Positions 1 to 64,000 of a stretch of 64,000 nt of DNA are shown here, one piece after another. Source of the DNA: Nitrospirota bacterium (GTDB lineage: Bacteria > Nitrospirota > Thermodesulfovibrionia > Thermodesulfovibrionales > SM23-35); NCBI GenBank assembly GCA_040754395.1, contig JBFMCL010000002.1, forward strand, positions 1 to 64,000, written 5' to 3'. The notes under the pieces are model-generated. The model was not told the origin of the DNA. It saw only the letters and a list, made by a program, of their open reading frames with translations, and ran no database searches. Position 1 is the first letter of the stretch; each line of letters begins with the position of its first letter. Made by a program: the position numbers and the translations under genes.

Positions 1-12
1 TTCCCTTTTGGC

Positions 13-77
13 GTTTGAACTCATAATGCAGTCCCTTTCTATGCATGTTTTTTCGGTAACATGCATTATGAGTCAAC
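13..77. repeat. Inverted repeat upstream of yicC
   Basis: Positions 19-30 (ACTCATAATGCA) are an exact reverse complement of 62-73. With single-base gaps the pairing extends to 13-30 against 62-77. A second, inner pair (ATGCATG at 41-47, CATGCAT at 60-66) sits inside. The word TTCGGTAACAT occurs at 53-63 and again at 99-109. The element lies about 110 bp before the yicC start, so it could be a terminator of the gene to the left, a regulatory hairpin or the edge of a small repeat; there is no T-run to favour a terminator. Confidence 0.5.
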
Positions 78-181
78 GATGTCTCCCTAGTCTTTACTTC
101 GGTAACATTTTTTGTGATGCAATTCGTACCTCTGCGCATTCATTGACTAAAATGAAAGACTGCTTTATAGTGTATGATGCG

Positions 182-1030
182 ATGATACAGAGCATGACAG
201 GATTTGGAAGTGCATCAAATGATGATTTTACGGTCGAAATCCGTTCGGTAAACCACCGTTTCATCGATATCGGGATGAAAATGCCCGCATACATGACCCA
301 GCATGAAATTCCCCTCAGGAACATTCTGAAAAAACGGTTTGATCGGGGGAGATTTGAGGTATCCATTTCGCTGAACAGCACAAAAACCGGCCACCTGAAG
401 CTGAACGCACATCTGGCAAAAAGCATTTATTCCGCCCTGCAAAACCTGCAAAAGGAACTCTCGATCCCCGGGGAAGTGACCATAGAAACACTCTCCGGCT
501 ACCGTGAGATACTGGCTGAGGAAGAATCCTCATACGATATCAATGCATTGCTGGGAGTATTTCAGAAAGCGGTCGGCTCGCTTGAGGAGATGAGGCAGCG
601 CGAAGGCGCGTTTCTTCTTGAAGACATCAGCAGAAGAATTGCAATGCTGAAAGATCTCACGCATAAAATAAAGCTTTTGTCGCCTGAGGAGGTTGTACGG
701 TGGAGGGAGAAATTTACGGAAAGACTGCGGTTGATAGTCGACGCCGGGACGCTGGATAACAGCAGAATTCTCCAGGAAGCTGCAATCATGGCAGAAAAAC
801 TGGATATCTCTGAAGAAATCAGCAGGATAGAAAGCCATCTGCAGCAGTTTCTCGCAATCCTTGCAAACGGCGCTGTCATGGGTAAGAAACTTGATTTTCT
901 TCTTCAGGAACTCAACAGGGAAACCAATACATTATCCTACAAGACTGGTGACTATGCCATCGCAAACCTCGTGGTCGAGATGAAGACGGAAATAGAAAAA
1001 ATCCGCGAGCAGGTTCAGAACATCCAGTGA
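182..1030 (+). CDS. yicC: YicC family endoribonuclease-like protein
   Basis: A 282-residue protein beginning with the family's hallmark N-terminus MIQSMTGFG, which fixes the start at 182 although the frame is open further upstream. The conserved RSVNHRF segment follows at about residues 20-30, and the C-terminal FLLQELNRETNT...K motif lies near residues 240-260. The family was long annotated as stress-induced protein; YicC of E. coli is now known as an endoribonuclease acting on small RNAs. Length matches the family. It opens the conserved yicC-remA-gmk-rpoZ-coaBC gene order. Identity is secure; the substrate here is unknown. Confidence 0.93.
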   Translation: MIQSMTGFGSASNDDFTVEIRSVNHRFIDIGMKMPAYMTQHEIPLRNILKKRFDRGRFEVSISLNSTKTGHLKLNAHLAKSIYSALQNLQKELSIPGEVTIETLSGYREILAEEESSYDINALLGVFQKAVGSLEEMRQREGAFLLEDISRRIAMLKDLTHKIKLLSPEEVVRWREKFTERLRLIVDAGTLDNSRILQEAAIMAEKLDISEEISRIESHLQQFLAILANGAVMGKKLDFLLQELNRETNTLSYKTGDYAIANLVVEMKTEIEKIREQVQNIQ

Positions 1031-1185
1031 AACCTGTCATAAATACAGGAGACGGACGCTGCACAGTCCGGAATATAAACAGATACAATCATGTTTCGGG
1101 ATAAGGTATGATTACACGCTGCATTTTTCGGACGATTATCATCAATGAAATCAGCCGTTAACAAAGCTTATGGTAAGGGGGAAAA

Positions 1186-1470
1186 ATGAAAAAAGGCGAT
1201 TTGAGCCCGATCCTTGTAAACATTGGATTTGGCAATGTTGTAGCTGCTGCAAAGGTTGTCGCCATAGTTACACCTGGATCAGCTCCCATGAAGAGGCTCA
1301 GGGAAGAAGCAAAAAAGGCAGGAAAACTGATCGATGCGACTGAAGGGAGGCGTACCCGCTCTATCATTGTAACCGACAGCAACCATATTATTCTTTCGGC
1401 CATCCAGGCTGAGACAATTACCCAGAGATTCTTTGAAGGAAAGGAAACCCTTGCCCCTGAAGAGGAATAG
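1186..1470 (+). CDS. remA: RemA/DUF370 family regulatory protein
   Basis: A 94-residue protein with the DUF370 signature: VNIGFGN near residue 11, a conserved [10 protein letters not shown] stretch, GRRTRS near residue 55 and the TDS..IILSA..AET segment. In Bacillus, RemA is a small DNA-binding regulator of matrix and osmoprotection genes; in other phyla the role is untested. The ATG is preceded by a purine-rich ribosome site (AAGGGGG). The gene sits directly before gmk and overlaps it slightly, as in many bacteria, which suggests co-transcription. The family call is firm; a matrix role here is not supported by anything local. Confidence 0.88.
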
Positions 1471-2083
1471 GGGCACCCTGTTCATCGTGTCCGCACCTTC
1501 GGGCGCAGGGAAAACAACGCTCTGCAGGGAACTTGTCTCTTCCGTCCCGAACCTGCAGTTTTCTGTTTCTTATACCACAAGACCGCCGAGGCCCGGAGAA
1601 GTCAACGACAGGGACTATACCTTTGTCAGTGAGAAGGATTTCCGGTCAATGGTTTCAGGGGGAGAGTTTATCGAATGGGCAGAAGTTCATGGCGCCCTGT
1701 ACGGAACCTCAGAGAGACGTCTGGAAGAAATCCTTGTTTCAGGGATCGATGTCATTCTTGATATCGACACTCAGGGCGCAATGCAGATAAGGGAGAAATA
1801 TGCCGAAGGCACATATATTTTCATCCTGCCGCCGTCTCTTGAGGTCCTCAAAAAAAGACTCCAAGCACGGATGACAGATTCGAGGGATGAGATAGACAAG
1901 AGACTGCGGAGGGCTGTCGGTGAAATAAAGACATACCCCCGTTATGATTATGTTATAATTAACGATAATCTTCAGGATGCACTGAAGGAATTCACTGCGA
2001 TAGTCATTTCGCAGAAAGTCAGAACCGAAAAGATTGACCCCCTCTGGATAGAGGAGAGGTTTTTACAACAGGAGGTAAAATAA
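1451..2083 (+). CDS. gmk: Guanylate kinase
   Basis: Guanylate kinase (ATP + GMP to ADP + GDP). The P-loop APSGAGKTT starts near residue 13, followed by the GMP-binding segment ([15 protein letters not shown]) and a lid region with R-R-L...; length about 210 residues is normal. No ATG precedes the P-loop. I place the start at a TTG (1451) because AAGGA at 1441-1445 lies five bases upstream; a TTG at 1433 in the same frame has no such site. This overlaps the end of the RemA-like gene by 20 bp, consistent with translational coupling. Confidence 0.93.
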
Positions 2084-2085
2084 GG

Positions 2086-2484
2086 ATGGATATTATTTCT
2101 CTGCCGATCGATTATGACCACGATAAAATAGACGGGAGATTCAGGATTATTGCGATCGCATCACAGAGGGCAAAGGAACTCGCTGTCGGAGCCGACCCAA
2201 GGGTGACCACCAAATCAAAGAAGGTATCAACCATTGCGCTTGAAGAGACCATCGACAATACCATCGAATTCCTGATCGGCGAAGAGGCCAAAAAGGCAAA
2301 AGAAGAGTCCAAGAGATTCGACTACAGGAAACTTCTCGAAGAGAAGAAGAAAGAAATCACCGGGGAAGACCTGACCGAATTCGAGAAGGATCTCAAGGTA
2401 TATCTCCACGAAAAGGAAACCTTGGACAAGAGAGCGCTCGAAGGCCTTTTCAGCGAAAAACGAGAGGAAGGTGCTGAAGAATAA
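2086..2484 (+). CDS. rpoZ: RNA polymerase omega subunit
   Basis: A 132-residue omega-like protein. The core omega pattern is visible: RFRIIAIASQRAKEL with the basic/aliphatic helix near residues 18-32, then IALEETIDNTIEF near residues 50-62. The C-terminal half (about residues 65-132) is a charged, Lys/Glu-rich extension, making it longer than the usual 70-95 residues. It begins 3 bases after gmk with AGGAGG about ten bases ahead of the ATG. Omega helps beta-prime folding and, in some phyla, ppGpp binding; the latter cannot be judged here. Position between gmk and coaBC is the classic one. Confidence 0.9.
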   Translation: MDIISLPIDYDHDKIDGRFRIIAIASQRAKELAVGADPRVTTKSKKVSTIALEETIDNTIEFLIGEEAKKAKEESKRFDYRKLLEEKKKEITGEDLTEFEKDLKVYLHEKETLDKRALEGLFSEKREEGAEE

Positions 2485-3643
2485 ATCAGTTCTTCTGGGA
2501 ATTACAGGGGGGGTCGCCGCTTACAAGGCTATTGACGTAATTCGCCGACTGAGGGAAGAAGGTTCTTCGGTCACCGTGATCATGACCGGGGCCGCAAAGA
2601 ATTTTGTCACGCCGCTCTCGCTCGAAGTAGCCTCGCAGAACAGAGTATACGCAGACCTTTACAGCAGTCCCATGGCACATATCACGCTGCCTGCACAGGC
2701 CGACATCATGCTTGTGGCTCCCGCAACCGCAAATATCATCGGAAAATTCGCCAATGGCATTGCCGATGACCTTCTGAGCACCATTTTTCTTGCGTACCGC
2801 GGCATTACTGTCATTGCTCCGTCAATGAACTGGCGGATGTACGAGAACCCCGTGTTGCAAAAGAATCTCAGTGCTCTCGTATCCCATGGCGCAATTCAGG
2901 TTGGACCGGAAAAAGGCGGACTTGCGTGCGGTGAAGAAGGCATGGGAAGGATGGCTGAGGTATCTGACATAATCGAGGCGGTTCAGATCGCACTCACACC
3001 AAAGGATCTTGAGAAGGAAAGGATCCTCGTTACCGCGGGTCCTACAAGGGAATACCTCGACCCTGTGAGGTTTCTGTCGAACAGGTCATCAGGAAAGATG
3101 GGATATGCCATCGCAAAAGCCGCGCTCAGGAGGGGAGCAGAAGTCGCCCTGATAAGCGGACACTCTTCCCTGCATCGTCCCCGGGGGATGAAATTCATTT
3201 CAGTAGATACTTCTGAGGATATGTTAAACGCCGTCCAAAGTGAACTCCCCTCCGCTACCGTACTGGTAATGTCCGCTGCGGTTGCCGATTATTCGCCAGC
3301 GGAATATGTGAAGAACAAGATCGGAAAAACCAAGGAGATTCTTCTGAGGCTCAGGCAAACACCCGACATCGTCTCTTCGGCCGGCATAGAAAAAAACCGT
3401 CCGTTCATCATAGGATTTGCTGCCGAAACAGGATGGAAGATCGAAAATGCGCGCAGGAAACTGAAGGGGAAAAACATGGATATGGTCGTCCTGAACGATG
3501 TGACTGAGGAAGGCTCAGGGTTTGATGTTGATACCAACAGGGTGGCAATTATCGACAGAGAACAGGAAACAGAACTGCCGCTTTTGAGCAAAATTTCTGT
3601 TGCAAATGTGATACTGGACAGAATGATCTCACTCAAGGCTTGA
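2471..3643 (+). CDS. coaBC: Bifunctional phosphopantothenoylcysteine decarboxylase / phosphopantothenate-cysteine ligase
   Basis: Catalyses two steps of coenzyme A synthesis. The CoaC half (about 1-175) is a flavoprotein with the catalytic His in MAHITLP (H70), the substrate-clamp PSMNWRMYENP (about 117-127) and the active Cys in LACGEEGMGR (C153). The CoaB half (about 180-390) begins LVTAGPTREYLDPVRFLSN and carries the NKIGK lock sequence. The start is a GTG at 2471 with GAGAGG just upstream, overlapping rpoZ by 14 bp, so translation is probably coupled. The full-length fusion of 390 residues is normal. Confidence 0.95.
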   Translation: MLKNKSVLLGITGGVAAYKAIDVIRRLREEGSSVTVIMTGAAKNFVTPLSLEVASQNRVYADLYSSPMAHITLPAQADIMLVAPATANIIGKFANGIADDLLSTIFLAYRGITVIAPSMNWRMYENPVLQKNLSALVSHGAIQVGPEKGGLACGEEGMGRMAEVSDIIEAVQIALTPKDLEKERILVTAGPTREYLDPVRFLSNRSSGKMGYAIAKAALRRGAEVALISGHSSLHRPRGMKFISVDTSEDMLNAVQSELPSATVLVMSAAVADYSPAEYVKNKIGKTKEILLRLRQTPDIVSSAGIEKNRPFIIGFAAETGWKIENARRKLKGKNMDMVVLNDVTEEGSGFDVDTNRVAIIDREQETELPLLSKISVANVILDRMISLKA

Positions 3644-3679
3644 CTTTTTTCTCTTTTTTGTTAAAAATTTGGTCATATC

Positions 3680-4891
3680 ATGGCGATTGAAGACATCGAA
3701 AGACTCAAGGAAAAAGTAGAAAAGGACCCCAACTCAAAACTCTTCGTGCCTCTTGCCGAAGAGTACAAAAAAGCAGGGATGACCGACGAAGCCATCGATG
3801 TACTCATCCGTGGCCTCGAGAGACAGCCTGAATACCTGAGTGCGCGTGTTTCCCTCGGCAAAATATATATCGAAAAAGGCATGCTTAATGAAGCAAAGGG
3901 GGAATTTGAGAAGGTGACTTTAACAATCCCCGATAACCTTTTTGCGCACAAGAAACTCGCGGAAATTTACAGAGACCTTGGAGACAGGGAACGGGCAGGA
4001 AAAGCTTTCAGGACAGTGCTGAAACTCAACCCCATGGATGAATGGGCGGAAACCGGTCTTTCAGAAATGGAAAGCCCCCCCGTAATACAGGCATATGAAC
4101 CGCACGCTGAAACTGCAGAAAGCCTGGAGATTCCCGCTGAAGAGACGCCTTTCGAGATCCCTGTCAGCATGAATGATCTTGAAGCAACCGAACATATCCC
4201 GGAAGAGATTCCCGGAGTTTCCCCTGAAGCAGAACAGGTCGCAGCGCATGCGGAGGAAGAATTTCCTGAAATCCCCGTGTCCGAAAAAGACACGGAAATA
4301 CTGCCCGAAACACCGGACTCTTTGACTGAAACGGGTGAAGAGAGGGAATCCCGCCCGGCGTCTGCACTGAGTGAAGAGGACAGAAACCTCTGGAAGGCAC
4401 ATATGGAAGCGGTCGAACACATTGAAGAGGATGCCGAACCTTTCGAAATACCTCTGCCGGAAAAAGAAATTGAATCATGGGAAACGCCGCCTGCAATGGC
4501 CGAGGAGGCGACAGAGACAGCCACAGAGATTTCTCCGGAAGCAGAGGAAGTGTCTGAGATTGAATCCCTGTCTTTTGAGGATATCCTGAACGAACCCGGT
4601 ATGCTTGAGGAAGAGAAAGAGACTGCGCCTATGCAGACAGAAGATGAAACGCCCGCGCTGCTCGAAAAGGCAGACACGCATATCCTCGGAGGGAATTATG
4701 CAGAGGCACTGAACATCTATAAAAATCTCCTCTCTTCAGAACCTGACAACCCTCAGATCATGCAGCGCGTCGAGGAGCTGAAGACCCTGCTGAAACTCCT
4801 GGGCAGGGATAAGGAAGCGTTGGTTGCCAGACTGGACAGTTTCCTCAACAGTATTAAAAAGAGGCGTGATGAGTTTCTTGGAAGTTCTTAA
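3680..4891 (+). CDS. TPR-repeat protein with acidic linker
   Basis: A 403-residue protein without signal peptide. Residues about 1-125 form three to four tetratricopeptide repeats (A...YKKAGMTDEAIDVL, LGKIYIEKGMLNEAKGEF, LAEIYRDLGDRERAGKAF). The middle (about 130-310) is a low-complexity, Glu/Pro-rich linker with repeated short acidic words such as FEIP and EIP. A final TPR-like unit (about 330-370, GGNYAEALNIYKNLL) and a basic helical tail close it. It overlaps the following roadblock gene by 23 bp, which suggests that the two products act together as a scaffold. The partner proteins are unknown. Confidence 0.8.
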   Translation: MAIEDIERLKEKVEKDPNSKLFVPLAEEYKKAGMTDEAIDVLIRGLERQPEYLSARVSLGKIYIEKGMLNEAKGEFEKVTLTIPDNLFAHKKLAEIYRDLGDRERAGKAFRTVLKLNPMDEWAETGLSEMESPPVIQAYEPHAETAESLEIPAEETPFEIPVSMNDLEATEHIPEEIPGVSPEAEQVAAHAEEEFPEIPVSEKDTEILPETPDSLTETGEERESRPASALSEEDRNLWKAHMEAVEHIEEDAEPFEIPLPEKEIESWETPPAMAEEATETATEISPEAEEVSEIESLSFEDILNEPGMLEEEKETAPMQTEDETPALLEKADTHILGGNYAEALNIYKNLLSSEPDNPQIMQRVEELKTLLKLLGRDKEALVARLDSFLNSIKKRRDEFLGSS

Positions 4892-5225
4892 AGATACCGT
4901 TGATAAGGTTGACGGCGCTGTTTCCGCAATGATTATAGGCTCAGACGGCATATCGGTCCAGGAGTACACACAGGAAAAACTTATCGATCTTACCGGACTG
5001 AGTGCCGAGGCATCCGCGATGATAAAGGACATCAGTCTCGCATCCGACAATCTCAAGCTCGGAGATGCAAAAGAATTTTCGATCATATCAGACCGGTGCG
5101 GAATCATTATGAGAAAGATCAACACCGACTATTATCTCGCCCTTGTGATTAAACCCGAAGGCAATTACGGCAAGGGAAGGTTTATCCTGAAGACTGCAAT
5201 TCCGAAACTGGAAGGTGAATTCTGA
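4869..5225 (+). CDS. Roadblock/LC7 domain protein
   Basis: A 118-residue single-domain protein of the Roadblock/LC7 (MglB-like) fold: an N-terminal helix, then [19 protein letters not shown], a central helix with [10 protein letters not shown], and strands ending [16 protein letters not shown]. The family includes activators of small Ras-like GTPases (MglB acting on MglA) but also stand-alone homodimers. The ATG at 4869 lies inside the end of the TPR gene; longer in-frame openings upstream would add unrelated residues. No GTPase gene is visible nearby, so an MglB role is only a possibility. Confidence 0.82.
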
Positions 5226-5668
5226 AACCCAGAGGCAAGCACCGGAAAGTTCTCGTCATCCACGGCCCCAACCTCAATCTCCTTGGCAAACGGGAGGCAA
5301 AAATCTATGGCACAAAAACCCTCAAAGACATCAATGCAGAGATATCCTCTTTCGCATTTGAACTCGGGCTGGATGTCAGGATGGTGCAGATGAACAGCGA
5401 GGGCGAAATACTTGATGCGATCCAGAAAAGCGATTACGACGTGCTGGTGATAAATCCCGCCGCATATACCCATACGAGCATAGCCATCAGGGACGCCATT
5501 GCAGCGGTAAACAAGCCTGCGATTGAAGTGCATCTGTCCAATATCCACAAGCGGGAAGAATTCAGAAAAAAATCTTTCATCGCTGAAGTGGCGGTCGGCC
5601 AGATAAGCGGATTTGGTTCTGACAGTTATCTTCTCGCGCTCAGGGCAGCCAGAAGCATTCTTTCTTAA
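5222..5668 (+). CDS. aroQ: 3-dehydroquinate dehydratase, type II (non-standard start codon)
   Basis: Shikimate-pathway dehydratase. All type II landmarks are present: HGPNLNLLG near residue 14, the catalytic Tyr in [31 protein letters not shown] with the catalytic His, and [15 protein letters not shown]. The reading frame opens after a TGA at 5216-5218 and has no ATG, GTG or TTG before HGPNLNLLG. The best start is CTG at 5222 (ATT at 5219 is the alternative), with GGAAGG at 5210-5215 about six bases upstream. That CTG overlaps the roadblock stop codon. From CTG the product is 148 residues, the normal length. Confidence 0.9.
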
Positions 5669-5833
5669 CAAAGTCCTTCGTTTCCGTTTCCTTCTTTATT
5701 TCAAAAGCCCGAACCATAGATATGAATGAAGCGGAATCCCGAAGGTCGCTTCATTCACGATAAAAGAATTTTTCAATTGAACAGCCCGACATTCTTTGGT
5801 TATTGTAGTCATGCGATGGAAACAACTTCCGGG

Positions 5834-6919
5834 ATGAAAAGAATATCGCCTTCCCCTGAACCGGGGAGGATAGAGAAAGTCAGGCAGGCCTTGCTAAGGA
5901 GAAGGCTGGACGGTTTTCTTGTCACCGACATCACGAATGTCAGGTACCTCTCCGGGTTTACCGGTTCATCAGGTGATGTCCTGCTCACAGGAAACGAATC
6001 GGTGCTTATCACTGATTTCCGGTACAGGGAACAGTCGGCAAAAGAAGTGCCGGGGTTCGAAATCGTGCTTGAAAAAGGATACCGGATCAGCACTATTCTG
6101 AAACTCTGCAGGAAACTCCGGATAGAGAAGCTCGGATTCGAATCTTCTGCTTCCTTTGATTTCTACAGAAAAATGTCTGCTGCAGAAATCGAACTGACAG
6201 CCGTAGACGGGCTTGTGGAAAAGCACAGGATGATAAAAGAAGCCCGGGAAATCGATCTGATACAACAGGCGGTCAGACGCGCCGAAGCTGCGTTCCTCGG
6301 GGTTCGGCCGCATATCAGGCAGGGAATGACAGAACAGTCTGTTGCCCTCCGGCTCGAAGAGGGGCTGAAGAAGAACGGCTGCAGGCGAATCCCTTTTGAC
6401 ATTATCGTTGCATCCGGCACCAATTCTGCTTTGCCCCATGCAAAACCGACAGAAAAAAAACTGGAGCGCGGCGATCTGGTTATCATTGACTGGGGAGGAG
6501 AAGCAGGGGGGTATTATTCGGACATGACCAGAACGCTTCTTCTCAGAGGGGACAAAACCCTGAAGCAGGAAAAAATCTACAGAACTGTCCTGGAATCCAA
6601 CAGCAAGGCAATAGCAGCGGTATCACCGGGGAGGTCTTCCACAGAAATTGACGCGGTCGCGAGAAATGCGATAAAAAAAGCAGGCTATGGAGAATTGTTC
6701 GGCCACGGGACAGGCCACGGGGTAGGTCTTCAGGTGCATGAACTTCCGCGCATCACTTGGGTAAGGAAAGAGATACTGCAGGAACACATGGTATTCACCA
6801 TAGAACCGGGCATTTATATGCCGGGAACAGGTGGGGTCAGGATTGAAGATATGGTGCTCGTTCGCAAAGAGAAAGCCGAAACCCTGACATCCCTCCCGAA
6901 AAATCTGGAGATCCTGTAA
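5834..6919 (+). CDS. Xaa-Pro aminopeptidase (M24 family, aminopeptidase P-like)
   Basis: Metallopeptidase removing N-terminal residues ahead of proline. The N-terminal creatinase-like domain includes NVRYLSGFTGSSG; the C-terminal pita-bread domain shows the five dinuclear-metal ligands: Asp in IIDWGG, Asp in YSDMTRT, His in GHGTGHGVG, Glu in TIEPG and Glu in VRIEDM. The frame is open from an ATG at 5726 and another at 5816, but 5834 gives about 361 residues, the usual size. None of these starts has a strong ribosome site. Shortly downstream of aroQ, same strand. An intracellular peptide-recycling role is inferred. Confidence 0.87.
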   Translation: MKRISPSPEPGRIEKVRQALLRRRLDGFLVTDITNVRYLSGFTGSSGDVLLTGNESVLITDFRYREQSAKEVPGFEIVLEKGYRISTILKLCRKLRIEKLGFESSASFDFYRKMSAAEIELTAVDGLVEKHRMIKEAREIDLIQQAVRRAEAAFLGVRPHIRQGMTEQSVALRLEEGLKKNGCRRIPFDIIVASGTNSALPHAKPTEKKLERGDLVIIDWGGEAGGYYSDMTRTLLLRGDKTLKQEKIYRTVLESNSKAIAAVSPGRSSTEIDAVARNAIKKAGYGELFGHGTGHGVGLQVHELPRITWVRKEILQEHMVFTIEPGIYMPGTGGVRIEDMVLVRKEKAETLTSLPKNLEIL

Positions 6920-6967
6920 CCGCTAAAATAAGCTTTACAGTCTGTGCCTGTCTTGATATTATTAGCC

Positions 6968-7654
6968 ATGAAAAAAGTCATTCTCGCAGAAAACATCAGG
7001 CAGCTGCTGGAAAAAGAACAGAACTTTCTGCACAGGTCTGACATACAGCTCTTCACTGCCGAAACCAATCAGGAAATTCTTGACCTGCACAGGGCCAGAA
7101 AAGCCGATCTGATAATCGCACAGCTGGATACCAGGAACATGAGCGGTGAAACGCTCTCCTCGATCATACGGAATGACCCGGCACTGTCCGCGGTTTCCAT
7201 CATCATTCTCTGTGCTGATACTGAACATAATGCGAGGCGATGCCTGCAATGCAGGGCGAACACCTTCATCAGCAGCCCGGTTGACAAGGGGATTTTGCTC
7301 CAGGAAATCCAGCAGCTTCTGCATGTCGCGCCAAGGAGTTCCCTGCGGATTCCGCTCGGCATTCAATTTCAGCTCTCCTCCAAGGGGAGTCCTTTCACCG
7401 GGTATGCGGAAAACATCAGCGCCTCGGGCATGCTTCTGCATTCGGAAACCCTCCTGTTTGAGGGAGAAGCCATCACAAGCAGTTTCTATCTCCCGGATTC
7501 AACGCATATCACCACGAATGCGGAAGTCGTCCGTATCCTTGAGAAAGCGGCAGAGAATGATCCATACGGCTATGGTATCAGATTCATTGACCTTCATGCT
7601 GATTGTTACGCAGCGATAAAGGCATTTGTCAAAAAAGAACTCAAACGCCAGTAG
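6968..7654 (+). CDS. Degenerate receiver domain fused to PilZ domain
   Basis: A 228-residue two-domain protein. Residues 1-120 have the receiver fold pattern, but the key residues are missing. The acidic pair after strand 1 is not there (ILAENI), the phospho-acceptor position in DLIIAQLDTRNMSG aligns with Gln, and the conserved Lys-Pro is Ser-Pro (FISSPVDK). Residues about 125-228 are a PilZ domain with RSSLR (R-x3-R) and NISASG (N-x-S-x2-G), the cyclic-di-GMP binding motifs, both intact. It probably binds c-di-GMP but is unlikely to be phosphorylated. A phospho-competent version of the same architecture is at 30191-30910. Confidence 0.8.
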   Translation: MKKVILAENIRQLLEKEQNFLHRSDIQLFTAETNQEILDLHRARKADLIIAQLDTRNMSGETLSSIIRNDPALSAVSIIILCADTEHNARRCLQCRANTFISSPVDKGILLQEIQQLLHVAPRSSLRIPLGIQFQLSSKGSPFTGYAENISASGMLLHSETLLFEGEAITSSFYLPDSTHITTNAEVVRILEKAAENDPYGYGIRFIDLHADCYAAIKAFVKKELKRQ

Positions 7655-7664
7655 CCTGTTACGA

Positions 7665-8325
7665 CTATTTCGCCAGCGTCATTTCCTCCCAGTGCAGATT
7701 CGAGCCGATGTTCGGATTATAGCTCGGGCTGTCGGTAACGATATATTCGCCACTTTCGCAAACCACCGGGGATTCACCTTCAGAGAGCAAACCATGGTTT
7801 GGAAGACCTTGGCCTGCGAATCGAGCATGTTTCTCCCGGCCTTGAACAAAAACACATAATCGATGTACCAGTAATTGATAAAATACGGAGGGGTAAACGC
7901 AATGAGCCGGGCGGATTGGTGCTGAGTGCCAATTGATTATTCGTCCAGAAATACGCCTGCGTGGGGAACAGGTTGAATTCTTCGGTACTGTGCGGGTTAA
8001 AGAACCGGAATCGTGCCTGTGCAGGCAGCGCCGGGTTCGGGGACCAGCTGATTCTCCCTTCCGTCCTCCATCCTTTGGGGATGAGAAGGCGGAACGCCTC
8101 CATTCCGGTCATCGGATCAGTGTAGATGTATCTCACAAACGTATGGAAATTTCCCTTATCAGAGACATTCTTCTTCGCCCCGGAATCCGTTCTTGATCCG
8201 CTCTGGGCAGAGGCCTGCCCTTTTTCACCCGCTGCCTTCTGGCCTTCCTTGCATCCTGACAGCGTGAGCATGACAAGAAAAGCGGCAATGCACACAGGAA
8301 TAAACATTTTTTTGGGAGTACTCAT
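7665..8325 (-). pseudogene. Lipoprotein of unknown function, interrupted by two frameshifts
   Basis: The gene starts at 8325 (GGAGG six bases upstream) with a lipoprotein signal ending LTLSGC. The frame reads sensibly to about 7910 (...NQLALSTNPPG). There the protein-like frame moves: a different frame of the same strand reads on with PPYFINYWYIDYVFLFKAG and FQTMVCSLKVNPRWFAKV to about 7760. A third frame then gives YIVTDSPSYNPNIGSN and HWEEMTLAK, ending at the TAG at 7665-7667. Both changes are in the same direction, consistent with two single-base losses. Either the gene is decaying or the sequence has two errors. The product would be a periplasm-facing lipoprotein of about 215 residues; I do not recognise the family. 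Confidence 0.65.
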
Positions 8326-8623
8326 ACACCCCTCCTTTTTTTTCAGAGAAAAAGCTCTCTCCATACTCAAATTCCTCTGCTGTCACTCAAAGTCAATGTG
8401 CGCAGTCCTGTATCCGGTGTTCTTTTTATCCCAATGATAGCAGTTTATGCAATAAAAACAAGCTTTTATCCGCCGGGGCGGGGGTATACTATTTCAGATC
8501 TTGGGTTTGTTTTTGTGTGTATGCGTATAGTTGCCCGCAACCGCCATTGTGCCAGCAAGAAGGCTGCAAGTCAATAGATGTAATCAAATCTGAAAAAAAG
8601 GAAATACATGATACAATACTAGT

Positions 8624-8812
8624 ATGAAATGTTTTCTTACTGAATCAACCTTGAGATACAGTGATACGAGGGGTTTTGGTGAAGCCTATCTTATCAATTG
8701 CCCTGTCTGCTGGTGTGCAAGCATACTATTGATTAATTGGGAAAATGACACAGAGGAAACAGGCGAATGTCCTGTCTGCGAGAGAATGATCCGCTCTTTG
8801 AATAGTGAATAG
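8624..8812 (+). CDS. Small protein with two CPVC motifs (zinc-ribbon-like)
   Basis: A 62-residue protein with CPVC near residue 26 and a second CPVC near residue 49, the spacing of a small zinc ribbon or rubredoxin-like knuckle. The rest is hydrophilic. No strong ribosome site precedes the ATG, and I do not recognise the family. The paired Cys motifs, an unusual pattern by chance, are the main reason to accept it. It lies between the broken lipoprotein gene and the YkgJ-like gene on the same strand as the latter. Confidence 0.5.
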   Translation: MKCFLTESTLRYSDTRGFGEAYLINCPVCWCASILLINWENDTEETGECPVCERMIRSLNSE

Positions 8813-8873
8813 TTTAGAAAAACATGCATATTTCAAATAGTTTTGACATGTCAAGGGTAATACGGAGCAGCGT

Positions 8874-9317
8874 TTGAGTGAGGAAAATGGCAGAAAAAGT
8901 CTTCCGGGTTGCACGCAGCAGGCAAATCCCTGTAACAAAGAAGGAGAAAAAATACTTTCTGTCGCGTTCCGGAATATGGTAATGATTGACGGAAAGGTCT
9001 ATGGCCTTGTGGATGACTCTGCGCCGGATGCCTTTGTGGACTGCGCATCAAAAATCTCATCGTGCAGGGCCGGCTGCTGCTCTTATCTGTTTGCCCTGAC
9101 TCAGGAAGAGGTGAAAAAAGGCATTTACAAATATAATCCCGATCGGCCTTACTACATGGCAAAAGACGCGGATGGATTATGCCCGTATCTTGATCGGGCA
9201 ACCTTTTTCTGCAGTATCCACGACAGGCGCCCTCTCACTTGCAGGAAATATACCTGCGAGCATGAGTCTGCCGGATTTCACAACAATTGTACTCTCCGTC
9301 AACAAAACGAAGAATGA
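8874..9317 (+). CDS. YkgJ family Cys-cluster protein
   Basis: Contains the YkgJ-type metal-binding Cys cluster: SSCRAGCCSYLFALT, then CPYLD, CSIHDRRPLTCR and KYTC. These proteins (CxxxCxxCC family) bind zinc or an iron-sulfur cluster; the function is unknown. The frame opens at a TTG (8874); an ATG at 8976 would remove about 34 N-terminal residues and still keep the whole Cys cluster, so the start is uncertain. A 12-bp palindrome TTGACATGTCAA at 8843-8854 just upstream may be a binding site. Confidence 0.78.
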   Translation: MSEENGRKSLPGCTQQANPCNKEGEKILSVAFRNMVMIDGKVYGLVDDSAPDAFVDCASKISSCRAGCCSYLFALTQEEVKKGIYKYNPDRPYYMAKDADGLCPYLDRATFFCSIHDRRPLTCRKYTCEHESAGFHNNCTLRQQNEE

Positions 9318-9339
9318 ATCGGCAAAATCTGATTTCCTC

Positions 9340-10212
9340 CTAATGTCTAATGTTGAGACCTGACCCCTTTTTTACCAGTTCTACGCGTCTGTTTTTTGCT
9401 TTTCCGTCCTCTGTATCATTCGTGGCGACCGGTGCCGCAGGCCCGACGCCAATTGCCGTAAGCCGGGATGCGGCCACACCATACTTGGATACCAAAATTC
9501 GTACCACGGCATCAGCCCTGGCCTGCGAGAGTTGTATGTTATATGTATACTCTCCCACATTGTCCGTATGGCCCACCACATACAGTCTAAGCTGAGCATT
9601 CTGAGAAAGGAGCTTTGCAATTTCCTTCAGCGTGGGGTCGGATTCGGGTTTGACTTCTGCCTTGTCGAAATCGAAATAAATACCGTAAAGGGCGACACGG
9701 CCTGTCGCGCTGATGTCCTGTGCCATGGATTTGGCATCTGCAACAATATCCTGCTTCATGACAGCCTGTTCGACAATCCACAGCTGATACCCCTCTCCCC
9801 TGTTCTTGGAACGAACGCGCACCCAGGTTACCCGGTCGTCCTTGTGAACCTTCATATACGCATCCGTCCTAGACTGGTAAATTATACTGCCGCCGATCTG
9901 CATCACCGCATTGGCAAAATTCCTGAGAACCTGAGCCTCGGTTGCGGGCTTTTCGCCTTTCTTGACATAGTAGCTGACATAATAGTAATGACCTTCGACG
10001 CTCGTGCGGTTTCCCCTGCTGTCCGCAAATTTGTCGTATACTTCAAACTCCCTTTCTTCATATGCTTCGATCTTGTACCCGGGAATCCGGTTGAAAAGAG
10101 GGTGGTCTTTGCCTCCCCTCACATCCTGAGGGTCGGATGCAAAGACACATGGAGCTGCCAGCAATAATCCTGAAAGAATCAAAAAAAATGGTATCATTCT
10201 TTTTATTATCAT
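9340..10212 (-). CDS. OmpA-family outer-membrane/periplasmic protein
   Basis: A 290-residue exported protein. It has a signal peptide (MIIKRMIPFFLILSGLLLAA...VFA), an unfamiliar N-terminal region (about 25-165) and a C-terminal OmpA-like peptidoglycan-binding domain (about 175-285). The latter shows YFDFDKAEVKPES, GHTDNVGEYTYN, LSQARADAV and NRRVELV. The start is set by GGAAGGTGC ahead of the ATG at 10212. The last ten residues (KKGSGLNIRH) are encoded by a repeated sequence that occurs twice more in the window, so the original C-terminus probably ended just after RRVELVKK. Likely tethers the envelope to peptidoglycan. Confidence 0.85.
   Translation of the reverse strand: MIIKRMIPFFLILSGLLLAAPCVFASDPQDVRGGKDHPLFNRIPGYKIEAYEEREFEVYDKFADSRGNRTSVEGHYYYVSYYVKKGEKPATEAQVLRNFANAVMQIGGSIIYQSRTDAYMKVHKDDRVTWVRVRSKNRGEGYQLWIVEQAVMKQDIVADAKSMAQDISATGRVALYGIYFDFDKAEVKPESDPTLKEIAKLLSQNAQLRLYVVGHTDNVGEYTYNIQLSQARADAVVRILVSKYGVAASRLTAIGVGPAAPVATNDTEDGKAKNRRVELVKKGSGLNIRH
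9353..9367 (+). repeat. Dispersed 15-bp repeat, copy 1 (TTGAGACCTGACCCC)
   Basis: TTGAGACCTGACCCC, preceded by AATG, overlapping the 3' end of the OmpA-family gene in antisense orientation. Identical 15-mers lie at 10964-10978 and 13038-13052, each preceded by an AATGTTAAATA variant. From memory, similar sequences occur at the ends of mobile or repetitive units in many environmental genomes, but I cannot verify this here. Confidence 0.7.
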
Positions 10213-10268
10213 TGCGCACCTTCCTTTTTTCAAAAGAATATACCGGACATCTGTAAAGTAGTCAAGGA

Positions 10269-10297
10269 TTGACATTCAAAAAAACTTTTCTTAGAAT
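10269..10297 (+). promoter_or_regulatory. Sigma70-type promoter for the 10381 gene
   Basis: TTGACA at 10269-10274, a 17-bp spacer and TAGAAT at 10292-10297 give a near-consensus housekeeping promoter. It points at the secreted-protein gene starting 84 bp downstream of the -10 box. The divergent OmpA-family gene starts at 10212. Confidence 0.65.
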
Positions 10298-10380
10298 TCG
10301 TAAAAAGTCGGGGGGTAAGGGAAGCGTGCTGTCCTGAAAGGGAACCCTATGCTGGTCAACAAAAATGGGAGGAAGAGAAA

Positions 10381-10824
10381 ATGAAGAAGGCTTTTACAAT
10401 GGTGATCGTCCTGATGGCATGTATTTTTTCAACTATTGCTCATGCAGGGGAATTCAAAGTGTATCCTGACGCCAGCGCAGATGAAAAGGCAACCGAAGAG
10501 GCAAACAAAATATCATTAGGGCACACAATCACCTCAACCATCTATACCACGAAAGACTCCTTTGAGAAGGTCGTTGCCTTCTACAAAGGAATCGCAAGGG
10601 AGTACAAGATGCCCGGCCAGGAAGGTCTGGTCAGGAAACTGCCTTCAGGGCAGGAGCTGAAAGAGGCATACTTCATCTTTGACGAAGCCAGGGACCTCCT
10701 GAGTGCAAAACTCTGGATCAAGATCCAGCACCCCTGTATCGGCAGAGTGGAGATGGAGGGATTGACTCCAAAATTTCAGGATATCCGGAATATTACCTCC
10801 ATTTCTGTTTCAGAGCGGAAATGA
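10381..10824 (+). CDS. Secreted protein of unknown function (intact copy of duplicated gene)
   Basis: A 147-residue protein with a clear signal peptide (MKKAFTMVIVLMACIFSTIAHA, cut before GEFKVYP). It has a mixed mature domain that includes FEKVVAFYKGIAREYKM and ends ...NITSISVSERK. GGGAGG lies just ahead of the ATG and a good promoter lies further upstream. Codons 56 to the stop belong to a 438-bp block repeated exactly at 12620-13057. I do not recognise a named family. The YDxF/VVAFYK arrangement resembles small periplasmic proteins in which a helix packs on a sheet, but no function can be given. Confidence 0.75.
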   Translation: MKKAFTMVIVLMACIFSTIAHAGEFKVYPDASADEKATEEANKISLGHTITSTIYTTKDSFEKVVAFYKGIAREYKMPGQEGLVRKLPSGQELKEAYFIFDEARDLLSAKLWIKIQHPCIGRVEMEGLTPKFQDIRNITSISVSERK

Positions 10825-10983
10825 TGTGCTGATTGCGGAGTTCAGAAATCGAGAATTCCCCATACGCCTGTTTCTATTACTCGCCTGAAGGTATGCGTAT
10901 TTTTTAATATTATTCGCTGTCCTGTTCAGTACCCCCTTTTGGGTGCAAGCTTAATGTTAAATATTGAGACCTGACCCCATTAT
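10546..10983 (+). repeat. 438-bp exact direct repeat, copy 1
   Basis: Runs from inside the secreted-protein gene through its 3' untranslated region to five bases past the 15-bp TTGAGACCTGACCCC motif. By eye every base matches 12620-13057 (constant offset of 2,074). The first mismatch on the right is position 10984 (G versus A). The perfect identity, including non-coding sequence, means the duplication is very recent or maintained by gene conversion. Confidence 0.9.
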
Positions 10984-11638
10984 GCCGCATATCACCTCTT
11001 GATTTATTGATCAAAAAGATGGGGCATCTGTTATGGGACCCGTCGATACAATACTTATCGCCTATCAGCAATGATGATAAAGCAGCTTTGCATAGGTCGG
11101 GTTTGTTTATCATGAAAGGACACATTCTATCTACCTCCAATCTGCTCCTTCCCTCAGAGCAAACAGCTTAAAGGATATTTCTTGCACCACCTCAGAATAA
11201 TGGTTTTCAAGTCCGTTTCTAACCATTATATATCTGTTTAAGAGTAGAAGGTATCAGTATAAATCTGATTTTTTTGTAAGAATTTTTCTTACAACCTGCT
11301 ATGTCCGCTTTTTCCTTTGATATCCATTAATCCATTGTCCGATATATGTGGCATCTTATCATTGTCTTCACTTCGTGAATTTATGGAGGCGCAAAACGCG
11401 ACCCCCATTCCCAACGAATATGACAGTATGTTACTTCTTTACCATAGGTTAGGTTACAGATTGGTTACAGATTCAAAAGAGATAAGTTAGAATCAGAAAA
11501 TAATGTTATCGCTCATTGATATCCAGCTATAATCTGCAGCATTTTGACTGCTTTTCGGACTGTTTATAACAGGAAGGACAAAATACTACAAAATCCGCAT
11601 ATAATCTACAACTCGAATATTGCTGTATTGATTGGTTA
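10984..11638. other. AT-rich stretch without recognisable gene
   Basis: About 655 bp between the first copy of the direct repeat and the end of the cation-efflux gene. I see no convincing coding frame on either strand. The only clear structure is a tandem 11-bp repeat GGTTACAGATT at 11452-11462 and 11463-11473. Base composition is markedly more AT-rich than the housekeeping DNA on either side, as in the rest of this island. Confidence 0.5.
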
Positions 11639-12310
11639 TCAGTTTTTATTCGAACAGCTATTTTTACAGGTACAAGATAGTCCTTTGGCTTTTTGGAACG
11701 ATTCACGCCCTTCTTTAAGTGATAACCCAGCAATAAAGATTGCACCAAGAGCGTCAAGTCCTCCAATTCCTGTCAATTCATATCCCCCACTTGATAAAAG
11801 AAGAACGATTGAAAGATACAAACAGGCTTTTGTGCAATTGGCATCTGCAATAATTGCTTGAGAATCAAGCTGTTTCCCCACTTTGATTTTGTAATGTATT
11901 AAAAGCCACATGGTAATAATTGATATCAGAGATATGATTATTCCCCAAAATGTAGTTGCAGGTTTATGACCCTGATAAATATTTATTAGAGCTGTCGCTG
12001 TAAGACCTATCGAGAGAATATAGAAAGCTGTTCCTGTTATTTTTAGTGCTTGTCTTTCAAAATGGTCGGAGTTCCTGTCATGATTACTTCTGATTCTTCT
12101 AATCATGTGCCAGATACCGACACCCGAAATTACTTCGACAAATGAATCCAAGCCAAACCCAAAGAGAGCCAGAGTTTCATCTTCTATACCGAAATATATA
12201 GATACTAATCCTTCAAGGATATTGTAGAAAATAGTGATAACAGCAAGAAAATATGCCCATCGATAGAGAGATTCCTTTTCTTTGTTTATCCCTATGGAAA
12301 GAACTTGCAT
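11639..12310 (-). CDS. Cation diffusion facilitator-like transporter
   Basis: A 223-residue membrane protein with about six hydrophobic segments. Helix 2 carries FGLDSFVEVISG, and helix 5 carries ADANCTKACLYLS, matching the Asp-x3-Asp type metal site of a divergent branch of the CDF efflux family. The C-terminal cytoplasmic domain of classic CDFs is missing, and the tail is short and Cys-rich (CTCKNSCSNKN). It probably exports a divalent metal; which one cannot be told. It is strongly AT-rich, lies between the two copies of the 438-bp repeat, and has no metal-resistance neighbours, all suggesting acquisition. Confidence 0.75.
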   Translation of the reverse strand: MQVLSIGINKEKESLYRWAYFLAVITIFYNILEGLVSIYFGIEDETLALFGFGLDSFVEVISGVGIWHMIRRIRSNHDRNSDHFERQALKITGTAFYILSIGLTATALINIYQGHKPATTFWGIIISLISIITMWLLIHYKIKVGKQLDSQAIIADANCTKACLYLSIVLLLSSGGYELTGIGGLDALGAIFIAGLSLKEGRESFQKAKGLSCTCKNSCSNKN

Positions 12311-12619
12311 AAGTATATGGTAACAAACAGTCTATACTGATTGCTGGTCGTTATTTCGTATATTCATTTCGAGTGGAAATTTTGAATTGCTATGAAAAAA
12401 TATAAATTACTGAGTACAGGAAGGAAGGGAGAAAAATAGGGCTGGAGGAGCGAAGGCATGTGCTTGCTTCTGGCACGAGCTTGAAGCCAGAGTGCAGCGG
12501 AGGCTTGAAGCGTCCCCTTGCAGGGCCGGAATGTTCCGTGCGAAGTCAAAGGTGTAATGAATGGAACGATCATTGTCCGTCGCCCCCGTCTTAGGGAGAC
12601 GAAGGAGAACTTTGAAAGC
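12311..12619. other. Intergenic stretch with GC-rich structured segment
   Basis: The first ~110 bp are AT-rich and include the upstream region of the cation-efflux gene. From about 12430 the composition turns GC-rich and shows small inverted and direct repeats (GCTTGAAGC twice; CTGGCACGAGCTTGAAGCCAG). A frame opening at 12518 runs into the duplicated gene fragment. I see no gene in it; it could be the remnant of a mobile element or of a structured RNA. Confidence 0.4.
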
Positions 12620-12898
12620 ACCACGAAAGACTCCTTTGAGAAGGTCGTTGCCTTCTACAAAGGAATCGCAAGGGAGTACAAGATGCCCGGCCAGGAAGGT
12701 CTGGTCAGGAAACTGCCTTCAGGGCAGGAGCTGAAAGAGGCATACTTCATCTTTGACGAAGCCAGGGACCTCCTGAGTGCAAAACTCTGGATCAAGATCC
12801 AGCACCCCTGTATCGGCAGAGTGGAGATGGAGGGATTGACTCCAAAATTTCAGGATATCCGGAATATTACCTCCATTTCTGTTTCAGAGCGGAAATGA
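12620..12898 (+). pseudogene. 5'-truncated duplicate of the 10381 secreted-protein gene
   Basis: Contains residues TKDSFEKVV through the SVSERK terminus, identical to the intact copy, but lacks the signal peptide, the first 55 codons, the ribosome site and the promoter. An in-frame ATG at 12518 could make a 126-residue chimera with an unrelated Arg-rich leader. That would not be exported, so I treat the copy as a non-functional fragment. Confidence 0.75.
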
Positions 12899-13057
12899 TG
12901 TGCTGATTGCGGAGTTCAGAAATCGAGAATTCCCCATACGCCTGTTTCTATTACTCGCCTGAAGGTATGCGTATTTTTTAATATTATTCGCTGTCCTGTT
13001 CAGTACCCCCTTTTGGGTGCAAGCTTAATGTTAAATATTGAGACCTGACCCCATTAT
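12620..13057 (+). repeat. 438-bp exact direct repeat, copy 2
   Basis: Exact copy of 10546-10983. It carries the last 92 codons of the secreted-protein gene, its downstream region and the TTGAGACCTGACCCC motif (13038-13052). It lies immediately left of the first gene cassette, so it may have replaced the left end of the cassette array. Confidence 0.9.
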
Positions 13058-13204
13058 AATTTTTGTCCGTTGGTAATAGAAAAAAGAGCAGTGCTAAACG
13101 CTCAAAATTAATTATTGAAAAGCACCACTATTCAAATCCAGCAGATGATGTAATAACCTACGGTTGTTTTAAGCATCCGGCGATAAAAAATGATACAATA
13201 CGTT

Positions 13205-13447
13205 ATGAAATGTACACAATACTTTTCATTCATCAAACAGCGTGAGGATAGGGCAATTATCAAAGATGAATGGATATTGGATACCATTAAAAAACCTGTG
13301 AAAACAGAAGTTCAGACTGATGGAAGGATAAGGAAGTGGAAATTTATCGAAGAAGTTGGAAAATACTTAAGGGTAATTCTTTTAGAGGACGGAGAAACTG
13401 TTCATAATGTTTTCTTTGATAGAAACTTTAAGGAGGAAGAAAAATGA
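13205..13447 (+). CDS. Small toxin-like protein partnered with DUF2283 protein (cassette 1)
   Basis: An 80-residue protein (MKCTQYFSFIKQREDRA...). The core includes IKDEWILDTIKKP, an Arg/Lys-rich GRIRKWKF strand and YLRVILLEDGETVHNVFFDR, a fold pattern like the small RelE/DUF4258-type proteins. It ends four bases into the next gene (ATGA-type overlap with the DUF2283 gene), as in toxin-antitoxin pairs. An ATG at 13190 would add five residues. Toxin activity is inferred from context only; such pairs are common in cassette arrays, where they stabilise the array. Confidence 0.65.
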   Translation: MKCTQYFSFIKQREDRAIIKDEWILDTIKKPVKTEVQTDGRIRKWKFIEEVGKYLRVILLEDGETVHNVFFDRNFKEEEK

Positions 13448-13650
13448 AAATTCGATATTTCTCAGATACAGATACAGCATTGATTGAGTTTTCAAATGTT
13501 TCTGTTGTTGAGACAAAAGAAATATCAGAAAATCTCTACATTGACCTGGATGAAAAAGGCAATCTTGTAAGCATGACCATTGAACATGCGAAAGAAAAAG
13601 CTGGAATGTCAGAAGTTTCTTTTCTACAAATGGAAAAGACGAGTGCCTAA
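13444..13650 (+). CDS. DUF2283 family protein, probable antitoxin (cassette 1)
   Basis: A 68-residue protein of the DUF2283/YuzE-like type: MKIRYFSDTDTALIEFSN, then an acidic ENLYIDLDEKGNLVSMTIEHA segment and a short tail. AAGGAGG lies directly upstream inside the end of the partner gene. The stop codon TAA is part of the R'' box of attC1, which is typical of cassette genes. Neutralising the upstream protein is the likely role, based on the operon pattern and not on direct evidence. Confidence 0.75.
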   Translation: MKIRYFSDTDTALIEFSNVSVVETKEISENLYIDLDEKGNLVSMTIEHAKEKAGMSEVSFLQMEKTSA

Positions 13651-13702
13651 CAATTAAATCCACTGGATGGCTAATAGCCACCAGTGATTTTTTGCGTTAT
13701 GG
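13645..13702 (+). other. Integron attC site 1
   Basis: R'' GCCTAAC (13645-13651) and R' GTTATGG (13696-13702) enclose a near-perfect palindrome: CACTGGATGGCTA faces TAGCCACCAGTG. The left arm has one extra A, matching the extrahelical base that orients IntI on the folded bottom strand. 58 bp. Confidence 0.88.
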
Positions 13703-13709
13703 GTGAAAT

Positions 13710-14219
13710 ATGAAGAATAAATTCCAGAAAAGTATAGATCGTGCAATTACTTTATTGCATACCCCTCCTGATTATAAAAATTACATCCTAATAAAATTAT
13801 CTCCAATTCCCCAAGGATGTTGTTGTTTCCATTGTTGGCCAAAGACATGGGAAATAATAAACAAAACCATTCAACCATACGGCCCTATTGAGAATGAAGG
13901 CGATGTTTTAATTGAAAGGAATAAAACAAAAATTGTTCTTGAGTGTCACGAAAGCGGCCCGGAAATTATAGCTTATCTAACATTGGCTGCATCTTCAATT
14001 ATTTTATTAAAATCGATTATTGACCTATTGAAAAGCATTATTGATGCGCTGTCCACCGAGAGTAAAAAACAACCAGCTCGTATTAAAATATCAAAACGAC
14101 AAATTATCAAAGGTGAAGTCGAGGAGGAAAACTTAATAGAACTTGATATTCCAATTTCAAAAAACATCAAAAAGCAACTCGAAAGTAGATTGAATGATTT
14201 AATAAATAAAAACCCATAA
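13710..14219 (+). CDS. Cassette-encoded protein of unknown function with one membrane segment (cassette 2)
   Basis: A 169-residue protein. The N-terminal half is soluble and holds a Cys-rich patch (GCCCFHCW, about residues 36-43). A single hydrophobic helix follows near residues 85-110 (IIAYLTLAASSIILLKSI), then a basic and acidic C-terminal half (KISKRQIIKGEVEEEN...). No signal peptide. AT-rich codon use unlike the flanking core genes. The stop codon overlaps the R'' box of attC2. I do not recognise the family. Confidence 0.65.
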   Translation: MKNKFQKSIDRAITLLHTPPDYKNYILIKLSPIPQGCCCFHCWPKTWEIINKTIQPYGPIENEGDVLIERNKTKIVLECHESGPEIIAYLTLAASSIILLKSIIDLLKSIIDALSTESKKQPARIKISKRQIIKGEVEEENLIELDIPISKNIKKQLESRLNDLINKNP

Positions 14220-14279
14220 CATTGCGCTCCATGGGATCGGCGTGGTGCCCACGCCTCCCCATGAGCTTTGGCGTTAGGC
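14214..14279 (+). other. Integron attC site 2
   Basis: R'' CCATAAC (14214-14220) and R' GTTAGGC (14273-14279). The arms GCTCCATGGGATCGGCGTGG and CCACGCCTCCCCATGAGC fold together with unpaired single bases on one side. 66 bp. The R'' pairs with the start of its own cassette (GTTATGG at 13696), not with the next one. Confidence 0.88.
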
Positions 14280-14308
14280 AAAAAGAGAGAAGAAGAAGAA
14301 AATAATAA

Positions 14309-14875
14309 ATGAGCATTGAATATACAAGTCGAACAGGGAAATTATATTTCCTGCACATTGGAAAGACAAAAAAAGGAAATGATAAGTATTTCTTTTCAAG
14401 CGAGCCGAATGGGAATCTTGCTCAAAGTATTCCGAAAGGATATGAAATTTATGAGAATGTTAATGCCCAGGTATTTTTGATAAAGGTACAGCCAAAAATA
14501 ATACAAGATGAAGAACTGAAAATAATCAAAGAAGAATTACAAAAGCAAACAAAACCACATCATTATAAATATGGGGCAAAGAAGAACATCATAACGGTGT
14601 ATGAAATTAATCAAGATATTGAAGGACTATCGGCTTTATTTCCCTTTACAAATAAATCAGAAATAGAGAAACATTTTCTGGAGAATGCTACATATTTACC
14701 GATAATGAGATTCATTTTGGAGGACAAAGAAAAGAGATTATTTACAACAGAGCGGTTTTGCTTTATGGGGGGTATTGATGACTGGATTTACATTGGAGGA
14801 ACTAATTCATTGGGAAAACAAGCAAAGAAATTTATCAAGCATCTTGGTAAAGAATCATTCTTTGAGCTATTTTGA
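14309..14875 (+). CDS. Cassette-encoded protein of unknown function (cassette 3)
   Basis: A 188-residue soluble protein starting MSIEYTSRTGKLYFLHIGKT. It shows a Lys-rich first half (KYFFSSEPNGN, IPKGYEIYEN) and a second half with FMGGIDDWIYIGG and a C-terminal helix. Ribosome site GAGAGAAG lies upstream. AT-rich, one gene per cassette, ending five bases before the attC3 R'' box. I have seen similar proteins only as unnamed hypotheticals; no function can be assigned. Confidence 0.65.
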   Translation: MSIEYTSRTGKLYFLHIGKTKKGNDKYFFSSEPNGNLAQSIPKGYEIYENVNAQVFLIKVQPKIIQDEELKIIKEELQKQTKPHHYKYGAKKNIITVYEINQDIEGLSALFPFTNKSEIEKHFLENATYLPIMRFILEDKEKRLFTTERFCFMGGIDDWIYIGGTNSLGKQAKKFIKHLGKESFFELF

Positions 14876-14878
14876 ATT

Positions 14879-14970
14879 GCCTAACAAGTTCATCCAGCCG
14901 ACCCCGAATAGCCGTTTTTCTTTTTCATTCCAGCGTTAGTGGCGGGGTCGGCTGATGATTGGCGTTATCT
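14879..14970 (+). other. Integron attC site 3
   Basis: R'' GCCTAAC (14879-14885) and R' GTTATCT (14964-14970). The arm CATCCAGCCGACCCCG pairs with CGGGGTCGGCTGATG, leaving one extrahelical C. The terminal loop is long (about 35 bases). 92 bp. The R'' matches the GTTAGGCAA start of cassette 3. Confidence 0.88.
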
Positions 14971-14982
14971 CTCAAAAAATAG

Positions 14983-15555
14983 ATGATGGCTATAGAAGAC
15001 ACCGAAAGAAAGATAGCGAACCAAATAAGAAAGGATCTTTTGACTTTGCGACAAGCTATAAAATCAGGAGATGAATCTGCAACTATGATATGGCCAATCC
15101 CAGCAAAGTTAGCATGTGCGCAACGTCCATTGAGGGATCACCCTATATATGGCGGAAGTTCGAAGGTTTTCCCGCCCGAGGCAGCCCCTTACGTTCTGGA
15201 ATGGATTAAAAGGATTAAAGACGAAGGAATTAAAAGCATTATATGTCTTATGCATCCAAAAGAGTTTCAATATTATGAACTATTGAATCTACATCCAAAT
15301 GGATTGCTTGGTCTATACTCTGAGTGGGGATTCGTAATTAGGCATTTCCCATGGGCTGATCCCGCTCATGAACAATCACAAGCAGCTCGATTAGAATTGA
15401 AAAATAAAGTTCATAAAATAAAATTTGATGCATATGAAGCGTACCGGGAGCTCCCTTATCCTGTGCTACTGCATTGCAGTGCTGGAATAGATCGGTCAGC
15501 TCCCGTTGCAGCGTTCATTGTGTTAAAGGAACAAAATATTAATAAGATGAGATAA
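14983..15555 (+). CDS. Cassette-encoded protein tyrosine/dual-specificity phosphatase-like protein (cassette 4)
   Basis: A 190-residue protein. Near residue 165 it has the phosphatase signature LLHCSAGIDRSAPVAAF: the H-C-x5-R-S loop with the nucleophilic Cys and phosphate-binding Arg. A plausible general-acid loop (FPWADPAHEQ) lies upstream of it. The N-terminal 60 residues include GGSSKVFPPEA, a variable region. It is somewhat shorter after the signature than most family members because the stop codon falls in the attC4 R'' box. Protein phosphatases carried as integron cassettes are unusual. The substrate is unknown. Confidence 0.75.
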   Translation: MMAIEDTERKIANQIRKDLLTLRQAIKSGDESATMIWPIPAKLACAQRPLRDHPIYGGSSKVFPPEAAPYVLEWIKRIKDEGIKSIICLMHPKEFQYYELLNLHPNGLLGLYSEWGFVIRHFPWADPAHEQSQAARLELKNKVHKIKFDAYEAYRELPYPVLLHCSAGIDRSAPVAAFIVLKEQNINKMR

Positions 15556-15607
15556 CAAATCACTCGTGCGGATGGCTTACAGCCACCGCTGATTTAAGTC
15601 GTTAGGC
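15550..15607 (+). other. Integron attC site 4 (end of array)
   Basis: R'' AGATAAC (15550-15556, overlapping the phosphatase stop codon) and R' GTTAGGC (15601-15607). The arms GCGGATGGCT and AGCCACCGC pair with one extrahelical A. 58 bp. The R'' is complementary to the GTTATCTC that starts cassette 4. No further attC follows before the synthetase gene. Confidence 0.86.
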
Positions 15608-15689
15608 TGAAATAAAATATGACAACAACTTGAGAACTCAGTCACAAGAAATTCAACTGATCAGAATACTCTGTGCGGAAGGCTTCCCG

Positions 15690-17291
15690 CTATTTCTTTT
15701 TTACGGGCTGAGCGGGATGGGCAGCGGGTTGTGCCGGTTGTGTTTGCTGTGCGGACTGGGAAGGTTTAGGGGGTTTTTCTCTGAGTATGGTATTGACTAT
15801 CTCGGTAACCGAACGGAAATCGATCTTTCCGCTTCCCATCTTCGGAAGTTCTTCTATGACCACAAACTGTTTCGGCAGGGCAATATTGGGAAGGTGTTCT
15901 GCCATCTGCTTGAGTATTTTCTTCTCATCCACCTTCTGGGTAACGGCTGCCACTATTTTTGCGCCTTTCAGGGCGTCAGGCACTTCCACCACAGAACAGG
16001 ACACATTACCCGGGAGGAGTTTCTGAAGAACGTCTTCGACCTTCACCATGGACACCATTTCCCCGCCGATCTTTATGAATCTCTTCAGTCTTCCCGAATG
16101 CCAGAGGAATCCGTCTTTGTCGAGATACCCCATGTCTCCCGTGTCATACCAGCCGTGCCTGATGCGCATTGAGGTTTCCTCAAAATCATCAAGATACCCT
16201 TTCATTACGAGGTCGCCTTTTACCAGGATGCGTCCCACCTCTTCAGGCTTGCATTGCTCCCCGGTCTCATAGTTCTCTATATGCACCTTCACGTCAGGGA
16301 GAACCTTGCCGACACTCCCCGGCTTGTTGTGTTCCGGGGTATTCACCGAAATGACCGGTGAGGTCTCGGTAGCTCCATATCCCTCATAAAGGGTAATGCC
16401 ATGTTTTTCGAGAAATTCCTTTCTCAGCACATCAGGACACTTGTCAGCTCCGCTCACAATAAGACGGATGGTTGAGAAATCTCCCGGGTCAGACTTGCGA
16501 AGGTAGCCCCAGAGGAAACTCGGGGTGCCGACCATGACCGTGGGTTTCTCTTCCCGCATAATGGTGCAGATCATTTTATAATCAAGGGGGTTTGCGAATG
16601 CGACAATCGTCATGCCGAAATACAGCGGGGTCCAGAGATTCACGGTAAGCCCGAAGACATGGAAATAGGGAAGATTCGCGAGCATGACGTCCGTATCGTA
16701 CATCTTCATCACCCTGCTGAAGCTTCCGATGTTTGTGGCGATGTTGCGGTGAGTCAGCTGCACCGCCTTCGGATCTTTTTCGCTCCCGCTCGTAAAGAGA
16801 ATGACGACGTTATCGTCTTCATTCCCCGCATGTATGATCTTGAGGATCAGGGGAACAGGCATTTTTGCGATAAAGGCGGCCTTGAGTTTTTCTGTCGTGG
16901 AGATGCTCTCCATGATATCCTCGAGGAACACCATTCCCTCCACAACAGGGCAGTTGATCTTTTCAAGAAGCGCCTTCGAGGTGATGATTGTTTTGAACCC
17001 GCACTTCTTCTGTGCGTATCTGGCGTTATTGGCTGCACCGGTCGAGTAATTGATCATGACCGGCGTATTGCCGCTCATAAGGGTTCCGAGCACTGAGAGG
17101 GCACATCCTGCTGAAGTGGGTATCATGATGCCGATGAAATCCTCATTATACTTCCTCAGCTTGTCGGCGAGAATCAGTGAAGCAATCAGCGCCTTGTTGT
17201 AGGTGACCCTTTTCTCAGAGGTACGGTCAATAAAAGCCAGTTTATTGCCGTACCTCTTGGCAATCTTTACAAAATGCTGATGGAGCAGCAT
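15690..17291 (-). CDS. Acyl-CoA/acyl-ACP synthetase (AMP-binding family)
   Basis: A 533-residue adenylate-forming enzyme activating a carboxylic acid, probably a fatty acid. It shows the P-loop-like FTSGSEKDPKAVQLTHRN, YEGYGATETSP, the YDTGDMGYLDKDGFLWHSGR hinge region and the catalytic Lys in PKMGSGKIDF. The sequence resembles the synthetase half of Aas-type 2-acyl-glycerophosphoethanolamine acyltransferases. The last ~25 residues are a Pro/Gln/Ala-rich tail. Start one base after the FadL-like gene stop, so the two form an operon for uptake and activation of long-chain fatty acids or similar hydrophobic substrates. Confidence 0.85.
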   Translation of the reverse strand: MLLHQHFVKIAKRYGNKLAFIDRTSEKRVTYNKALIASLILADKLRKYNEDFIGIMIPTSAGCALSVLGTLMSGNTPVMINYSTGAANNARYAQKKCGFKTIITSKALLEKINCPVVEGMVFLEDIMESISTTEKLKAAFIAKMPVPLILKIIHAGNEDDNVVILFTSGSEKDPKAVQLTHRNIATNIGSFSRVMKMYDTDVMLANLPYFHVFGLTVNLWTPLYFGMTIVAFANPLDYKMICTIMREEKPTVMVGTPSFLWGYLRKSDPGDFSTIRLIVSGADKCPDVLRKEFLEKHGITLYEGYGATETSPVISVNTPEHNKPGSVGKVLPDVKVHIENYETGEQCKPEEVGRILVKGDLVMKGYLDDFEETSMRIRHGWYDTGDMGYLDKDGFLWHSGRLKRFIKIGGEMVSMVKVEDVLQKLLPGNVSCSVVEVPDALKGAKIVAAVTQKVDEKKILKQMAEHLPNIALPKQFVVIEELPKMGSGKIDFRSVTEIVNTILREKPPKPSQSAQQTQPAQPAAHPAQPVKKK

Positions 17292-17292
17292 A

Positions 17293-18672
17293 TCAGAATG
17301 TCAGATTCAGCTGCGCGCTTATGATATTGACATGCGTCTCAAATGCTCCCCTAAGCCCTCCTCTGAGGGCGTCTTCACCGGTGGCTGACTTATAGATCTG
17401 CGGATCATTGATGAAAAGATGTGCATAGCCGCAGTCAAAACTCAGCTTGTCAGAGACCCTGTAGCCGAAACCAAGGGCTGTCCATATGCGGTCACTGTCG
17501 GGAATGCGCGGGGTACGATATGCGGAACTGGCAACCGCTGAAGTGTCATAAGCGGTGCCTGCTCTGAATATCCAGTTTTTGTCATGCAGATAGGTTAGTC
17601 CGAGTGAATAACGGTAGCTGTCCTGCCAGTTTTCAGTAGTAATCGTACTCGGCTGGTGGTTGTTGTCATATTGCACGATCAGGTCTTCGAAAAGACGCCA
17701 GTTGGTCCATGTCCAGTCAGCCATCACCATCCACTGCGGATTGATCTGGTGAAAGAAACTTACGGATACACTGTCGGGAAGGTCCAGGTCAGCCTCCACG
17801 CCGCCATCTCTGAACAGGGGGTAAGGACGAAGCCCTGAGGGCACACCGGAAAAATCAACGTCACCCTCGAGCGTGTGCCTGATGCTCGAACGATATGCGA
17901 CACCGATGCGGGTGTGCGGCGTGAATTCATGGATAATGCCCAGATTATACCCCCATCCCCAGCTGTCACCTTCAAGGCTGGCATACCCGTCGGAAAGCTG
18001 AGGAATCAGTCCGAGTGAACCAGGAGCAAGGCCGAGGGTGGGGAAAAAGGCCCCGGCGGCATCGAGCGTGCCGAAGTCGATCGCATTCGAAAGAGTTGCC
18101 TTAATGTACTGGAGGCTGATCCCGGCACCAATGCTCCAGTGCTCGTTTATCCTGTAAGCGACTGACGGATTGATGTTTACTGTCATTACCTCTGATTCGA
18201 TAGCATGGTAACGGCCGACCCAGGTCTTATCGTATTCTGTTGCCAGGCCGAACGGCACATTCATGCCTATACCGACTGCAAACCGGTCAGAGACCTTTCT
18301 GCTGTAATAAAAATTCGGCACTACCTTGGCTACTCCTGCGTCTCCGTCATCGTCACCGCGCAACGGAACGCCGGTAAGCCCCTGGAGGGCATGAGTAGAC
18401 CCCTGGTTCTCAAAGTCTGCAAAAGGCATGATTAAATGCGATCCGAAGATCATCTGGTCGCTCTTCAGGAGAACCATTCCCGCCGGATTAAAAAAGATTG
18501 TGGTTGCATCTTCAGCGCTTGCAGCTCCTCCGGCATACGCATTGCCAAGGCCGCTGACACCCTGCTCGATAAGTGCAAAACCGGCTCCAGAAGCTGAGCC
18601 TGCAGAAATGAGTAACACGCATGCTGCTATAAGGACAACACCCCTCCACTTCGACAGACAGCGATTTTTCAT
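17293..18672 (-). CDS. FadL/OmpP1/TodX family outer-membrane transport protein
   Basis: A 459-residue beta-barrel protein. The signal peptide ends ...SAGSASG; the mature N-terminus AGFALIEQGVSGLGNAYAGG and the FFNPAGM motif are the FadL hatch-domain signature. Later segments alternate in the barrel pattern and the chain ends in ISAQLNLTF with a terminal Phe, as expected for outer-membrane insertion. GGAGGGG precedes the ATG at 18672. Transports long-chain fatty acids or hydrophobic compounds across the outer membrane; the immediately downstream acyl-CoA synthetase supports a fatty-acid substrate. Confidence 0.9.
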   Translation of the reverse strand: MKNRCLSKWRGVVLIAACVLLISAGSASGAGFALIEQGVSGLGNAYAGGAASAEDATTIFFNPAGMVLLKSDQMIFGSHLIMPFADFENQGSTHALQGLTGVPLRGDDDGDAGVAKVVPNFYYSRKVSDRFAVGIGMNVPFGLATEYDKTWVGRYHAIESEVMTVNINPSVAYRINEHWSIGAGISLQYIKATLSNAIDFGTLDAAGAFFPTLGLAPGSLGLIPQLSDGYASLEGDSWGWGYNLGIIHEFTPHTRIGVAYRSSIRHTLEGDVDFSGVPSGLRPYPLFRDGGVEADLDLPDSVSVSFFHQINPQWMVMADWTWTNWRLFEDLIVQYDNNHQPSTITTENWQDSYRYSLGLTYLHDKNWIFRAGTAYDTSAVASSAYRTPRIPDSDRIWTALGFGYRVSDKLSFDCGYAHLFINDPQIYKSATGEDALRGGLRGAFETHVNIISAQLNLTF

Positions 18673-18882
18673 ACCCTTAACCCCTCCTTGAGATAGAATT
18701 ATCCGCATCGTAACGTGCCATATTTCAGAAATGAAAGTCAAGCGAAAACAACAGGGTTTGTGAAGGCAGACGTACGCGAACAGGCGCCCTGGCCCACGCA
18801 ATTAGGTAGCAGGAATCAATCTGCAATGGAAAAAATTTCAGAAAATGCTAAAATAAGACATTTTCAGACGGAGGTATTCGAT

Positions 18883-19446
18883 TTGATTTCTACGAGCGAT
18901 TTCAGGAAAGGGCTCAAGGTGGAGTTTAAAGGCGAACCCTGTGAGATAACAGACTTCCAGCACGTGAAGATGGGAAGGGGCGGAGCCATTGTAAGAACAA
19001 AGCTTAAAAAGCTCAAAACCGGCGCGGTTCTTGAAGAAACCTTCCGGTCAGGCGAGAAACTCGAAAAGGCCGAACTCGAAGAAAAGACAATGCAGTACCT
19101 TTATGCCCAGAACGACCAGTATTTCTTCATGGATATGGAAACATATGACCAGATCCCCCTCTCATCTGACCAGCTCGGGGAAACAAAAATTTTTCTCAAG
19201 GAAAACATGACGGTCAAAATCCTCTATCACAGGGGGAATCCGTTAAGCGTTGAAGTCCCGACATTTGTCGAGCTTGTCGTTTCAAATACCGCCCCCGCCG
19301 GATTCAAGGGTGATACGGCTTCAGGCGGCGGGAAACCCGCAACACTCGAAACCGGAGCTGTGGTAAAGGTGCCTTTTCATATCAATGAGGGTGATACTGT
19401 CAGGATTGACACCCGGACATCGGAATATATAGAAAGGGTCAAATGA
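18883..19446 (+). CDS. efp: Translation elongation factor P (R32 type)
   Basis: A 187-residue EF-P that relieves ribosome stalling at poly-proline. The start is a TTG at 18883 with GGAGGT seven bases upstream, giving the family N-terminus (M)[14 protein letters not shown]; the open frame further upstream is not coding. The tip loop that enters the peptidyl-transferase centre reads KMGRGGA with Arg at position 32, where E. coli and Bacillus have Lys. Arg at this place is the type rhamnosylated by EarP in other bacteria; no earP is visible here. It overlaps accB by four bases. Confidence 0.93.
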
Positions 19447-19880
19447 TGGAATTTGAGGATTTGAAAGAGCTTATCGAGCTTGTCAAAGACACCGATATTA
19501 CGGAAATCCAGGTAGAAAAGGAGGGCTCGAAAGTAAAGATCAAGAGAGAAAAAATCTTTTCCTCCCTGGATATGGCGGTACACAAGACACCGGCTATGCG
19601 GGAGAAGATAAGCGCCGAGTCAGAGGATGAGACGCAGAGGCTCGTAACCGTTACCTCACCCATTGTAGGCACCTTCTACCGTTCACCAACACCAGATGCT
19701 TCACCTTTTGTTGAAGTTGGGATGAAGGTCAGCAAGGGCCAGGTTCTGTGTATCATTGAGGCGATGAAGCTCATGAACGAGATCGAGAGCGATGTTGACG
19801 GTCTTGTGGTCAAGATACTGGTAGAAAACGGGCAGCCCGTTGAGTACGGTGAACCGTTGTTTCTCATCGAACCCTTATAA
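19443..19880 (+). CDS. accB: Acetyl-CoA carboxylase biotin carboxyl carrier protein
   Basis: A 145-residue BCCP. The N-terminal third begins [19 protein letters not shown], followed by a short linker and the biotinyl domain (about 68-145). The biotin-accepting Lys is in EAMKLMNE (K109), and the domain starts with the [11 protein letters not shown] segment. Two adjacent ATGs (19443, 19446) are possible starts; the first overlaps the efp stop. Accepts CO2 from AccC and passes it to the carboxyltransferase in the first step of fatty-acid synthesis. The carboxyltransferase genes are not in this window. Confidence 0.95.
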
Positions 19881-19958
19881 CCGGAAAACGAAAGGGCGGA
19901 AAGACAGAAACAGGGGTTTGCGCTCATTTCGCTCTGCTTTCCGCTGAGATGGATAAGA

Positions 19959-21323
19959 ATGAAACTGTTCAAAAAGGTCCTTATTTCAAACCGCGGAGAA
20001 ATCGCCGTAAGAATTATCCGCGCATGCAGGGAACTCGGCATCAAAACCGTTGCGATATACTCTGATGTTGACAAGGAGTCCCTTCATGTAAAACTGGCCG
20101 ATGAGTCGGTCTGTATCGGTCCTGCAAATCCGGCACAGAGTTATCTGAATATTCCCGCAATCCTGAGTGCCGCTGAAATTACGGATGCTGATGCCATACA
20201 TCCGGGATATGGCTTCCTGTCGGAAAATTATCACTTTGCCGAAGCATGCATGACATCGGGGATAACCTTTATCGGTCCGACTCCGGAAAACATCAGACTC
20301 GGCGGCGACAAGGCCAAGGCCCGTCAGTCGATGAAGAGGAAAGGCGTTCCTGTGGTCTCAGGCAGTGATGGCCCGGTGCCAAATGAAGAAACCGCAATGA
20401 AAATTGCCAAAAAAATAGGGTTCCCGATTGTTCTGAAAGCCTCTGCCGGCGGCGGCGGCCACGGAATGAAAATTGTAAAAGAGGAAAAAAATCTCGAATC
20501 GGCATTTTATCTCGCGCAGAGAGAAGCCCTCACCGCATTCGGCAACAGTGAGATCTACATTGAGGAATATATCCCGGAGATGCGGCATATCGAAGTTCAG
20601 ATCATGGCAGACAACAAAGGCAACACCATACACTTGAATGAGAGGGACTGTACGATACAGAGACGGCACCAGAAACTCATCGAAGAATCTCCCTCACCGG
20701 TCTCATCTACGGAAAAGTTCAAGAAAAGACTCGGGGAATTGGGGGTAAAGGCTGCGCGCGCGATAAAGTACAGGAATGTCGGCACCGTGGAGTTTATCGT
20801 TGACTCAAAGAGCAACATCTATTTCATTGAGATCAATACCCGCATACAGGTAGAACATCCGGTTACAGAGGCGGTAACCGGGATCGACCTTATCAAAGAG
20901 CAGATAAAACTCGCAGCGGGCTTCCCTCTCGCTTACAAGCAGAATCAGATACGGCCTTCAGGCCATGCCATTGAATGCAGGATCAACGCAGAAGATCCGG
21001 AACGGTTCATCCCCTCTCCCGGAAGGATATCCCTGCTCTCTGTTCCCGGCGGGCCGGGAGTGAGAGTGGATACCGCAATCTATGGCGGATACCTCATCCC
21101 GTCTCATTACGATTCCCTTATTGCGAAACTGATCGTGCATGGAAATACCAGGGAAGAGGCGATCACAAAAATGAAAAGCGCCCTTGATGAGTTTATTATC
21201 GAGGGCGTGAACACCACCATTCCTTTCCACAAGAAGGTCATGAGCAACCCTGATTTCATCAGTGGCAATTTCACTACGAATTTCGTAGAGAAACTGCACA
21301 GAACCGGGCAAGAAAATACTTAA
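19959..21323 (+). CDS. accC: Acetyl-CoA carboxylase biotin carboxylase subunit
   Basis: A 454-residue ATP-grasp enzyme that carboxylates biotin on AccB. It shows the N-terminal KVLISNRGEIAVRIIRA, AIHPGYGFLSEN, the glycine-rich ATP loop (ASAGGGGHGMK, with His where most have Arg), the catalytic block EINTRIQVEHPVTE and the C-terminal HYDSLIAKLIV. Full length. 78 bp after accB, same strand, and three bases before thiE, so efp-accB-accC-thiE is probably one transcript. Confidence 0.95.
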   Translation: MKLFKKVLISNRGEIAVRIIRACRELGIKTVAIYSDVDKESLHVKLADESVCIGPANPAQSYLNIPAILSAAEITDADAIHPGYGFLSENYHFAEACMTSGITFIGPTPENIRLGGDKAKARQSMKRKGVPVVSGSDGPVPNEETAMKIAKKIGFPIVLKASAGGGGHGMKIVKEEKNLESAFYLAQREALTAFGNSEIYIEEYIPEMRHIEVQIMADNKGNTIHLNERDCTIQRRHQKLIEESPSPVSSTEKFKKRLGELGVKAARAIKYRNVGTVEFIVDSKSNIYFIEINTRIQVEHPVTEAVTGIDLIKEQIKLAAGFPLAYKQNQIRPSGHAIECRINAEDPERFIPSPGRISLLSVPGGPGVRVDTAIYGGYLIPSHYDSLIAKLIVHGNTREEAITKMKSALDEFIIEGVNTTIPFHKKVMSNPDFISGNFTTNFVEKLHRTGQENT

Positions 21324-21325
21324 GA

Positions 21326-21961
21326 ATGATGTACCTTGGCGGTCTGTGCGTTATTACCGATCGCAGTTCTTGCAGGATTTCCTATGAAGAGATGGTTCTC
21401 AGAACGCTGAGAGCCGGTGCAGGATGGGTGCAGTACCGGGACAAGATAAGTGCAAAAAGGACCGTGTATGAGGAAGCTGTCAGACTCCGGAACATCGCGA
21501 GGGATTTCGAAGCTGTCTTCATTGTGAACGATTATCCTGACATTGCTCATGCTGCCGACGCGGACGGAGTACATTTGGGGCAGGATGACCTTCCTCTCAG
21601 GGAGGCCCGTAAAATCGTGGGCAGAAAGAAAATAGTAGGGATCTCGACGCACAACCTGAATGAGGCAATAGAGGCAGAAAGAAACGGTGCAGACTATATC
21701 GGGGTCGGCCCGGTATTTCAGACAGGGACAAAGGACGCCGGCCTCCCGAAGGGAACTGCCCTGATCCGGGAGATCAAGAGGCAGATACACCTCCCTGTCG
21801 TAGCAATCGGCGGGATAAATCTGGACAATATCATGTCAGTCATGCAGGAAAAAGCAGATGCGGTTGCGGTTGCGTCTGCCATACTCAGCGGCAATATTGA
21901 AGACAACACACGAAAATTTCTGGAAATGATAAAATCTTTCAGAATTGCGCATCATTCCTGA
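21326..21961 (+). CDS. thiE: Thiamine phosphate synthase
   Basis: Joins the pyrimidine and thiazole phosphates of vitamin B1. The TIM-barrel motifs are clear: QYRDK near residue 37, NDYPDIAHAADADGVHLGQDD (pyrophosphate/Mg site), ISTHN, YIGVGPVFQTGTK and AIGGI. 211 residues is the normal size. The initial ATG at 21326 is directly followed by a second one. There is no thi-box riboswitch upstream, so expression probably follows the efp-acc operon; no other thiamine gene is nearby. Confidence 0.92.
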   Translation: MMYLGGLCVITDRSSCRISYEEMVLRTLRAGAGWVQYRDKISAKRTVYEEAVRLRNIARDFEAVFIVNDYPDIAHAADADGVHLGQDDLPLREARKIVGRKKIVGISTHNLNEAIEAERNGADYIGVGPVFQTGTKDAGLPKGTALIREIKRQIHLPVVAIGGINLDNIMSVMQEKADAVAVASAILSGNIEDNTRKFLEMIKSFRIAHHS

Positions 21962-22090
21962 GAGCATAAGACAGCACAGAAAACATATCCCTTATCCCTT
22001 CAGAAAGGGGAACATCTCACCTGCAAGAAGGAGATTTTAAGGGGTTACAAATATTTTGCAGATTATGTGAAAATCACAGGAGGCATAACT

Positions 22091-23200
22091 ATGATGAAAA
22101 AGGTGATTCTCTTATTCATACTGATCAGTGCAATATCATTCGGCTGTCAGAAAAATCAGGATGTGATAAGAATAGGTATCGCCGGACCGATGACGGGGGA
22201 TCAGGCAAAAATGGGCATGGATTTTAAAAACGGTGCTTCACTTGCTGTTGAGGAATGGAACAGCAGAGGGGGAGTTCTCGGGAAAAAAATAGAACTGATG
22301 ATAAGTGACGACCAGCATGACCCGAAACAGGCCGTCTCTGTTGCCAACAAGATGGTCAATGAAGGTGTCGTGGGTGTTATCGGGCATTTCAATTCCAGCT
22401 GCTCTATACCGGCTTCTGATGTATATAATCGGGCAGGTATACCCATGATCACCCCCGGGTCAACCAATCCCAGGCTTACTGAAAAAGGATATCGTGGCGT
22501 ATTCAGGGTATGCGGCAGGGATGACCAGCAGGGCAAAGTCGGCGCAGAGTTTGTGACGAATGTGCTGAAACTGAAAACAGTCGCTATCCTCCACGACAAG
22601 ACAACCTACGGTCAGGGGCTTGCAGATGAGTTCAGGAATTTTCTCGGGGACAACGTCAGAGTGGCATATTACGGAGGGATTGTCCAGGGAGACAAGGACT
22701 TCAAAATGGTACTGACAGCGATCAAAAGCAATACGCCCGACATGATCTTTTTCGGCGGGATATACCCTGAAGCAGGGCTTCTTGTGAAACAGGCAATGGA
22801 GCTCGGGCTTGTTACAAAATTCATGAGCGGTGACGGGACAATTGATCCGAAGTTCATCGAGATCGCGGGCAAAGCCGCTTCAGAAGGGACTTTTCTCACA
22901 TTCAGCCCGGATCCCAATCATATCCCCTCAGCAAAAGGGTTCATCGAGAATTACCGTGCAAAATACGGCGATATCGGCCCATACTCAATTTATGCATACG
23001 ACACCGCAAATATCCTGCTGAGCGCTATTAAGGAGGCAAATTCAGCGGAGGGAAAGGCCATCATCGACAAACTGCATACCATGCAATTCAATGTTGCGCT
23101 GGGCAGCATTTCGTTTGATGAGAAGGGTGATGTGACCACGTCACCGTATGTGGTATGGATCACAAGAAACGGAAAGTTCGAGGAATACTGGAAACCGTAA
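22091..23200 (+). CDS. Branched-chain amino-acid-type ABC transporter substrate-binding lipoprotein
   Basis: A 369-residue periplasmic binding protein of the LivJ/type I fold. A lipoprotein signal (MKKVILLFILISAISFGC) is followed by IRIGIAGPMTGDQAKMG, SDDQHDPKQAV, IGHFNSSCSIPASDVY, TPGSTNP, LHDKTTYGQGLA and YSIYAYDT. AGGAGG lies seven bases before the ATG at 22091. No permease or ATPase gene (livHMGF) is next to it, so the partner transporter is elsewhere or the protein is a sensor component. The ligand is probably an amino acid or small amide; not determinable here. Confidence 0.87.
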   Translation: MMKKVILLFILISAISFGCQKNQDVIRIGIAGPMTGDQAKMGMDFKNGASLAVEEWNSRGGVLGKKIELMISDDQHDPKQAVSVANKMVNEGVVGVIGHFNSSCSIPASDVYNRAGIPMITPGSTNPRLTEKGYRGVFRVCGRDDQQGKVGAEFVTNVLKLKTVAILHDKTTYGQGLADEFRNFLGDNVRVAYYGGIVQGDKDFKMVLTAIKSNTPDMIFFGGIYPEAGLLVKQAMELGLVTKFMSGDGTIDPKFIEIAGKAASEGTFLTFSPDPNHIPSAKGFIENYRAKYGDIGPYSIYAYDTANILLSAIKEANSAEGKAIIDKLHTMQFNVALGSISFDEKGDVTTSPYVVWITRNGKFEEYWKP

Positions 23201-23311
23201 TTTGGGAATACCCGCTCACCAAATTGCCACATCCGGAGTACCTGACAACATGAGGGGCGGGTATTGAATTTTATGTGTAAACTGATTATTGGGCATTGGT
23301 AATTCATCGCT

Positions 23312-23827
23312 ATGGATATCCTTAAGGCGGTAAAAGAACGCAGGAGCATCCGCAACTTCCAGAAGAAGATGATTCCGGATGACCTGATCGGGAAACTGAT
23401 GGAAGCCCTGATCTGGGCGCCGAGTGCCGGCAACCTGCAGGCAAGAAAGTTCTATTTCGTCAGAAAGGATACCGTGAAGCAGAGGATTGCCGCAGCTGCG
23501 CTTAACCAGAATTTTATTGCTGAGGCCCCGCTTGTGATAGTCGGCTGCACGGACAGCCGGATACATCAGAAATATGGAGAACGCGGGGTTCACCTTTATT
23601 CGATTCAGGATGTTGCAGTAAGCATCATGGGCATGATGCTTGTTGCGCATGAGTACGGACTCGGCTCTGTATGGGTTGGTGCATTCCGTGAAGATGATGT
23701 GGGCAGGATATTGGGCACGCCAAAACATTTGCGGCCTGTGGCCATTGTTCCTGTTGGGTATCCCGCAAAAATCCCTCATGCTCCCCCGAGAGTGTCAAAA
23801 AAAGAAGCAGTGGAGGTAATAGAATGA
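23312..23827 (+). CDS. Nitroreductase family protein (FMN-dependent)
   Basis: A 171-residue flavoprotein. The N-terminal ERRSIRNFQKK binds the FMN phosphate, WAPSAGNLQ is the second FMN contact, and GLGSVWVGAF and PVGYPAKIP are conserved C-terminal blocks. The family reduces nitro compounds, quinones or flavins with NAD(P)H; the physiological substrate is unclear. The last four bases overlap the start of the phosphofructokinase gene (ATGA), so the two are translated together. A second family member is at 43282-43911. Confidence 0.88.
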   Translation: MDILKAVKERRSIRNFQKKMIPDDLIGKLMEALIWAPSAGNLQARKFYFVRKDTVKQRIAAAALNQNFIAEAPLVIVGCTDSRIHQKYGERGVHLYSIQDVAVSIMGMMLVAHEYGLGSVWVGAFREDDVGRILGTPKHLRPVAIVPVGYPAKIPHAPPRVSKKEAVEVIE

Positions 23828-24903
23828 AGATAGCTGTGAATACCGGAGGCGGAGATGCACCTGGACTGAATGCGGTTATCAGAGGCATCGTACTCGCGGC
23901 CTATAAAAAGGGATGGGAAGTTTTTGGAATCACTTACGGGTATCAGGGCCTCATTGATACGAAGCAGATTATCCGTCTCACCCCTGAATATGTCTGGGAT
24001 ATCACGAATATCGGGGGAACTATTCTCGGTTCCGCAAGCAAGGGAGACCCCTTTCACTATCCTTCAAAGATCCATGGCGGACCTGTCGCAGAGACCGATA
24101 TCTCTGATCTGGTGGTTTCAAACTTCAGGGCGCTGGGGTTTGATGCACTTATTGCGATCGGCGGAGACGGGAGTCTGCGCATTGCAAACGAGTTTATCAA
24201 AAAAGGCCTGCAGATCATCGGCGTACCAAAGACCATTGATAATGACATCAGCTCTACGGAGGTTACATTCGGCTTTGATACCGCGGTCAATACCGCAACA
24301 GAAGCAATTGACAAGCTTCATACCACGGCAAAGTCCCACGACAGGGTAATGGTAGTCGAGGTCATGGGCAGATTCGTGGGATGGATAGCACTGAATTCCG
24401 GAATCTCCGGTTCTGCTGATGTCATCCTTATTCCCGAGATACCGTTCGATATTGAGAAGGTCTGCAAAAAGATACGGCAGCTTGCCCTCATCGGACAGGA
24501 CTATGCGATCGTTGTGGTTGCCGAAGGTGCAAAGCCTGTCGGTGGAGACATCACTGTTGTCGAAGGGAAAAAGCCCGGAAGTGAAGTAAGGCTCGGGGGG
24601 ATAGGGAAAAAAGTAGCGGAAGAAATCAGCAAAAGAACGGGAAAGGAAACACGGGACATTCTTCTCGGCCATCTGCAGCGAGGCGGAGCCCCCACTACCT
24701 TTGACAGACTGCTCTCACTGAGATTCGGTGCCGCCGCGGTAAGATTTGTCGAGGAGAAGAAATTCGGAACGATGGCGGCACTCCGTTCAACAGAAATCGT
24801 GAGCGTCCCAATCGAAGAAGCAATCGGCCAGATGAAATCCGTGCCCCAGGATTCCGATATTATCCTTACGGCAAGATCACTCGGCATATGCTTTGGTGAC
24901 TAA
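23824..24903 (+). CDS. 6-phosphofructokinase, mixed ATP/PPi-type signature
   Basis: A 359-residue PfkA-family enzyme converting fructose 6-phosphate to the 1,6-bisphosphate. GGDAPGLNAVIRG begins the phosphate-donor site. GGDGSL has Gly at the position that is Asp in PPi enzymes, while PKTIDND has Lys where strict ATP enzymes have Gly. This Gly/Lys combination marks the so-called group III enzymes, whose donor can be either ATP or pyrophosphate. The substrate loop MGRFVGWIA and the HLQRGG block are intact. Donor preference cannot be read from sequence. Confidence 0.9.
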   Translation: MKIAVNTGGGDAPGLNAVIRGIVLAAYKKGWEVFGITYGYQGLIDTKQIIRLTPEYVWDITNIGGTILGSASKGDPFHYPSKIHGGPVAETDISDLVVSNFRALGFDALIAIGGDGSLRIANEFIKKGLQIIGVPKTIDNDISSTEVTFGFDTAVNTATEAIDKLHTTAKSHDRVMVVEVMGRFVGWIALNSGISGSADVILIPEIPFDIEKVCKKIRQLALIGQDYAIVVVAEGAKPVGGDITVVEGKKPGSEVRLGGIGKKVAEEISKRTGKETRDILLGHLQRGGAPTTFDRLLSLRFGAAAVRFVEEKKFGTMAALRSTEIVSVPIEEAIGQMKSVPQDSDIILTARSLGICFGD

Positions 24904-24954
24904 CCTGCTTCATACAGGCATTTTCTGATTCCGAAAACGCGCACGGGGAAGCGG

Positions 24955-25899
24955 CTACTGAAAACTGCTCAATTCCTCTATCTTCTGCTTCATATCATCC
25001 GGCACAGGGCTTGAGAATTCGAGATATTTGCCTGTTGCCGGGTGGACGAACCCCAGAATTGCGGCATGAAGCATCTGTCTCGGGAAGGTGATTTTTGCTG
25101 CTCCTTTCCCTCTCTCGGCTTCAACCTTTTTTCCATATGTCCTGTCTCCAAGCACGGGATGTCCGATTGAGGCAAAATGCACTCTGATCTGATGAGTCCT
25201 TCCGGTTCCCAGCTTCACCTCAATCAGTGTCACGCTCCCGAGCCTCCTGAGCACCTTCCATTTGGTAACCGCCTCTTTCCCTCGTCTTGCATGCGTAGAC
25301 ATTTTTTTCCGGTCAGATCCTGAACGACCGATCCTGCGCGATATCTCCCCCTGCTCTTCAGAGAGAGCGCCAGAGACAAGCGCGATATATCTCCGGCCGA
25401 CTGTCCTCCGCCTGAACTGCTCAACAAGGCCATAATACGCGTTATCATCGAGAGCAATAACTATCACACCTGACGTATCCTTATCAAGCCTGTGCACTAC
25501 ACCCGGCCTCAACGGACCCCCTGCTGACGCAAGATTCGGGCAATGATACGCAATCGCGTTCATGAGTGTGCCCTGATTGTGACCTGCGGCAGGATACATC
25601 ACCATTCCTGCGGGCTTGTTAACCACAACGAGATACTCATCTGCATAGAGGATATCTACAGGAATCGGCTCGGGCTCAAGCCCTTCGTTACTCTTTACGG
25701 GAAGTTCAATAGCGATAGTGTCGCCTGCCCTGATTCTGTAGTTCCTGGCTGTCTGCCTTCCGTTGACAGAGACATGCCCCTTCTCGATAATTTTCTGTAT
25801 CTGCGAGCGGGTAATTGCAGTCCTGGCTGCCAGAAAGACATCCAGGCGTTCGCCTGCTTCGGATATCTGTACGACCATCTCCTGAATAGTCACGGTCAA
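24955..25899 (-). CDS. rluD: Ribosomal large-subunit pseudouridine synthase (RluD-like)
   Basis: A 314-residue RluA-family enzyme. The S4 RNA-binding domain occupies about residues 12-75 (GERLDVFLA...SVNGR). The catalytic domain has the invariant Asp in HRLDKDTSG (D139), plus GTGRTHQIRVHFASIGHPVLGD and a C-terminal LHA..L.F.HP block. Modifies uridines in 23S rRNA helix 69 if truly RluD; RluC/RluA specificity cannot be excluded. The frame starts with TTG (25899) or GTG (25893). An ATG at 25878 has AGGAG touching it, too close to be ideal. Convergent with phosphofructokinase. Confidence 0.88.
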   Translation of the reverse strand: MTVTIQEMVVQISEAGERLDVFLAARTAITRSQIQKIIEKGHVSVNGRQTARNYRIRAGDTIAIELPVKSNEGLEPEPIPVDILYADEYLVVVNKPAGMVMYPAAGHNQGTLMNAIAYHCPNLASAGGPLRPGVVHRLDKDTSGVIVIALDDNAYYGLVEQFRRRTVGRRYIALVSGALSEEQGEISRRIGRSGSDRKKMSTHARRGKEAVTKWKVLRRLGSVTLIEVKLGTGRTHQIRVHFASIGHPVLGDRTYGKKVEAERGKGAAKITFPRQMLHAAILGFVHPATGKYLEFSSPVPDDMKQKIEELSSFQ

Positions 25900-25981
25900 T
25901 CCAGGCCGGATGCTTCCGGACAGCCTGATGTCATCTTTATCCTTCTGCAGGAAAAACGTGCCCGAGTAAACGAAAAGATGT

Positions 25982-26458
25982 TCAGTATTTGAGTATTCCC
26001 ATTCTCGAAATTTCAGATTCCAGATCGACTATTCTCCTTCTCTGTCCCAGCTCCATCATAAACGAAACCGCATAAATAACCCCTGCTGCGAGCATGACAT
26101 AGACCGCGTTTTCAACAAAGAGGTTCTGCTGCAAAAATCCCACTTCTTCAAGGAATCTGAATTTCGCCGCAATAAAAAACACCGCAAATACGAGGAAGAT
26201 GAATTGAATGAAGCGCACAAAATTCCTAATGCTCTTCTCCTGTCCCCTGAGTGCATTCATTGTGCGCACTTTTATATCGAGTATGCAGCTCACACATTCC
26301 CTGCTTCCTGAAGCCCGGTGCCTCCTGCAAAGAGGCCCCCTTCTGCATGTCGGGCAGGAAAATCCGCCTGAGGCAGCAAAATAATCTCCGCATATCAGAC
26401 ATTGAATAAGCCCTTCTCCGCCGGGCACCCGTTGTTTTGTCTTGCCGGATACACTCAT
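25982..26458 (-). CDS. Zinc-ribbon membrane protein of unknown function
   Basis: A 158-residue protein with an N-terminal zinc-binding part (CLICG near residue 20, CPTC near 35, C..H..RECVSC near 44-58) and two transmembrane helices (about 80-100, VRFIQFIFLVFAVFFIAA, and about 115-135, AVYVMLAAGVIYAVSFM). A basic, cytoplasmic C-terminal helix follows. The treble-clef-like Cys pattern followed by membrane helices is seen in many unnamed proteins. Co-directional with rluD. No function can be proposed. Confidence 0.7.
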   Translation of the reverse strand: MSVSGKTKQRVPGGEGLIQCLICGDYFAASGGFSCPTCRRGPLCRRHRASGSRECVSCILDIKVRTMNALRGQEKSIRNFVRFIQFIFLVFAVFFIAAKFRFLEEVGFLQQNLFVENAVYVMLAAGVIYAVSFMMELGQRRRIVDLESEISRMGILKY

Positions 26459-26701
26459 GTCTTCACCTCACATCATGATAGGCTTCAGCCCGCACCTGAT
26501 CAAAGTCAGAAAGAACAGGCTGCCCCTTGAAAATACCGGAATGCATTATTCTAATAGATTCTAATGCCTTTTCCCTGAAAAATAAAGTTTTCGAACAGCC
26601 GGAATACCTTTTCCCCTGATGTCTCCGGGTTCTCTTCCCGTGTATTTCATTACCCCGCCGATTCAATTCTGCTGGATATAGAGTATCCTGATATCATGAG
26701 C

Positions 26702-26727
26702 ATTTCTGTGATCTGTATCACAGAAAT
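26702..26727. promoter_or_regulatory. Perfect CRP/FNR-superfamily operator palindrome
   Basis: ATTTCTGTGAT, four bases CTGT, then ATCACAGAAAT: an exact 11-bp inverted repeat. The core TGTGA-N6-TCACA (26707-26722) equals the E. coli CRP consensus. No obvious gene starts just downstream on either strand. The nearest is the zinc-ribbon membrane protein (start 26458, about 245 bp away, minus strand). A CRP-family regulator gene is not in this window. Confidence 0.6.
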
Positions 26728-26823
26728 CCCGGTATTCAACATCGGGCAGGAAATTCTTATCTGAAGGATTTTCAGCGGGGGAGAGAAGCGATGCGTCTCA
26801 GAAAAAACCTCATCAAAACATCA

Positions 26824-27010
26824 CTTTTGAAACTCCCCTTGCCGTAGGATCTTTTCCAGCTCTGCAATGCGTTTTTCATGCAGAAGAAAGTTTTTCAGCA
26901 TTCTGTTCACTGTTCCACCCGGCCGGGCACTGCGGTGAGGCTATGCAGCGTCCGCAAGCAATCGTCCCCTTTGACTTCTGGTCCGCGATATGATATTCAT
27001 GGGCTTAACC
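26824..27010 (-). pseudogene. Possible remnant of a small Cys-motif protein
   Basis: On the minus strand, one frame between a TAA and a TGA reads EYHIADQKSKG, TIACGRCIASPQCPAGW, which looks like a real metal-binding segment but has no start codon. A neighbouring frame continues with LKNFLLHEKRIAELEKILRQ and stops near 26824. Together they suggest one small gene broken by a frameshift. This rests only on the protein-like look of the segments. Confidence 0.25.
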
Positions 27011-27205
27011 ATTCCATGAGTCTTCCTCATTCATTCTTCCGGAAATATAAGAATGTAGCCCTTAAGAAGCACTCTTGTCCCTGTCTGCGTGTGACCATCC
27101 GGACAGCCCCCGTTACTGCATTCAAGGGTTACAGGGAAATGCCCGGCTTCAATGATTAAGGAGACGATACGCTGAGTTAATCTGCAAAACAGGCCATGAG
27201 CATTC

Positions 27206-28060
27206 TCATGGTTCATTTCTCATCGCTTCAAGCCGTGCCACCCGCTCTTCCACAGGAGGATGGGTGCTGAAGAGTTTGAGAAGCCCTCCTCCTCTCAGCG
27301 GGTTCACGATGAACATGTGAGAGGTTGCAGGATTCGCCTGCAGGGGTATTTTCTGAGAAGCCATTTGCAGTTTCTTCAGGGCATTGGCAAGGTATCGAGG
27401 ATTCCCGGCAATCCGCGCACCACCCGCATCTGCACCATATTCTCTTGAGCGGGATATCGCCATTTGTACAAGCAAGGCAGCGATCGGGCCGACGATCATC
27501 ATGACGATGGTCGCAATAGGACTGCCATGCTCTCCGTCTTCGTCACTTCTCCCCCCCCCGAATATCATTGCCCATTGTGCCATTTGGGCAAGATAGCTGA
27601 TTGCACCTGCGATGGTTGCCGCAATTGTCCCGACAAGAATATCCCGGTTTTTGATATGCGCCAGTTCATGGGCTATGACACCCTCCAGTTCTTCTCTCGA
27701 AAGAATCCGCATGATGCCCGTGGTCACAGCAACCGCGCCGTTTTTCGGATTCCTGCCCGTGGCAAATGCATTCGGCTGTTCTTCGTTGATCATGTATACC
27801 CTCGGCATCGGCAGTCCCGCCTTCTGCGCAAGCCTCCTGACGACTCCGAAAAGCTCCGGGGCTTCAGCTTCTGTGACCTGCTGCGCCCGGTACATCTTCA
27901 GCACAATCTTGTCGCTGAACCAGTACGTGATGAAATTCATGCCGAAGGCCAAGACAAGGGCGATTGTCATGCCGGATCTTCCTCCTAATGCTGCCCCGAC
28001 AAAAACCAGGAGCAGGGTCAATGTAACCATCAATGCCATTGTTTTCAATCCGTTCATCAT
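27206..28060 (-). CDS. htpX: HtpX-type membrane zinc metalloprotease
   Basis: A 284-residue M48-family protease for membrane-protein quality control. Two N-terminal hydrophobic helices (about 5-45), the zinc site HELAH (131-135) with the third ligand Glu in the SREYGAD segment, two further hydrophobic helices between them, and the C-terminal [19 protein letters not shown] lies five bases before the ATG at 28060. A TTGACA/TAGGAT pair further upstream may be the promoter. Full length. Confidence 0.93.
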
Positions 28061-28129
28061 TACATCCTCCTTCTTCCATAAAAAAACCTTCACCACGAAA
28101 TATCCTGTATCGTGATAAAGGTCTTGCTT

Positions 28130-28145
28130 GTTAGGTTGTCCTAAC
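28130..28145. promoter_or_regulatory. Inverted repeat in the htpX leader
   Basis: GTTAGG, four bases TTGT, CCTAAC: an exact 6-bp inverted repeat about 70 bp before the htpX start, between the proposed promoter and the ribosome site. It could be an operator or a small leader hairpin. It is not a CIRCE element, whose sequence is different. Confidence 0.35.
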
Positions 28146-28214
28146 CAGTGGTACCAGGCCTTTCAGCCGTATTGGTGATATCCACTGATTCAGCTACTCC
28201 CCTTTACTTAAATA

Positions 28215-28244
28215 ATCCTATCTTAATATGAAATATGCTGTCAA
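28215..28244 (-). promoter_or_regulatory. Candidate sigma70 promoter of htpX
   Basis: On the minus strand, TTGACA (28244-28239), an 18-bp spacer and TAGGAT (28220-28215) lie about 155 bp before the htpX start. The rest of the ~420-bp htpX-hisF gap, from 28245 to 28484, shows no gene. Confidence 0.45.
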
Positions 28245-28484
28245 GCGATAAATTACGCATGCACAACAGGAGAACAGCCAGTCCCGGAGGTTCGTTGTCG
28301 TCGAAGACACGCAGGGAAAAACTCCAATGAATCTATCTGAACGGCCGCCGAAGAGATCCCCTCAGATAAAATGGTGATAAGATAGTGCTGTTGCATCCGG
28401 CTTCTTTCAGCAACAAACAATATCAGGAATTGCTATAATGAAGCATAGCATATCCGCAAATCATAAAATCACAGGGAGACATGC

Positions 28485-29249
28485 ATGAATGCGATAAAAA
28501 TTATGCCTTGCCTTGACATGAAGGATGGGAGGGTAGTAAAGGGAATTAATTTCATCAATTTACGGGATGCCGGAGATCCGGTAGAAAACGCGGCTTTCTA
28601 TCAAAAAGAGGGAGCCGATGAATTGGCGATGCTGGATATCGCAGCAACGGTAGAAAACCGGAAGACAAGGCTGGAGTGGGTCAAAAACGTCTCATCAGTC
28701 ATCAGCATTCCCCTGACAGTTGGCGGAGGGATTGCCACTCTCGAAGATATTGCACTTGTATTCGATGCGGGAGCCGATAAGGTTTCGATGAACAGCGCTG
28801 CCGTTAAAAATCCCGAGATAGTCAGACTGGCGGCCAAAGCGCATGGTCCGGAAAGAATAACGGTTGCCATTGATGCCAGAAGGAATACACACATGCCATC
28901 CGGCTTTGAATTAGTCGTTTCCGGAGGAACGAAGCCTGTGGGCAAAGATGCGATCGCATGGGCAAAACAGTGTCAGGATTTGGGGGCCGGCGCAATCCTT
29001 CCAACGAGCATGGATGGAGACGGCACACAGGCAGGGTATGATCTGGAATTCACGAAAGCCGTCTCTGATGCGGTGGATTTGCCGGTTGTGGCCTCAGGCG
29101 GTGCCGGTAAGCTGGAACATTTCTATGAAGCGGTAACAAAAGGAGGCGCGGATATTCTTTTGGCTGCTTCCGTATTCCACTATCGCATATTCAGCATCAG
29201 AGAAGTGAAAGAATACTTAAGGCAGAAAGGCTTGCAGGTGAATCCGTAA
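28485..29249 (+). CDS. hisF: Imidazole glycerol phosphate synthase cyclase subunit
   Basis: A 254-residue (beta/alpha)8 enzyme of histidine synthesis. The two catalytic aspartates are in place: D11 in [13 protein letters not shown] and D130 in VAIDARR. Phosphate-binding loops [11 protein letters not shown] and [10 protein letters not shown] are intact. It uses ammonia from HisH to close the imidazole ring and release AICAR. HisH and the rest of the his genes are not adjacent, which is common outside Proteobacteria. Starts with ATG about 10 bases after AGGGAG. Confidence 0.94.
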
Positions 29250-29387
29250 TAATCGGCTCCGGAACTCATTTGCGGACAAATGCAACCCGGGCATTGATAG
29301 CAAAACTTGCCATCAATGTATTCCTCAGGCGTATATCCGGAGGATTGCCACTCTCCACAATAAACCGGCCGATGCGCTTTGCTATGC

Positions 29388-30065
29388 ATGGAGTTACGAG
29401 AAAATCCTTTGAGCATGTCTGAAACTGCAGGATACAATGCGAAAAAAATCGCGGAATGTGCAGTCGGAAAGAAAGGCGCAACACAAAAAACAACTGAATT
29501 TACTTCCCTTCTCCGGATTCTCAAAAGAAGAAAATTACGGACTGTTGTTGAAATAGGAACTGCGAAAGGCGGAACTCTTTATGCCTGGTGCAAAACCGCC
29601 GCTTCGGATGCCCTCATAATAAGCATAGATTTGCCCGGTGGGCCTTTTGGGGGAGGGTATACGCGGAATGACATAAAGAAATTCATAAAATATAAAAAGA
29701 GAAATCAGGATCTGCACTTTCTCAGGAAAGACTCACATAAACAGGAAACAAAAAACAGATTGGTCAGGATACTGGATGGCCGGAAAATAGACCTCCTGTT
29801 TGTTGATGGAGACCACAGATATTGGGGAGTCAAAAAAGATTTTCAACTCTACTCCCCCCTTGTAAAACAAAATGGCCTCATTGTATTCCACGATATTCTT
29901 TGTCACCCGAAAGTCCCGGCATGCAGAGTGGACAAATTCTGGAATGAAATTAAACACAGGTATAAGAATGTGGAATTCATCGACAGGGAGGATGATCGCG
30001 GGTGGGGGCAGTGGGGAGGAATCGGAGTTATCTATTATGTGCCACAAAAAAAATTTGACAGATGA
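29388..30065 (+). CDS. Class I SAM-dependent methyltransferase (CmcI/Methyltransf_24-like)
   Basis: A ~225-residue methyltransferase. The SAM-binding motif I VVEIGTAKGGTLYAW lies at about residue 55 and the family signature LLFVDGDHRYWGVKKDF near residue 140. NGLIVFHDI is the next strand. A shorter start at 29415 is equally possible. The sequence is close in style to the cephalosporin-hydroxylase-like methyltransferases often found in cell-surface sugar clusters, but no such cluster is present. Its substrate is unknown. Somewhat AT-rich at the 3' end compared with hisF. Confidence 0.8.
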   Translation: MELRENPLSMSETAGYNAKKIAECAVGKKGATQKTTEFTSLLRILKRRKLRTVVEIGTAKGGTLYAWCKTAASDALIISIDLPGGPFGGGYTRNDIKKFIKYKKRNQDLHFLRKDSHKQETKNRLVRILDGRKIDLLFVDGDHRYWGVKKDFQLYSPLVKQNGLIVFHDILCHPKVPACRVDKFWNEIKHRYKNVEFIDREDDRGWGQWGGIGVIYYVPQKKFDR

Positions 30066-30190
30066 AATTGCATTTGCTATAACTCTATGGGATTTGTGTC
30101 AATATGAAGATTTCCCGATAAGGGCGGGCGGGGAATACGGTACAGGTTACCCCTGAGCCACAGGAATAAGCGCATAAAGGAGACACAACA

Positions 30191-30910
30191 ATGACAGGCC
30201 CCAAGAAAAACCAAATACTGATAGCGGATGACAACGAGATTTCTGCGACCTATCTAGGACTTTTTCTCAAGAAAATAGGGTTCACTTCGATCTATGCCAG
30301 AAACGGACTTGATGCGCTGAGGGCATTGAATTTTGAGAGGCCGGATGCAATTTTGCTGGATATCGGGATGCAGCCGATAGACGGCATAACCGTGCTCAAG
30401 CATATAAAAAAGGATGAGAAAATTTCCCAAATACCTGTCATCATGGTATCCGGCGATGAGAGCGCAGAGACAATCGAAAAATGCAGACAGAACGGGTGCG
30501 CGGGGTATCTGAAAAAGCCTGTGTCCATAACAGAACTGCATAAGGTATTGGAGGGATGTCTTTTTTCAAGACGGAAGCATTATCGGGTTTCATTGAACAA
30601 GGAGGTTATCGTAATTTACGATGAAAAATCCTATGCGCTTTTTACCGAAACGCTCTCTGAGGGGGGAGTGTATGTCAGGAAAAAAGACCCTTTCCCTGTA
30701 GGCGCTGAAGTCCAGGTTATTCTGCCTTTTCTTGATAGGGGGTCTTTTTCCCTTCAGGGAACAATCGTTTACACAAAGAACCATTTGGAAACCGGTTCTG
30801 ATATTCTTTCAGGCATGGGCATACAATTCAAAGAATTCCCTGATGCTGCGGCAAAGATACTGAAAACATACATAGAAAACACGATCACAGCAGGCACCCG
30901 GGTGGTCTGA
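30191..30910 (+). CDS. Response regulator: receiver plus PilZ domain
   Basis: A 239-residue two-domain regulator. The receiver is intact: acidic pair D13-D14 (LIADDNE), phospho-acceptor D57 (LLDIGM), S87 (VSGDE) and K109 (LKKP). The PilZ part (about 125-230) has R-x3-R (RKHYR), but the second motif reads TLSEGG rather than D/N-x-S-x2-G, so c-di-GMP affinity may be altered. AAGGAG precedes the ATG. It may be phosphorylated by the kinases encoded just downstream. Confidence 0.87.
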   Translation: MTGPKKNQILIADDNEISATYLGLFLKKIGFTSIYARNGLDALRALNFERPDAILLDIGMQPIDGITVLKHIKKDEKISQIPVIMVSGDESAETIEKCRQNGCAGYLKKPVSITELHKVLEGCLFSRRKHYRVSLNKEVIVIYDEKSYALFTETLSEGGVYVRKKDPFPVGAEVQVILPFLDRGSFSLQGTIVYTKNHLETGSDILSGMGIQFKEFPDAAAKILKTYIENTITAGTRVV

Positions 30911-31176
30911 ACAAATCGTTTCCTCTGCATTTCTCTGCTTGTCACAACAACTGAGAATCACTGAAACGCCTGCCCCAATTTTACACCGGCGTAAGAGTTG
31001 AAATCAGAATGTGCACGTTCTTTCCGGCAGTGCGGAATCCCGTCCAATCCCCACCGCCTACTCTGGTAGGATTATCATTGTCCACGCTTACTTGGTATAA
31101 TGAAGCGGGAAGACATATGATGTACCCTGATGCATAAATAATTTGCAGATGCTTGATAAAAAGTGAGCGTGGAGAA

Positions 31177-33048
31177 ATGTTGAACACGGTAAAAATACCC
31201 GAGCAGTTCCAGGTCATATTTGAAAAAGCGCAGGAGTATGTTGATAAGTATTTCAGAGAAAAAAAAGAATCTCCGGCCAGGGGAACAATCGAGATCTTTG
31301 GAGAGCGGTACATATTGGTACGCGCCGCCTCCATGTCAGTAGACTTTTTCGAGACCATCACGAAACTTTATAAAAAAGAGGGGGAAAAAGAGGCGCTGAA
31401 TATTGCCAGACAGCTCCTTTTCGATATAGCCCATGCCATAGGCAAGCAGGACGCAAAGAATTTTCACAGCAAGATGAACCTGAAAGATCCAATTGAAAAG
31501 CTGTCGGTGGGGCCTATTCATTTTTCTCATTCCGGATGGGCGTTTGTGGATATTTCCCCGGAATCCAACCCCTCATCTGACAAGAATTATTACCTTCTTT
31601 ATGACCACCCGTATTCATTCGAGTCTGCAGCCTGGCTGAAATCAGGGAAGAAAAGCGCGTTTCCTGTGTGCATCATGAATGCCGGATATTCTTCGGGATG
31701 GTGTGAGGAGAGTTTCGGGATAACGCTGGTTGCCTCGGAAATACTGTGCCAGGCAAAAAGCGATCACACCTGCAGGTTTATCATGGCACCTCCGTCCAGG
31801 ATAGAACGGCATATTGCCAATTACCTGAAAAAAGAGCCTGAACTGGCAAAAAAGAAGACGACATACGAGGTGCCCGGGTTTTTCAAGAGGAAGGAAATAG
31901 AAGCAGAGCTTCGCGATTCTGAGCAGAAGTTCAGGGCGATTTTCGACAAAGCTACAGATGGCATACTCCTGTCGAATATCAGAAAAAAGAAGATTCATCT
32001 TGCGAATGAAATGATGTGCCGGATGCTGGGGTACGATCATGATGAAATCAAACACCTCGGTATTACGGACATTTACCCTGAAAAAGATGTGCCAGCGGTA
32101 CTCGATCAATTTGAAAGGCTGAAAAGAAAAGAGCTGCCAGTGGCCGAGAATATTCCGGTGAAAAGAAAGGACGGAACTGTTTTGTATGCTGACATAACCT
32201 TGTCCCCTGTCACTCTTGGAGAAACAGAATTCCTGATTGGGATATTCAGGGACATCACTGAACGCAAGCAGTCAGATGAACTCATCAGGAAACTCAACAC
32301 GGAACTTGAAGAACGGATCTTTCAGCTGACAGTTGCCAATGAGGAACTTGAAGCTTTCAGTTACTCCGTCTCGCATGACCTGCGTGCGCCGCTTCGCCAT
32401 ATTGCAGGATTTGCGGATCTCCTCCAGCAAAACTCTGTTCAGGTCCTGGATGAGGAGAGCAAGAGACATCTGCGCATCATTGCAGATTCGGCAAATCAGA
32501 TGAAGAGCATGATTGATGACATCCTGTCCTTTTCGCGGATAGGCAAAGCTGAACTGAGATACATTTTAATAAGGACTGACGAGCTTGTGAGGGAAGCTAT
32601 TACTACCCTGCAGCCGGAGCTCGAAGGAAGGGATATTGTATGGGTCATCCATCCCCTGCCCGACATGTACGGGGATTATGCAATGCTCAGGCTTGTTTGG
32701 GTCAATCTGATCGGAAATGCATTGAAGTTTACCCGTTCACAAACGCCGGCAAAAATCGAGATCGGGTGGACTGGAAAAAACGAAGAGAATGTTTTCTATA
32801 TCAAGGACAACGGGGCAGGTTTTAATATGAAATATGCACACAAACTGTTTCGTTTATTTCAGCGCCTGCATGATACCGAAAGTTTTGAAGGGACAGGGGT
32901 TGGGCTTGCAAATGTCAGACGCATTGTGCACCGGCTCGGGGGAAAAACATGGGCGGAAGGAAAAGTGGACAGGGGAGCGACGTTCTATTTTTCCCTTCCC
33001 GTCGCACATAAGGAGAATATATCACAAGATGGCAACTTTCTCCAATAA
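31177..33048 (+). CDS. XylR-N/V4R-PAS sensor histidine kinase
   Basis: A 623-residue soluble kinase. Residues about 1-225 look like an XylR_N plus V4R small-molecule sensor (KLSVGPIHFSHSGWAFVDI; AGYSSGWCEESFGITLVASEILC with conserved Cys). Then follow a PAS domain (about 240-370, closing DITERKQ), a coiled coil, the HisKA box with phospho-His in FSYSVSHDLRAPL, and the ATPase domain with NLIGNALKF, DNGAGF and GTGVGLANV. No transmembrane helix. The sensor type usually binds aromatic or other hydrophobic effectors, or a metal through its Cys residues. It is 47 bases before the next signalling gene. Confidence 0.87.
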   Translation: MLNTVKIPEQFQVIFEKAQEYVDKYFREKKESPARGTIEIFGERYILVRAASMSVDFFETITKLYKKEGEKEALNIARQLLFDIAHAIGKQDAKNFHSKMNLKDPIEKLSVGPIHFSHSGWAFVDISPESNPSSDKNYYLLYDHPYSFESAAWLKSGKKSAFPVCIMNAGYSSGWCEESFGITLVASEILCQAKSDHTCRFIMAPPSRIERHIANYLKKEPELAKKKTTYEVPGFFKRKEIEAELRDSEQKFRAIFDKATDGILLSNIRKKKIHLANEMMCRMLGYDHDEIKHLGITDIYPEKDVPAVLDQFERLKRKELPVAENIPVKRKDGTVLYADITLSPVTLGETEFLIGIFRDITERKQSDELIRKLNTELEERIFQLTVANEELEAFSYSVSHDLRAPLRHIAGFADLLQQNSVQVLDEESKRHLRIIADSANQMKSMIDDILSFSRIGKAELRYILIRTDELVREAITTLQPELEGRDIVWVIHPLPDMYGDYAMLRLVWVNLIGNALKFTRSQTPAKIEIGWTGKNEENVFYIKDNGAGFNMKYAHKLFRLFQRLHDTESFEGTGVGLANVRRIVHRLGGKTWAEGKVDRGATFYFSLPVAHKENISQDGNFLQ

Positions 33049-33095
33049 ATGAAATCGTCAAGGAATACGAGGCAGCAGGAGGGGAAACTCATTTT

Positions 33096-34976
33096 ATGAG
33101 CAGGGAGGCAATGCAGAAAGAAATCCGCATATTACTGCTTGAAGACAATATAACTGATTCTGAGCTGCTGCTCAGGGAACTGCGAAAAAACGGGCTGTTA
33201 TGCAAATCAGAGAGAGTGGACACAGAAGAAGGCTTTCGAAAGACAATTGACGCTTTTCACCCTGACATAATCCTCGCTGATTACACCCTCCCGCAGTTCG
33301 ACGGACTGTCTGCCCTAGCAATCGCTCACGAATGCTGTCCCGATGCGCCTTTCGTCTTTGTCACCGGCACAATGGGAGAAGAAATAGCAGTGAATGCGCT
33401 CAAAATGGGCGCTACCGACTATGTCCTCAAAGATCAGTTATCGCGGCTTGCGCCTGCGGTAACACGGGCACTGCAGGTGTCAGAAGAGATATCGGAGCGG
33501 AGACGATTACAGCAGGCATTGCGAGAAAGCGAGAGCCTGTACCGACTCCTGGCAGAAAATACATATGATATGATCACTCGCCATCTGCCTGACAGCACAT
33601 ATCTCTATGTTTCTCCCGCATGTCGCGCTTTGTTCGGCTATGAACCTGAAGAATTGTTGGGCACAAAAGCATTTGCGCAGATGCACCCCGAGGATGTCAA
33701 AAGGGTTATATCCATTTCGCAAGAGGCGGTAAGAACAGGCGGAGCCAATGTAGCGCAATATCGCCATCTCACAAAAGATGGACGATATATCTGGGTGGAG
33801 ACCGCCGGGAAAGTCATAAAGAATGCGGCAACAGATGAGGTTGAGGACATTATCTGTGTTGTGCGCGATATCACCGATCGCAAGCAGACTGAGGACGAAT
33901 TGAAAAAGAGCAGGCAGCAGATACGCATGCTGCTTGATTCTGCTGCTGAGGGGATCTACGGGATAAACCTTGAAGGAAAATGCACTTTTGTGAATGCGGC
34001 ATGTCTCCGGATCATTGGCTATGACGACGAAAATCAGGTGCTTGGGAAAAATATGCACCATTTGATTCACGCGAAGTACCATGACGGCTCTGCGTATCCC
34101 GAAGAAAAGTGCAGGATTTACGAGGCATTTAGAAAAGGAGAAAAGGTCCACGCAGATGACGAGGTATTATGGAAAGCTGACGGAACGAGTTTCCCTGCGG
34201 AGTATTGGTCGTATCCGGTTGTGGAAGGGAACAGCGTAATCGGTGCAGTGGTGACATTTATTGACATCACGGAACGCAGGTTGGCAGAGGAGATGGAAAA
34301 TCAGAGGACTGAACAAAAGCTCCTTAACAAAGAAGCGCTGCTCTTTCTCATGCAGATGCACCCGGAAAACAGGGAACAATTATTGAAACACCTCACCCTG
34401 GTGGCCGCCCAGATACTCGGAGTGGAGCGGGTAAGCGTCTGGTTTATCAACATGCAACATACAGAAATCATGTGTGAGGTTCTCTATATATTGTCAACGC
34501 ACATGCACGAAACTGGGGTAAGGCTTTATGCGAAACACTTTCCTCAGTACTTTGCAGCACTGGAGGAAGACCGGGTGGTTGCTGCAGAGAATGCACTGAG
34601 CGACCCTCGCACGAGCGAGATGGCCGAAGACTATCTGAAGCCGCATGGCATTGTATCCAAGATGGATGTCCCGATACGAAGACACGGGAATATCGTCGGG
34701 ATTATGTGCTTTGAACACCCGGAGACAAGACGATGGACAGATGATGAGAAGGAACTTGCAGGTTCTCTTTCCCATATCCTCACGGAAAATCTGGAAAATT
34801 TCGACCGCAAAAAAGCAGAGATGGATTTGAGAAAGCATCGGGAGGAACTCCAGAAAAGGGTAAAAGAACTTGAGGAATTTTATCAGCTTGCTGTCGGCAG
34901 GGAATTAAGGATGAAAGACCTCAAGGAACAAATTGAGGAACTGGAGGCAGAATTGGTAAAATACAAGACGTCCTGA
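33096..34976 (+). CDS. Receiver-PAS-PAS-GAF signalling protein without output domain
   Basis: A 626-residue protein. The receiver (about 8-125) has LLLEDN, the phospho-acceptor in ILADYTLPQFDG, T in VTGTMG and K in VLKDQ. Two PAS domains follow (about 140-265 and 270-400, each closing with a D-I-T-[DE]-R-[KR] word), then a GAF domain (about 420-570, VERVSVWFIN...PIRRHGNIVGIMCFEH) and a Glu/Lys coiled coil (RVKELEEFYQLAVGRELRM...). No kinase, cyclase or DNA-binding domain is present. It may act as a phospho-relay or scaffold partner for the kinase encoded immediately upstream. Confidence 0.83.
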   Translation: MSREAMQKEIRILLLEDNITDSELLLRELRKNGLLCKSERVDTEEGFRKTIDAFHPDIILADYTLPQFDGLSALAIAHECCPDAPFVFVTGTMGEEIAVNALKMGATDYVLKDQLSRLAPAVTRALQVSEEISERRRLQQALRESESLYRLLAENTYDMITRHLPDSTYLYVSPACRALFGYEPEELLGTKAFAQMHPEDVKRVISISQEAVRTGGANVAQYRHLTKDGRYIWVETAGKVIKNAATDEVEDIICVVRDITDRKQTEDELKKSRQQIRMLLDSAAEGIYGINLEGKCTFVNAACLRIIGYDDENQVLGKNMHHLIHAKYHDGSAYPEEKCRIYEAFRKGEKVHADDEVLWKADGTSFPAEYWSYPVVEGNSVIGAVVTFIDITERRLAEEMENQRTEQKLLNKEALLFLMQMHPENREQLLKHLTLVAAQILGVERVSVWFINMQHTEIMCEVLYILSTHMHETGVRLYAKHFPQYFAALEEDRVVAAENALSDPRTSEMAEDYLKPHGIVSKMDVPIRRHGNIVGIMCFEHPETRRWTDDEKELAGSLSHILTENLENFDRKKAEMDLRKHREELQKRVKELEEFYQLAVGRELRMKDLKEQIEELEAELVKYKTS

Positions 34977-34983
34977 ACTTCGA

Positions 34984-35835
34984 TTAATAAAATCCCTTTA
35001 ACGTCGTCTCAAGTTTTGTGCTGTCGAAGGGCTGCCGTACAAGCGGAGTGTCACTGATCACCGGGATTCTTTTCTCGAGAGCCGGACGTTGGTTCCTGTA
35101 CAGGATACCGAGAGGGATGCGGTCTCCCCACTCGAGCGCTCTGCTGAATGCCCCTGCCCTGTCTTCTGGATTGTATTCCGCCTCTATATGGTAGACACGC
35201 TTCGCATACCATTCATAGGTATTGATTTTATTGAACGTCACGCATGGCTGAAGGATATCGAGGAGCGAAAACCCTTCATGACGGATCGCCTCTTTCATGA
35301 GTCCTTTCAGGTGGCCTGAATCTCCGGCATAGCTTCTGGCGACAAAGCTGCAGTCGAGGGCGATTGCAAAAGCCAGGGGGTTCAGCTGTTCCGCAAATAC
35401 ACCGAAGGGGTGGTTTTTTGTCACCATGCCCTCCATGCTTGTCGGAGAAGGCTGTCCTTTCGTCAACCCGTATATCTGGTTGTTATGGACAAACAGGGTG
35501 ATGCCGATATTTTTTCTCATGGCATGGATCAGATGATTGCCGCCTTCGCCATAGCAGTCCCCGTCTCCCGTAACAGCAATAACAGGCATGTCATGATTGG
35601 CGAGCCTTACCCCTGTGGCAACCGGGAGGGCTCTTCCGTGCAATCCGTTAAAGGCATTGCATTTCACATAGTGGGGGAATTTGCTCGATTGTCCGATGCC
35701 GGATACGATAATAAACTGATGCGGCGCGAGGCTGAGTTCAAGAACGGCCTCCTTGAATGTTTTGAGAATTCCGAAATTCCCGCATCCTGGACACCACGCA
35801 GGTGTCTGTCCCTTATAATCTTCCAGTACCGGCAC
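34984..35835 (-). CDS. korB: 2-oxoacid:ferredoxin oxidoreductase beta subunit
   Basis: A 283-residue thiamine-diphosphate subunit. It has a Cys pair CPGCGNFG near residue 15, GIGQSSKFPHYV, GRALPVATGVRLA, the TPP-Mg motif TGDGDCYGEGGNHLIHAMRKN and IYGLTKGQPSPTS. A fourth-cluster Cys of the family is probably in LQPCVTFN. Pairs with the alpha/gamma subunit gene, which it overlaps by 23 bases. The two-subunit arrangement is the 2-oxoglutarate or pyruvate:ferredoxin type; which acid is used cannot be stated. Supports a reductive or fermentative, ferredoxin-linked metabolism. Confidence 0.9.
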   Translation of the reverse strand: MPVLEDYKGQTPAWCPGCGNFGILKTFKEAVLELSLAPHQFIIVSGIGQSSKFPHYVKCNAFNGLHGRALPVATGVRLANHDMPVIAVTGDGDCYGEGGNHLIHAMRKNIGITLFVHNNQIYGLTKGQPSPTSMEGMVTKNHPFGVFAEQLNPLAFAIALDCSFVARSYAGDSGHLKGLMKEAIRHEGFSLLDILQPCVTFNKINTYEWYAKRVYHIEAEYNPEDRAGAFSRALEWGDRIPLGILYRNQRPALEKRIPVISDTPLVRQPFDSTKLETTLKGFY

Positions 35836-37534
35836 TGATTTCTCCTGTAAGTTCTTCTACCAGAAATGGCCTTCCGTCATATCGGTGAATGTGTGATATG
35901 AATTCAAATCCGGTCTCGGCCCTCATGATATGCGCAAACTGCCCTGTGGCGTTGTGTTCGATACATACGGAGACCTTCGCATTCCTCAGCAGTGCAAGGT
36001 AATCGACTGCATCCGTTGAGGGAAGCGGATAAATCTCTGAAAAATGCAGCATTGCGATAGCAGTGTCTTTTTTCAGAAGTTCAACCGCTTCCTTCATTAT
36101 CCCGTACGTGGAGCCCCAGCCGCATATCAGGATTTCCGGCTGTCTGCTTCCGTAAAATACGGGCGGCCCGATCTCCTGCCTGATGAGGGGCATTTTGGCA
36201 AACAGCCTCTTCCGGACCATCCTGTTCCGTGTCTCGGCATCCTCTATGATATGGCCATCCTCATCGTGCTCGTCACTGTCTGCAATTACAAGGTTCTCTG
36301 AATCTCCCGGAACTCCCATCGGGGAAATGCCGCTTTCGGTAAACGCATACCGTTTGTATCCTTCAGTCTTTTTGAACTCGTCTCCCCTGAGGCGATAGTC
36401 ACGGCAAGTGACCCTTTTCAGCTCGATGTCATCAAATGTCCATCCAGTATCCCCGAGATACTGGTCGAAAATCACAATTGCCGGTATCTGGAATTTCTCG
36501 GCCATATCAAAAGCCTTGCCCGTAAGGGAGAATGCCTGCTCAGGTGTGCCGGGCGCAAAGATGACCCGCGGAAATTCACCGTGTCCGGCATGCAGCGCAA
36601 ACAACAGATCCCCCTGTTCCGTCCTTGTCGGCAGCCCTGTGGCAGGTGCAGGCCTTTGCCCGAGAGCGATAACCACCGGGGTTTCGGTCATCCCGGCAAG
36701 GGACAGCCCCTCAGCCATCAGCGCAAACCCTCCTCCTGCTGTCCCTGTCATTGCCCTGACACCCGCAAAAGATGCGCCGATCGCCATGTTGATGGCTGCG
36801 ACCTCATCCTCGGCCTGTTCGACAATAATCCCGTATTCCTTTTCCCTGCCCGCAAGATAATTCATGATGCCAGTCGAAGGCGTCATCGGATATGCCGAAT
36901 AAAACCTGCACCCTGCTGCCAGCGCGCCGAATGCGATACCTTCGATGCCCGACATCATCAGCTTCGGGTTTCCAGCCGGCGCGGGAACGAAAGAACATTT
37001 CGGGCAGTTCTTCATCGCATATTCATGCCCGGACCGGGCTGCATGCAGGTTGGCCTCGATGACGGCTTCGCCTTTTTTCCCGAAGGTATCCCTGATAATG
37101 CCGGAAAGAATTTCCAGATTTAGTCTCAGCATGCCCAGCACTGCCCCGGTTGCAACAGTGTTCGCCATGATCTTGTTCCCATACCCGGCAGCGATATTCA
37201 GAAAAGGAATATCGAGGAAATTCAATTTTTCATGGGCATGTCCGAGATAGGAGGCGTCGTATATCAGAAGGCCGCTTTCAGTCAGCTCATGTGCATGAAG
37301 TGATATGCTTTCCTTATCGAGGGCGACAAGGATGTCGATACCGGTCCTTGACGCTGCGACCGGTTTTTCCGAAATCCTTATCTGAAAGAAGTTATGTCCC
37401 CCCCTTACGCGGGATTCATAATCCTGATGGGTAAAGACATGGTATCCGGAACGCGAAAAAACCCTTGCGAGGGTATCCCCGATGGTCTGGATCCCCTGTC
37501 CTGCCTCGCCACCTATCTTTATCGAATAGTCCAT
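35813..37534 (-). CDS. korA: 2-oxoacid:ferredoxin oxidoreductase fused gamma-alpha subunit
   Basis: A 573-residue fusion. Residues 1-180 are the gamma domain (IGGEAGQGIQTIGDTLAR, RGGHNFFQIR). From about 195 comes the alpha domain with YPMTPSTGIMNYL, the EDEVAAINMAIGASFAGVRAMTGTAGGGFALMAE block, and C-terminal ICGWGSTYG and SEIYPLP. Transcribed with korB. The fused form without a separate ferredoxin-like delta subunit is typical of the KorAB class in which an external ferredoxin is reduced; a 4Fe-4S ferredoxin gene lies 4.6 kb away. Confidence 0.91.
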   Translation of the reverse strand: MDYSIKIGGEAGQGIQTIGDTLARVFSRSGYHVFTHQDYESRVRGGHNFFQIRISEKPVAASRTGIDILVALDKESISLHAHELTESGLLIYDASYLGHAHEKLNFLDIPFLNIAAGYGNKIMANTVATGAVLGMLRLNLEILSGIIRDTFGKKGEAVIEANLHAARSGHEYAMKNCPKCSFVPAPAGNPKLMMSGIEGIAFGALAAGCRFYSAYPMTPSTGIMNYLAGREKEYGIIVEQAEDEVAAINMAIGASFAGVRAMTGTAGGGFALMAEGLSLAGMTETPVVIALGQRPAPATGLPTRTEQGDLLFALHAGHGEFPRVIFAPGTPEQAFSLTGKAFDMAEKFQIPAIVIFDQYLGDTGWTFDDIELKRVTCRDYRLRGDEFKKTEGYKRYAFTESGISPMGVPGDSENLVIADSDEHDEDGHIIEDAETRNRMVRKRLFAKMPLIRQEIGPPVFYGSRQPEILICGWGSTYGIMKEAVELLKKDTAIAMLHFSEIYPLPSTDAVDYLALLRNAKVSVCIEHNATGQFAHIMRAETGFEFISHIHRYDGRPFLVEELTGEISAGTGRL

Positions 37535-37587
37535 ATGAATTATATTGATGATTTACATGAGCGATATCCGCTCTCAATAAGTGTTTA

Positions 37588-38055
37588 TTACACGAAACTT
37601 TTTTTCAGATTGTTCAGCCAGACGATATGGCTTTTTTCCTCCTTAATGATGGCATCGATAACCTCTTTTTCTTTCACCGACTCCCTCAGCGTGTAATAGT
37701 AGAGTAATGTCTCTCTCTCGAAACAGAGAGCGAAATCAATCGCTTCTGCAGCTGTCTTCACATGCTCCAGAGAGGGAAGGCATTTGTCTGTGCCGAGAAA
37801 AAATTCTGAATCCACTATCGCCCTGAGATACTGGGCAACCTCATCCCATCCTTCCGGCGAGGTATCCTGAAGCGTCTTTTCGAGCCCGGAGAAACTTGCC
37901 CCGTGTCTGAGCTCATGTGCAGCAAGGAGGTCGAACAGCTTTTTCAGCTCGCTGTTGTCATGAAACTTCTTCGCCATTTCCGTGTAGAATTCATTCCCCA
38001 GCTTTTCCGCCTGCACAGCCTGTTCAACAATCTCCCTGACCGAAAACGTTACCAT
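37588..38055 (-). CDS. Ferritin-like diiron domain protein
   Basis: A 155-residue four-helix-bundle protein. The Glu/His iron-ligand pattern recurs in AVQAEKLGNEFY, AAHELRHGASF, FERETLLYYYTL and IIKEEKSHIVWL, that is four ExxH/ExxY-type helices as in erythrin-like ferritins. No rubredoxin domain. Three such proteins occur in this window (also 42696 and 48717). Likely role in iron handling or peroxide removal; it stands near korAB, with oxygen-sensitive enzymes. Confidence 0.78.
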   Translation of the reverse strand: MVTFSVREIVEQAVQAEKLGNEFYTEMAKKFHDNSELKKLFDLLAAHELRHGASFSGLEKTLQDTSPEGWDEVAQYLRAIVDSEFFLGTDKCLPSLEHVKTAAEAIDFALCFERETLLYYYTLRESVKEKEVIDAIIKEEKSHIVWLNNLKKSFV

Positions 38056-38217
38056 ATCCCCTCCGTGTTGAAATATTTTGTTCTTTGCAGCATACTTGTT
38101 CCCCTTCTGTGAAATAGCATCGCCGCAACGTACCGAACTGATGCCCGTGACACGGAAATCACGGACAACGCCGAATGGCGCGATAGGTCACAGATGAAGC
38201 AATAACTTACTTAAAGT

Positions 38218-38634
38218 TTAGATGATATTCCTGATATCGTCAATATTTATGATTCTTTTCTGGAGGAGATTCACTAACACAATGAAGCCGCCGCATGGAA
38301 GGGGTAGCGCTTTTTTTGCTGATTTGCTCCCTCCGGCTATCCGGTGAAGAGGGGGAGAAACGGGATTGGGTGCACCGTGCTCTTCGAGCCTGCATGTATC
38401 CGCAAAATCGCATCCATCCTCATAGAAAGGACATGAGGTACAGAGATACCGGAAAAGAATTTCCTGTGTCTTCGCGGCAGGTACACCGTCTGCCTTATCA
38501 AACGGTATGTTCAGGCCTTGTCCGTGTAATTTTTCTATTACCAGGAACCCCAAACAGGCAAGGTCTTCCTTTTCTGCAGACTTGTAATATCGACAGAAGG
38601 TGCCGCAAAGCTTCTTCCTTATTTCCTCGCTCAA
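38218..38634 (-). CDS. Cys-rich protein of unknown function
   Basis: A 138-residue protein with about eight cysteines: C9, C14 (KLCGTFCRYY), a lone C near 28, then CTSCPFYEDGCDFADTC near 66-82, and PCGGFIVL close to the end. The spacing suggests a metal or Fe-S cluster in two half-sites. The C-terminal block (LPLPCGGFIVLVNLLQK..INIDDIR) looks like a conserved end piece. I do not recognise a named family. It stands alone between the ferritin-like gene and the hybrid kinase on the same strand. Confidence 0.7.
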   Translation of the reverse strand: MSEEIRKKLCGTFCRYYKSAEKEDLACLGFLVIEKLHGQGLNIPFDKADGVPAAKTQEILFRYLCTSCPFYEDGCDFADTCRLEEHGAPNPVSPPLHRIAGGSKSAKKALPLPCGGFIVLVNLLQKRIINIDDIRNII

Positions 38635-38675
38635 TGCCTTCTTTCCGATGCCTTCGGGATTTTCTGTATACCCGT

Positions 38676-40646
38676 TTATTTTACGTATTCCTCTGTCCGC
38701 CTCCCGGTTGACTGTTTCTTCACGGGAATTCTTGCTGATATCCGGGTACCTTTCCCTGGTGCTGAATCAATCTTCAGATATCCGTTGAGAAGGGTAACCC
38801 GTTCGTGCATCCATTTTATTCCTGCAGTGTTTCCCGATTCCCTTACCGCCCTGTGATCAAATCCCTTTCCGTCGTCTTCTATCTTAATTTCGAGCCTTTC
38901 CGGACTGCAGGTAACACACACCTTCACATCATCTGCACCTGCATGGCGCGACACGTTCGTCAGGGCCTCCTGCACGATGCGGTATGCCGCTGTTTCTATC
39001 TCCGGCCCGAAGCGCATATCCAGGCCGCTATGGGTAAATTGCACCTTTATATTTGTCCGTAAGCGGTAACGCTCACAATACCACTGCAACGCTGGCAGCA
39101 GTCCCTGGTCATCCAGCATCGACGGGCGCAGATCAAACGACATATTCCGCACCTTGAATATCAGCTCCTGCACAAGAGCAAGTGCATCGTGCATTTTTTG
39201 CGGCATCTCTCCTGCAGGAAGTGCAGCAAACCCTTCAAGATACATTCTGAGTCCGTTGAGTGATTGCCCGATCTCATCATGCAGTTCCTGCGCGATTGAG
39301 CGGCGTTCATCTTCCTGTACTTCTATCAGGCGACCGGAAAGGGCCTGCAGACGTTCGGCGTATTGTATGAGGGTCTTTTCATCCAGTTTCCGTTCCGTGA
39401 TATCGCGGATTATTCCAACCGCTTCCCATTTCCCCTTCACCTGTATTACCGAAATGGACGCCTCTATCGGGAACAGTGTTCCGTCTTTTCTGACAGCAAG
39501 GAACTCAAGGGTTTTCCCCACAACAGGTCCCTTTCCGGTGGACCGGAATACCCTGAATCCATCCTTGTAGGCCTGGTAATACTCCTGCGGCACGAGAAGC
39601 ATATGAAGTTCCTTTCCAAGCGCCTCGTTATTTGTGTATCCGAATATTTTTTCTGCTGCCGGATTCCAATAGGAAATTTTTCCCTCATCGTTCATAAGGA
39701 TCACTGCATCGGTTGCAGTTGCGGTTATTCCACGGAATTTCTCCTCGTTTGCCTTCAGGGCATCTTCAACCCTTTTCCTTTCAAGGATCTCTCCTTCCAG
39801 TTCTTCGACTACGATCTCCAGCTGTCTGGTACGATCACTGACCCTTTTCTCCAGTTCTTCATTTAATATCCTGATGGATTCCTCAGCTTTTCTGCGCGCT
39901 GTCATGTCGCTTATGACTGCAAAGAAACCGATAAAATTTCCCTTATCGTCATGCATCGGCCTTGGAGAAATGACGGTATGGATTTTCTGTCCGTCTTTCT
40001 TCACACAGGTAAGATCATAGGTAACAAATATGCCTTCACCGTGAGCATCGAGATGTTCCCTGAATTTCTCATGTTCTGCGAGATCAATACAATCAGTCGC
40101 ATGCCGCCCGAGCAGCTCTTCTCTGGGAAAACCGAGCATTTTACAGATGCTGTTGTTCACAAAAGTTATGATGCCGTTCGTGTCCATAACACAGAGGCCC
40201 TCATTCATTGTCTCCACCAGCATCTGGTAACGCTCCATGCTTCTCCTGAGCGCCATTTCGGCATGCTTCAGGCGGATTATCGCCTGAATGCGGGCGAGAA
40301 ATTCATGCGGTGATACCGGACGAACGATATACCCGTCAGCTCCGATTTCGAGGCCCCGAATCTGGTTTTCTGAAGACACCATCATGCCTGAAATCAGAAC
40401 GACAAAGGTATCCCGGAGGTCGGGGTCTTCCTTGATCTGTTTGCAGAGATCGTATCCGCTGACATCCGGAAGCATTATATCCAGCAGGATGAGGTCCGGA
40501 TGCGCCATTCTGGCTATCCGCAACCCTTCTTCCCCCGTAGCTGCCGTAAGCACCTGATGGCCGGAGAACTGCAGGATACTTGAGTTCAGGAGAAGGAGAT
40601 CAGGGTCGTCATCAATACAGAGGACCGTTGCCTTTGCATTTGTCAT
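38676..40646 (-). CDS. Receiver-PAS-PAS histidine kinase (HisKA_3/NarX-like)
   Basis: A 656-residue hybrid kinase with an N-terminal receiver (about 8-125; IDDDPD, phospho-acceptor in LLDIMLP, the conserved Lys replaced by Arg in IVRPVSP). Two PAS domains (about 140-260 and 310-430) are separated by a coiled coil (LNEELEKRVSDRTRQL), then HisKA_3 with phospho-His in SIAQELHDEIGQSLNGLR. The ATPase domain has TAAYRIVQEALTNVSRHAGA and EDDGKGF. This is the NarX/DegS class that phosphorylates LuxR-type regulators; no such regulator is adjacent. Confidence 0.88.
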   Translation of the reverse strand: MTNAKATVLCIDDDPDLLLLNSSILQFSGHQVLTAATGEEGLRIARMAHPDLILLDIMLPDVSGYDLCKQIKEDPDLRDTFVVLISGMMVSSENQIRGLEIGADGYIVRPVSPHEFLARIQAIIRLKHAEMALRRSMERYQMLVETMNEGLCVMDTNGIITFVNNSICKMLGFPREELLGRHATDCIDLAEHEKFREHLDAHGEGIFVTYDLTCVKKDGQKIHTVISPRPMHDDKGNFIGFFAVISDMTARRKAEESIRILNEELEKRVSDRTRQLEIVVEELEGEILERKRVEDALKANEEKFRGITATATDAVILMNDEGKISYWNPAAEKIFGYTNNEALGKELHMLLVPQEYYQAYKDGFRVFRSTGKGPVVGKTLEFLAVRKDGTLFPIEASISVIQVKGKWEAVGIIRDITERKLDEKTLIQYAERLQALSGRLIEVQEDERRSIAQELHDEIGQSLNGLRMYLEGFAALPAGEMPQKMHDALALVQELIFKVRNMSFDLRPSMLDDQGLLPALQWYCERYRLRTNIKVQFTHSGLDMRFGPEIETAAYRIVQEALTNVSRHAGADDVKVCVTCSPERLEIKIEDDGKGFDHRAVRESGNTAGIKWMHERVTLLNGYLKIDSAPGKGTRISARIPVKKQSTGRRTEEYVK

Positions 40647-40751
40647 AAAATCTCCAATTGTTCTGGGAAGAAACGGATTTCCTACAGTATATCACAAATA
40701 CATTTTCGGAGTGATGCACAACAGGCTTCTGTGATACGGTACAATAAGAAC

Positions 40752-41912
40752 ATGAAATATTTTCTCACAGAGGATTGCGTGCTGAAATGGCTTGAAAATC
40801 CGTCTGTCTATCACCTCGGACATGATGACCTGTATGAGCTTGATGACCTTTCCTTCGCGTTCCTCAGGAAATGCGCTTCAGACGGCGGCTGCAGCGCGGA
40901 ACAGACTGAATTTATCCGCTACTGTCTGCATGAAGGGATCCTGACCAAAGACCGGTTGACGACGATGAAACATCCTGCTTTGATAAAATCTCCGGTTCCG
41001 TCACTCCGTTATCTGGAACTGCAGATTACAGACAGATGCAATCTCAGGTGCCGGCATTGCTATATCGGAGATACAAAGGTGAGCGTCAGGAGGGGAAAAT
41101 ACCGGAAAAAGGAACTCACGATTACACAGATAAAAAAAATCCTGAAAGAATTTGAGGAAATGCAGGGACTGCGGGTCCTTGTCTCCGGCGGAGAGCCTTT
41201 GATTCACAGCCGGTTCGGAATGATTAATGACATGCTCCCCGGATTTTCCGTACGCAAAGTCCTTTTCACAAACGGCCTGCTGCTGACCCGTGCAACGCTC
41301 GAAACACTGCATGTGGATGAGATTCAGGTGAGCATCGACGGTCTTCAGCACGCACATGATTCACTAAGGGGGCAGGGAAGTTACAAAGCAGCGCTCAAAG
41401 CCGTCTACATGGCTCTCGATTCAGGGTTCGAGGTTTCTGTCTCGACAATGGTCCATCCCGGAAATCTGAACGATTTCGACTCACTGGAGACATTATTCAA
41501 AAAAATAGGAATAAGGGACTGGACAGTTGATGTGCCGTGTGTTACCGGGAGACTCAAAGAGCACGGACAGTTTGAAATAAGTCCGGAAGAGGGCGGGAAA
41601 TACCTTGGGTACGGGTTTGGTGAAGGGCTTCATTCCGGGTCTTCAGGATTTGGATGCGGTCTCCATCTTATGGCGGTAATGGCCGACGGAAATGCTGCAA
41701 AATGCACCTTCTATGCGGAAAGCCCTGTCGGCAACATACAGGACGGGCTCAGAAAATGCTGGCAGAGGATACCGCCGGTAAGGCTTGCCGACCTGAAATG
41801 CGACTGCGGTCATCTCGAATTATGCCGGGGAGGATGCAGATACAGGGCAGCTCTTCTTGGTGATCCGTACGGCAGGGACCTTTACAAGTGCAAAATGTAT
41901 GATATAATGTAA
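40752..41912 (+). CDS. Radical SAM/SPASM peptide-modifying enzyme with PqqD-like N-terminal domain
   Basis: A 386-residue enzyme. Residues about 1-75 form a PqqD-like/RiPP-recognition-like domain (YFLTEDCVLKWLENPS..., DDLSFAFLRKC). The radical SAM core starts at CNLRCRHCY with VSGGEPLIHS and VSIDGLQHAHDSLRG. The C-terminal SPASM region has CGLHLMAVMADGNAAKC and CDCGHLELCRGGCRYRA for auxiliary Fe-S clusters. This architecture is typical of maturases that make thioether or other crosslinks on ribosomal peptides. A 20-codon Cys-rich gene follows 52 bases downstream and is the obvious substrate candidate. The start at 40752 is the first ATG preceding the domain. Confidence 0.85.
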   Translation: MKYFLTEDCVLKWLENPSVYHLGHDDLYELDDLSFAFLRKCASDGGCSAEQTEFIRYCLHEGILTKDRLTTMKHPALIKSPVPSLRYLELQITDRCNLRCRHCYIGDTKVSVRRGKYRKKELTITQIKKILKEFEEMQGLRVLVSGGEPLIHSRFGMINDMLPGFSVRKVLFTNGLLLTRATLETLHVDEIQVSIDGLQHAHDSLRGQGSYKAALKAVYMALDSGFEVSVSTMVHPGNLNDFDSLETLFKKIGIRDWTVDVPCVTGRLKEHGQFEISPEEGGKYLGYGFGEGLHSGSSGFGCGLHLMAVMADGNAAKCTFYAESPVGNIQDGLRKCWQRIPPVRLADLKCDCGHLELCRGGCRYRAALLGDPYGRDLYKCKMYDIM

Positions 41913-41964
41913 AAATAAGCCTGGCATGAAGTCAGGATACTCCTATGAAAGGGGGCAGGAAGTC

Positions 41965-42027
41965 ATGACAATAAAAAAGGTATCAAAGAGGGTTGCGTTG
42001 ACCTGCAAATGCAAGAGCTCCTGCTAG
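41965..42027 (+). CDS. 20-residue Cys-rich peptide, candidate RiPP precursor
   Basis: MTIKKVSKRVALTCKCKSSC, preceded by GGGGGCAGGAAG five to six bases before the ATG, an excellent ribosome site for so short a frame. A basic leader-like part (1-12) is followed by TCKCKSSC, three Cys in C-x-C-x3-C spacing at the very end. It lies directly after a radical SAM/SPASM gene with an RRE-like domain and is ended by a strong hairpin. That matches thioether-peptide (sactipeptide-like) or related RiPP operons. That it is translated and modified is inference. Confidence 0.65.
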   Translation: MTIKKVSKRVALTCKCKSSC

Positions 42028-42052
42028 AATCTTCTGAATTAGTGGGACATAT

Positions 42053-42108
42053 GTAAAAGGACAAAAGAAAGGCGGGAAAAATATCCCGCCTTTCTTTTGT
42101 CCTTTTAC
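42053..42108. terminator. Bidirectional terminator hairpin, 25-bp perfect stem
   Basis: 42053-42077 is an exact 25-base reverse complement of 42084-42108 with a six-base loop AAAATA. The GC-rich tip GGCGGGA/TCCCGCC is followed by a T-rich arm on both strands, so it can stop transcription from the peptide gene (+) and from the ferredoxin gene (-). A perfect 25-bp stem is longer than usual for a terminator. Confidence 0.85.
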
Positions 42109-42109
42109 G

Positions 42110-42295
42110 TTACTGAATGATAATCGCCTGCACAGGACAAATGTCCGCAGCTTCCTGGCAGTTGCAGGTATCGCACTTGTCAGGCCCTATCACATGTGCC
42201 TTGCCATCGTCGCCCACCTTGAACACCTCCGGGCAGATTTCTTCACATGAGGCACATCCCTCGCATAAGTCTTCATCAACTACCGGTTTTGGCAT
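42110..42295 (-). CDS. 4Fe-4S ferredoxin
   Basis: A 61-residue ferredoxin: C11-x2-C14-x2-C17-x3-C21-P (LCEGCASCEEICP) and a second part CDTCNCQEAADICPVQAI. Spacing suggests one canonical cluster plus extra Cys residues that may hold a disulfide or a second site. It is a likely electron acceptor for KorAB or a donor to the radical SAM enzymes nearby. Ribosome site GGAGGGAATG precedes the ATG. Confidence 0.88.
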   Translation of the reverse strand: MPKPVVDEDLCEGCASCEEICPEVFKVGDDGKAHVIGPDKCDTCNCQEAADICPVQAIIIQ

Positions 42296-42393
42296 TTCAT
42301 TCCCTCCGTATATCGAATTTTGCTGGCATTAATCCTTTCTTCCTGTCTTAGCCTTCAGAAAGAAATCATTCCCCGGGTCAAGTGCACGCATAG

Positions 42394-42654
42394 TTATTTT
42401 TTCAGCTCAAAGTTCCTGATAAACTGCCCCACCTGAACACCGAGATAGACACATTTGATATTGTTCATACACTCATCAGCGTCTTTCTTTTCGAGATGTG
42501 TGGTAAGCTGATGTTCGCCCTTCTTCATCCTGACAATATAGGCATTCTTTCCTTCGTCGAATTCGAGACTTACCGTGATGCCGTGTTGAAAAATCTCCGG
42601 ATACATCTCAAGAATTTTGTCCTGCAGTGCATCCTTTGTATATCCCATCCGCAT
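42394..42654 (-). CDS. Small conserved-looking protein of unknown function
   Basis: An 86-residue acidic-basic protein (MRMGYTKDALQDKILEMYPEI...). It has a predicted alpha-beta pattern and a single Cys pair (ADECMNNIKCVYLG near residues 60-72), with charged Lys/Glu runs. GGAGGG precedes the start; an ATG two codons later is a second candidate. It is 99 bases after the ferredoxin gene's start and just downstream of the ferritin-like gene, all on the minus strand, so the three may be co-transcribed. I do not recognise the family. Confidence 0.62.
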   Translation of the reverse strand: MRMGYTKDALQDKILEMYPEIFQHGITVSLEFDEGKNAYIVRMKKGEHQLTTHLEKKDADECMNNIKCVYLGVQVGQFIRNFELKK

Positions 42655-42695
42655 GCCCTCCTTTTGGGAAAATCACCGGGAACAGGTCAGCAGGA

Positions 42696-43196
42696 TTACG
42701 CCCACGGTGTTCCGCCGTCAACCATGCTGTGTTCCTCCCACATATACCAGTTTCCGGTGTCCGACATGAAATTATAGGTATTTGCAAAAATCGCATAATG
42801 CTGTTCTTCCTCTTTAATAAGCCTCTCAAAAAGGGCCTTCTCTTTCTGCTGCTGTGTTTCTTTCTCGATATGCCTGTAGAATTCGATGCCTTCCTTCTCC
42901 ATCTGCATGGCAATTTTAAATGCCTCAAGCTCGTCCTGAGTTGCTTCGACCCTGTTCATCATCTGATCCTTCATGGATTCGAATATTGTCTTTATATTCT
43001 TCATCGGGCTGACCTGCTGGATTGTTACATCTGCCTCCTTGAATATCTGGGCAAGCATCTTCAGATGCCTCTTTTCATCCTCAGTAACGCTCAAAAACAT
43101 TTTTTTGCCGACAGGATGACTGGTTTTTTCAGCAGCTTCCGAATAAAAGTCTATTGCGTCTTTTTCCATTTTAATCGCTATTTCAATCGCATTCAT
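42696..43196 (-). CDS. Rubrerythrin/ferritin-like diiron protein
   Basis: A 166-residue diiron four-helix protein with two repeated halves: MEKDAIDFYSEAAEKT...EDEKRHLKML and MEKEGIEFYRHIEKET...KEEEQHYAIF. These give the Glu/ExxH ligands of the ferritin/rubrerythrin-like fold. It lacks a rubredoxin domain. Typical of anaerobes for peroxide reduction or iron storage. GGAGGATAAG precedes the ATG. Upstream is the divergent/co-directional nitroreductase gene. Confidence 0.83.
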   Translation of the reverse strand: MNAIEIAIKMEKDAIDFYSEAAEKTSHPVGKKMFLSVTEDEKRHLKMLAQIFKEADVTIQQVSPMKNIKTIFESMKDQMMNRVEATQDELEAFKIAMQMEKEGIEFYRHIEKETQQQKEKALFERLIKEEEQHYAIFANTYNFMSDTGNWYMWEEHSMVDGGTPWA

Positions 43197-43281
43197 CTTA
43201 TCCTCCCTTTCTGCATGCTCTTGTTTTTCAGTTTAGTCATTTTGCCAAGGATTATCAACACCCCGTGAAAAGTTTGCATCG

Positions 43282-43911
43282 TCAGTACGTCTCGAAGCTG
43301 ACAAATTCATCGATATTCCTCCTGAATGCCCTTGGAAGAAGGGGTACCCCTGACTTCAGGTATCCCACAGCTATCAGCATCGGGATAATCTTGTCTGCTG
43401 GTACGCCGAATTCCTTCTTAATGCAGTCTTCCTCAAACCCGTCCATGGGATGGGTATCAAGACCCAGTCCCTTTGCAGCCAGCATCAGATTCATTGCGAA
43501 CAGTGCGGTATTTTTTGCCGCAAATATCTTGCGCTTCAGGCTTTCTTCGGTGCCCTGGAGGTTCCTTGCAATGGTGGCATATGTCTCTCTTTTCTCGGGC
43601 GTCAGAAATCCCAGTTCTATCCAGCTGTCGAGTACCCGGTCCAGATTTTCTTCCAGTCCTTTCGGATCAGCAATCATGATGAGCACCGCTGATGCCTCCT
43701 CAACCTTTGGCTGGTTGAATGCGCATCTCCTTAAGGTCTTCTTTTTTTCCGGATCACGCACCACAATTACCCTCCATGGCTGGAGATTGAATGAGGATGG
43801 AGAAAGGTTTCCAATTTCAAGCAGTTCCCTGAGGGTTCTGTCGGAAATCTCCTTGCCGGACTCGAAATAATTTATAGAGCGCCGCTCTTTTATCGTCTGG
43901 ATTACGTCCAT
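43282..43911 (-). CDS. Nitroreductase family protein
   Basis: A 209-residue FMN enzyme with ERRSINYFESGKEI, LSPSSFNLQPWRVIVV (FMN site), AKNTALFAMNLMLAAKGLGLDTHPMDGF and a C-terminal MLIAVGYLK. This is the larger NfnB-like subtype, distinct from the 171-residue relative at 23312. Substrate unknown. It begins 88 bases before the start of the divergent second radical SAM gene. Confidence 0.87.
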   Translation of the reverse strand: MDVIQTIKERRSINYFESGKEISDRTLRELLEIGNLSPSSFNLQPWRVIVVRDPEKKKTLRRCAFNQPKVEEASAVLIMIADPKGLEENLDRVLDSWIELGFLTPEKRETYATIARNLQGTEESLKRKIFAAKNTALFAMNLMLAAKGLGLDTHPMDGFEEDCIKKEFGVPADKIIPMLIAVGYLKSGVPLLPRAFRRNIDEFVSFETY

Positions 43912-43998
43912 GGCAAACTCCTTTCCGGATAGCTTATATATGAATTTTTATAGTTTTATATTAATATATTCAGAAATAAAGTCAAGTCTACTCAACGC

Positions 43999-44982
43999 AT
44001 GAATAACGTGTCCTTCATACAGGTCTATCCGACTCTGCGATGCAATCAGCGCTGCGGGTTTTGCTTCAACCAGACGATTCCCGCGATGTCGTCGTACAGG
44101 GATATGTCCGCGGATGAAGCGTTTCTGCTGGCTGATTTCCTTGTAAAAAACGGTTTCCGGGAAGTTGATGTCCTTGGTGGTGAACCGATGCTTCTGCCCT
44201 GGATGAAGGATTTCATCGCTCACATAGCTCACAAAGGTCTGATCATCAATGTCAGCACAAATGGCAGCATGCCGGAAAAAATCCGGGAGCTCGCGGATAT
44301 TACGTCTGATCGTATGAATATCGGCTTCTCCCTGCACGGTCTCCGTGAAACACATAACGCCTTAACGGGCTCTGACAATTATGCGCAGATACTCAGAGGG
44401 ATAGAAATCATGCTCCGTGCAGAAAAAAACCCGATCGTGAAAAGCGCTCTCACCAGGGAAAATACCGACGAAATCCCTGATCTTGCCGTGTTTCTGAAAA
44501 ACCTCGGGGTAACGCGGTACTACGTACTTCACGAAGATACCATCGGCAGAAGAAATGCATCCGGATTCTCATTTCCTGAATTCTGGAAGTGTTACCTCAG
44601 AATAAAAAACGATCTGGCGGGGATTCTTGACATCGGCTTTGTTGCTGCCTCTGCATTCTACAAGTCAGGAGGCAGCAGGGGTATCCGATGTGATGCAGGA
44701 GTGGAAAAAATGGCGTTACTGCCGGACGGTTCGGCATTCCCGTGCAACCTCTTTTTCGGTTTCGATGAGTTCCGCCTGGGGAATATTTTCAAAGATGAAT
44801 TTGTAGAGATCGCGGGGAGTCCGGTGATTGAAAATTTGCGCAACTTTCAGGTAAATCAGTGCCGGGTCATTTCCTGCCGTCATCACGCGACCTGCACAGG
44901 AGGCTGTCCCGCGCACAGCTACTTTTTTCACGGTTCTGTTGACGCTCCGGATCCCCGATGCAGTCTTGAATATCAGACATAG
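43999..44982 (+). CDS. Radical SAM/SPASM-type protein, second locus
   Basis: A 327-residue enzyme. The Fe-S triad is CNQRCGFC near residue 14 (VYPTLRCNQRCGFCFNQT), with DVLGGEPMLLPWM and FSLHGLRETHNALTGS. The C-terminal part has CDAGVEKMALLPDGSAFPC, CRVISCRHHATCTGGCP and a final RCS, giving several auxiliary cluster Cys. It lacks the PqqD-like N-terminal domain of the 40752 enzyme. No peptide gene is visible beside it. Start at 43999 without a clear ribosome site. It may act on the same or another peptide. Confidence 0.8.
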   Translation: MNNVSFIQVYPTLRCNQRCGFCFNQTIPAMSSYRDMSADEAFLLADFLVKNGFREVDVLGGEPMLLPWMKDFIAHIAHKGLIINVSTNGSMPEKIRELADITSDRMNIGFSLHGLRETHNALTGSDNYAQILRGIEIMLRAEKNPIVKSALTRENTDEIPDLAVFLKNLGVTRYYVLHEDTIGRRNASGFSFPEFWKCYLRIKNDLAGILDIGFVAASAFYKSGGSRGIRCDAGVEKMALLPDGSAFPCNLFFGFDEFRLGNIFKDEFVEIAGSPVIENLRNFQVNQCRVISCRHHATCTGGCPAHSYFFHGSVDAPDPRCSLEYQT

Positions 44983-45014
44983 ATACACAGTGGTGGAGTG
45001 TACGGATACCCCTT

Positions 45015-45914
45015 CTATCTCTGATGCTCTTCGCCCTTTATGACAAGCCAGTAGACAAAGCCAATGACCAGGATCGATGCGATCAGATAGACCATCATCT
45101 CTGACTGATCATGCCTGAGTGTCGCAATCATCGTCTCCCTGATCACTGCAACGAGTGCAACGCTTATAAATACGCTGATACGGAATTTCCCGCCTTTGAG
45201 GTGGGATATCTCCGTGTTCATCAGTTCGATCATCACCCAAATGATCAGCAGGGAACCGAGTGAAGAGATTATCCCCTTTTCCAGGTCTCCGGAGAACAGT
45301 TGTTTGACATCGGTGATAAAGAGTGCTATCGCCCCAAGTGTAAGACCTATTAATGCCAGGACAAGCACAAGATTCGCGCTCTGGAGAAATTTCTCAGAAA
45401 AATCGACGAGGGCGCTTTTGATGCGGTAAAGGGAAGAGTAATTCCTGATTTCTTCCTCAATATAGGATGATGTCATGACATCAAGGTTAATATCGAGAAT
45501 CTTCTCAAAGGCAAGGACATTTGCGATAACCTCTTCTTCCGGCTCTCTCTGGCTATAAAGGATATTCACACACAGGGTTCTGATGATGTTCACAGCCCTG
45601 TTCAGATAATGTGCGTCTACCGCCCTTTTCACATGCACAATCCCTATCTTGATGAGTCTTTCATAGTACGTGTTGTCATACTTTCCCTCAAACATGGCAA
45701 GGAACCATTTCTGCTGGGCTGCCAGCAAATGTGCCCTGCTGGATTCCTCATCCAGCAGTCTTGCGCCGATTTTTGTGCTCATAATATAGGCACTGAGAGC
45801 GCCTGATATTTCTTCCACATGAACCTCCAGAACAGGTTTGAGTCTCATAAGTCTCTGCTCATCATCAGCGGTAAATTTATAATTATCCTTAATTTCCCTG
45901 AATGATCTCATCAT
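45015..45914 (-). CDS. Protoglobin domain fused to PsiE-type membrane domain
   Basis: A 299-residue protein. Residues about 1-160 are a globin-coupled-sensor/protoglobin domain (YKFTADDEQRLMRLKPVL..., heme-binding His in IGIVHVKRAVDAHYL). Residues about 165-299 hold four hydrophobic helices in the order of PsiE (NLVLVLALIGLTLGAIALF, SSLGSLLIIWVMIELM, FRISVFISVALVAVIRETM, MMVYLIASILVIGFVYW). It would sense O2, NO or CO through heme and pass the signal to the membrane part, whose function is unknown in all bacteria. Convergent with the second radical SAM gene. Confidence 0.85.
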   Translation of the reverse strand: MMRSFREIKDNYKFTADDEQRLMRLKPVLEVHVEEISGALSAYIMSTKIGARLLDEESSRAHLLAAQQKWFLAMFEGKYDNTYYERLIKIGIVHVKRAVDAHYLNRAVNIIRTLCVNILYSQREPEEEVIANVLAFEKILDINLDVMTSSYIEEEIRNYSSLYRIKSALVDFSEKFLQSANLVLVLALIGLTLGAIALFITDVKQLFSGDLEKGIISSLGSLLIIWVMIELMNTEISHLKGGKFRISVFISVALVAVIRETMIATLRHDQSEMMVYLIASILVIGFVYWLVIKGEEHQR

Positions 45915-46142
45915 ATTTCAATCGCATACTATCGCGCATACATTTTTTATACTACTGTCATTCGCAGATATTCCAGCATGATGTCTGCTTTTCATCATTA
46001 CGCCATCGGATATAAAAATCATTATAGCAAATATTTATTTCCATTACCTGTAAACATATTACACTGCGGGATAAACAGAACACATTTTGTTGTTTGGTCA
46101 TTTGGCGTGTCACGAAAGGTTTACAATAACGCAACAAAATGG

Positions 46143-46170
46143 AAAAATTATTTATTCGACAATAATTTTT
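46143..46170. promoter_or_regulatory. AT-rich inverted repeat, upstream element of the fur-like gene
   Basis: AAAAATTATT (46143-46152) and AATAATTTTT (46161-46170) form an exact 10-bp inverted repeat with an 8-base spacer. It lies just upstream of a second palindrome and may be a binding site for the Fur/PerR protein encoded next. Confidence 0.45.
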
Positions 46171-46179
46171 ATTTTATGA

Positions 46180-46198
46180 TATTATTTATTAAATAATA
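46180..46198. promoter_or_regulatory. Palindromic Fur/PerR-type box before the fur-like gene
   Basis: TATTATTTATTAAATAATA is a perfect 19-bp palindrome about a central T. The 7-1-7 core TTATTTA-T-TAAATAA resembles PerR boxes in layout and AT content. It is 26 bases before the start codon, so it fits autoregulation. Confidence 0.55.
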
Positions 46199-46224
46199 AC
46201 TATTAAAATTTGGAAGATAAGTTT

Positions 46225-46623
46225 ATGGTTCAGGAGAAACGGTTCAAGCGAACTCCCCAGAGACTGGCGATACTTGATTTGCTGAGGGAAAAGACGGCAC
46301 ATCCTTCGGCAGAAGATATATACAAGGATATCCGAAAAAGATTCCCGACAATGTCGCTTGCTACTGTCTATAATACGCTTGAGACGCTTATGAAACAGGG
46401 ATCAATTCGCGCGCTGACGATAGATGCGCAGAAAAAACGTTTCGATCCTAATCCGAAACCACACCATCATCTTATCTGTACAGGATGTAAAAGGATTATC
46501 GATATCCATATCGAATATCAGCTCCAGGTTCCCGAAGACAAGAAGATGGGGTTTCATGTCATCGGTAATCATATCGAATTTTACGGTGTCTGCCCCGACT
46601 GCAGAAAACAGGGTACTGAATAA
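46225..46623 (+). CDS. Fur-family regulator, probably PerR-like
   Basis: A 132-residue metalloregulator. The winged helix has RFKRTPQRLAILDLLR and TMSLATVYNTLETLMKQGSIR. The dimer domain has HHHLICTGCKRIID and CPDCRK, the two CxxC of a structural zinc site, and PKPHHH for the regulatory metal. GGAAGA precedes the ATG at 46225. The neighbours (desulforedoxin, flavodiiron protein, rubrerythrin) are oxygen-defence genes, so peroxide sensing is likelier than iron uptake control. Two palindromes lie in front of the gene. Confidence 0.87.
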   Translation: MVQEKRFKRTPQRLAILDLLREKTAHPSAEDIYKDIRKRFPTMSLATVYNTLETLMKQGSIRALTIDAQKKRFDPNPKPHHHLICTGCKRIIDIHIEYQLQVPEDKKMGFHVIGNHIEFYGVCPDCRKQGTE

Positions 46624-46773
46624 CCATGGAGCATAGAAAATATGGAAATCTTACAGAGCGTTTTAACTGTTCTTTGGGGTTGGCACATTTGGGAGGAGGC
46701 TATTTCCTGGTCCCTATACCCCCTTCCTGAATGACGTGAATTCAACTATAATCGAAAGAGAGGTCTACCAGTT

Positions 46774-46908
46774 ATGACAAAAGTCGGACAGAAATACAAA
46801 TGCAACATCTGCGGGAACGAGGTAGTGGTGACGAATGCGGGTTCCGGTGAACTCGTCTGCTGCGGACAGCCAATGGACGTCATCGGTGAAGGGTTTGTCT
46901 GTAAATAG
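46774..46908 (+). CDS. Desulforedoxin/desulfoferrodoxin N-terminal domain protein
   Basis: A 44-residue iron protein with the desulforedoxin motif: CNIC near residue 10 and VCCGQPM near 28-33 (the four Cys ligands of a Fe(S-Cys)4 centre). The desulfoferrodoxin superoxide-reductase domain is missing, so this is a free-standing Dx unit, perhaps an electron carrier to the diiron proteins downstream. Sits between the Fur-like gene and the flavodiiron gene, same strand. Confidence 0.8.
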   Translation: MTKVGQKYKCNICGNEVVVTNAGSGELVCCGQPMDVIGEGFVCK

Positions 46909-47048
46909 CAATCCGGACAATCATTCTCTTTCACGAATTTTCCTGCAGTGCGGTTGAAGCTTCCTTCAATCCTGCATTGAGGGGAATACAACTGCGATAA
47001 TGAAAAAAATATTGGGGGCTTTACAAAAGCTCAGCGAGAGGAGGCCAT

Positions 47049-48266
47049 ATGCAGGCGACTGAGATTAAACCCGGCATTTTCTGGGTAGGAGTAATCGATT
47101 GGGCGGTCAGGGATTTTCATGGCTATGTCACACCGAATGGCACTACGTACAACAACTATCTGATCATGGACGAACAGATAACCCTTTGCGATACCGTGAA
47201 GCATGCATTCTCAGAGATTACCATAGAGAACATCAGAAGTCTTACCGACCCGTCCATGATAAAAAATATCATAATCAACCATATCGAAAACGATCATGTA
47301 TCGAGCATCGGCGATATCATGCACCTCACACCTAATGCAACGATATATATCACCGACAAGGGGAAAAAGGGGCTCGAAAGGTTTTTCGACGCCTCGAAGT
47401 GGAATATCAAAGTTGTAAAAACCGGGGATACGCTGAATATCGGGAAGAGGAATCTGCTCTTTCTCGAGACGCCGATGCTCCACTGGCCTGATTCAATGAT
47501 GACCTATGTCAGGGAAGATAATCTCCTTATCAGCCAGGATGCGTTCGGACAGCATTATGCATCTGCAGCCCGGTTCGACGACGAGTTCATCACCTGTCAC
47601 TCCATGAACGAACTTGAGGATGCGGTGAAGGACTATTATGCCAATATCCTGATGCCCTTCGGGACACTGATCAAGACAAAAATCGCTGAGGTGCAGAAAC
47701 TCGGACTCGACATCGACATGATAGCTCCTGACCACGGTATTATCTGGAGAAAAGACCCCGCGAAAATCATGAACATGTATCTTGATATGGCAAACGGGAA
47801 GGCGGATTTGAGGGTTGTAATCATTTATGATACGATGTGGCACAGTACGGAGCAGATGACTGTCCCCTTAATGCAGGGGATTAAGGATGAGGGGATCGAC
47901 GTTAAGATCGTCAAACTCAGGGCAAGCCCTGTGAGTTTCGCGGTCAAGGAATTCTGGAAGGCCAGGGCATGCCTGATCGGCTCCCCTACCCTTAATAACT
48001 CGCTGTTCCCCACAGTAGCTGAATTCCTTACCTATCTGAAAGGCCTGAGGCCGAAAAATCGTATGGCAGCAGCCTTTGGGAGTTACGGATGGGGAGGAGG
48101 CGCGTTAAAAGACATATATGAAGCGATAAAGACGATGGGACTCGAACCTGTGGAGCCCGGGGTGCAGGTTGTCTATAAGCCCTCTGCCGATGATCATAAA
48201 AAATGCTATGAATTCGGGAGGGAATTTGCACAGAAGGTGAAGGCATTCCATGCGAATTTCGTATAA
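47049..48266 (+). CDS. fprA: Flavodiiron protein (A-type flavoprotein)
   Basis: A 405-residue NO/O2 reductase. The beta-lactamase-like diiron domain has NHIENDHVSS (H-x-E-x-D-H), LHWPDSM, SQDAFGQH and APDHGIIWR, which supply the ligands. The flavodoxin domain (about 255-400) has IIYDTMWHSTEQM for FMN and GSYGWGGGALKD. Reduces oxygen to water or NO to N2O with electrons from rubredoxin-like partners; the desulforedoxin gene just upstream may be that partner. Ribosome site GAGAGGAGG is close to the ATG. Confidence 0.93.
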   Translation: MQATEIKPGIFWVGVIDWAVRDFHGYVTPNGTTYNNYLIMDEQITLCDTVKHAFSEITIENIRSLTDPSMIKNIIINHIENDHVSSIGDIMHLTPNATIYITDKGKKGLERFFDASKWNIKVVKTGDTLNIGKRNLLFLETPMLHWPDSMMTYVREDNLLISQDAFGQHYASAARFDDEFITCHSMNELEDAVKDYYANILMPFGTLIKTKIAEVQKLGLDIDMIAPDHGIIWRKDPAKIMNMYLDMANGKADLRVVIIYDTMWHSTEQMTVPLMQGIKDEGIDVKIVKLRASPVSFAVKEFWKARACLIGSPTLNNSLFPTVAEFLTYLKGLRPKNRMAAAFGSYGWGGGALKDIYEAIKTMGLEPVEPGVQVVYKPSADDHKKCYEFGREFAQKVKAFHANFV

Positions 48267-48336
48267 GGGACTAAGGAAAAAGGGGTTCCCGGAACTGGGA
48301 ACTTCATGAGAAATCTGCCGGATTGAGGAGGGGAAT

Positions 48337-48657
48337 ATGCCAAAATTTCCGGAACAGTATGTGAGCATTAAGAAAAGGTTCAAGAAATTTTTCGCTGCTG
48401 TCGATAATCTCGGGAAGGTTACACGCAGTGCAGGCCCTATCGACAGAAAGACGTCACATCTGATACAGCTTGCGGCGGCGGCAGCCGCAAAATCAGAAGG
48501 TTCCGTGCACTCGCATACCAGAAGGGCTCTTGAAGCCGGAGCATCCGCGGATGAAATATATCATGCGCTGATATTGCTCACCAGCATCATCGGGTTCCCG
48601 TCGGTATCTGCTGCGCTGAGCTGGGCGGATGATATACTCCAGCAGCGGCAGGTGTAA
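48337..48657 (+). CDS. Carboxymuconolactone decarboxylase/AhpD-like protein lacking the active Cys pair
   Basis: A 106-residue protein with the CMD fold: LIQLAAAAAAKSEG, SVHSHTRRALEAGASADEIYHALILLTSI. In AhpD-type peroxidases the segment before RRALEAG reads C-x2-C-x3-H. Here both cysteine positions are Ser while the His is kept, so thiol peroxidase activity is unlikely. GGAGGGGAAT precedes the ATG. Located between flavodiiron and rubrerythrin genes, so the product may still belong to stress defence, in an altered role. Confidence 0.82.
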   Translation: MPKFPEQYVSIKKRFKKFFAAVDNLGKVTRSAGPIDRKTSHLIQLAAAAAAKSEGSVHSHTRRALEAGASADEIYHALILLTSIIGFPSVSAALSWADDILQQRQV

Positions 48658-48716
48658 GTCTTGTGTATCACTGAAGGTTTTCAAAATTTTATTAAAAACC
48701 TGTTAAGGAGGCAATT

Positions 48717-49211
48717 ATGTCAAAGACAGAAAAAAATCTGCTCGAAGCGTTTGCCGGAGAGTCACAGGCAAACAGAAAATACACTGCATATGCAAAAAAA
48801 GCTGAATCGGAAGGCTTCGCCCAGATCGCAAAACTCTTCAGGGCTGCTGCCGAAGCTGAGACCGTCCACGCCCTGAATCATCTGAGGGAGATTGGGGGCA
48901 TAAAAAGTACGAATGAAAATCTCGAAGCCGCTATCAGCGGAGAGAGTTACGAATTTCAGAAAATGTACCCTAAGATGATAGCAGAAGCTGATGCTGAAGG
49001 AGCAAAATCCGCCATGCGAAGCTTCCACCTCGCAAATGAGGTAGAAAAAATCCATGCAGACCTTTACAGGAAAGCGCTTGAAAACATCGGAAAGAATCCT
49101 GACGTGGACTACCACGTCTGCGAGGTTTGCGGCAATACCGTTGAAGGTGAACCACCGGACAAATGCCCTGTCTGTGGCGCACCGAAAAAAATGTTCAAGA
49201 AGATTGACTGA
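48717..49211 (+). CDS. rbr: Rubrerythrin
   Basis: A 164-residue classic rubrerythrin. The N-terminal diiron four-helix domain has LLEAFAGESQANRKYTAYA, AAEAETVHALNHL, AISGESYEFQKMYP and HLANEVEKIHADLYRKA, with Glu/His ligands. The C-terminal rubredoxin domain has CEVCGNTV and CPVCGAP. Reduces hydrogen peroxide using rubredoxin-type electron transfer in anaerobes. AAGGAGG precedes the ATG. It is the third diiron peroxidase-like protein in the window. Confidence 0.95.
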   Translation: MSKTEKNLLEAFAGESQANRKYTAYAKKAESEGFAQIAKLFRAAAEAETVHALNHLREIGGIKSTNENLEAAISGESYEFQKMYPKMIAEADAEGAKSAMRSFHLANEVEKIHADLYRKALENIGKNPDVDYHVCEVCGNTVEGEPPDKCPVCGAPKKMFKKID

Positions 49212-49289
49212 TATACCCGATATCAAATATAACGCTGACACCCTTATTCGGCGATTATTAGGAGGGGGCCGGAAGGTCCGCTGGTCTCC

Positions 49290-49348
49290 TGCAGGATGAT
49301 GATGTTGTTGCCTGATACAGCAGGGACAACAGACAATCCTGCTGCAGT
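49290..49348 (+). promoter_or_regulatory. Nested hairpin in the leader of the octaheme cytochrome gene
   Basis: An outer stem pairs CTGCAGGAT (49290-49298) with ATCCTG-CTG-CAG (49337-49348). Inside it, GTTGT (49305) and CCTG (49312) pair with CAGG (49322) and ACAAC (49327). It is about 80 bases ahead of the gene start and has no T-run, so a leader RNA element is likelier than a terminator. Confidence 0.4.
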
Positions 49349-49429
49349 TCACCCTGAATAGCACCCCATATTAGGGGGAACGGTGAGAGAAATTCCGCTC
49401 GGGTTGGAATACCTGGAAAGGAGTTGTTC

Positions 49430-50947
49430 ATGAAGATCCTCACATTCATCGTATCAGCTTTTCTCTTCCTGTCTTTTCTTCCCGGTATCGTCATTGACGC
49501 ATCTGGTGAAGCAGGAGATACCGCAATTGCAACTCCCCTGAGTTCCCAGACACAGATGTGCATCGGTTGCCACAGCAGGTATACGCCGGGGATTGTCATG
49601 GACTGGAAGACCAGCAGGCATGCACAGAACACTCCCGCTTCGGGGATGAAAAAACCGGATCTGGAAAAAAGGATATCTGCCCGGAATCTCCCTGATGCAC
49701 TGCTCAATTACGCAGTCGGTTGCTATGAATGCCACAGTCTCAATCCCTCGGGGCACAGGGACAATTTCGGCCATATGGGGCAGAAGATAAATGTGGTTGT
49801 CACGCCGAATGACTGCAACACCTGCCATCCTGTCGAATTTGCGCAGTTTTCAAAGAGCAAAATGGCTTACGCCTACAGGAATATCATGGATAACCCTGTT
49901 TACAGAACTCTGATAGATACCTCTGTAGGGCTTGCAGCATTTGAGAAAAATACACTCTCAACCCAAAAAGCTTCGGACAGTACCCTTCATGAAACATGCC
50001 TCGGCTGTCACGGCACAGATGTGACGCTGAAAGGGATGAAAAACATCTCCAGTGCACTGGGGCCGATCGAAGTTCCCGACCTCACAAACTGGCCGAACCA
50101 GGGTATCGGAAGACTGAACCCTGACGGAAGCCTAGGAACCTGTGCAGCCTGCCATGCACGCCATGGGTTCTCGGTTGAGGTTGCACGGAAACCTTACACC
50201 TGCAGCCAGTGTCATCATGAACCTGATGTGCCGGCATGGGAAGTATACGAAGAAAGCAAGCATGGCAATATCTATGCGTCAAAGGGGAAAGACTGGAACT
50301 TCAGCAATATTCCATGGAAGATAGGACAGGACATTAAGGCCCCGACATGCGCAACGTGTCATAACAGCCTCCTCATTTCTGATGATGGGTCGGTCATCGC
50401 CGAAAGAACACATGATTTTGGTTCGCGGCTATGGGTCAGGCTCTTCGGGCTGATTTACAGTGTTCCTCAGCCTAAATCAGGAGATACGACGATTATAAAA
50501 AACAGGGAGGGCCTCCCCTTACCTGCAACGTTCACAAACGAGCCCGCTTCAGAATTCCTCATTGACAAGCAGGAGCAGGAAAAAAGATATCAGGTTATGA
50601 GCAAGGTCTGCAAGAGCTGCCACAGCACGAATTGGGTTAATGGGCATTTTGAAAAAATGGATAATACCATCAGAGAAACGAATGAGATGACGTTTACCGC
50701 AACGAAACTCCTAATGGATGCGTGGAGCAAAGGAATTGAAGACAAGTCGAACCCGTTCGACGAATCAATCGAGAAGATGTGGACAAAACAGTGGCTTTTC
50801 TATTCGAACTCAATACGCTATTCTTCTGCAATGACCGGTGCACCGGATTATACTTCGTTCAAGAACGGCTGGTGGAACCTGAACGAGAATCTGCGTCTTA
50901 TGAAAGATGCAATAGAACTCAGGAGGAATGAGAATGACAGGGACTGA
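49430..50947 (+). CDS. Octaheme c-type cytochrome, HAO-like
   Basis: A 505-residue secreted multiheme protein. Signal peptide about 1-25. Eight CxxCH heme sites: CIGCH, CYECH, CNTCH, CLGCH, CAACH, CSQCH, CATCH, CKSCH, the number and spread of the hydroxylamine-oxidoreductase family. After the eighth heme come two helices rich in Trp and Tyr. The family includes hydroxylamine or hydrazine oxidases and reductive nitrite/hydroxylamine enzymes. Whether the Tyr that crosslinks the catalytic heme is present needs an alignment. AAGGAG lies six bases before the ATG at 49430. Confidence 0.87.
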   Translation: MKILTFIVSAFLFLSFLPGIVIDASGEAGDTAIATPLSSQTQMCIGCHSRYTPGIVMDWKTSRHAQNTPASGMKKPDLEKRISARNLPDALLNYAVGCYECHSLNPSGHRDNFGHMGQKINVVVTPNDCNTCHPVEFAQFSKSKMAYAYRNIMDNPVYRTLIDTSVGLAAFEKNTLSTQKASDSTLHETCLGCHGTDVTLKGMKNISSALGPIEVPDLTNWPNQGIGRLNPDGSLGTCAACHARHGFSVEVARKPYTCSQCHHEPDVPAWEVYEESKHGNIYASKGKDWNFSNIPWKIGQDIKAPTCATCHNSLLISDDGSVIAERTHDFGSRLWVRLFGLIYSVPQPKSGDTTIIKNREGLPLPATFTNEPASEFLIDKQEQEKRYQVMSKVCKSCHSTNWVNGHFEKMDNTIRETNEMTFTATKLLMDAWSKGIEDKSNPFDESIEKMWTKQWLFYSNSIRYSSAMTGAPDYTSFKNGWWNLNENLRLMKDAIELRRNENDRD

Positions 50948-51521
50948 TTTGCACATCACCGCGTTTCTTGGAAGCCCGCGCAAAGAAGGCAATACTGAAA
51001 TCCTCCTGAACGAGACACTCAGGGGGATACGGGAAGCGGGATTCCAGGTTCAGGTCTTTTCGCTGAATGAGATGCAGATCGCGCCATGTCAGAACTGCGG
51101 GGGATGTGAAGAAACCGGAACCTGCATCTACGACGACGACATGTCCCAGATTTATCAGGCAATCCGCGCTGCTGAACGGTTCGTGCTCGCCTCACCAATC
51201 TTTTTCTTCAGCGTCAGCGCACAGACCAAGAACATGGTGGACAGATGCCAGGCATTCTGGTGTGAAAAATACCTGCTGAAGAAACCGATCCCTGAGGGTC
51301 CTTATGGCAGGAAGGGGCTGCTGCTGCTGGTCGGCGGGATGAAGAAAGAAATCGGCATTCACTGCGCCGACGCAACTGCACAGGCTTTTTTCAGGACTAT
51401 CAGCGTACCTGAACACAGAACGCTCTCATATCTGGGTGTGGACGCCAAAGGAGATATTATGAAACACCCGACCGCGCTTAGGGACGCATATGAGGCAGGG
51501 AAAAATCTGGTCAGTGTCTGA
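50934..51521 (+). CDS. NADPH-dependent FMN reductase/flavodoxin-fold protein with Cys motif
   Basis: A 195-residue flavin reductase-like protein. The FMN loop is LGSPRKEGNTEILL near residue 12. A Fe-S-like Cys cluster follows (PCQNCGGCEETGTC near residue 45), as in the iron-sulfur flavoprotein group. Then SPIFFFSVSAQTKNMVDRC. The gene overlaps the end of the octaheme cytochrome by 14 bases; AGGAGG sits seven bases before the ATG at 50934, so it is co-translated. It may pass electrons to the cytochrome or handle one of its products. Confidence 0.85.
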   Translation: MTGTDLHITAFLGSPRKEGNTEILLNETLRGIREAGFQVQVFSLNEMQIAPCQNCGGCEETGTCIYDDDMSQIYQAIRAAERFVLASPIFFFSVSAQTKNMVDRCQAFWCEKYLLKKPIPEGPYGRKGLLLLVGGMKKEIGIHCADATAQAFFRTISVPEHRTLSYLGVDAKGDIMKHPTALRDAYEAGKNLVSV

Positions 51522-52404
51522 CCCGCTTCCATCTCCTGTGAATCCAGAGCCACTCTGCCGGATGCTTCTGTATATATTGCTCTATACAGCGTGAAAAGGC
51601 GATGGTATCTTCCCTGACTGCCAGTTCCCTGTCGCCGTTCCGGGAAAGTGCGATCTCCTGATATATTTCCATCTCATGTCCCTTGTCAGTTCTGTGAATA
51701 AAGACCGGGAGGACCGCGGCACCGGTTTTTCTTGCGATCATCGCGGGCACTTTTGACGTCCATGCACCCCTCCCGAGAAAATCTATCACATATCCTTCAT
51801 CTTTCATAACAGCCTGATCCATCAGGATGCCAACCCCACGGTTACTCTTCAGTGTCTGAATGACAGGTTTTAACGCTCCTTTTTTGTAGATCACCCTGTT
51901 GCCGTATTTCTTTCTCAGTGTTTCGACAAGACGGTTGACATACGGGTTGTTGATAGGCCGTGCAATAACCGCAGTCCCGGGCAATTTTGCAGAGGCGGTA
52001 ACTGCCAGCAGTTCCCAGTTCCCGCAGTGGCCTGAGATGAATAAAATCCCCCTCCCTTTTGATTTTGCAATTTCGAAATTCTCGGCGCCTTTCATACGCA
52101 CCGACTCAATAATCTTTCCTCCAAGGCCATAGTAGATTTTTATCACCTCTGCCAGTGACCTCCCGAGATTCCTGAAATTCTCCTTTATTATCGTCTGTGC
52201 CGGAACAGAAATTCTTATACCCCGAGATGCTACGGATTTTTCAAGATTATCGAGAGCAACCTCTCTTCTGCTCTTCCAGAAGTAAAAAAAGAAAAGGCCG
52301 AGCATTTCCCCGGCCCTTAATGCCAGACTACGCGGAAGCACAGCTATCGGCAGGGAGAGGATAAGGTACAAGATGGCTTCAGCCAGCCATACCGCCTTTT
52401 TCAT
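51511..52404 (-). CDS. Lipid A-type acyltransferase (LpxL/HtrB family)
   Basis: A 297-residue membrane-bound acyltransferase. An N-terminal hydrophobic helix (about 5-22), the catalytic GHCGNWELLA block near residue 125 (H-x4-E/D), VIARPINNPYVNRLVETLR, GVGILMDQAV and the C-terminal WLWIHRRWK. Adds a secondary acyl chain to lipid A precursors; confirms a Gram-negative outer membrane. The 3' end overlaps the 3' end of the FMN reductase gene by 11 bp (convergent). The start lies inside the tail of the upstream protease gene. Confidence 0.88.
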   Translation of the reverse strand: MKKAVWLAEAILYLILSLPIAVLPRSLALRAGEMLGLFFFYFWKSRREVALDNLEKSVASRGIRISVPAQTIIKENFRNLGRSLAEVIKIYYGLGGKIIESVRMKGAENFEIAKSKGRGILFISGHCGNWELLAVTASAKLPGTAVIARPINNPYVNRLVETLRKKYGNRVIYKKGALKPVIQTLKSNRGVGILMDQAVMKDEGYVIDFLGRGAWTSKVPAMIARKTGAAVLPVFIHRTDKGHEMEIYQEIALSRNGDRELAVREDTIAFSRCIEQYIQKHPAEWLWIHRRWKRVRH

Positions 52405-54841
52405 TCTCTTTCTTTTCTTCCTGATTGACTTCTTTTGTTTCTTTGTTTTCCTCTTTTTCCTTCTTCTTCTCCATGGAATCGGAAATCTCTGTTAGCCGTT
52501 TTGCAACGAGATAATTGAAGGTGTTCTCCGGGTAGACTCCATCCCCTCCGGCTTCACCCATCTGCATTCCGGTCAGTAGTTCCAGGCCCTCATCGGCCTT
52601 CTCGATAGGATATATGAAGAACTCCCCTTTTCTTACCGCATCTACCACATCCTTCTTCAGCATCAGGTTTTTCACGTTTCTTGCGGGGATAATCACGCCA
52701 TGGCTTCCGTCCAGTTCGGTCAGCCTGCACAGATCAAAAAAACCCTCTATCTTTTCGTTAATCCCGCCAACTGGCTGCACCTCTCCGTTCTGATCCATTG
52801 ACCCGGTTACCGCGATGTTCTGCGCGATAGGGACATCTGCGATACTGCTCAGAAGCGCATACAGTTCAGCGCATGAAGCGCTATCGCCCTCTACCATGTC
52901 ATAGAGCTGCTCAAATGTAATCGAAGCAGACAGGCTTATCGGTTTTTTTCTGGCGTATCTGCTCCCGAGAAAGTGCGTGATGATAAGGATTGCCTTCTCA
53001 TGTATCTTGCCGCTCATCTTGGTTTCCCTTTCTATGTTCACCACGCCCGATTTTCCGGTGTACGTCCTGGCAGTTATTCTCGAAGGCTTGCCAAAACGGT
53101 AATCTCCAAGGTCAAGGACAGCAAGACCGTTGATCTGTCCTGTTTTCGCTCCTGCGGTATCTACGATAATCGTCCCTTCAAGTACCATTTCCCTGAGACG
53201 CTCTTCTATCCTGTTTTTCCGCAGCACCCTCTCATCAATAGCCCTCTGGACATGTTCATCGGTGACCACCCTGCTGCCCGATTTTGCAGCCCAGTAGCTT
53301 GCTTCCCTCACGATATCGGAAATGTCGCTGAACCGTGAAGACAGCTTGCGCTGATGTTCTGCCAGGCGCGAACCGACCTCAACAATTTTTGCAACCCCTT
53401 TCTTCTCAAAAGGCAGGAGATTCTCTTCCTTAATAAGCGCCGCAAGGAAAGACGCATATTTCCTGATGTTTTCATCGGTGCGGGGCATCCTGCTTTCAAA
53501 ATCGGCCTTGACCTTGAAAAGTTCCCTGTACTCTTCATCAAGATTATAAAGGAGGTAATAAAGATACGGATTCCCTATGAGTATCACCTTAATGTCCAGG
53601 GGGATTGCTTCCGGTTTGAGGGTAGTTGTCGAAACCAGGCGATACTGTTCCCAGACATCCTCTATCTTCAATTCCCTGTTCCGGATGGCCCGCTTCAACG
53701 CATCATAGGAAAACAGGTTTCTCAGCAGGTCAATGGCATTTATTACGATATATCCGCCGTTTGCCTTATAGAGCGAACCTGCCTTGATCATCGAAAAGTC
53801 AGTCATCGCAATCCCGTACTGAAACTTGTGCTCTATCCTTCCGAACAGATTGTAATACGTCGGGTTGCTTTCAAAGACACATGGGGCGCCACTGCATTCG
53901 CTGTTGTTCACCAAAATGTTCACCGTATATCTCGTGAACGTCGGCTCTGTCCTGGGCATTCTCATGAACGGCAACTGGGAGGGCTGTTCTTCCTGAACCT
54001 TGAAGTCATCAAGGTGATCAAGCATATCTTCCCTGGCATGTTCGAGATAGGTGATAATCTTCTCATATTCGGCATATTTTCCTTTGAGTTCGTCAATGAG
54101 ATGTCCGATGGAGGAAAGGGCAGCCTCCTTCTCAAGCATCCCGATAGTCTCTTTGACCGTTTTTTCCGTTTCGCGGACTATCCGCACGACATCGTTCAGT
54201 TTTTCCTGAAGGGCCTTGCCTATCTCGTCTATCCTTTTTTTTGTCTTCTCATCAAGTGCTTCATACTCTTCCTCTGTCAGCGGCTCGCCGGTCTTTTTTA
54301 CAGGGACGATGATCAGTCCGCTCACTGTCTTGCGGACCGAGAAGCCCTTTTCCTGTGCTTCTGTCTCGAGACCCGCGAATATTTCCTTCTGTTTCCTCTG
54401 CGATTCCTCGATAATCTTGCTCTTCTGTTTTTCATATTCCTTGGATTCGAATACCTTCGGGATTTCTGCCCTGAGGATCTTGATCACATCATCCATATCT
54501 TTCTGAAACACTGCAGCCTTGCCGGGCGCAAGCGGGATCGCAACCGGGGCATCAGGGTCCCTGAAATTATAAACATAGCACCAGTCCTGGGGCACAGGTT
54601 CCTTCATCGCCTTTTCAGAAAGGAATGAACGAACTGTTGTCATCTTCCCCGTACCATGCTCTCCGAGTATGAATATATTAAACCCGGTACTCTCAAGGCT
54701 CAGACCAAAATCAAGGGCATGCAGTGCCCTTTCCTGGCCTATGGTTTCCTTGACATCAGGCAGTTCGTCGGTGGTACTAAAGGAAAAGATATCGGGGTCG
54801 CAAATACTGTAAAGCATATCAGCACGTAACTTATCTGGCAT
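52379..54841 (-). CDS. Lon-family ATP-dependent protease-like protein (AAA_32/LonB-type)
   Basis: An 820-residue protein. AAA part: Walker A in LGEHGTGKMTT near residue 60, NPYLYYLLYNLDEEYRELFKVKADFE for later motifs. A coiled-coil insertion (about 110-290) interrupts it. The C-terminal Lon protease domain carries the catalytic Ser in VEGDSASCAELYALL and a Lys further on in GGINEKIEGFFDLC. The last ~35 residues are a Lys/Glu-rich tail. Start at 54841 with GGGAGG seven bases upstream. Overlaps the acyltransferase gene start. Functions in protein quality control; the substrate is unknown. Confidence 0.87.
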   Translation of the reverse strand: MPDKLRADMLYSICDPDIFSFSTTDELPDVKETIGQERALHALDFGLSLESTGFNIFILGEHGTGKMTTVRSFLSEKAMKEPVPQDWCYVYNFRDPDAPVAIPLAPGKAAVFQKDMDDVIKILRAEIPKVFESKEYEKQKSKIIEESQRKQKEIFAGLETEAQEKGFSVRKTVSGLIIVPVKKTGEPLTEEEYEALDEKTKKRIDEIGKALQEKLNDVVRIVRETEKTVKETIGMLEKEAALSSIGHLIDELKGKYAEYEKIITYLEHAREDMLDHLDDFKVQEEQPSQLPFMRMPRTEPTFTRYTVNILVNNSECSGAPCVFESNPTYYNLFGRIEHKFQYGIAMTDFSMIKAGSLYKANGGYIVINAIDLLRNLFSYDALKRAIRNRELKIEDVWEQYRLVSTTTLKPEAIPLDIKVILIGNPYLYYLLYNLDEEYRELFKVKADFESRMPRTDENIRKYASFLAALIKEENLLPFEKKGVAKIVEVGSRLAEHQRKLSSRFSDISDIVREASYWAAKSGSRVVTDEHVQRAIDERVLRKNRIEERLREMVLEGTIIVDTAGAKTGQINGLAVLDLGDYRFGKPSRITARTYTGKSGVVNIERETKMSGKIHEKAILIITHFLGSRYARKKPISLSASITFEQLYDMVEGDSASCAELYALLSSIADVPIAQNIAVTGSMDQNGEVQPVGGINEKIEGFFDLCRLTELDGSHGVIIPARNVKNLMLKKDVVDAVRKGEFFIYPIEKADEGLELLTGMQMGEAGGDGVYPENTFNYLVAKRLTEISDSMEKKKEKEENKETKEVNQEEKKENEKGGMAG

Positions 54842-54967
54842 CGGGTACCTCCCTAATGAGTATTTTCCGGCACAAAAAGGTTGCCACAATCTACAAATTT
54901 TACACGGTTCTTCCGCTGGTTTTCAAGTTTGTCACATGGGGGGGGCCCCGCAGGCCGGCTACACTGT

Positions 54968-55849
54968 TTATGCCCTTGGGTGATGTTTTGTGTACACCTG
55001 CCTGAGCCTGTCTGTCGTCACCCTGGTATATATCTGCGTCGTGGAGATGTCAGAATGTCCGAGCATCTTCTGGAGAGACCTGAGGTCAGCGCCTCCCTCA
55101 AGCATATGTGTTGCGAAGGAATGCCGTATTGCATGTGGTGATATCTCTATGCCTGCCCGTTTTCCTATCCTTTTCACCGTCTGCCAGAAACGCTGCCGGG
55201 TCATTGCCTTTCCCCTGTTGGTAACAAAAAGATACGGGGAACGCTTCTTTTTTAATATCTCTCCTCTCTGGAGTCCCACGTATTTCTTGAGCAACCCGAC
55301 AGCCCTCATGTTGACCGGCACGATTCTTTCTTTGGACCCTTTTCCCATAACCCGAAGGAATCCGGCCTCAAAATTGATATCTTCGAGTTTTAAAAAAACC
55401 AGTTCGCTGACCCTGAGTCCTGAGGAATACATGAGTTCAAACATGACGTAATCTCTCATTACGGTCGGGTTGGATATCTCACTACTGAATTCTGAAAGGA
55501 GTGCTTCGATGTCCGAAATGCTCATTGACTTCGGGAGCCGTTCCCACTTCTTCGGTGTCTCGAGATTCTCCGAAGGATCCTCACGGATCACTGCCTCGAT
55601 GATAAGGTATTTGCACAACCCCTTAATTGCCGAAATAAACCTGCAGATGCTCGCTACAGAATACCCTTCATCCCTGAGATGTTCCATGAAATCAACAATA
55701 TCAGCCCTTGCAAAACGCTCCGTGTCCTTGTCCCTTGCCTTGAGGAATTCAAGGAATTTCTTAAGATCAAGATGATAGGACTCAACAGTATTTCTCGAGA
55801 GCCCCCTCTCCGCGGTCAGATATGCCAGAAAATCTTGTATCAGATCCAT
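54968..55849 (-). CDS. xerD: Tyrosine recombinase XerD-type
   Basis: A 293-residue site-specific recombinase. Catalytic residues are all visible: Arg in SGLRVSELVFL, the conserved Lys in GKGSKERIVP, His and Arg in SPHAIRHSFATHML, His in GHSD and the nucleophile Tyr in TTQIYTRV. The N-terminal SAM-like domain is complete. It resolves chromosome dimers at dif with a XerC partner. It is not an integron integrase: the IntI-specific extra helix region is not evident. Start at the second ATG (55849). Confidence 0.9.
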   Translation of the reverse strand: MDLIQDFLAYLTAERGLSRNTVESYHLDLKKFLEFLKARDKDTERFARADIVDFMEHLRDEGYSVASICRFISAIKGLCKYLIIEAVIREDPSENLETPKKWERLPKSMSISDIEALLSEFSSEISNPTVMRDYVMFELMYSSGLRVSELVFLKLEDINFEAGFLRVMGKGSKERIVPVNMRAVGLLKKYVGLQRGEILKKKRSPYLFVTNRGKAMTRQRFWQTVKRIGKRAGIEISPHAIRHSFATHMLEGGADLRSLQKMLGHSDISTTQIYTRVTTDRLRQVYTKHHPRA

Positions 55850-56012
55850 GCACACATCGCCTTATTATTCACCCTCATATGATTTCCTTATACAGCACCA
55901 TTCATACAATATATATCAATTTTATCATGAGGCATAATATCCCGGGGGCACCATGATGTGGAGCCTTCCTTTTCTGTCGATACCGAGCCGGCACACATTC
56001 GATGCCGCCGTC

Positions 56013-56735
56013 TTACATGCCCGACGTATAGATCGACTTCATTTCATCCGAATAATCGCCTGCTTCCGTATAAAGATACAATGGCTTTTCGACCTTTACC
56101 CCTGCACTGCCTCCTTTGACCGCTTCCACCAGAAATATCTTTGACTCCGAGGACATATTCGAATGGATGAACCTCAGTCTCTTTGGTTCGAGGTTCTTAT
56201 CCCTCAACTCTTCGATAAGTTCGGGAAGCCTGCCGGGATGATAAATCATGCATACCCTGCCTTTCTCCCTCAGGCAGAAAGAAGCCGCCTTTATAAGCTC
56301 ATGGAGCATGAGCTTTATTTCGTGCCTTGCAACTGCCCTTTCTTCTCCGATACTGATACGCCCGCTTCCGGAAGTTCTGAACGGAGGGTTTGACACGGCA
56401 AGGTCATACTTTCCGTGGAAAGAATTCAGCGATGGAATATCCCGCAAATCATACCTCTTCGCCCTTACTCTGCCGTCAAGCCCGTTCAGCGCAATGTTTT
56501 TTTCCGCAAGCCCGATGAGGCTTTCCTGCACCTCAAGAAGGTCTACCGACGCCCGGGGATATTTCTTTGCAAGGAGCATCCCGATAATCCCTGATCCTGC
56601 ACCCAGATCGGCAATGGTGCCGACGTTATTGAGGGCTACAAAATCAAACAGAAGAAGTGAGTCGACAGAGAAGCGGTACCCTTTTTTTGACTGATAGAGT
56701 TGTATGTCGCGGATGTTGTCAAGCGAAATATCCAT
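56013..56735 (-). CDS. tRNA1(Val)-adenine N6-methyltransferase-like protein
   Basis: A 240-residue SAM methyltransferase with TIADLGAGSGIIGMLLAKKYP (motif I) and VSNPPFRTSGSGR (the NPPF active motif of N6-adenine enzymes). The N-terminal YQSKKGYRFSVDSLLLFDF resembles TrmN6/YfiC. It modifies adenine in tRNA or another nucleic acid; tRNA1(Val) A37 is the best-known substrate. Co-directional with the regulator at 56748 and 12 bases after its stop. Confidence 0.87.
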   Translation of the reverse strand: MDISLDNIRDIQLYQSKKGYRFSVDSLLLFDFVALNNVGTIADLGAGSGIIGMLLAKKYPRASVDLLEVQESLIGLAEKNIALNGLDGRVRAKRYDLRDIPSLNSFHGKYDLAVSNPPFRTSGSGRISIGEERAVARHEIKLMLHELIKAASFCLREKGRVCMIYHPGRLPELIEELRDKNLEPKRLRFIHSNMSSESKIFLVEAVKGGSAGVKVEKPLYLYTEAGDYSDEMKSIYTSGM

Positions 56736-56747
56736 TCCGTATCTTTT

Positions 56748-58199
56748 TCAGGTCTTTTCTCTTACCGTATCCTGCACAATCCCTTTCTCATGCAGGAAGG
56801 AGATGAATATCTCTACCACGCGGGGGTCGAACTGGATTCCTGAGAACCTTCTGATTTCCTGAATGGCGTCCGCCATCGAAAGGGCATTCCGGTAAGGCCT
56901 GTCCGTGGTCATGGCGCCGAATGCATCCGCAACAGCAATAATCCTTGCACCAAGGGGGATTGCTTCACCCCTGAGTCCGTCCGGATAGCCCGAACCATCA
57001 AAAGACTCATGATGATGTCTGATGATCTCTCTTGCCTCCTTTATCGGCGCTACAGGCTCAATGATCTTTGCGCCATCTACAGGATGTTTCTTTATAATAT
57101 TCATTTCCTCCTCGGACAGCTTGCCGTCCTTCATGAGAATGTGATCAGGAACGCAAATCTTGCCCAGATCGTGCAGCAGTGCAGCTTTTCTGATGTTTTC
57201 AATATCATTCTCGGGAAGCCCCATCTTTCGCGCGATCTCTACTGAGTATTCGGAAATATCCTTCATATGTTTGTCAGTATACAAATCCCTCGCCTCAACT
57301 ACCCCGGACAACGTAACGATCATCGAGAGATAGGACTGCTGGAGTTTCTCATAAAGATGGGCATTTTCTATGGCAGCGGCAGCCTGTCCGCTCAGGACCG
57401 AAACAAGTTCGATCTCCGACGAAGAAAAAGAATGCCCGGGGTCAAGCCTGCTGATACAGAGAAGGCCGATTATATTTCCCCTGATCGAGAGCGGGACAGA
57501 AACGTAGGAAGACATCCCGTAGCCCTTGTTGATTTCATGAAAGTCCCGGTTCAACCCGATTTCATTGGTAATAAGCAGGGGATTGTTTTCCTTAAAGACA
57601 GATTCAGCATGGTGCACAAAATCCGGCGATAACCCGTAATGCTCTTTCAGATGCAGCCTGCCGGTATTTTCATCGAACAAAGCAAGCCATACCCTCTCTG
57701 CGTGTGTTTCCTTTACCACAGTATCCACTATCAGCTTGAGCAAACGTTTCTGGTCCACTTCCCCTATTATTTCCTTGCTCACTTCAAAAAGCGGCATCAA
57801 TGCCCGCATCCTGATGTTTTCTCTCAGCAGCCTCGCCTTTTCGAGAGCTTCAGCAACAGCAGCCTGAAGTTCAAGCGGAGTAAATGGTTTCAATATGAAC
57901 CCCTGCGCACCTAATCTGAGCGCATTGATCGCGGTATCAAGTGTCCCATGACCGGTAATGACGATAATCGGGATCTCTGTATTATGGGTTCGCACCTGCC
58001 TGATCACATCAAGGCCGTTCATGTCCGGCATTTTGATATCGGTCAGGATAAGATCAAACCTGTCCTCTGACAGAAGTTTCATTCCCGTTTTTCCGTCAGC
58101 GGCCGTTTTCACACGGTACTCGGTCTTGGAGAGGATGTCTCTGGAAAGCTGAAGGATAAACTCCTCATCGTCTATTATGAGGACACTTTCTTTTTGCAT
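56748..58199 (-). CDS. Receiver-GAF-HD-GYP response regulator
   Basis: A 483-residue regulator. Receiver (about 5-120): IIDDEEF, phospho-acceptor in LILTDIKMP, T in ITGHG, K in LKPFTP. GAF domain (about 145-285). HD-GYP phosphodiesterase (about 300-475) with HDLGK, HHHESFDGSGYPDGLRGEAI and ADAFGAMTTDRPYR. The HD-GYP residues are intact, so it is predicted to degrade cyclic di-GMP when phosphorylated. With the PilZ proteins in this window it indicates active c-di-GMP signalling. Confidence 0.9.
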   Translation of the reverse strand: MQKESVLIIDDEEFILQLSRDILSKTEYRVKTAADGKTGMKLLSEDRFDLILTDIKMPDMNGLDVIRQVRTHNTEIPIIVITGHGTLDTAINALRLGAQGFILKPFTPLELQAAVAEALEKARLLRENIRMRALMPLFEVSKEIIGEVDQKRLLKLIVDTVVKETHAERVWLALFDENTGRLHLKEHYGLSPDFVHHAESVFKENNPLLITNEIGLNRDFHEINKGYGMSSYVSVPLSIRGNIIGLLCISRLDPGHSFSSSEIELVSVLSGQAAAAIENAHLYEKLQQSYLSMIVTLSGVVEARDLYTDKHMKDISEYSVEIARKMGLPENDIENIRKAALLHDLGKICVPDHILMKDGKLSEEEMNIIKKHPVDGAKIIEPVAPIKEAREIIRHHHESFDGSGYPDGLRGEAIPLGARIIAVADAFGAMTTDRPYRNALSMADAIQEIRRFSGIQFDPRVVEIFISFLHEKGIVQDTVREKT

Positions 58200-58267
58200 G
58201 TCAATGAATCACCTTAGAGTATGTCGCTCCATATGATACCAGTTTTTTTTACGGTAATTCCATGCAT

Positions 58268-58298
58268 AAAAAAGGCCATGCTTAAATGCATGGCCTTT
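58268..58298 (-). terminator. Rho-independent terminator of the ATP synthase operon
   Basis: AAAGGCCATGC (58271-58281) and GCATGGCCTTT (58288-58298) form an 11-bp perfect stem. On the minus strand it is followed by a run of T (A at 58268-58273 on the plus strand). It lies 36 bp after atpC and stops the operon. Confidence 0.85.
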
Positions 58299-58333
58299 GT
58301 GAGTGTGTTGAATTACTATGGAATGCTTTTATC

Positions 58334-58744
58334 CTACCTGAACTTCTCTCCTATCTGCACTCTGGTGACTGCCCTTTCAAGGGATGAGGATGCACGTGCA
58401 AAATCGAACTCTTCTGCTTTCTTGAGTCTTTCTTCTGCCCTTTTCATCGCAGCCTTTGCCCTCTCAACATTTATATCCTCAGATTTCTCTGCACTGTCGG
58501 CGAGTACCATGACCCTGTCGGGCCCGACCTCTGCATATCCCCAGTTTACAAAGATATATTTTATTGCATTACCCTTTTTATAAGAGAGCATCCCTATTTT
58601 CAGGGTTGTAAAGAAAGGCACGTGTCCTGGAAGTACCCCGAACTCACCTTCACTTCCGGAACAGGTGACTTCATCAACATCCTCGCTTAATATAAGGCCA
58701 TACGGGGCAACAACCTCAAGTGTTAATTTGCTTTCTTTCTCCAT
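58334..58744 (-). CDS. atpC: ATP synthase F1 epsilon subunit
   Basis: A 136-residue subunit. The N-terminal beta domain has LTLEVVAPYGLILSEDVDEV, GEFGVLPGHVPFFTTL and a C-terminal two-helix hairpin rich in Glu/Lys/Arg (ERAKAAMKRAEERLKKAEEF). It regulates rotation and ATP hydrolysis. It is the last gene of the operon, 34 bases after atpD, and is followed by a strong hairpin terminator. Confidence 0.94.
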   Translation of the reverse strand: MEKESKLTLEVVAPYGLILSEDVDEVTCSGSEGEFGVLPGHVPFFTTLKIGMLSYKKGNAIKYIFVNWGYAEVGPDRVMVLADSAEKSEDINVERAKAAMKRAEERLKKAEEFDFARASSSLERAVTRVQIGEKFR

Positions 58745-58778
58745 ATTTCTCCTGCCTTAATCTTGACTTTCTTTATGC

Positions 58779-60215
<1,437 letters not shown>

Positions 60216-60241
60216 TTAAAAATCCTTGAACTTTATAATCC

Positions 60242-61120
60242 CTAATCCTTCAACGCCTCAACGCCGCCGACGATATCCATCAGTTCTTTAGTAATTGAGG
60301 CTTGCCTTACTTTATTGGCCAGGAGCGTTACTTTGCTGATCAGTTCAGAACAATTCTTTGTCGCGTTCTCCATGGCTGCCATTCTTGCCGCTTCCTCTGC
60401 AGCTGATGATTCAAGCAACGCCCGGTAAATCTGTATTTCAATGTATTTCGGCAACAGTCTCTCAAATATTGCTGCTCGGGACGGTTCATAAAGGTAATCA
60501 GCGGTCATCGCCGTTTCCTTCTTTTCCTCTCCTCCTGCCAGCTTTCCTACAGGAAGAAGTTTCATGGAAGTAACTTTCTGTGAGATAAGGGACTTGAATT
60601 CGTTATAAAAAACAATTACCTCATCAAACGACTCATTTGTATAATGCTCTGTGAGATTGCCTGCGATCTCCTGGGCGTTGGCATAAGATATTCTGCCGGA
60701 TAACCCGATCCAGGTGTTTCTCATCGGCACACCTCTTCTGCGGAAAAAGTCACGGGCCTTTCTTCCGATAACGCTGAGGGTAAACTCAATATTTTCGTCT
60801 TTCATCTGATTGATATATTTATACGCAGCCTTCAGGATATTTGTATTAAACGCTCCGCAAAGGCCTTTATCTGATGTCAGCACCAGTATTTCTACGGTTT
60901 TCTTCGGTCTCAGAGCAAGAAGGGGATGTATCTCCCGCTCAGCGACACTCGCAAGGTCAGACAGCACCGTCTCCATCCGTGAGGCATAAGGCCTGAAATT
61001 CAGCATCCGGTCCTGCACCTTCCGCATCTTCGCTGCTGCAACCATCTTCATCGCGGCAGTGATCTTTTTTGTGCTCTGGATCGCTTTTAGTCTTTTTCTT
61101 ATATCCCTTAAAGTTGGCAT
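60242..61120 (-). CDS. atpG: ATP synthase F1 gamma subunit
   Basis: A 292-residue rotor subunit. N-terminal RDIRKRLKAIQSTKKITAAM coiled coil, KGLCGAFNTNI near residue 88, and the C-terminal RQASITKELMDIVGGVEAL helix typical of the family. Connects F1 with the membrane ring. 24 bases after atpA. Nothing unusual. Confidence 0.95.
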   Translation of the reverse strand: MPTLRDIRKRLKAIQSTKKITAAMKMVAAAKMRKVQDRMLNFRPYASRMETVLSDLASVAEREIHPLLALRPKKTVEILVLTSDKGLCGAFNTNILKAAYKYINQMKDENIEFTLSVIGRKARDFFRRRGVPMRNTWIGLSGRISYANAQEIAGNLTEHYTNESFDEVIVFYNEFKSLISQKVTSMKLLPVGKLAGGEEKKETAMTADYLYEPSRAAIFERLLPKYIEIQIYRALLESSAAEEAARMAAMENATKNCSELISKVTLLANKVRQASITKELMDIVGGVEALKD

Positions 61121-61144
61121 GTATCCTCTCCTATCAAAACCGTA

Positions 61145-62656
61145 TTATGCTGAGTAGGTTTTCTTGAAAGCTGTGATTGCCTCGGTCAGTTTTGCTTTAA
61201 GGTCATCATCCAGTGCCTTCTTTTCCATGATCTCTTTTTTCAGATCCTGTTTTTCAGCTCTTATATACCTCATAAAGGCTTCCTCAAAAGCTCTTATCGA
61301 CTCAACCGGCACGTCATCCAGAAATCCCTGGGTTCCTGCAAAGATGACAATAATCTGATCATCAACCGACATCGGAACGAACTGGTCCTGCTTCAGAAGC
61401 TCGACCATTCTCTGCCCTCTCTGTATCTGTGCAAGGGTTGCCTTATCAAGGTCGGAGGCAAACTGGGCAAATGCGGCAAGCTCCCTGTACTGGGCAAGGT
61501 CAAGCCTGAGCATACCGGCAACCTGTTTCATAGCCTTTATTTGGGCTGCGCCGCCGACACGGCTGACCGAAAGACCCGCGTTCACCGCCGGTCTTATACC
61601 ACCGTAGAAAAGTTCCGGCTCAAGGTATATCTGACCGTCAGTAATGGAGATGACGTTTGTAGGTATGTATCCGGAGACGTCACCAGCCTGTGTTTCGATA
61701 ACAGGAATTGCGGTCAGAGAACCCGCGCCCATCTCGTCGCTCATCTTCGCCGCCCTTTCGAGAAGTCTTGAATGAAGATAGAAAACGTCGCCGGGATATG
61801 CCTCACGCGAAGGAGGACGTCTCAGAATCAGGGAAAGCTGTCTGTATGCCTGTGCCTGTTTTGTTAAGTCATCATACGCTATAAAGGCGTGTTTGCCGTT
61901 ATCCCTGAAATACTCGCCCATGGTGCAGCCGACATACGGTGCAATATACTGGAGAGGCGCCGGCTCACTCGCTGTTGCAACAACTACGATTGTATGCTCG
62001 AGCGCGCCCATTTCCTCAAGTTTCTTAACGGTATTGACAACAGCCGGCCGCCGCTGTCCGATGGCGACATAAATGCAGGTAACATCGCCACCCTTCTGGT
62101 TTATGATTGTATCAATGAGGATGGCTGTCTTGCCGATCTGGCGGTCGCCGATGCAGAGCTCTCTCTGCCCCCTTCCGATCGGAATCATGGCATCTACCGC
62201 CTTAATGCCTGTCTGGAGCGGCTCATGAACCGGTTTTCTTTTAATGATGCCCGGGGCAACAACTTCGACCTTGCGGGTATTTTTTGTGTTGATCGGGCCC
62301 TTGCCATCAATCGGCTGTCCGATTGCGTTGACTACTCTCCCTCTCAGTTCATCTCCGACCGGAACTTCCATAACCTTTCCGGTACGCTTGACAATATCGC
62401 CTTCCTTCACGAGTTTGTCCTCACCGAACAGAACCGCACCGACTGAATCTTCTTCAAGGTTCAGTGCCATCCCGACAACACCGTTCGGGAATTCGAGCAT
62501 TTCCATGGCCATACAATTGTCAAGGCCATAAATCTTTGCGACACCGTCACCGATGTAGGTCACGGTACCGATTTCACTTACGTCAACCTTCTTTTCAAAG
62601 TCTGTGATCTGCTTCTTCAAAAGTTCGCTTATTTCTTCTGTCTTGATTTCTGGCAT
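61145..62656 (-). CDS. atpA: ATP synthase F1 alpha subunit
   Basis: A 503-residue non-catalytic nucleotide-binding subunit. The N-terminal barrel includes [18 protein letters not shown]; Walker [16 protein letters not shown] near residue 170; [19 protein letters not shown]; and the arginine-finger region [15 protein letters not shown]. Full length, standard order, four bases after atpH. Confidence 0.97.
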
Positions 62657-62660
62657 AATG

Positions 62661-63200
62661 TCACCCCTTTATTAACTCATCTTTTAAAAGCCTTAACTGG
62701 CCTCTTATGCTCGTATCGTACATGGTGCTTCCCATTTTGATCAGAATTCCGCCGAGAAGGGAAGGATCCACAACGTATTCCAAATCCACATCCCTGTCAG
62801 TCAGTTTCTTCAGGGATGCCTTGAGTGTATTCTCATGATCCTTGCTTATCTGGATGGGGGTCATGACCACCGCCTTAGCCTTCTTCTTCTTTTCGAGGTA
62901 GAGATTCGTGGCTATCCTGATAATATCGGGGAGCGCGATGATAACCCCGACATCAGAAAGATGCAGAATAAATTTGACCGTGTACTCAGAAAGCTTCATC
63001 TTTTCCGAAAGCGCCTTAAGGATTGTTGTCCTTTCGTCCGATGTGAACCTCGGGTTGATAACAAGGCTCCTGAATTCCCTGCTCTTTACCATCAGGTCAT
63101 TCACTGCGTTAAGTTCGGCAAGTGACTGCGGCACATTTTCGAGGCTTATGCTTCGAAGCAATGCCTTTGCGTACCTGTTTGCTTCTTTTGTCGGTTTCAA
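62661..63200 (-). CDS. atpH: ATP synthase delta subunit
   Basis: A 179-residue stator subunit. N-terminal helical bundle [12 protein letters not shown]..., [21 protein letters not shown], and the C-terminal [20 protein letters not shown] sequence typical of delta/OSCP. Links F1 to the b-subunit stalk. Overlaps the start of atpH's upstream neighbour atpF by four bases. Confidence 0.93.
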
Positions 63201-63805
63201 CCTTTGCCTCCTATCTTCACAAGAGACTCTGCAAGCAGTTTTTCCTGCTCCTCTTTGGTCATTTGTTCCTTGATTTTCTTTTCGGCGAGCTCCATGGCAA
63301 GTTCAACCGCTTCAGCCTTAATGGCTTCTTTTGCATGTTTCAGTTCGAACTCGATATTGGCTTTTGCCTGCTCCAGTATTTTTGCCTTGAGTTTTTCACT
63401 TTCACTTGTGATGATGTCCCTTTCCTGTTCGCCGGATTTTTTTGCCGCAGCAAGGATTGCCTCTATTTCACTGTCTTTCACCTTGAGCCTTTCCTCCACT
63501 TCCTGCAGGGCTTTGATAGCGATTTCCTTCGCTTCCCTTGCCTCGTTCAGGGTCTTCTCAATCAGTTCAGTCCTTTTCTGGAGGAAATTCTGAAACGGCT
63601 TTTTCGCGAATACAAAAAGGAGCACAACAAGTACAAGGAAATTGATGATCTTCCATATATAATCTTTCAGCAGTGAACCATGATCACCCTCTCCGCCACC
63701 GGCAAATGCATAAGACGCAAATGTCAGGCTGGCGACAACCAGCAGCAGAATGTAACTGAAAAACTTATGAATGCCGTTTTCTGGATTCTTTTTTCCCTTT
63801 CTCAT
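63197..63805 (-). CDS. atpF: ATP synthase b subunit
   Basis: A 202-residue stator b subunit. An N-terminal basic segment with a first hydrophobic helix (FFSYILLLVVASLTFASYAFA), which may be a cleaved leader, is followed by a second helix (IINFLVLVVLLFVFAKKPF, the real b anchor) and a long charged coiled coil to the end. The extra first helix is a feature of b subunits in some deep-branching phyla. Overlaps its upstream neighbour by four bases. Confidence 0.9.
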   Translation of the reverse strand: MRKGKKNPENGIHKFFSYILLLVVASLTFASYAFAGGGEGDHGSLLKDYIWKIINFLVLVVLLFVFAKKPFQNFLQKRTELIEKTLNEAREAKEIAIKALQEVEERLKVKDSEIEAILAAAKKSGEQERDIITSESEKLKAKILEQAKANIEFELKHAKEAIKAEAVELAMELAEKKIKEQMTKEEQEKLLAESLVKIGGKG

Positions 63806-64000
63806 GCCTTCACCAGCTTTCTTACGATTTCATCGGAAAACCTGTCAACATCGGCCCTTAACGTATTTCTTGCCTTTTCAGCCTCGGACTTGATCTCTGC
63901 CCGCGCCTTCTCAAGGGTTGCAACCGCTTCCGCTTCTGTTGCTGAGAGCAGTTCCCTCTGTTTGTTCAGGCCTTCGGCCTTGAGAGATTCAAACATCTCC
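63802..64000 (-). CDS. ATP synthase second b-type (b') subunit, 5' part beyond window
   Basis: Only the C-terminal 66 or so residues lie in the window: a pure coiled coil (RELLSATEAEAVATLEKARAEI...RADVDRFSDEIVRKLVKA). The frame continues past the right edge, so the start shown by the first ATG here (63996) is unlikely to be real. A second b-like gene directly before atpF is the usual b/b' heterodimer arrangement. Confidence 0.75.
   Translation of the reverse strand, partial: EMFESLKAEGLNKQRELLSATEAEAVATLEKARAEIKSEAEKARNTLRADVDRFSDEIVRKLVKA

Follow-up and report, generated by a model that had tools for sequence, protein, structure and literature searches.

The window, i.e., the whole stretch of 64,000 nucleotides analyzed from a Nitrospirota contig, contains a gene for a radical SAM enzyme which is followed after 52 bp by a small gene for a 20-residue peptide with three Cys residues. 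An earlier note, made from the DNA sequence alone, had described this arrangement as a minimal RiPP operon, and the peptide, its ribosome site with a purine-rich Shine-Dalgarno sequence and the strong terminator that it named were all recovered (Table 1). The arrangement of enzyme, peptide, ribosome site and terminator is real and far beyond chance. The note's statement that all elements lie within 1.4 kb holds for these four, but not for a further, co-inherited gene located outside this region.

Table 1. Features of the locus and their positions in the window.
Feature	Position	Strand	Remark
Third component, 138 aa, undescribed family	38218..38634	-	Profile and co-occurrence
Putative RRE-rSAM-SPASM-like peptide maturase, 386 aa	40752..41912	+	ATG 40752, stop 41910-41912
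Predicted N-terminal RRE/PqqD-like winged-helix region, approximately residues 1-69	40752..40958	+	AF2 model, SuiB alignment
Probable peptide-gene promoter, TTTACA-16-TATAAT, TG-extended	41881..41908	+	Within the last codons of the enzyme gene
Predicted leader hairpin 1, CCTGGC-ATGAA-GTCAGG, ANGAA pentaloop	41920..41936	+	
Predicted leader hairpin 2, CTCCT-ATGAA-AGGGG, ANGAA loop	41940..41954	+	3' arm within the Shine-Dalgarno purine run
Putative precursor peptide MTIKKVSKRVALTCKCKSSC, 20 aa	41965..42027	+	Conserved in relatives
Predicted Rho-independent terminator, 20-bp stem	42058..42103	+	

The AlphaFold2 model of the enzyme (pLDDT 92.5, pTM 0.90) supports its assignment to the broad class of RRE-containing radical SAM RiPP maturases. 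The best fold neighbors in the PDB were SkfB, SuiB and CteB, which are RiPP maturases each possessing an RRE (PMC8326336), and the alignments with SkfB (Z 25.5) and SuiB (Z 25, residues 2-386) were near full-length. The radical SAM core was verified by a Pfam Radical_SAM match (1.3e-21) and by the CxxxCxxC motif, whose residues C96, C100 and C103 were invariant in 61 homologs. The PqqD-like domain, likewise claimed earlier, is borne out by the predicted fold: the N-terminal region was modeled with a pLDDT >90 across most of its length and has a winged-helix-like topology, with strands at residues 2-5, 9-13, 17-21 and 26-29 and helices at residues 32-41 and 53-60, and it aligned with SuiB and SkfB. 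A Pfam sequence match to an RRE/PqqD domain was not obtained for the enzyme, and this feature is thus assigned by predicted fold. With respect to the SPASM clusters, the claim stood in part. All seven auxiliary-cluster residues (C302, C318, C350, C352, C358, C362, and C380) were invariant in the 61 homologs, but the last motif, C350-x1-C352-x5-C358-x3-C362, i.e., C-x1-C-x5-C-x3-C, has one residue fewer than the SPASM motif as published, C-x2-C-x5-C-x3-C (PMC3023750), and Pfam SPASM (PF13186) did not match the enzyme. We therefore named the domain SPASM-like. None of the NCBIfam equivalogs came near its own cut-off with the window's enzyme (best match 94 bits), and the known NCBIfam maturase families were rejected as its identity, since all scored far below cut-off. 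In one test genome, the enzyme ortholog scored approximately 650 bits and the nearest paralogs ≤119 bits, which leaves a clean gap.

The earlier note had proposed a search of relatives for short frames behind homologous enzymes. In seven of eight public Nitrospirota contigs with an enzyme homolog, a frame of the same length was found just downstream, and all seven frames end with TCKCK[SG]SC-stop. The strict pattern TCKCKxxC-stop was present in 92 of 296 Nitrospirota genomes compared to none for a reversed-pattern control, and relaxed patterns detected four further genomes (G128, G107, G022, G188), so that the peptide occurs in 96/296. The 98 distinct genes code for 19 or 20 residues with the consensus M-[TKV]-I-[KR]-K-[VI]-[ST]-[KR]-[KR]-x-[AS]-x-T-C-K-C-K-[SG]-S-C-stop. 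The C-x-C-x3-C tail expected by the note is thus conserved, and a missing frame or an unconserved peptide, which it had named as grounds against its proposal, was not what the 98 conserved genes revealed. The residues fixed by the search pattern were C, K and C, the K/H behind them, and the final C with its stop codon; free of it, T13 (95/98) and S19 (98/98) were conserved, as were I3 (97/98), K5 (96/98) and V6 of the leader, for which the choice of start codon favored a length of 12 residues. Close pairs of peptide genes differed by 838 synonymous and 445 non-synonymous codon changes, a ratio of 1.88 versus a neutral expectation of 0.25. Together with the sequence conservation, this argues that the peptide is almost certainly translated and selected, and that it is under strong purifying selection. 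The gene is nearly always present in a single copy per genome, and NCBIfam gave no match for the peptide. The sole change of the second core Lys was seen at one locus (L153, G188:C34), whose tail reads CKCHSSC.

The peptide gene looks like a short autonomous transcription unit with a predicted RNA of about 190 nt. The promoter-like site matches the consensus at 11 of 12 positions, and TATAAT sequences in relatives are most frequent between -80 and -61 relative to the start of the peptide. A terminator-like stem follows the peptide in 51 of 98 relatives compared to 4 of 294 shuffles. The term operon, as used in the note, therefore fits the gene order but not the promoter-like site of the peptide's own in the 3' end of the enzyme gene. 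Such a separate unit would explain the ability of the peptide gene to leave the enzyme.

The two leader hairpins vary in stem sequence while the pentaloop stays ANGAA. Among the 152 ANGAA sites located upstream of the peptide, 94 have flanks that pair in a stem of ≥4 bp, compared to about five with shuffled arms. In 30 aligned leaders, two-sided changes were present in all four pairs of helix 1 and slid controls collapsed; since these leaders had been preselected for hairpins, the shuffled-arm count serves as the unbiased test. When run on the window's own genome, a covariance model matched positions 41920-41958 of the window with 5.4e-11 and, in ten genomes including ones outside its training, almost solely peptide leaders. 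No Rfam family matched the twin-hairpin leader; Rfam 'miRNA' matches were rejected as its identity, as they fall on the terminator stem. Control by CsrA/RsmA was also rejected, because the loops are nearly all ANGAA and not ANGGA and no CsrA was detected in the window's own genome. At the Thermodesulfovibrio-type loci L075-L080, three consecutive ANGAA hairpins were found and the peptide gene precedes a row of genes for a TPR protein, IspE and Prs. A leader-like twin-hairpin match in genome G067 (L165:1501-1539, minus strand, E 5e-5) is located upstream of a different, signal-peptide-like gene. The position of the short ORF between structured RNA elements and, in several families, upstream of other genes might suggest a regulatory leader ORF instead of a precursor. 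We consider this extremely unlikely in view of the strong selection at the amino-acid level and the invariant C-terminus; furthermore, a terminator often follows and the downstream genes vary between families.

Conservation of the system extends over much of the phylum Nitrospirota, including several classes. The enzyme was present in 98 of 296 genomes, in 94 of them together with the peptide. Of the four genomes with the enzyme and without the peptide (G012, G033, G038, G292), the first two have the enzyme at the edge of a contig, and G038 has a completeness of 65%. Two nearly complete genomes, G104 and G282, possess the peptide without the enzyme; these orphan genes (L083 and L090) can be read as a result of recent loss or as substrates of another maturase. 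In 63 of the 94 genomes, the peptide core follows the enzyme match at a distance of 69-251 bp; in the other 31 it is located elsewhere. The third component, a protein with seven conserved Cys residues, was detected by its profile in 95/296 genomes (92 with the enzyme, 89 with the peptide), and all three components in 88/296. Pairwise co-occurrence gave Fisher p values from 1e-59 to 1e-69, in which the shared ancestry of the genomes causes independence to be overstated. To control for lifestyle and ancestry, the enzyme was compared with dsrA, and the two mismatched in about 60 genomes (our own count from two lists), compared to six for enzyme and peptide and nine for enzyme and 7-Cys protein. 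A specific tie to sulfate reduction was rejected, since many of the 133/296 genomes with dsrA lack the system; by our own count, 13 enzyme-positive genomes lack dsrA.

Partial loss of the three-component system was evident in G211, G104 and G120: G104 keeps peptide and 7-Cys protein without the enzyme, and G120 and G211 have the 7-Cys protein alone; by comparison with G286, the loss in G211 took place within a genus. G282 carries the peptide alone. All three components are jointly absent from some members of otherwise positive genera (G134 versus G148), and in G047, which belongs to a Thermodesulfovibrio-like group, the three genes are found at three separate loci. At one locus (L114, G284:C74), stops and frame changes break the enzyme and 7-Cys genes, and the adjacent peptide gene is intact.

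The 7-Cys family comprises proteins of approximately 100-140 aa. Its member in the window has a PCGG motif and the conserved residues C10, C14, C27, C65, C68, C75 and C114, of which C65 is nearly invariant and the other six are invariant in the family. The gene lies divergent to and <1 kb from the enzyme gene in 32 genomes; in the window the distance is 2.1 kb, with a histidine kinase gene inserted between. No meaningful match to the protein was obtained in Pfam, NCBIfam or the PDB, and its moderately confident model (pLDDT 80) gave no Foldseek match in the PDB. In G124, G258 and G184 (L027, L036, L038) the protein has a fused C-terminal domain that appears cupin-like by eye. Invariant Cys residues like those of this protein are typical of metal or cluster binding, and the three invariant Cys residues of the peptide show a cluster-ligand-like spacing. 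The peptide itself might be a metal or Fe-S ligand or a metallochaperone with the 7-Cys protein as partner, in which case the enzyme would act elsewhere or merely trim the peptide. This appears unlikely, since conservation extends to I3, K5 and V6 of the leader, as docking to an RRE predicts, the fold of the enzyme is that of a RiPP maturase, and the tightest co-occurring pair is enzyme and peptide.

Transporter or protease genes were not among the recurrent gene clusters near the loci of relatives, which extends to these the lack of such genes that the earlier note had observed. In an all-phyla contig scan of low sensitivity, eight loci were found, all from Nitrospirota. Apart from the 7-Cys profile, searches of viral contigs gave no relative, and plasmids contained no full-length match but partial paralogs only; an origin from a mobile element or phage was rejected on these grounds. 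The nearest folds are those of sactipeptide and ranthipeptide maturases, which could indicate a secreted antimicrobial or signaling RiPP of the sactibiotic or ranthipeptide type. We judge this very unlikely, as the gene occurs almost always once per genome with a core that is near-invariant across classes, a conserved transporter, protease or immunity gene is missing, 31 of the loci are unlinked, and plasmids and viral contigs lack the system.

Gene contexts vary by family and include KorAB/ferredoxin/rubrerythrin, TPR-IspE-Prs, Tat, and CutA-HisD; a general functional clue from neighbors was rejected because these contexts are family-specific. In the window, positions 36000-48300 code for two rubrerythrin-like proteins, a ferredoxin and nitroreductase-like, Fur/PerR-like and flavodiiron-like proteins, in part assigned by eye, and these redox-stress genes adjoin genes for a 2-oxoacid:ferredoxin oxidoreductase. 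This neighborhood is compatible with redox work but carries little weight, as the neighbors in other families differ. A second radical SAM/SPASM protein with a Pfam SPASM match is encoded at 43999-44979 (plus strand); its conservation close to the system is limited to the family of the window.

Considering these results, we regard it as quite probable that enzyme and peptide form a RiPP-type maturase/precursor pair whose intracellular product is used alongside the 7-Cys protein. The genomic comparisons strongly suggest that the peptide is the substrate of the enzyme. RRE-guided radical SAM maturases bind the leader of their precursor through the RRE and act on its core (PMC7470986; PMC8326336). 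By analogy, the 20-residue precursor would be made from a separate short mRNA, its basic leader (I-K-K-V-S-K) would dock on the RRE-like domain, and the near-invariant C-terminal core TCKCKxSC would then be the site of modification by the radical SAM/SPASM-like enzyme. Since the core contains Cys residues and the fold neighbors form thioethers, a Cys crosslink is the first guess: the most likely modification would link at least one Cys sulfur to a neighboring residue. We assign weak to moderate confidence to this chemistry; alternatively, the enzyme may form a C-C link or carry out a different oxidation. The occurrence of about one copy per genome, the near-invariant core, the lack of conserved transport and protease genes and the absence from plasmids and viral contigs point to a constant internal role, and we have moderate confidence in a cofactor-like use of the product within the cell. 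The product would not be exported but used with the 7-Cys protein, which might bind it, finish it, or serve as a redox or metal partner, and the pair of ANGAA hairpins at the ribosome site might tune peptide synthesis; our confidence in these roles of the 7-Cys protein and the hairpins is weak.

In favor of such a maturase/precursor pair we counted the co-occurrence that is kept even when the genes are dispersed (31 unlinked peptide loci), the RiPP-maturase fold neighbors, the clean gap between ortholog and paralogs and the purifying selection. Against it we counted the non-canonical SPASM spacing with no Pfam SPASM match, the ability of a three-Cys C-x-C-x3-C peptide to bind metal unmodified, and the components found without the enzyme in G104, G282, G120 and G211. 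More tentatively, and with somewhat less than an even chance of being correct, the last eight residues of the peptide, TCKCKxSC, could give rise to an undescribed cofactor or redox carrier which anaerobic Nitrospirota use with the new 7-Cys family and whose synthesis is under the control of a new twin-hairpin RNA element, perhaps sensing the product or a dedicated protein.

The conservation points to a small modified peptide which serves a constant function within these anaerobic cells and not to an antibiotic. Co-inherited in several Nitrospirota classes, the system would represent an unassigned core pathway of environmentally important, often sulfur-cycling anaerobes. In the literature, whose coverage for Nitrospirota and RiPPs was incomplete, we found neither the core sequence nor Nitrospirota paired with such a system. 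Mycofactocin and similar peptide-derived cofactors came to light through like genomic signatures. The system could be reconstituted from two or three genes, making its product and the user of the product directly testable, and the peptide would be one of the shortest RRE-guided substrates on offer.

Among known systems, PQQ biosynthesis (PqqA/PqqD/PqqE) shares with the Nitrospirota system a very short precursor, an RRE and a SPASM-type radical SAM enzyme, but the Nitrospirota peptide lacks a Glu-Tyr core and the RRE is fused to the enzyme; PqqE matched the enzyme at the level of the general superfamily, below cut-off. The sactipeptide maturase SkfB and the Lys-Trp cyclase SuiB resemble the enzyme in whole-chain fold (Z ~25), whereas identity is about 17%, the Nitrospirota core has no Trp and conserved export genes are missing. 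The mycofactocin system (MftA/B/C) was predicted from co-distribution, an invariant C-terminus and the lack of a transporter or immunity gene (PMC3023750), and it likewise combines a short conserved precursor with an invariant C-terminus and a radical SAM maturase and has no transporter or immunity gene. However, its core is CGVY compared to TCKCKxSC, the RRE of the Nitrospirota system is fused to the enzyme, the enzyme reached 78 bits with the mycofactocin maturase model TIGR03962 (cut-off 265), and none of the downstream genes of mycofactocin was noticed in the vicinity. The SCIFF/ranthipeptide system of Clostridia (CteA-CteB) also couples a taxon-wide small Cys-rich peptide to an RRE-rSAM-SPASM maturase, CteB is a top fold neighbor of the Nitrospirota enzyme, and the wide occurrence of SCIFF peptides argues against an antimicrobial role (PMC8326336). 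In contrast to the three Cys in 19-20 residues found here, SCIFF peptides have six Cys in approximately 45 residues and occur in a different phylum, and the Nitrospirota system has a separate 7-Cys partner; the SCIFF maturase model TIGR03974 (cut-off 425 bits) was absent from the enzyme's best 25 NCBIfam matches. Most likely, the Nitrospirota system resembles mycofactocin and SCIFF in manner and belongs to neither.
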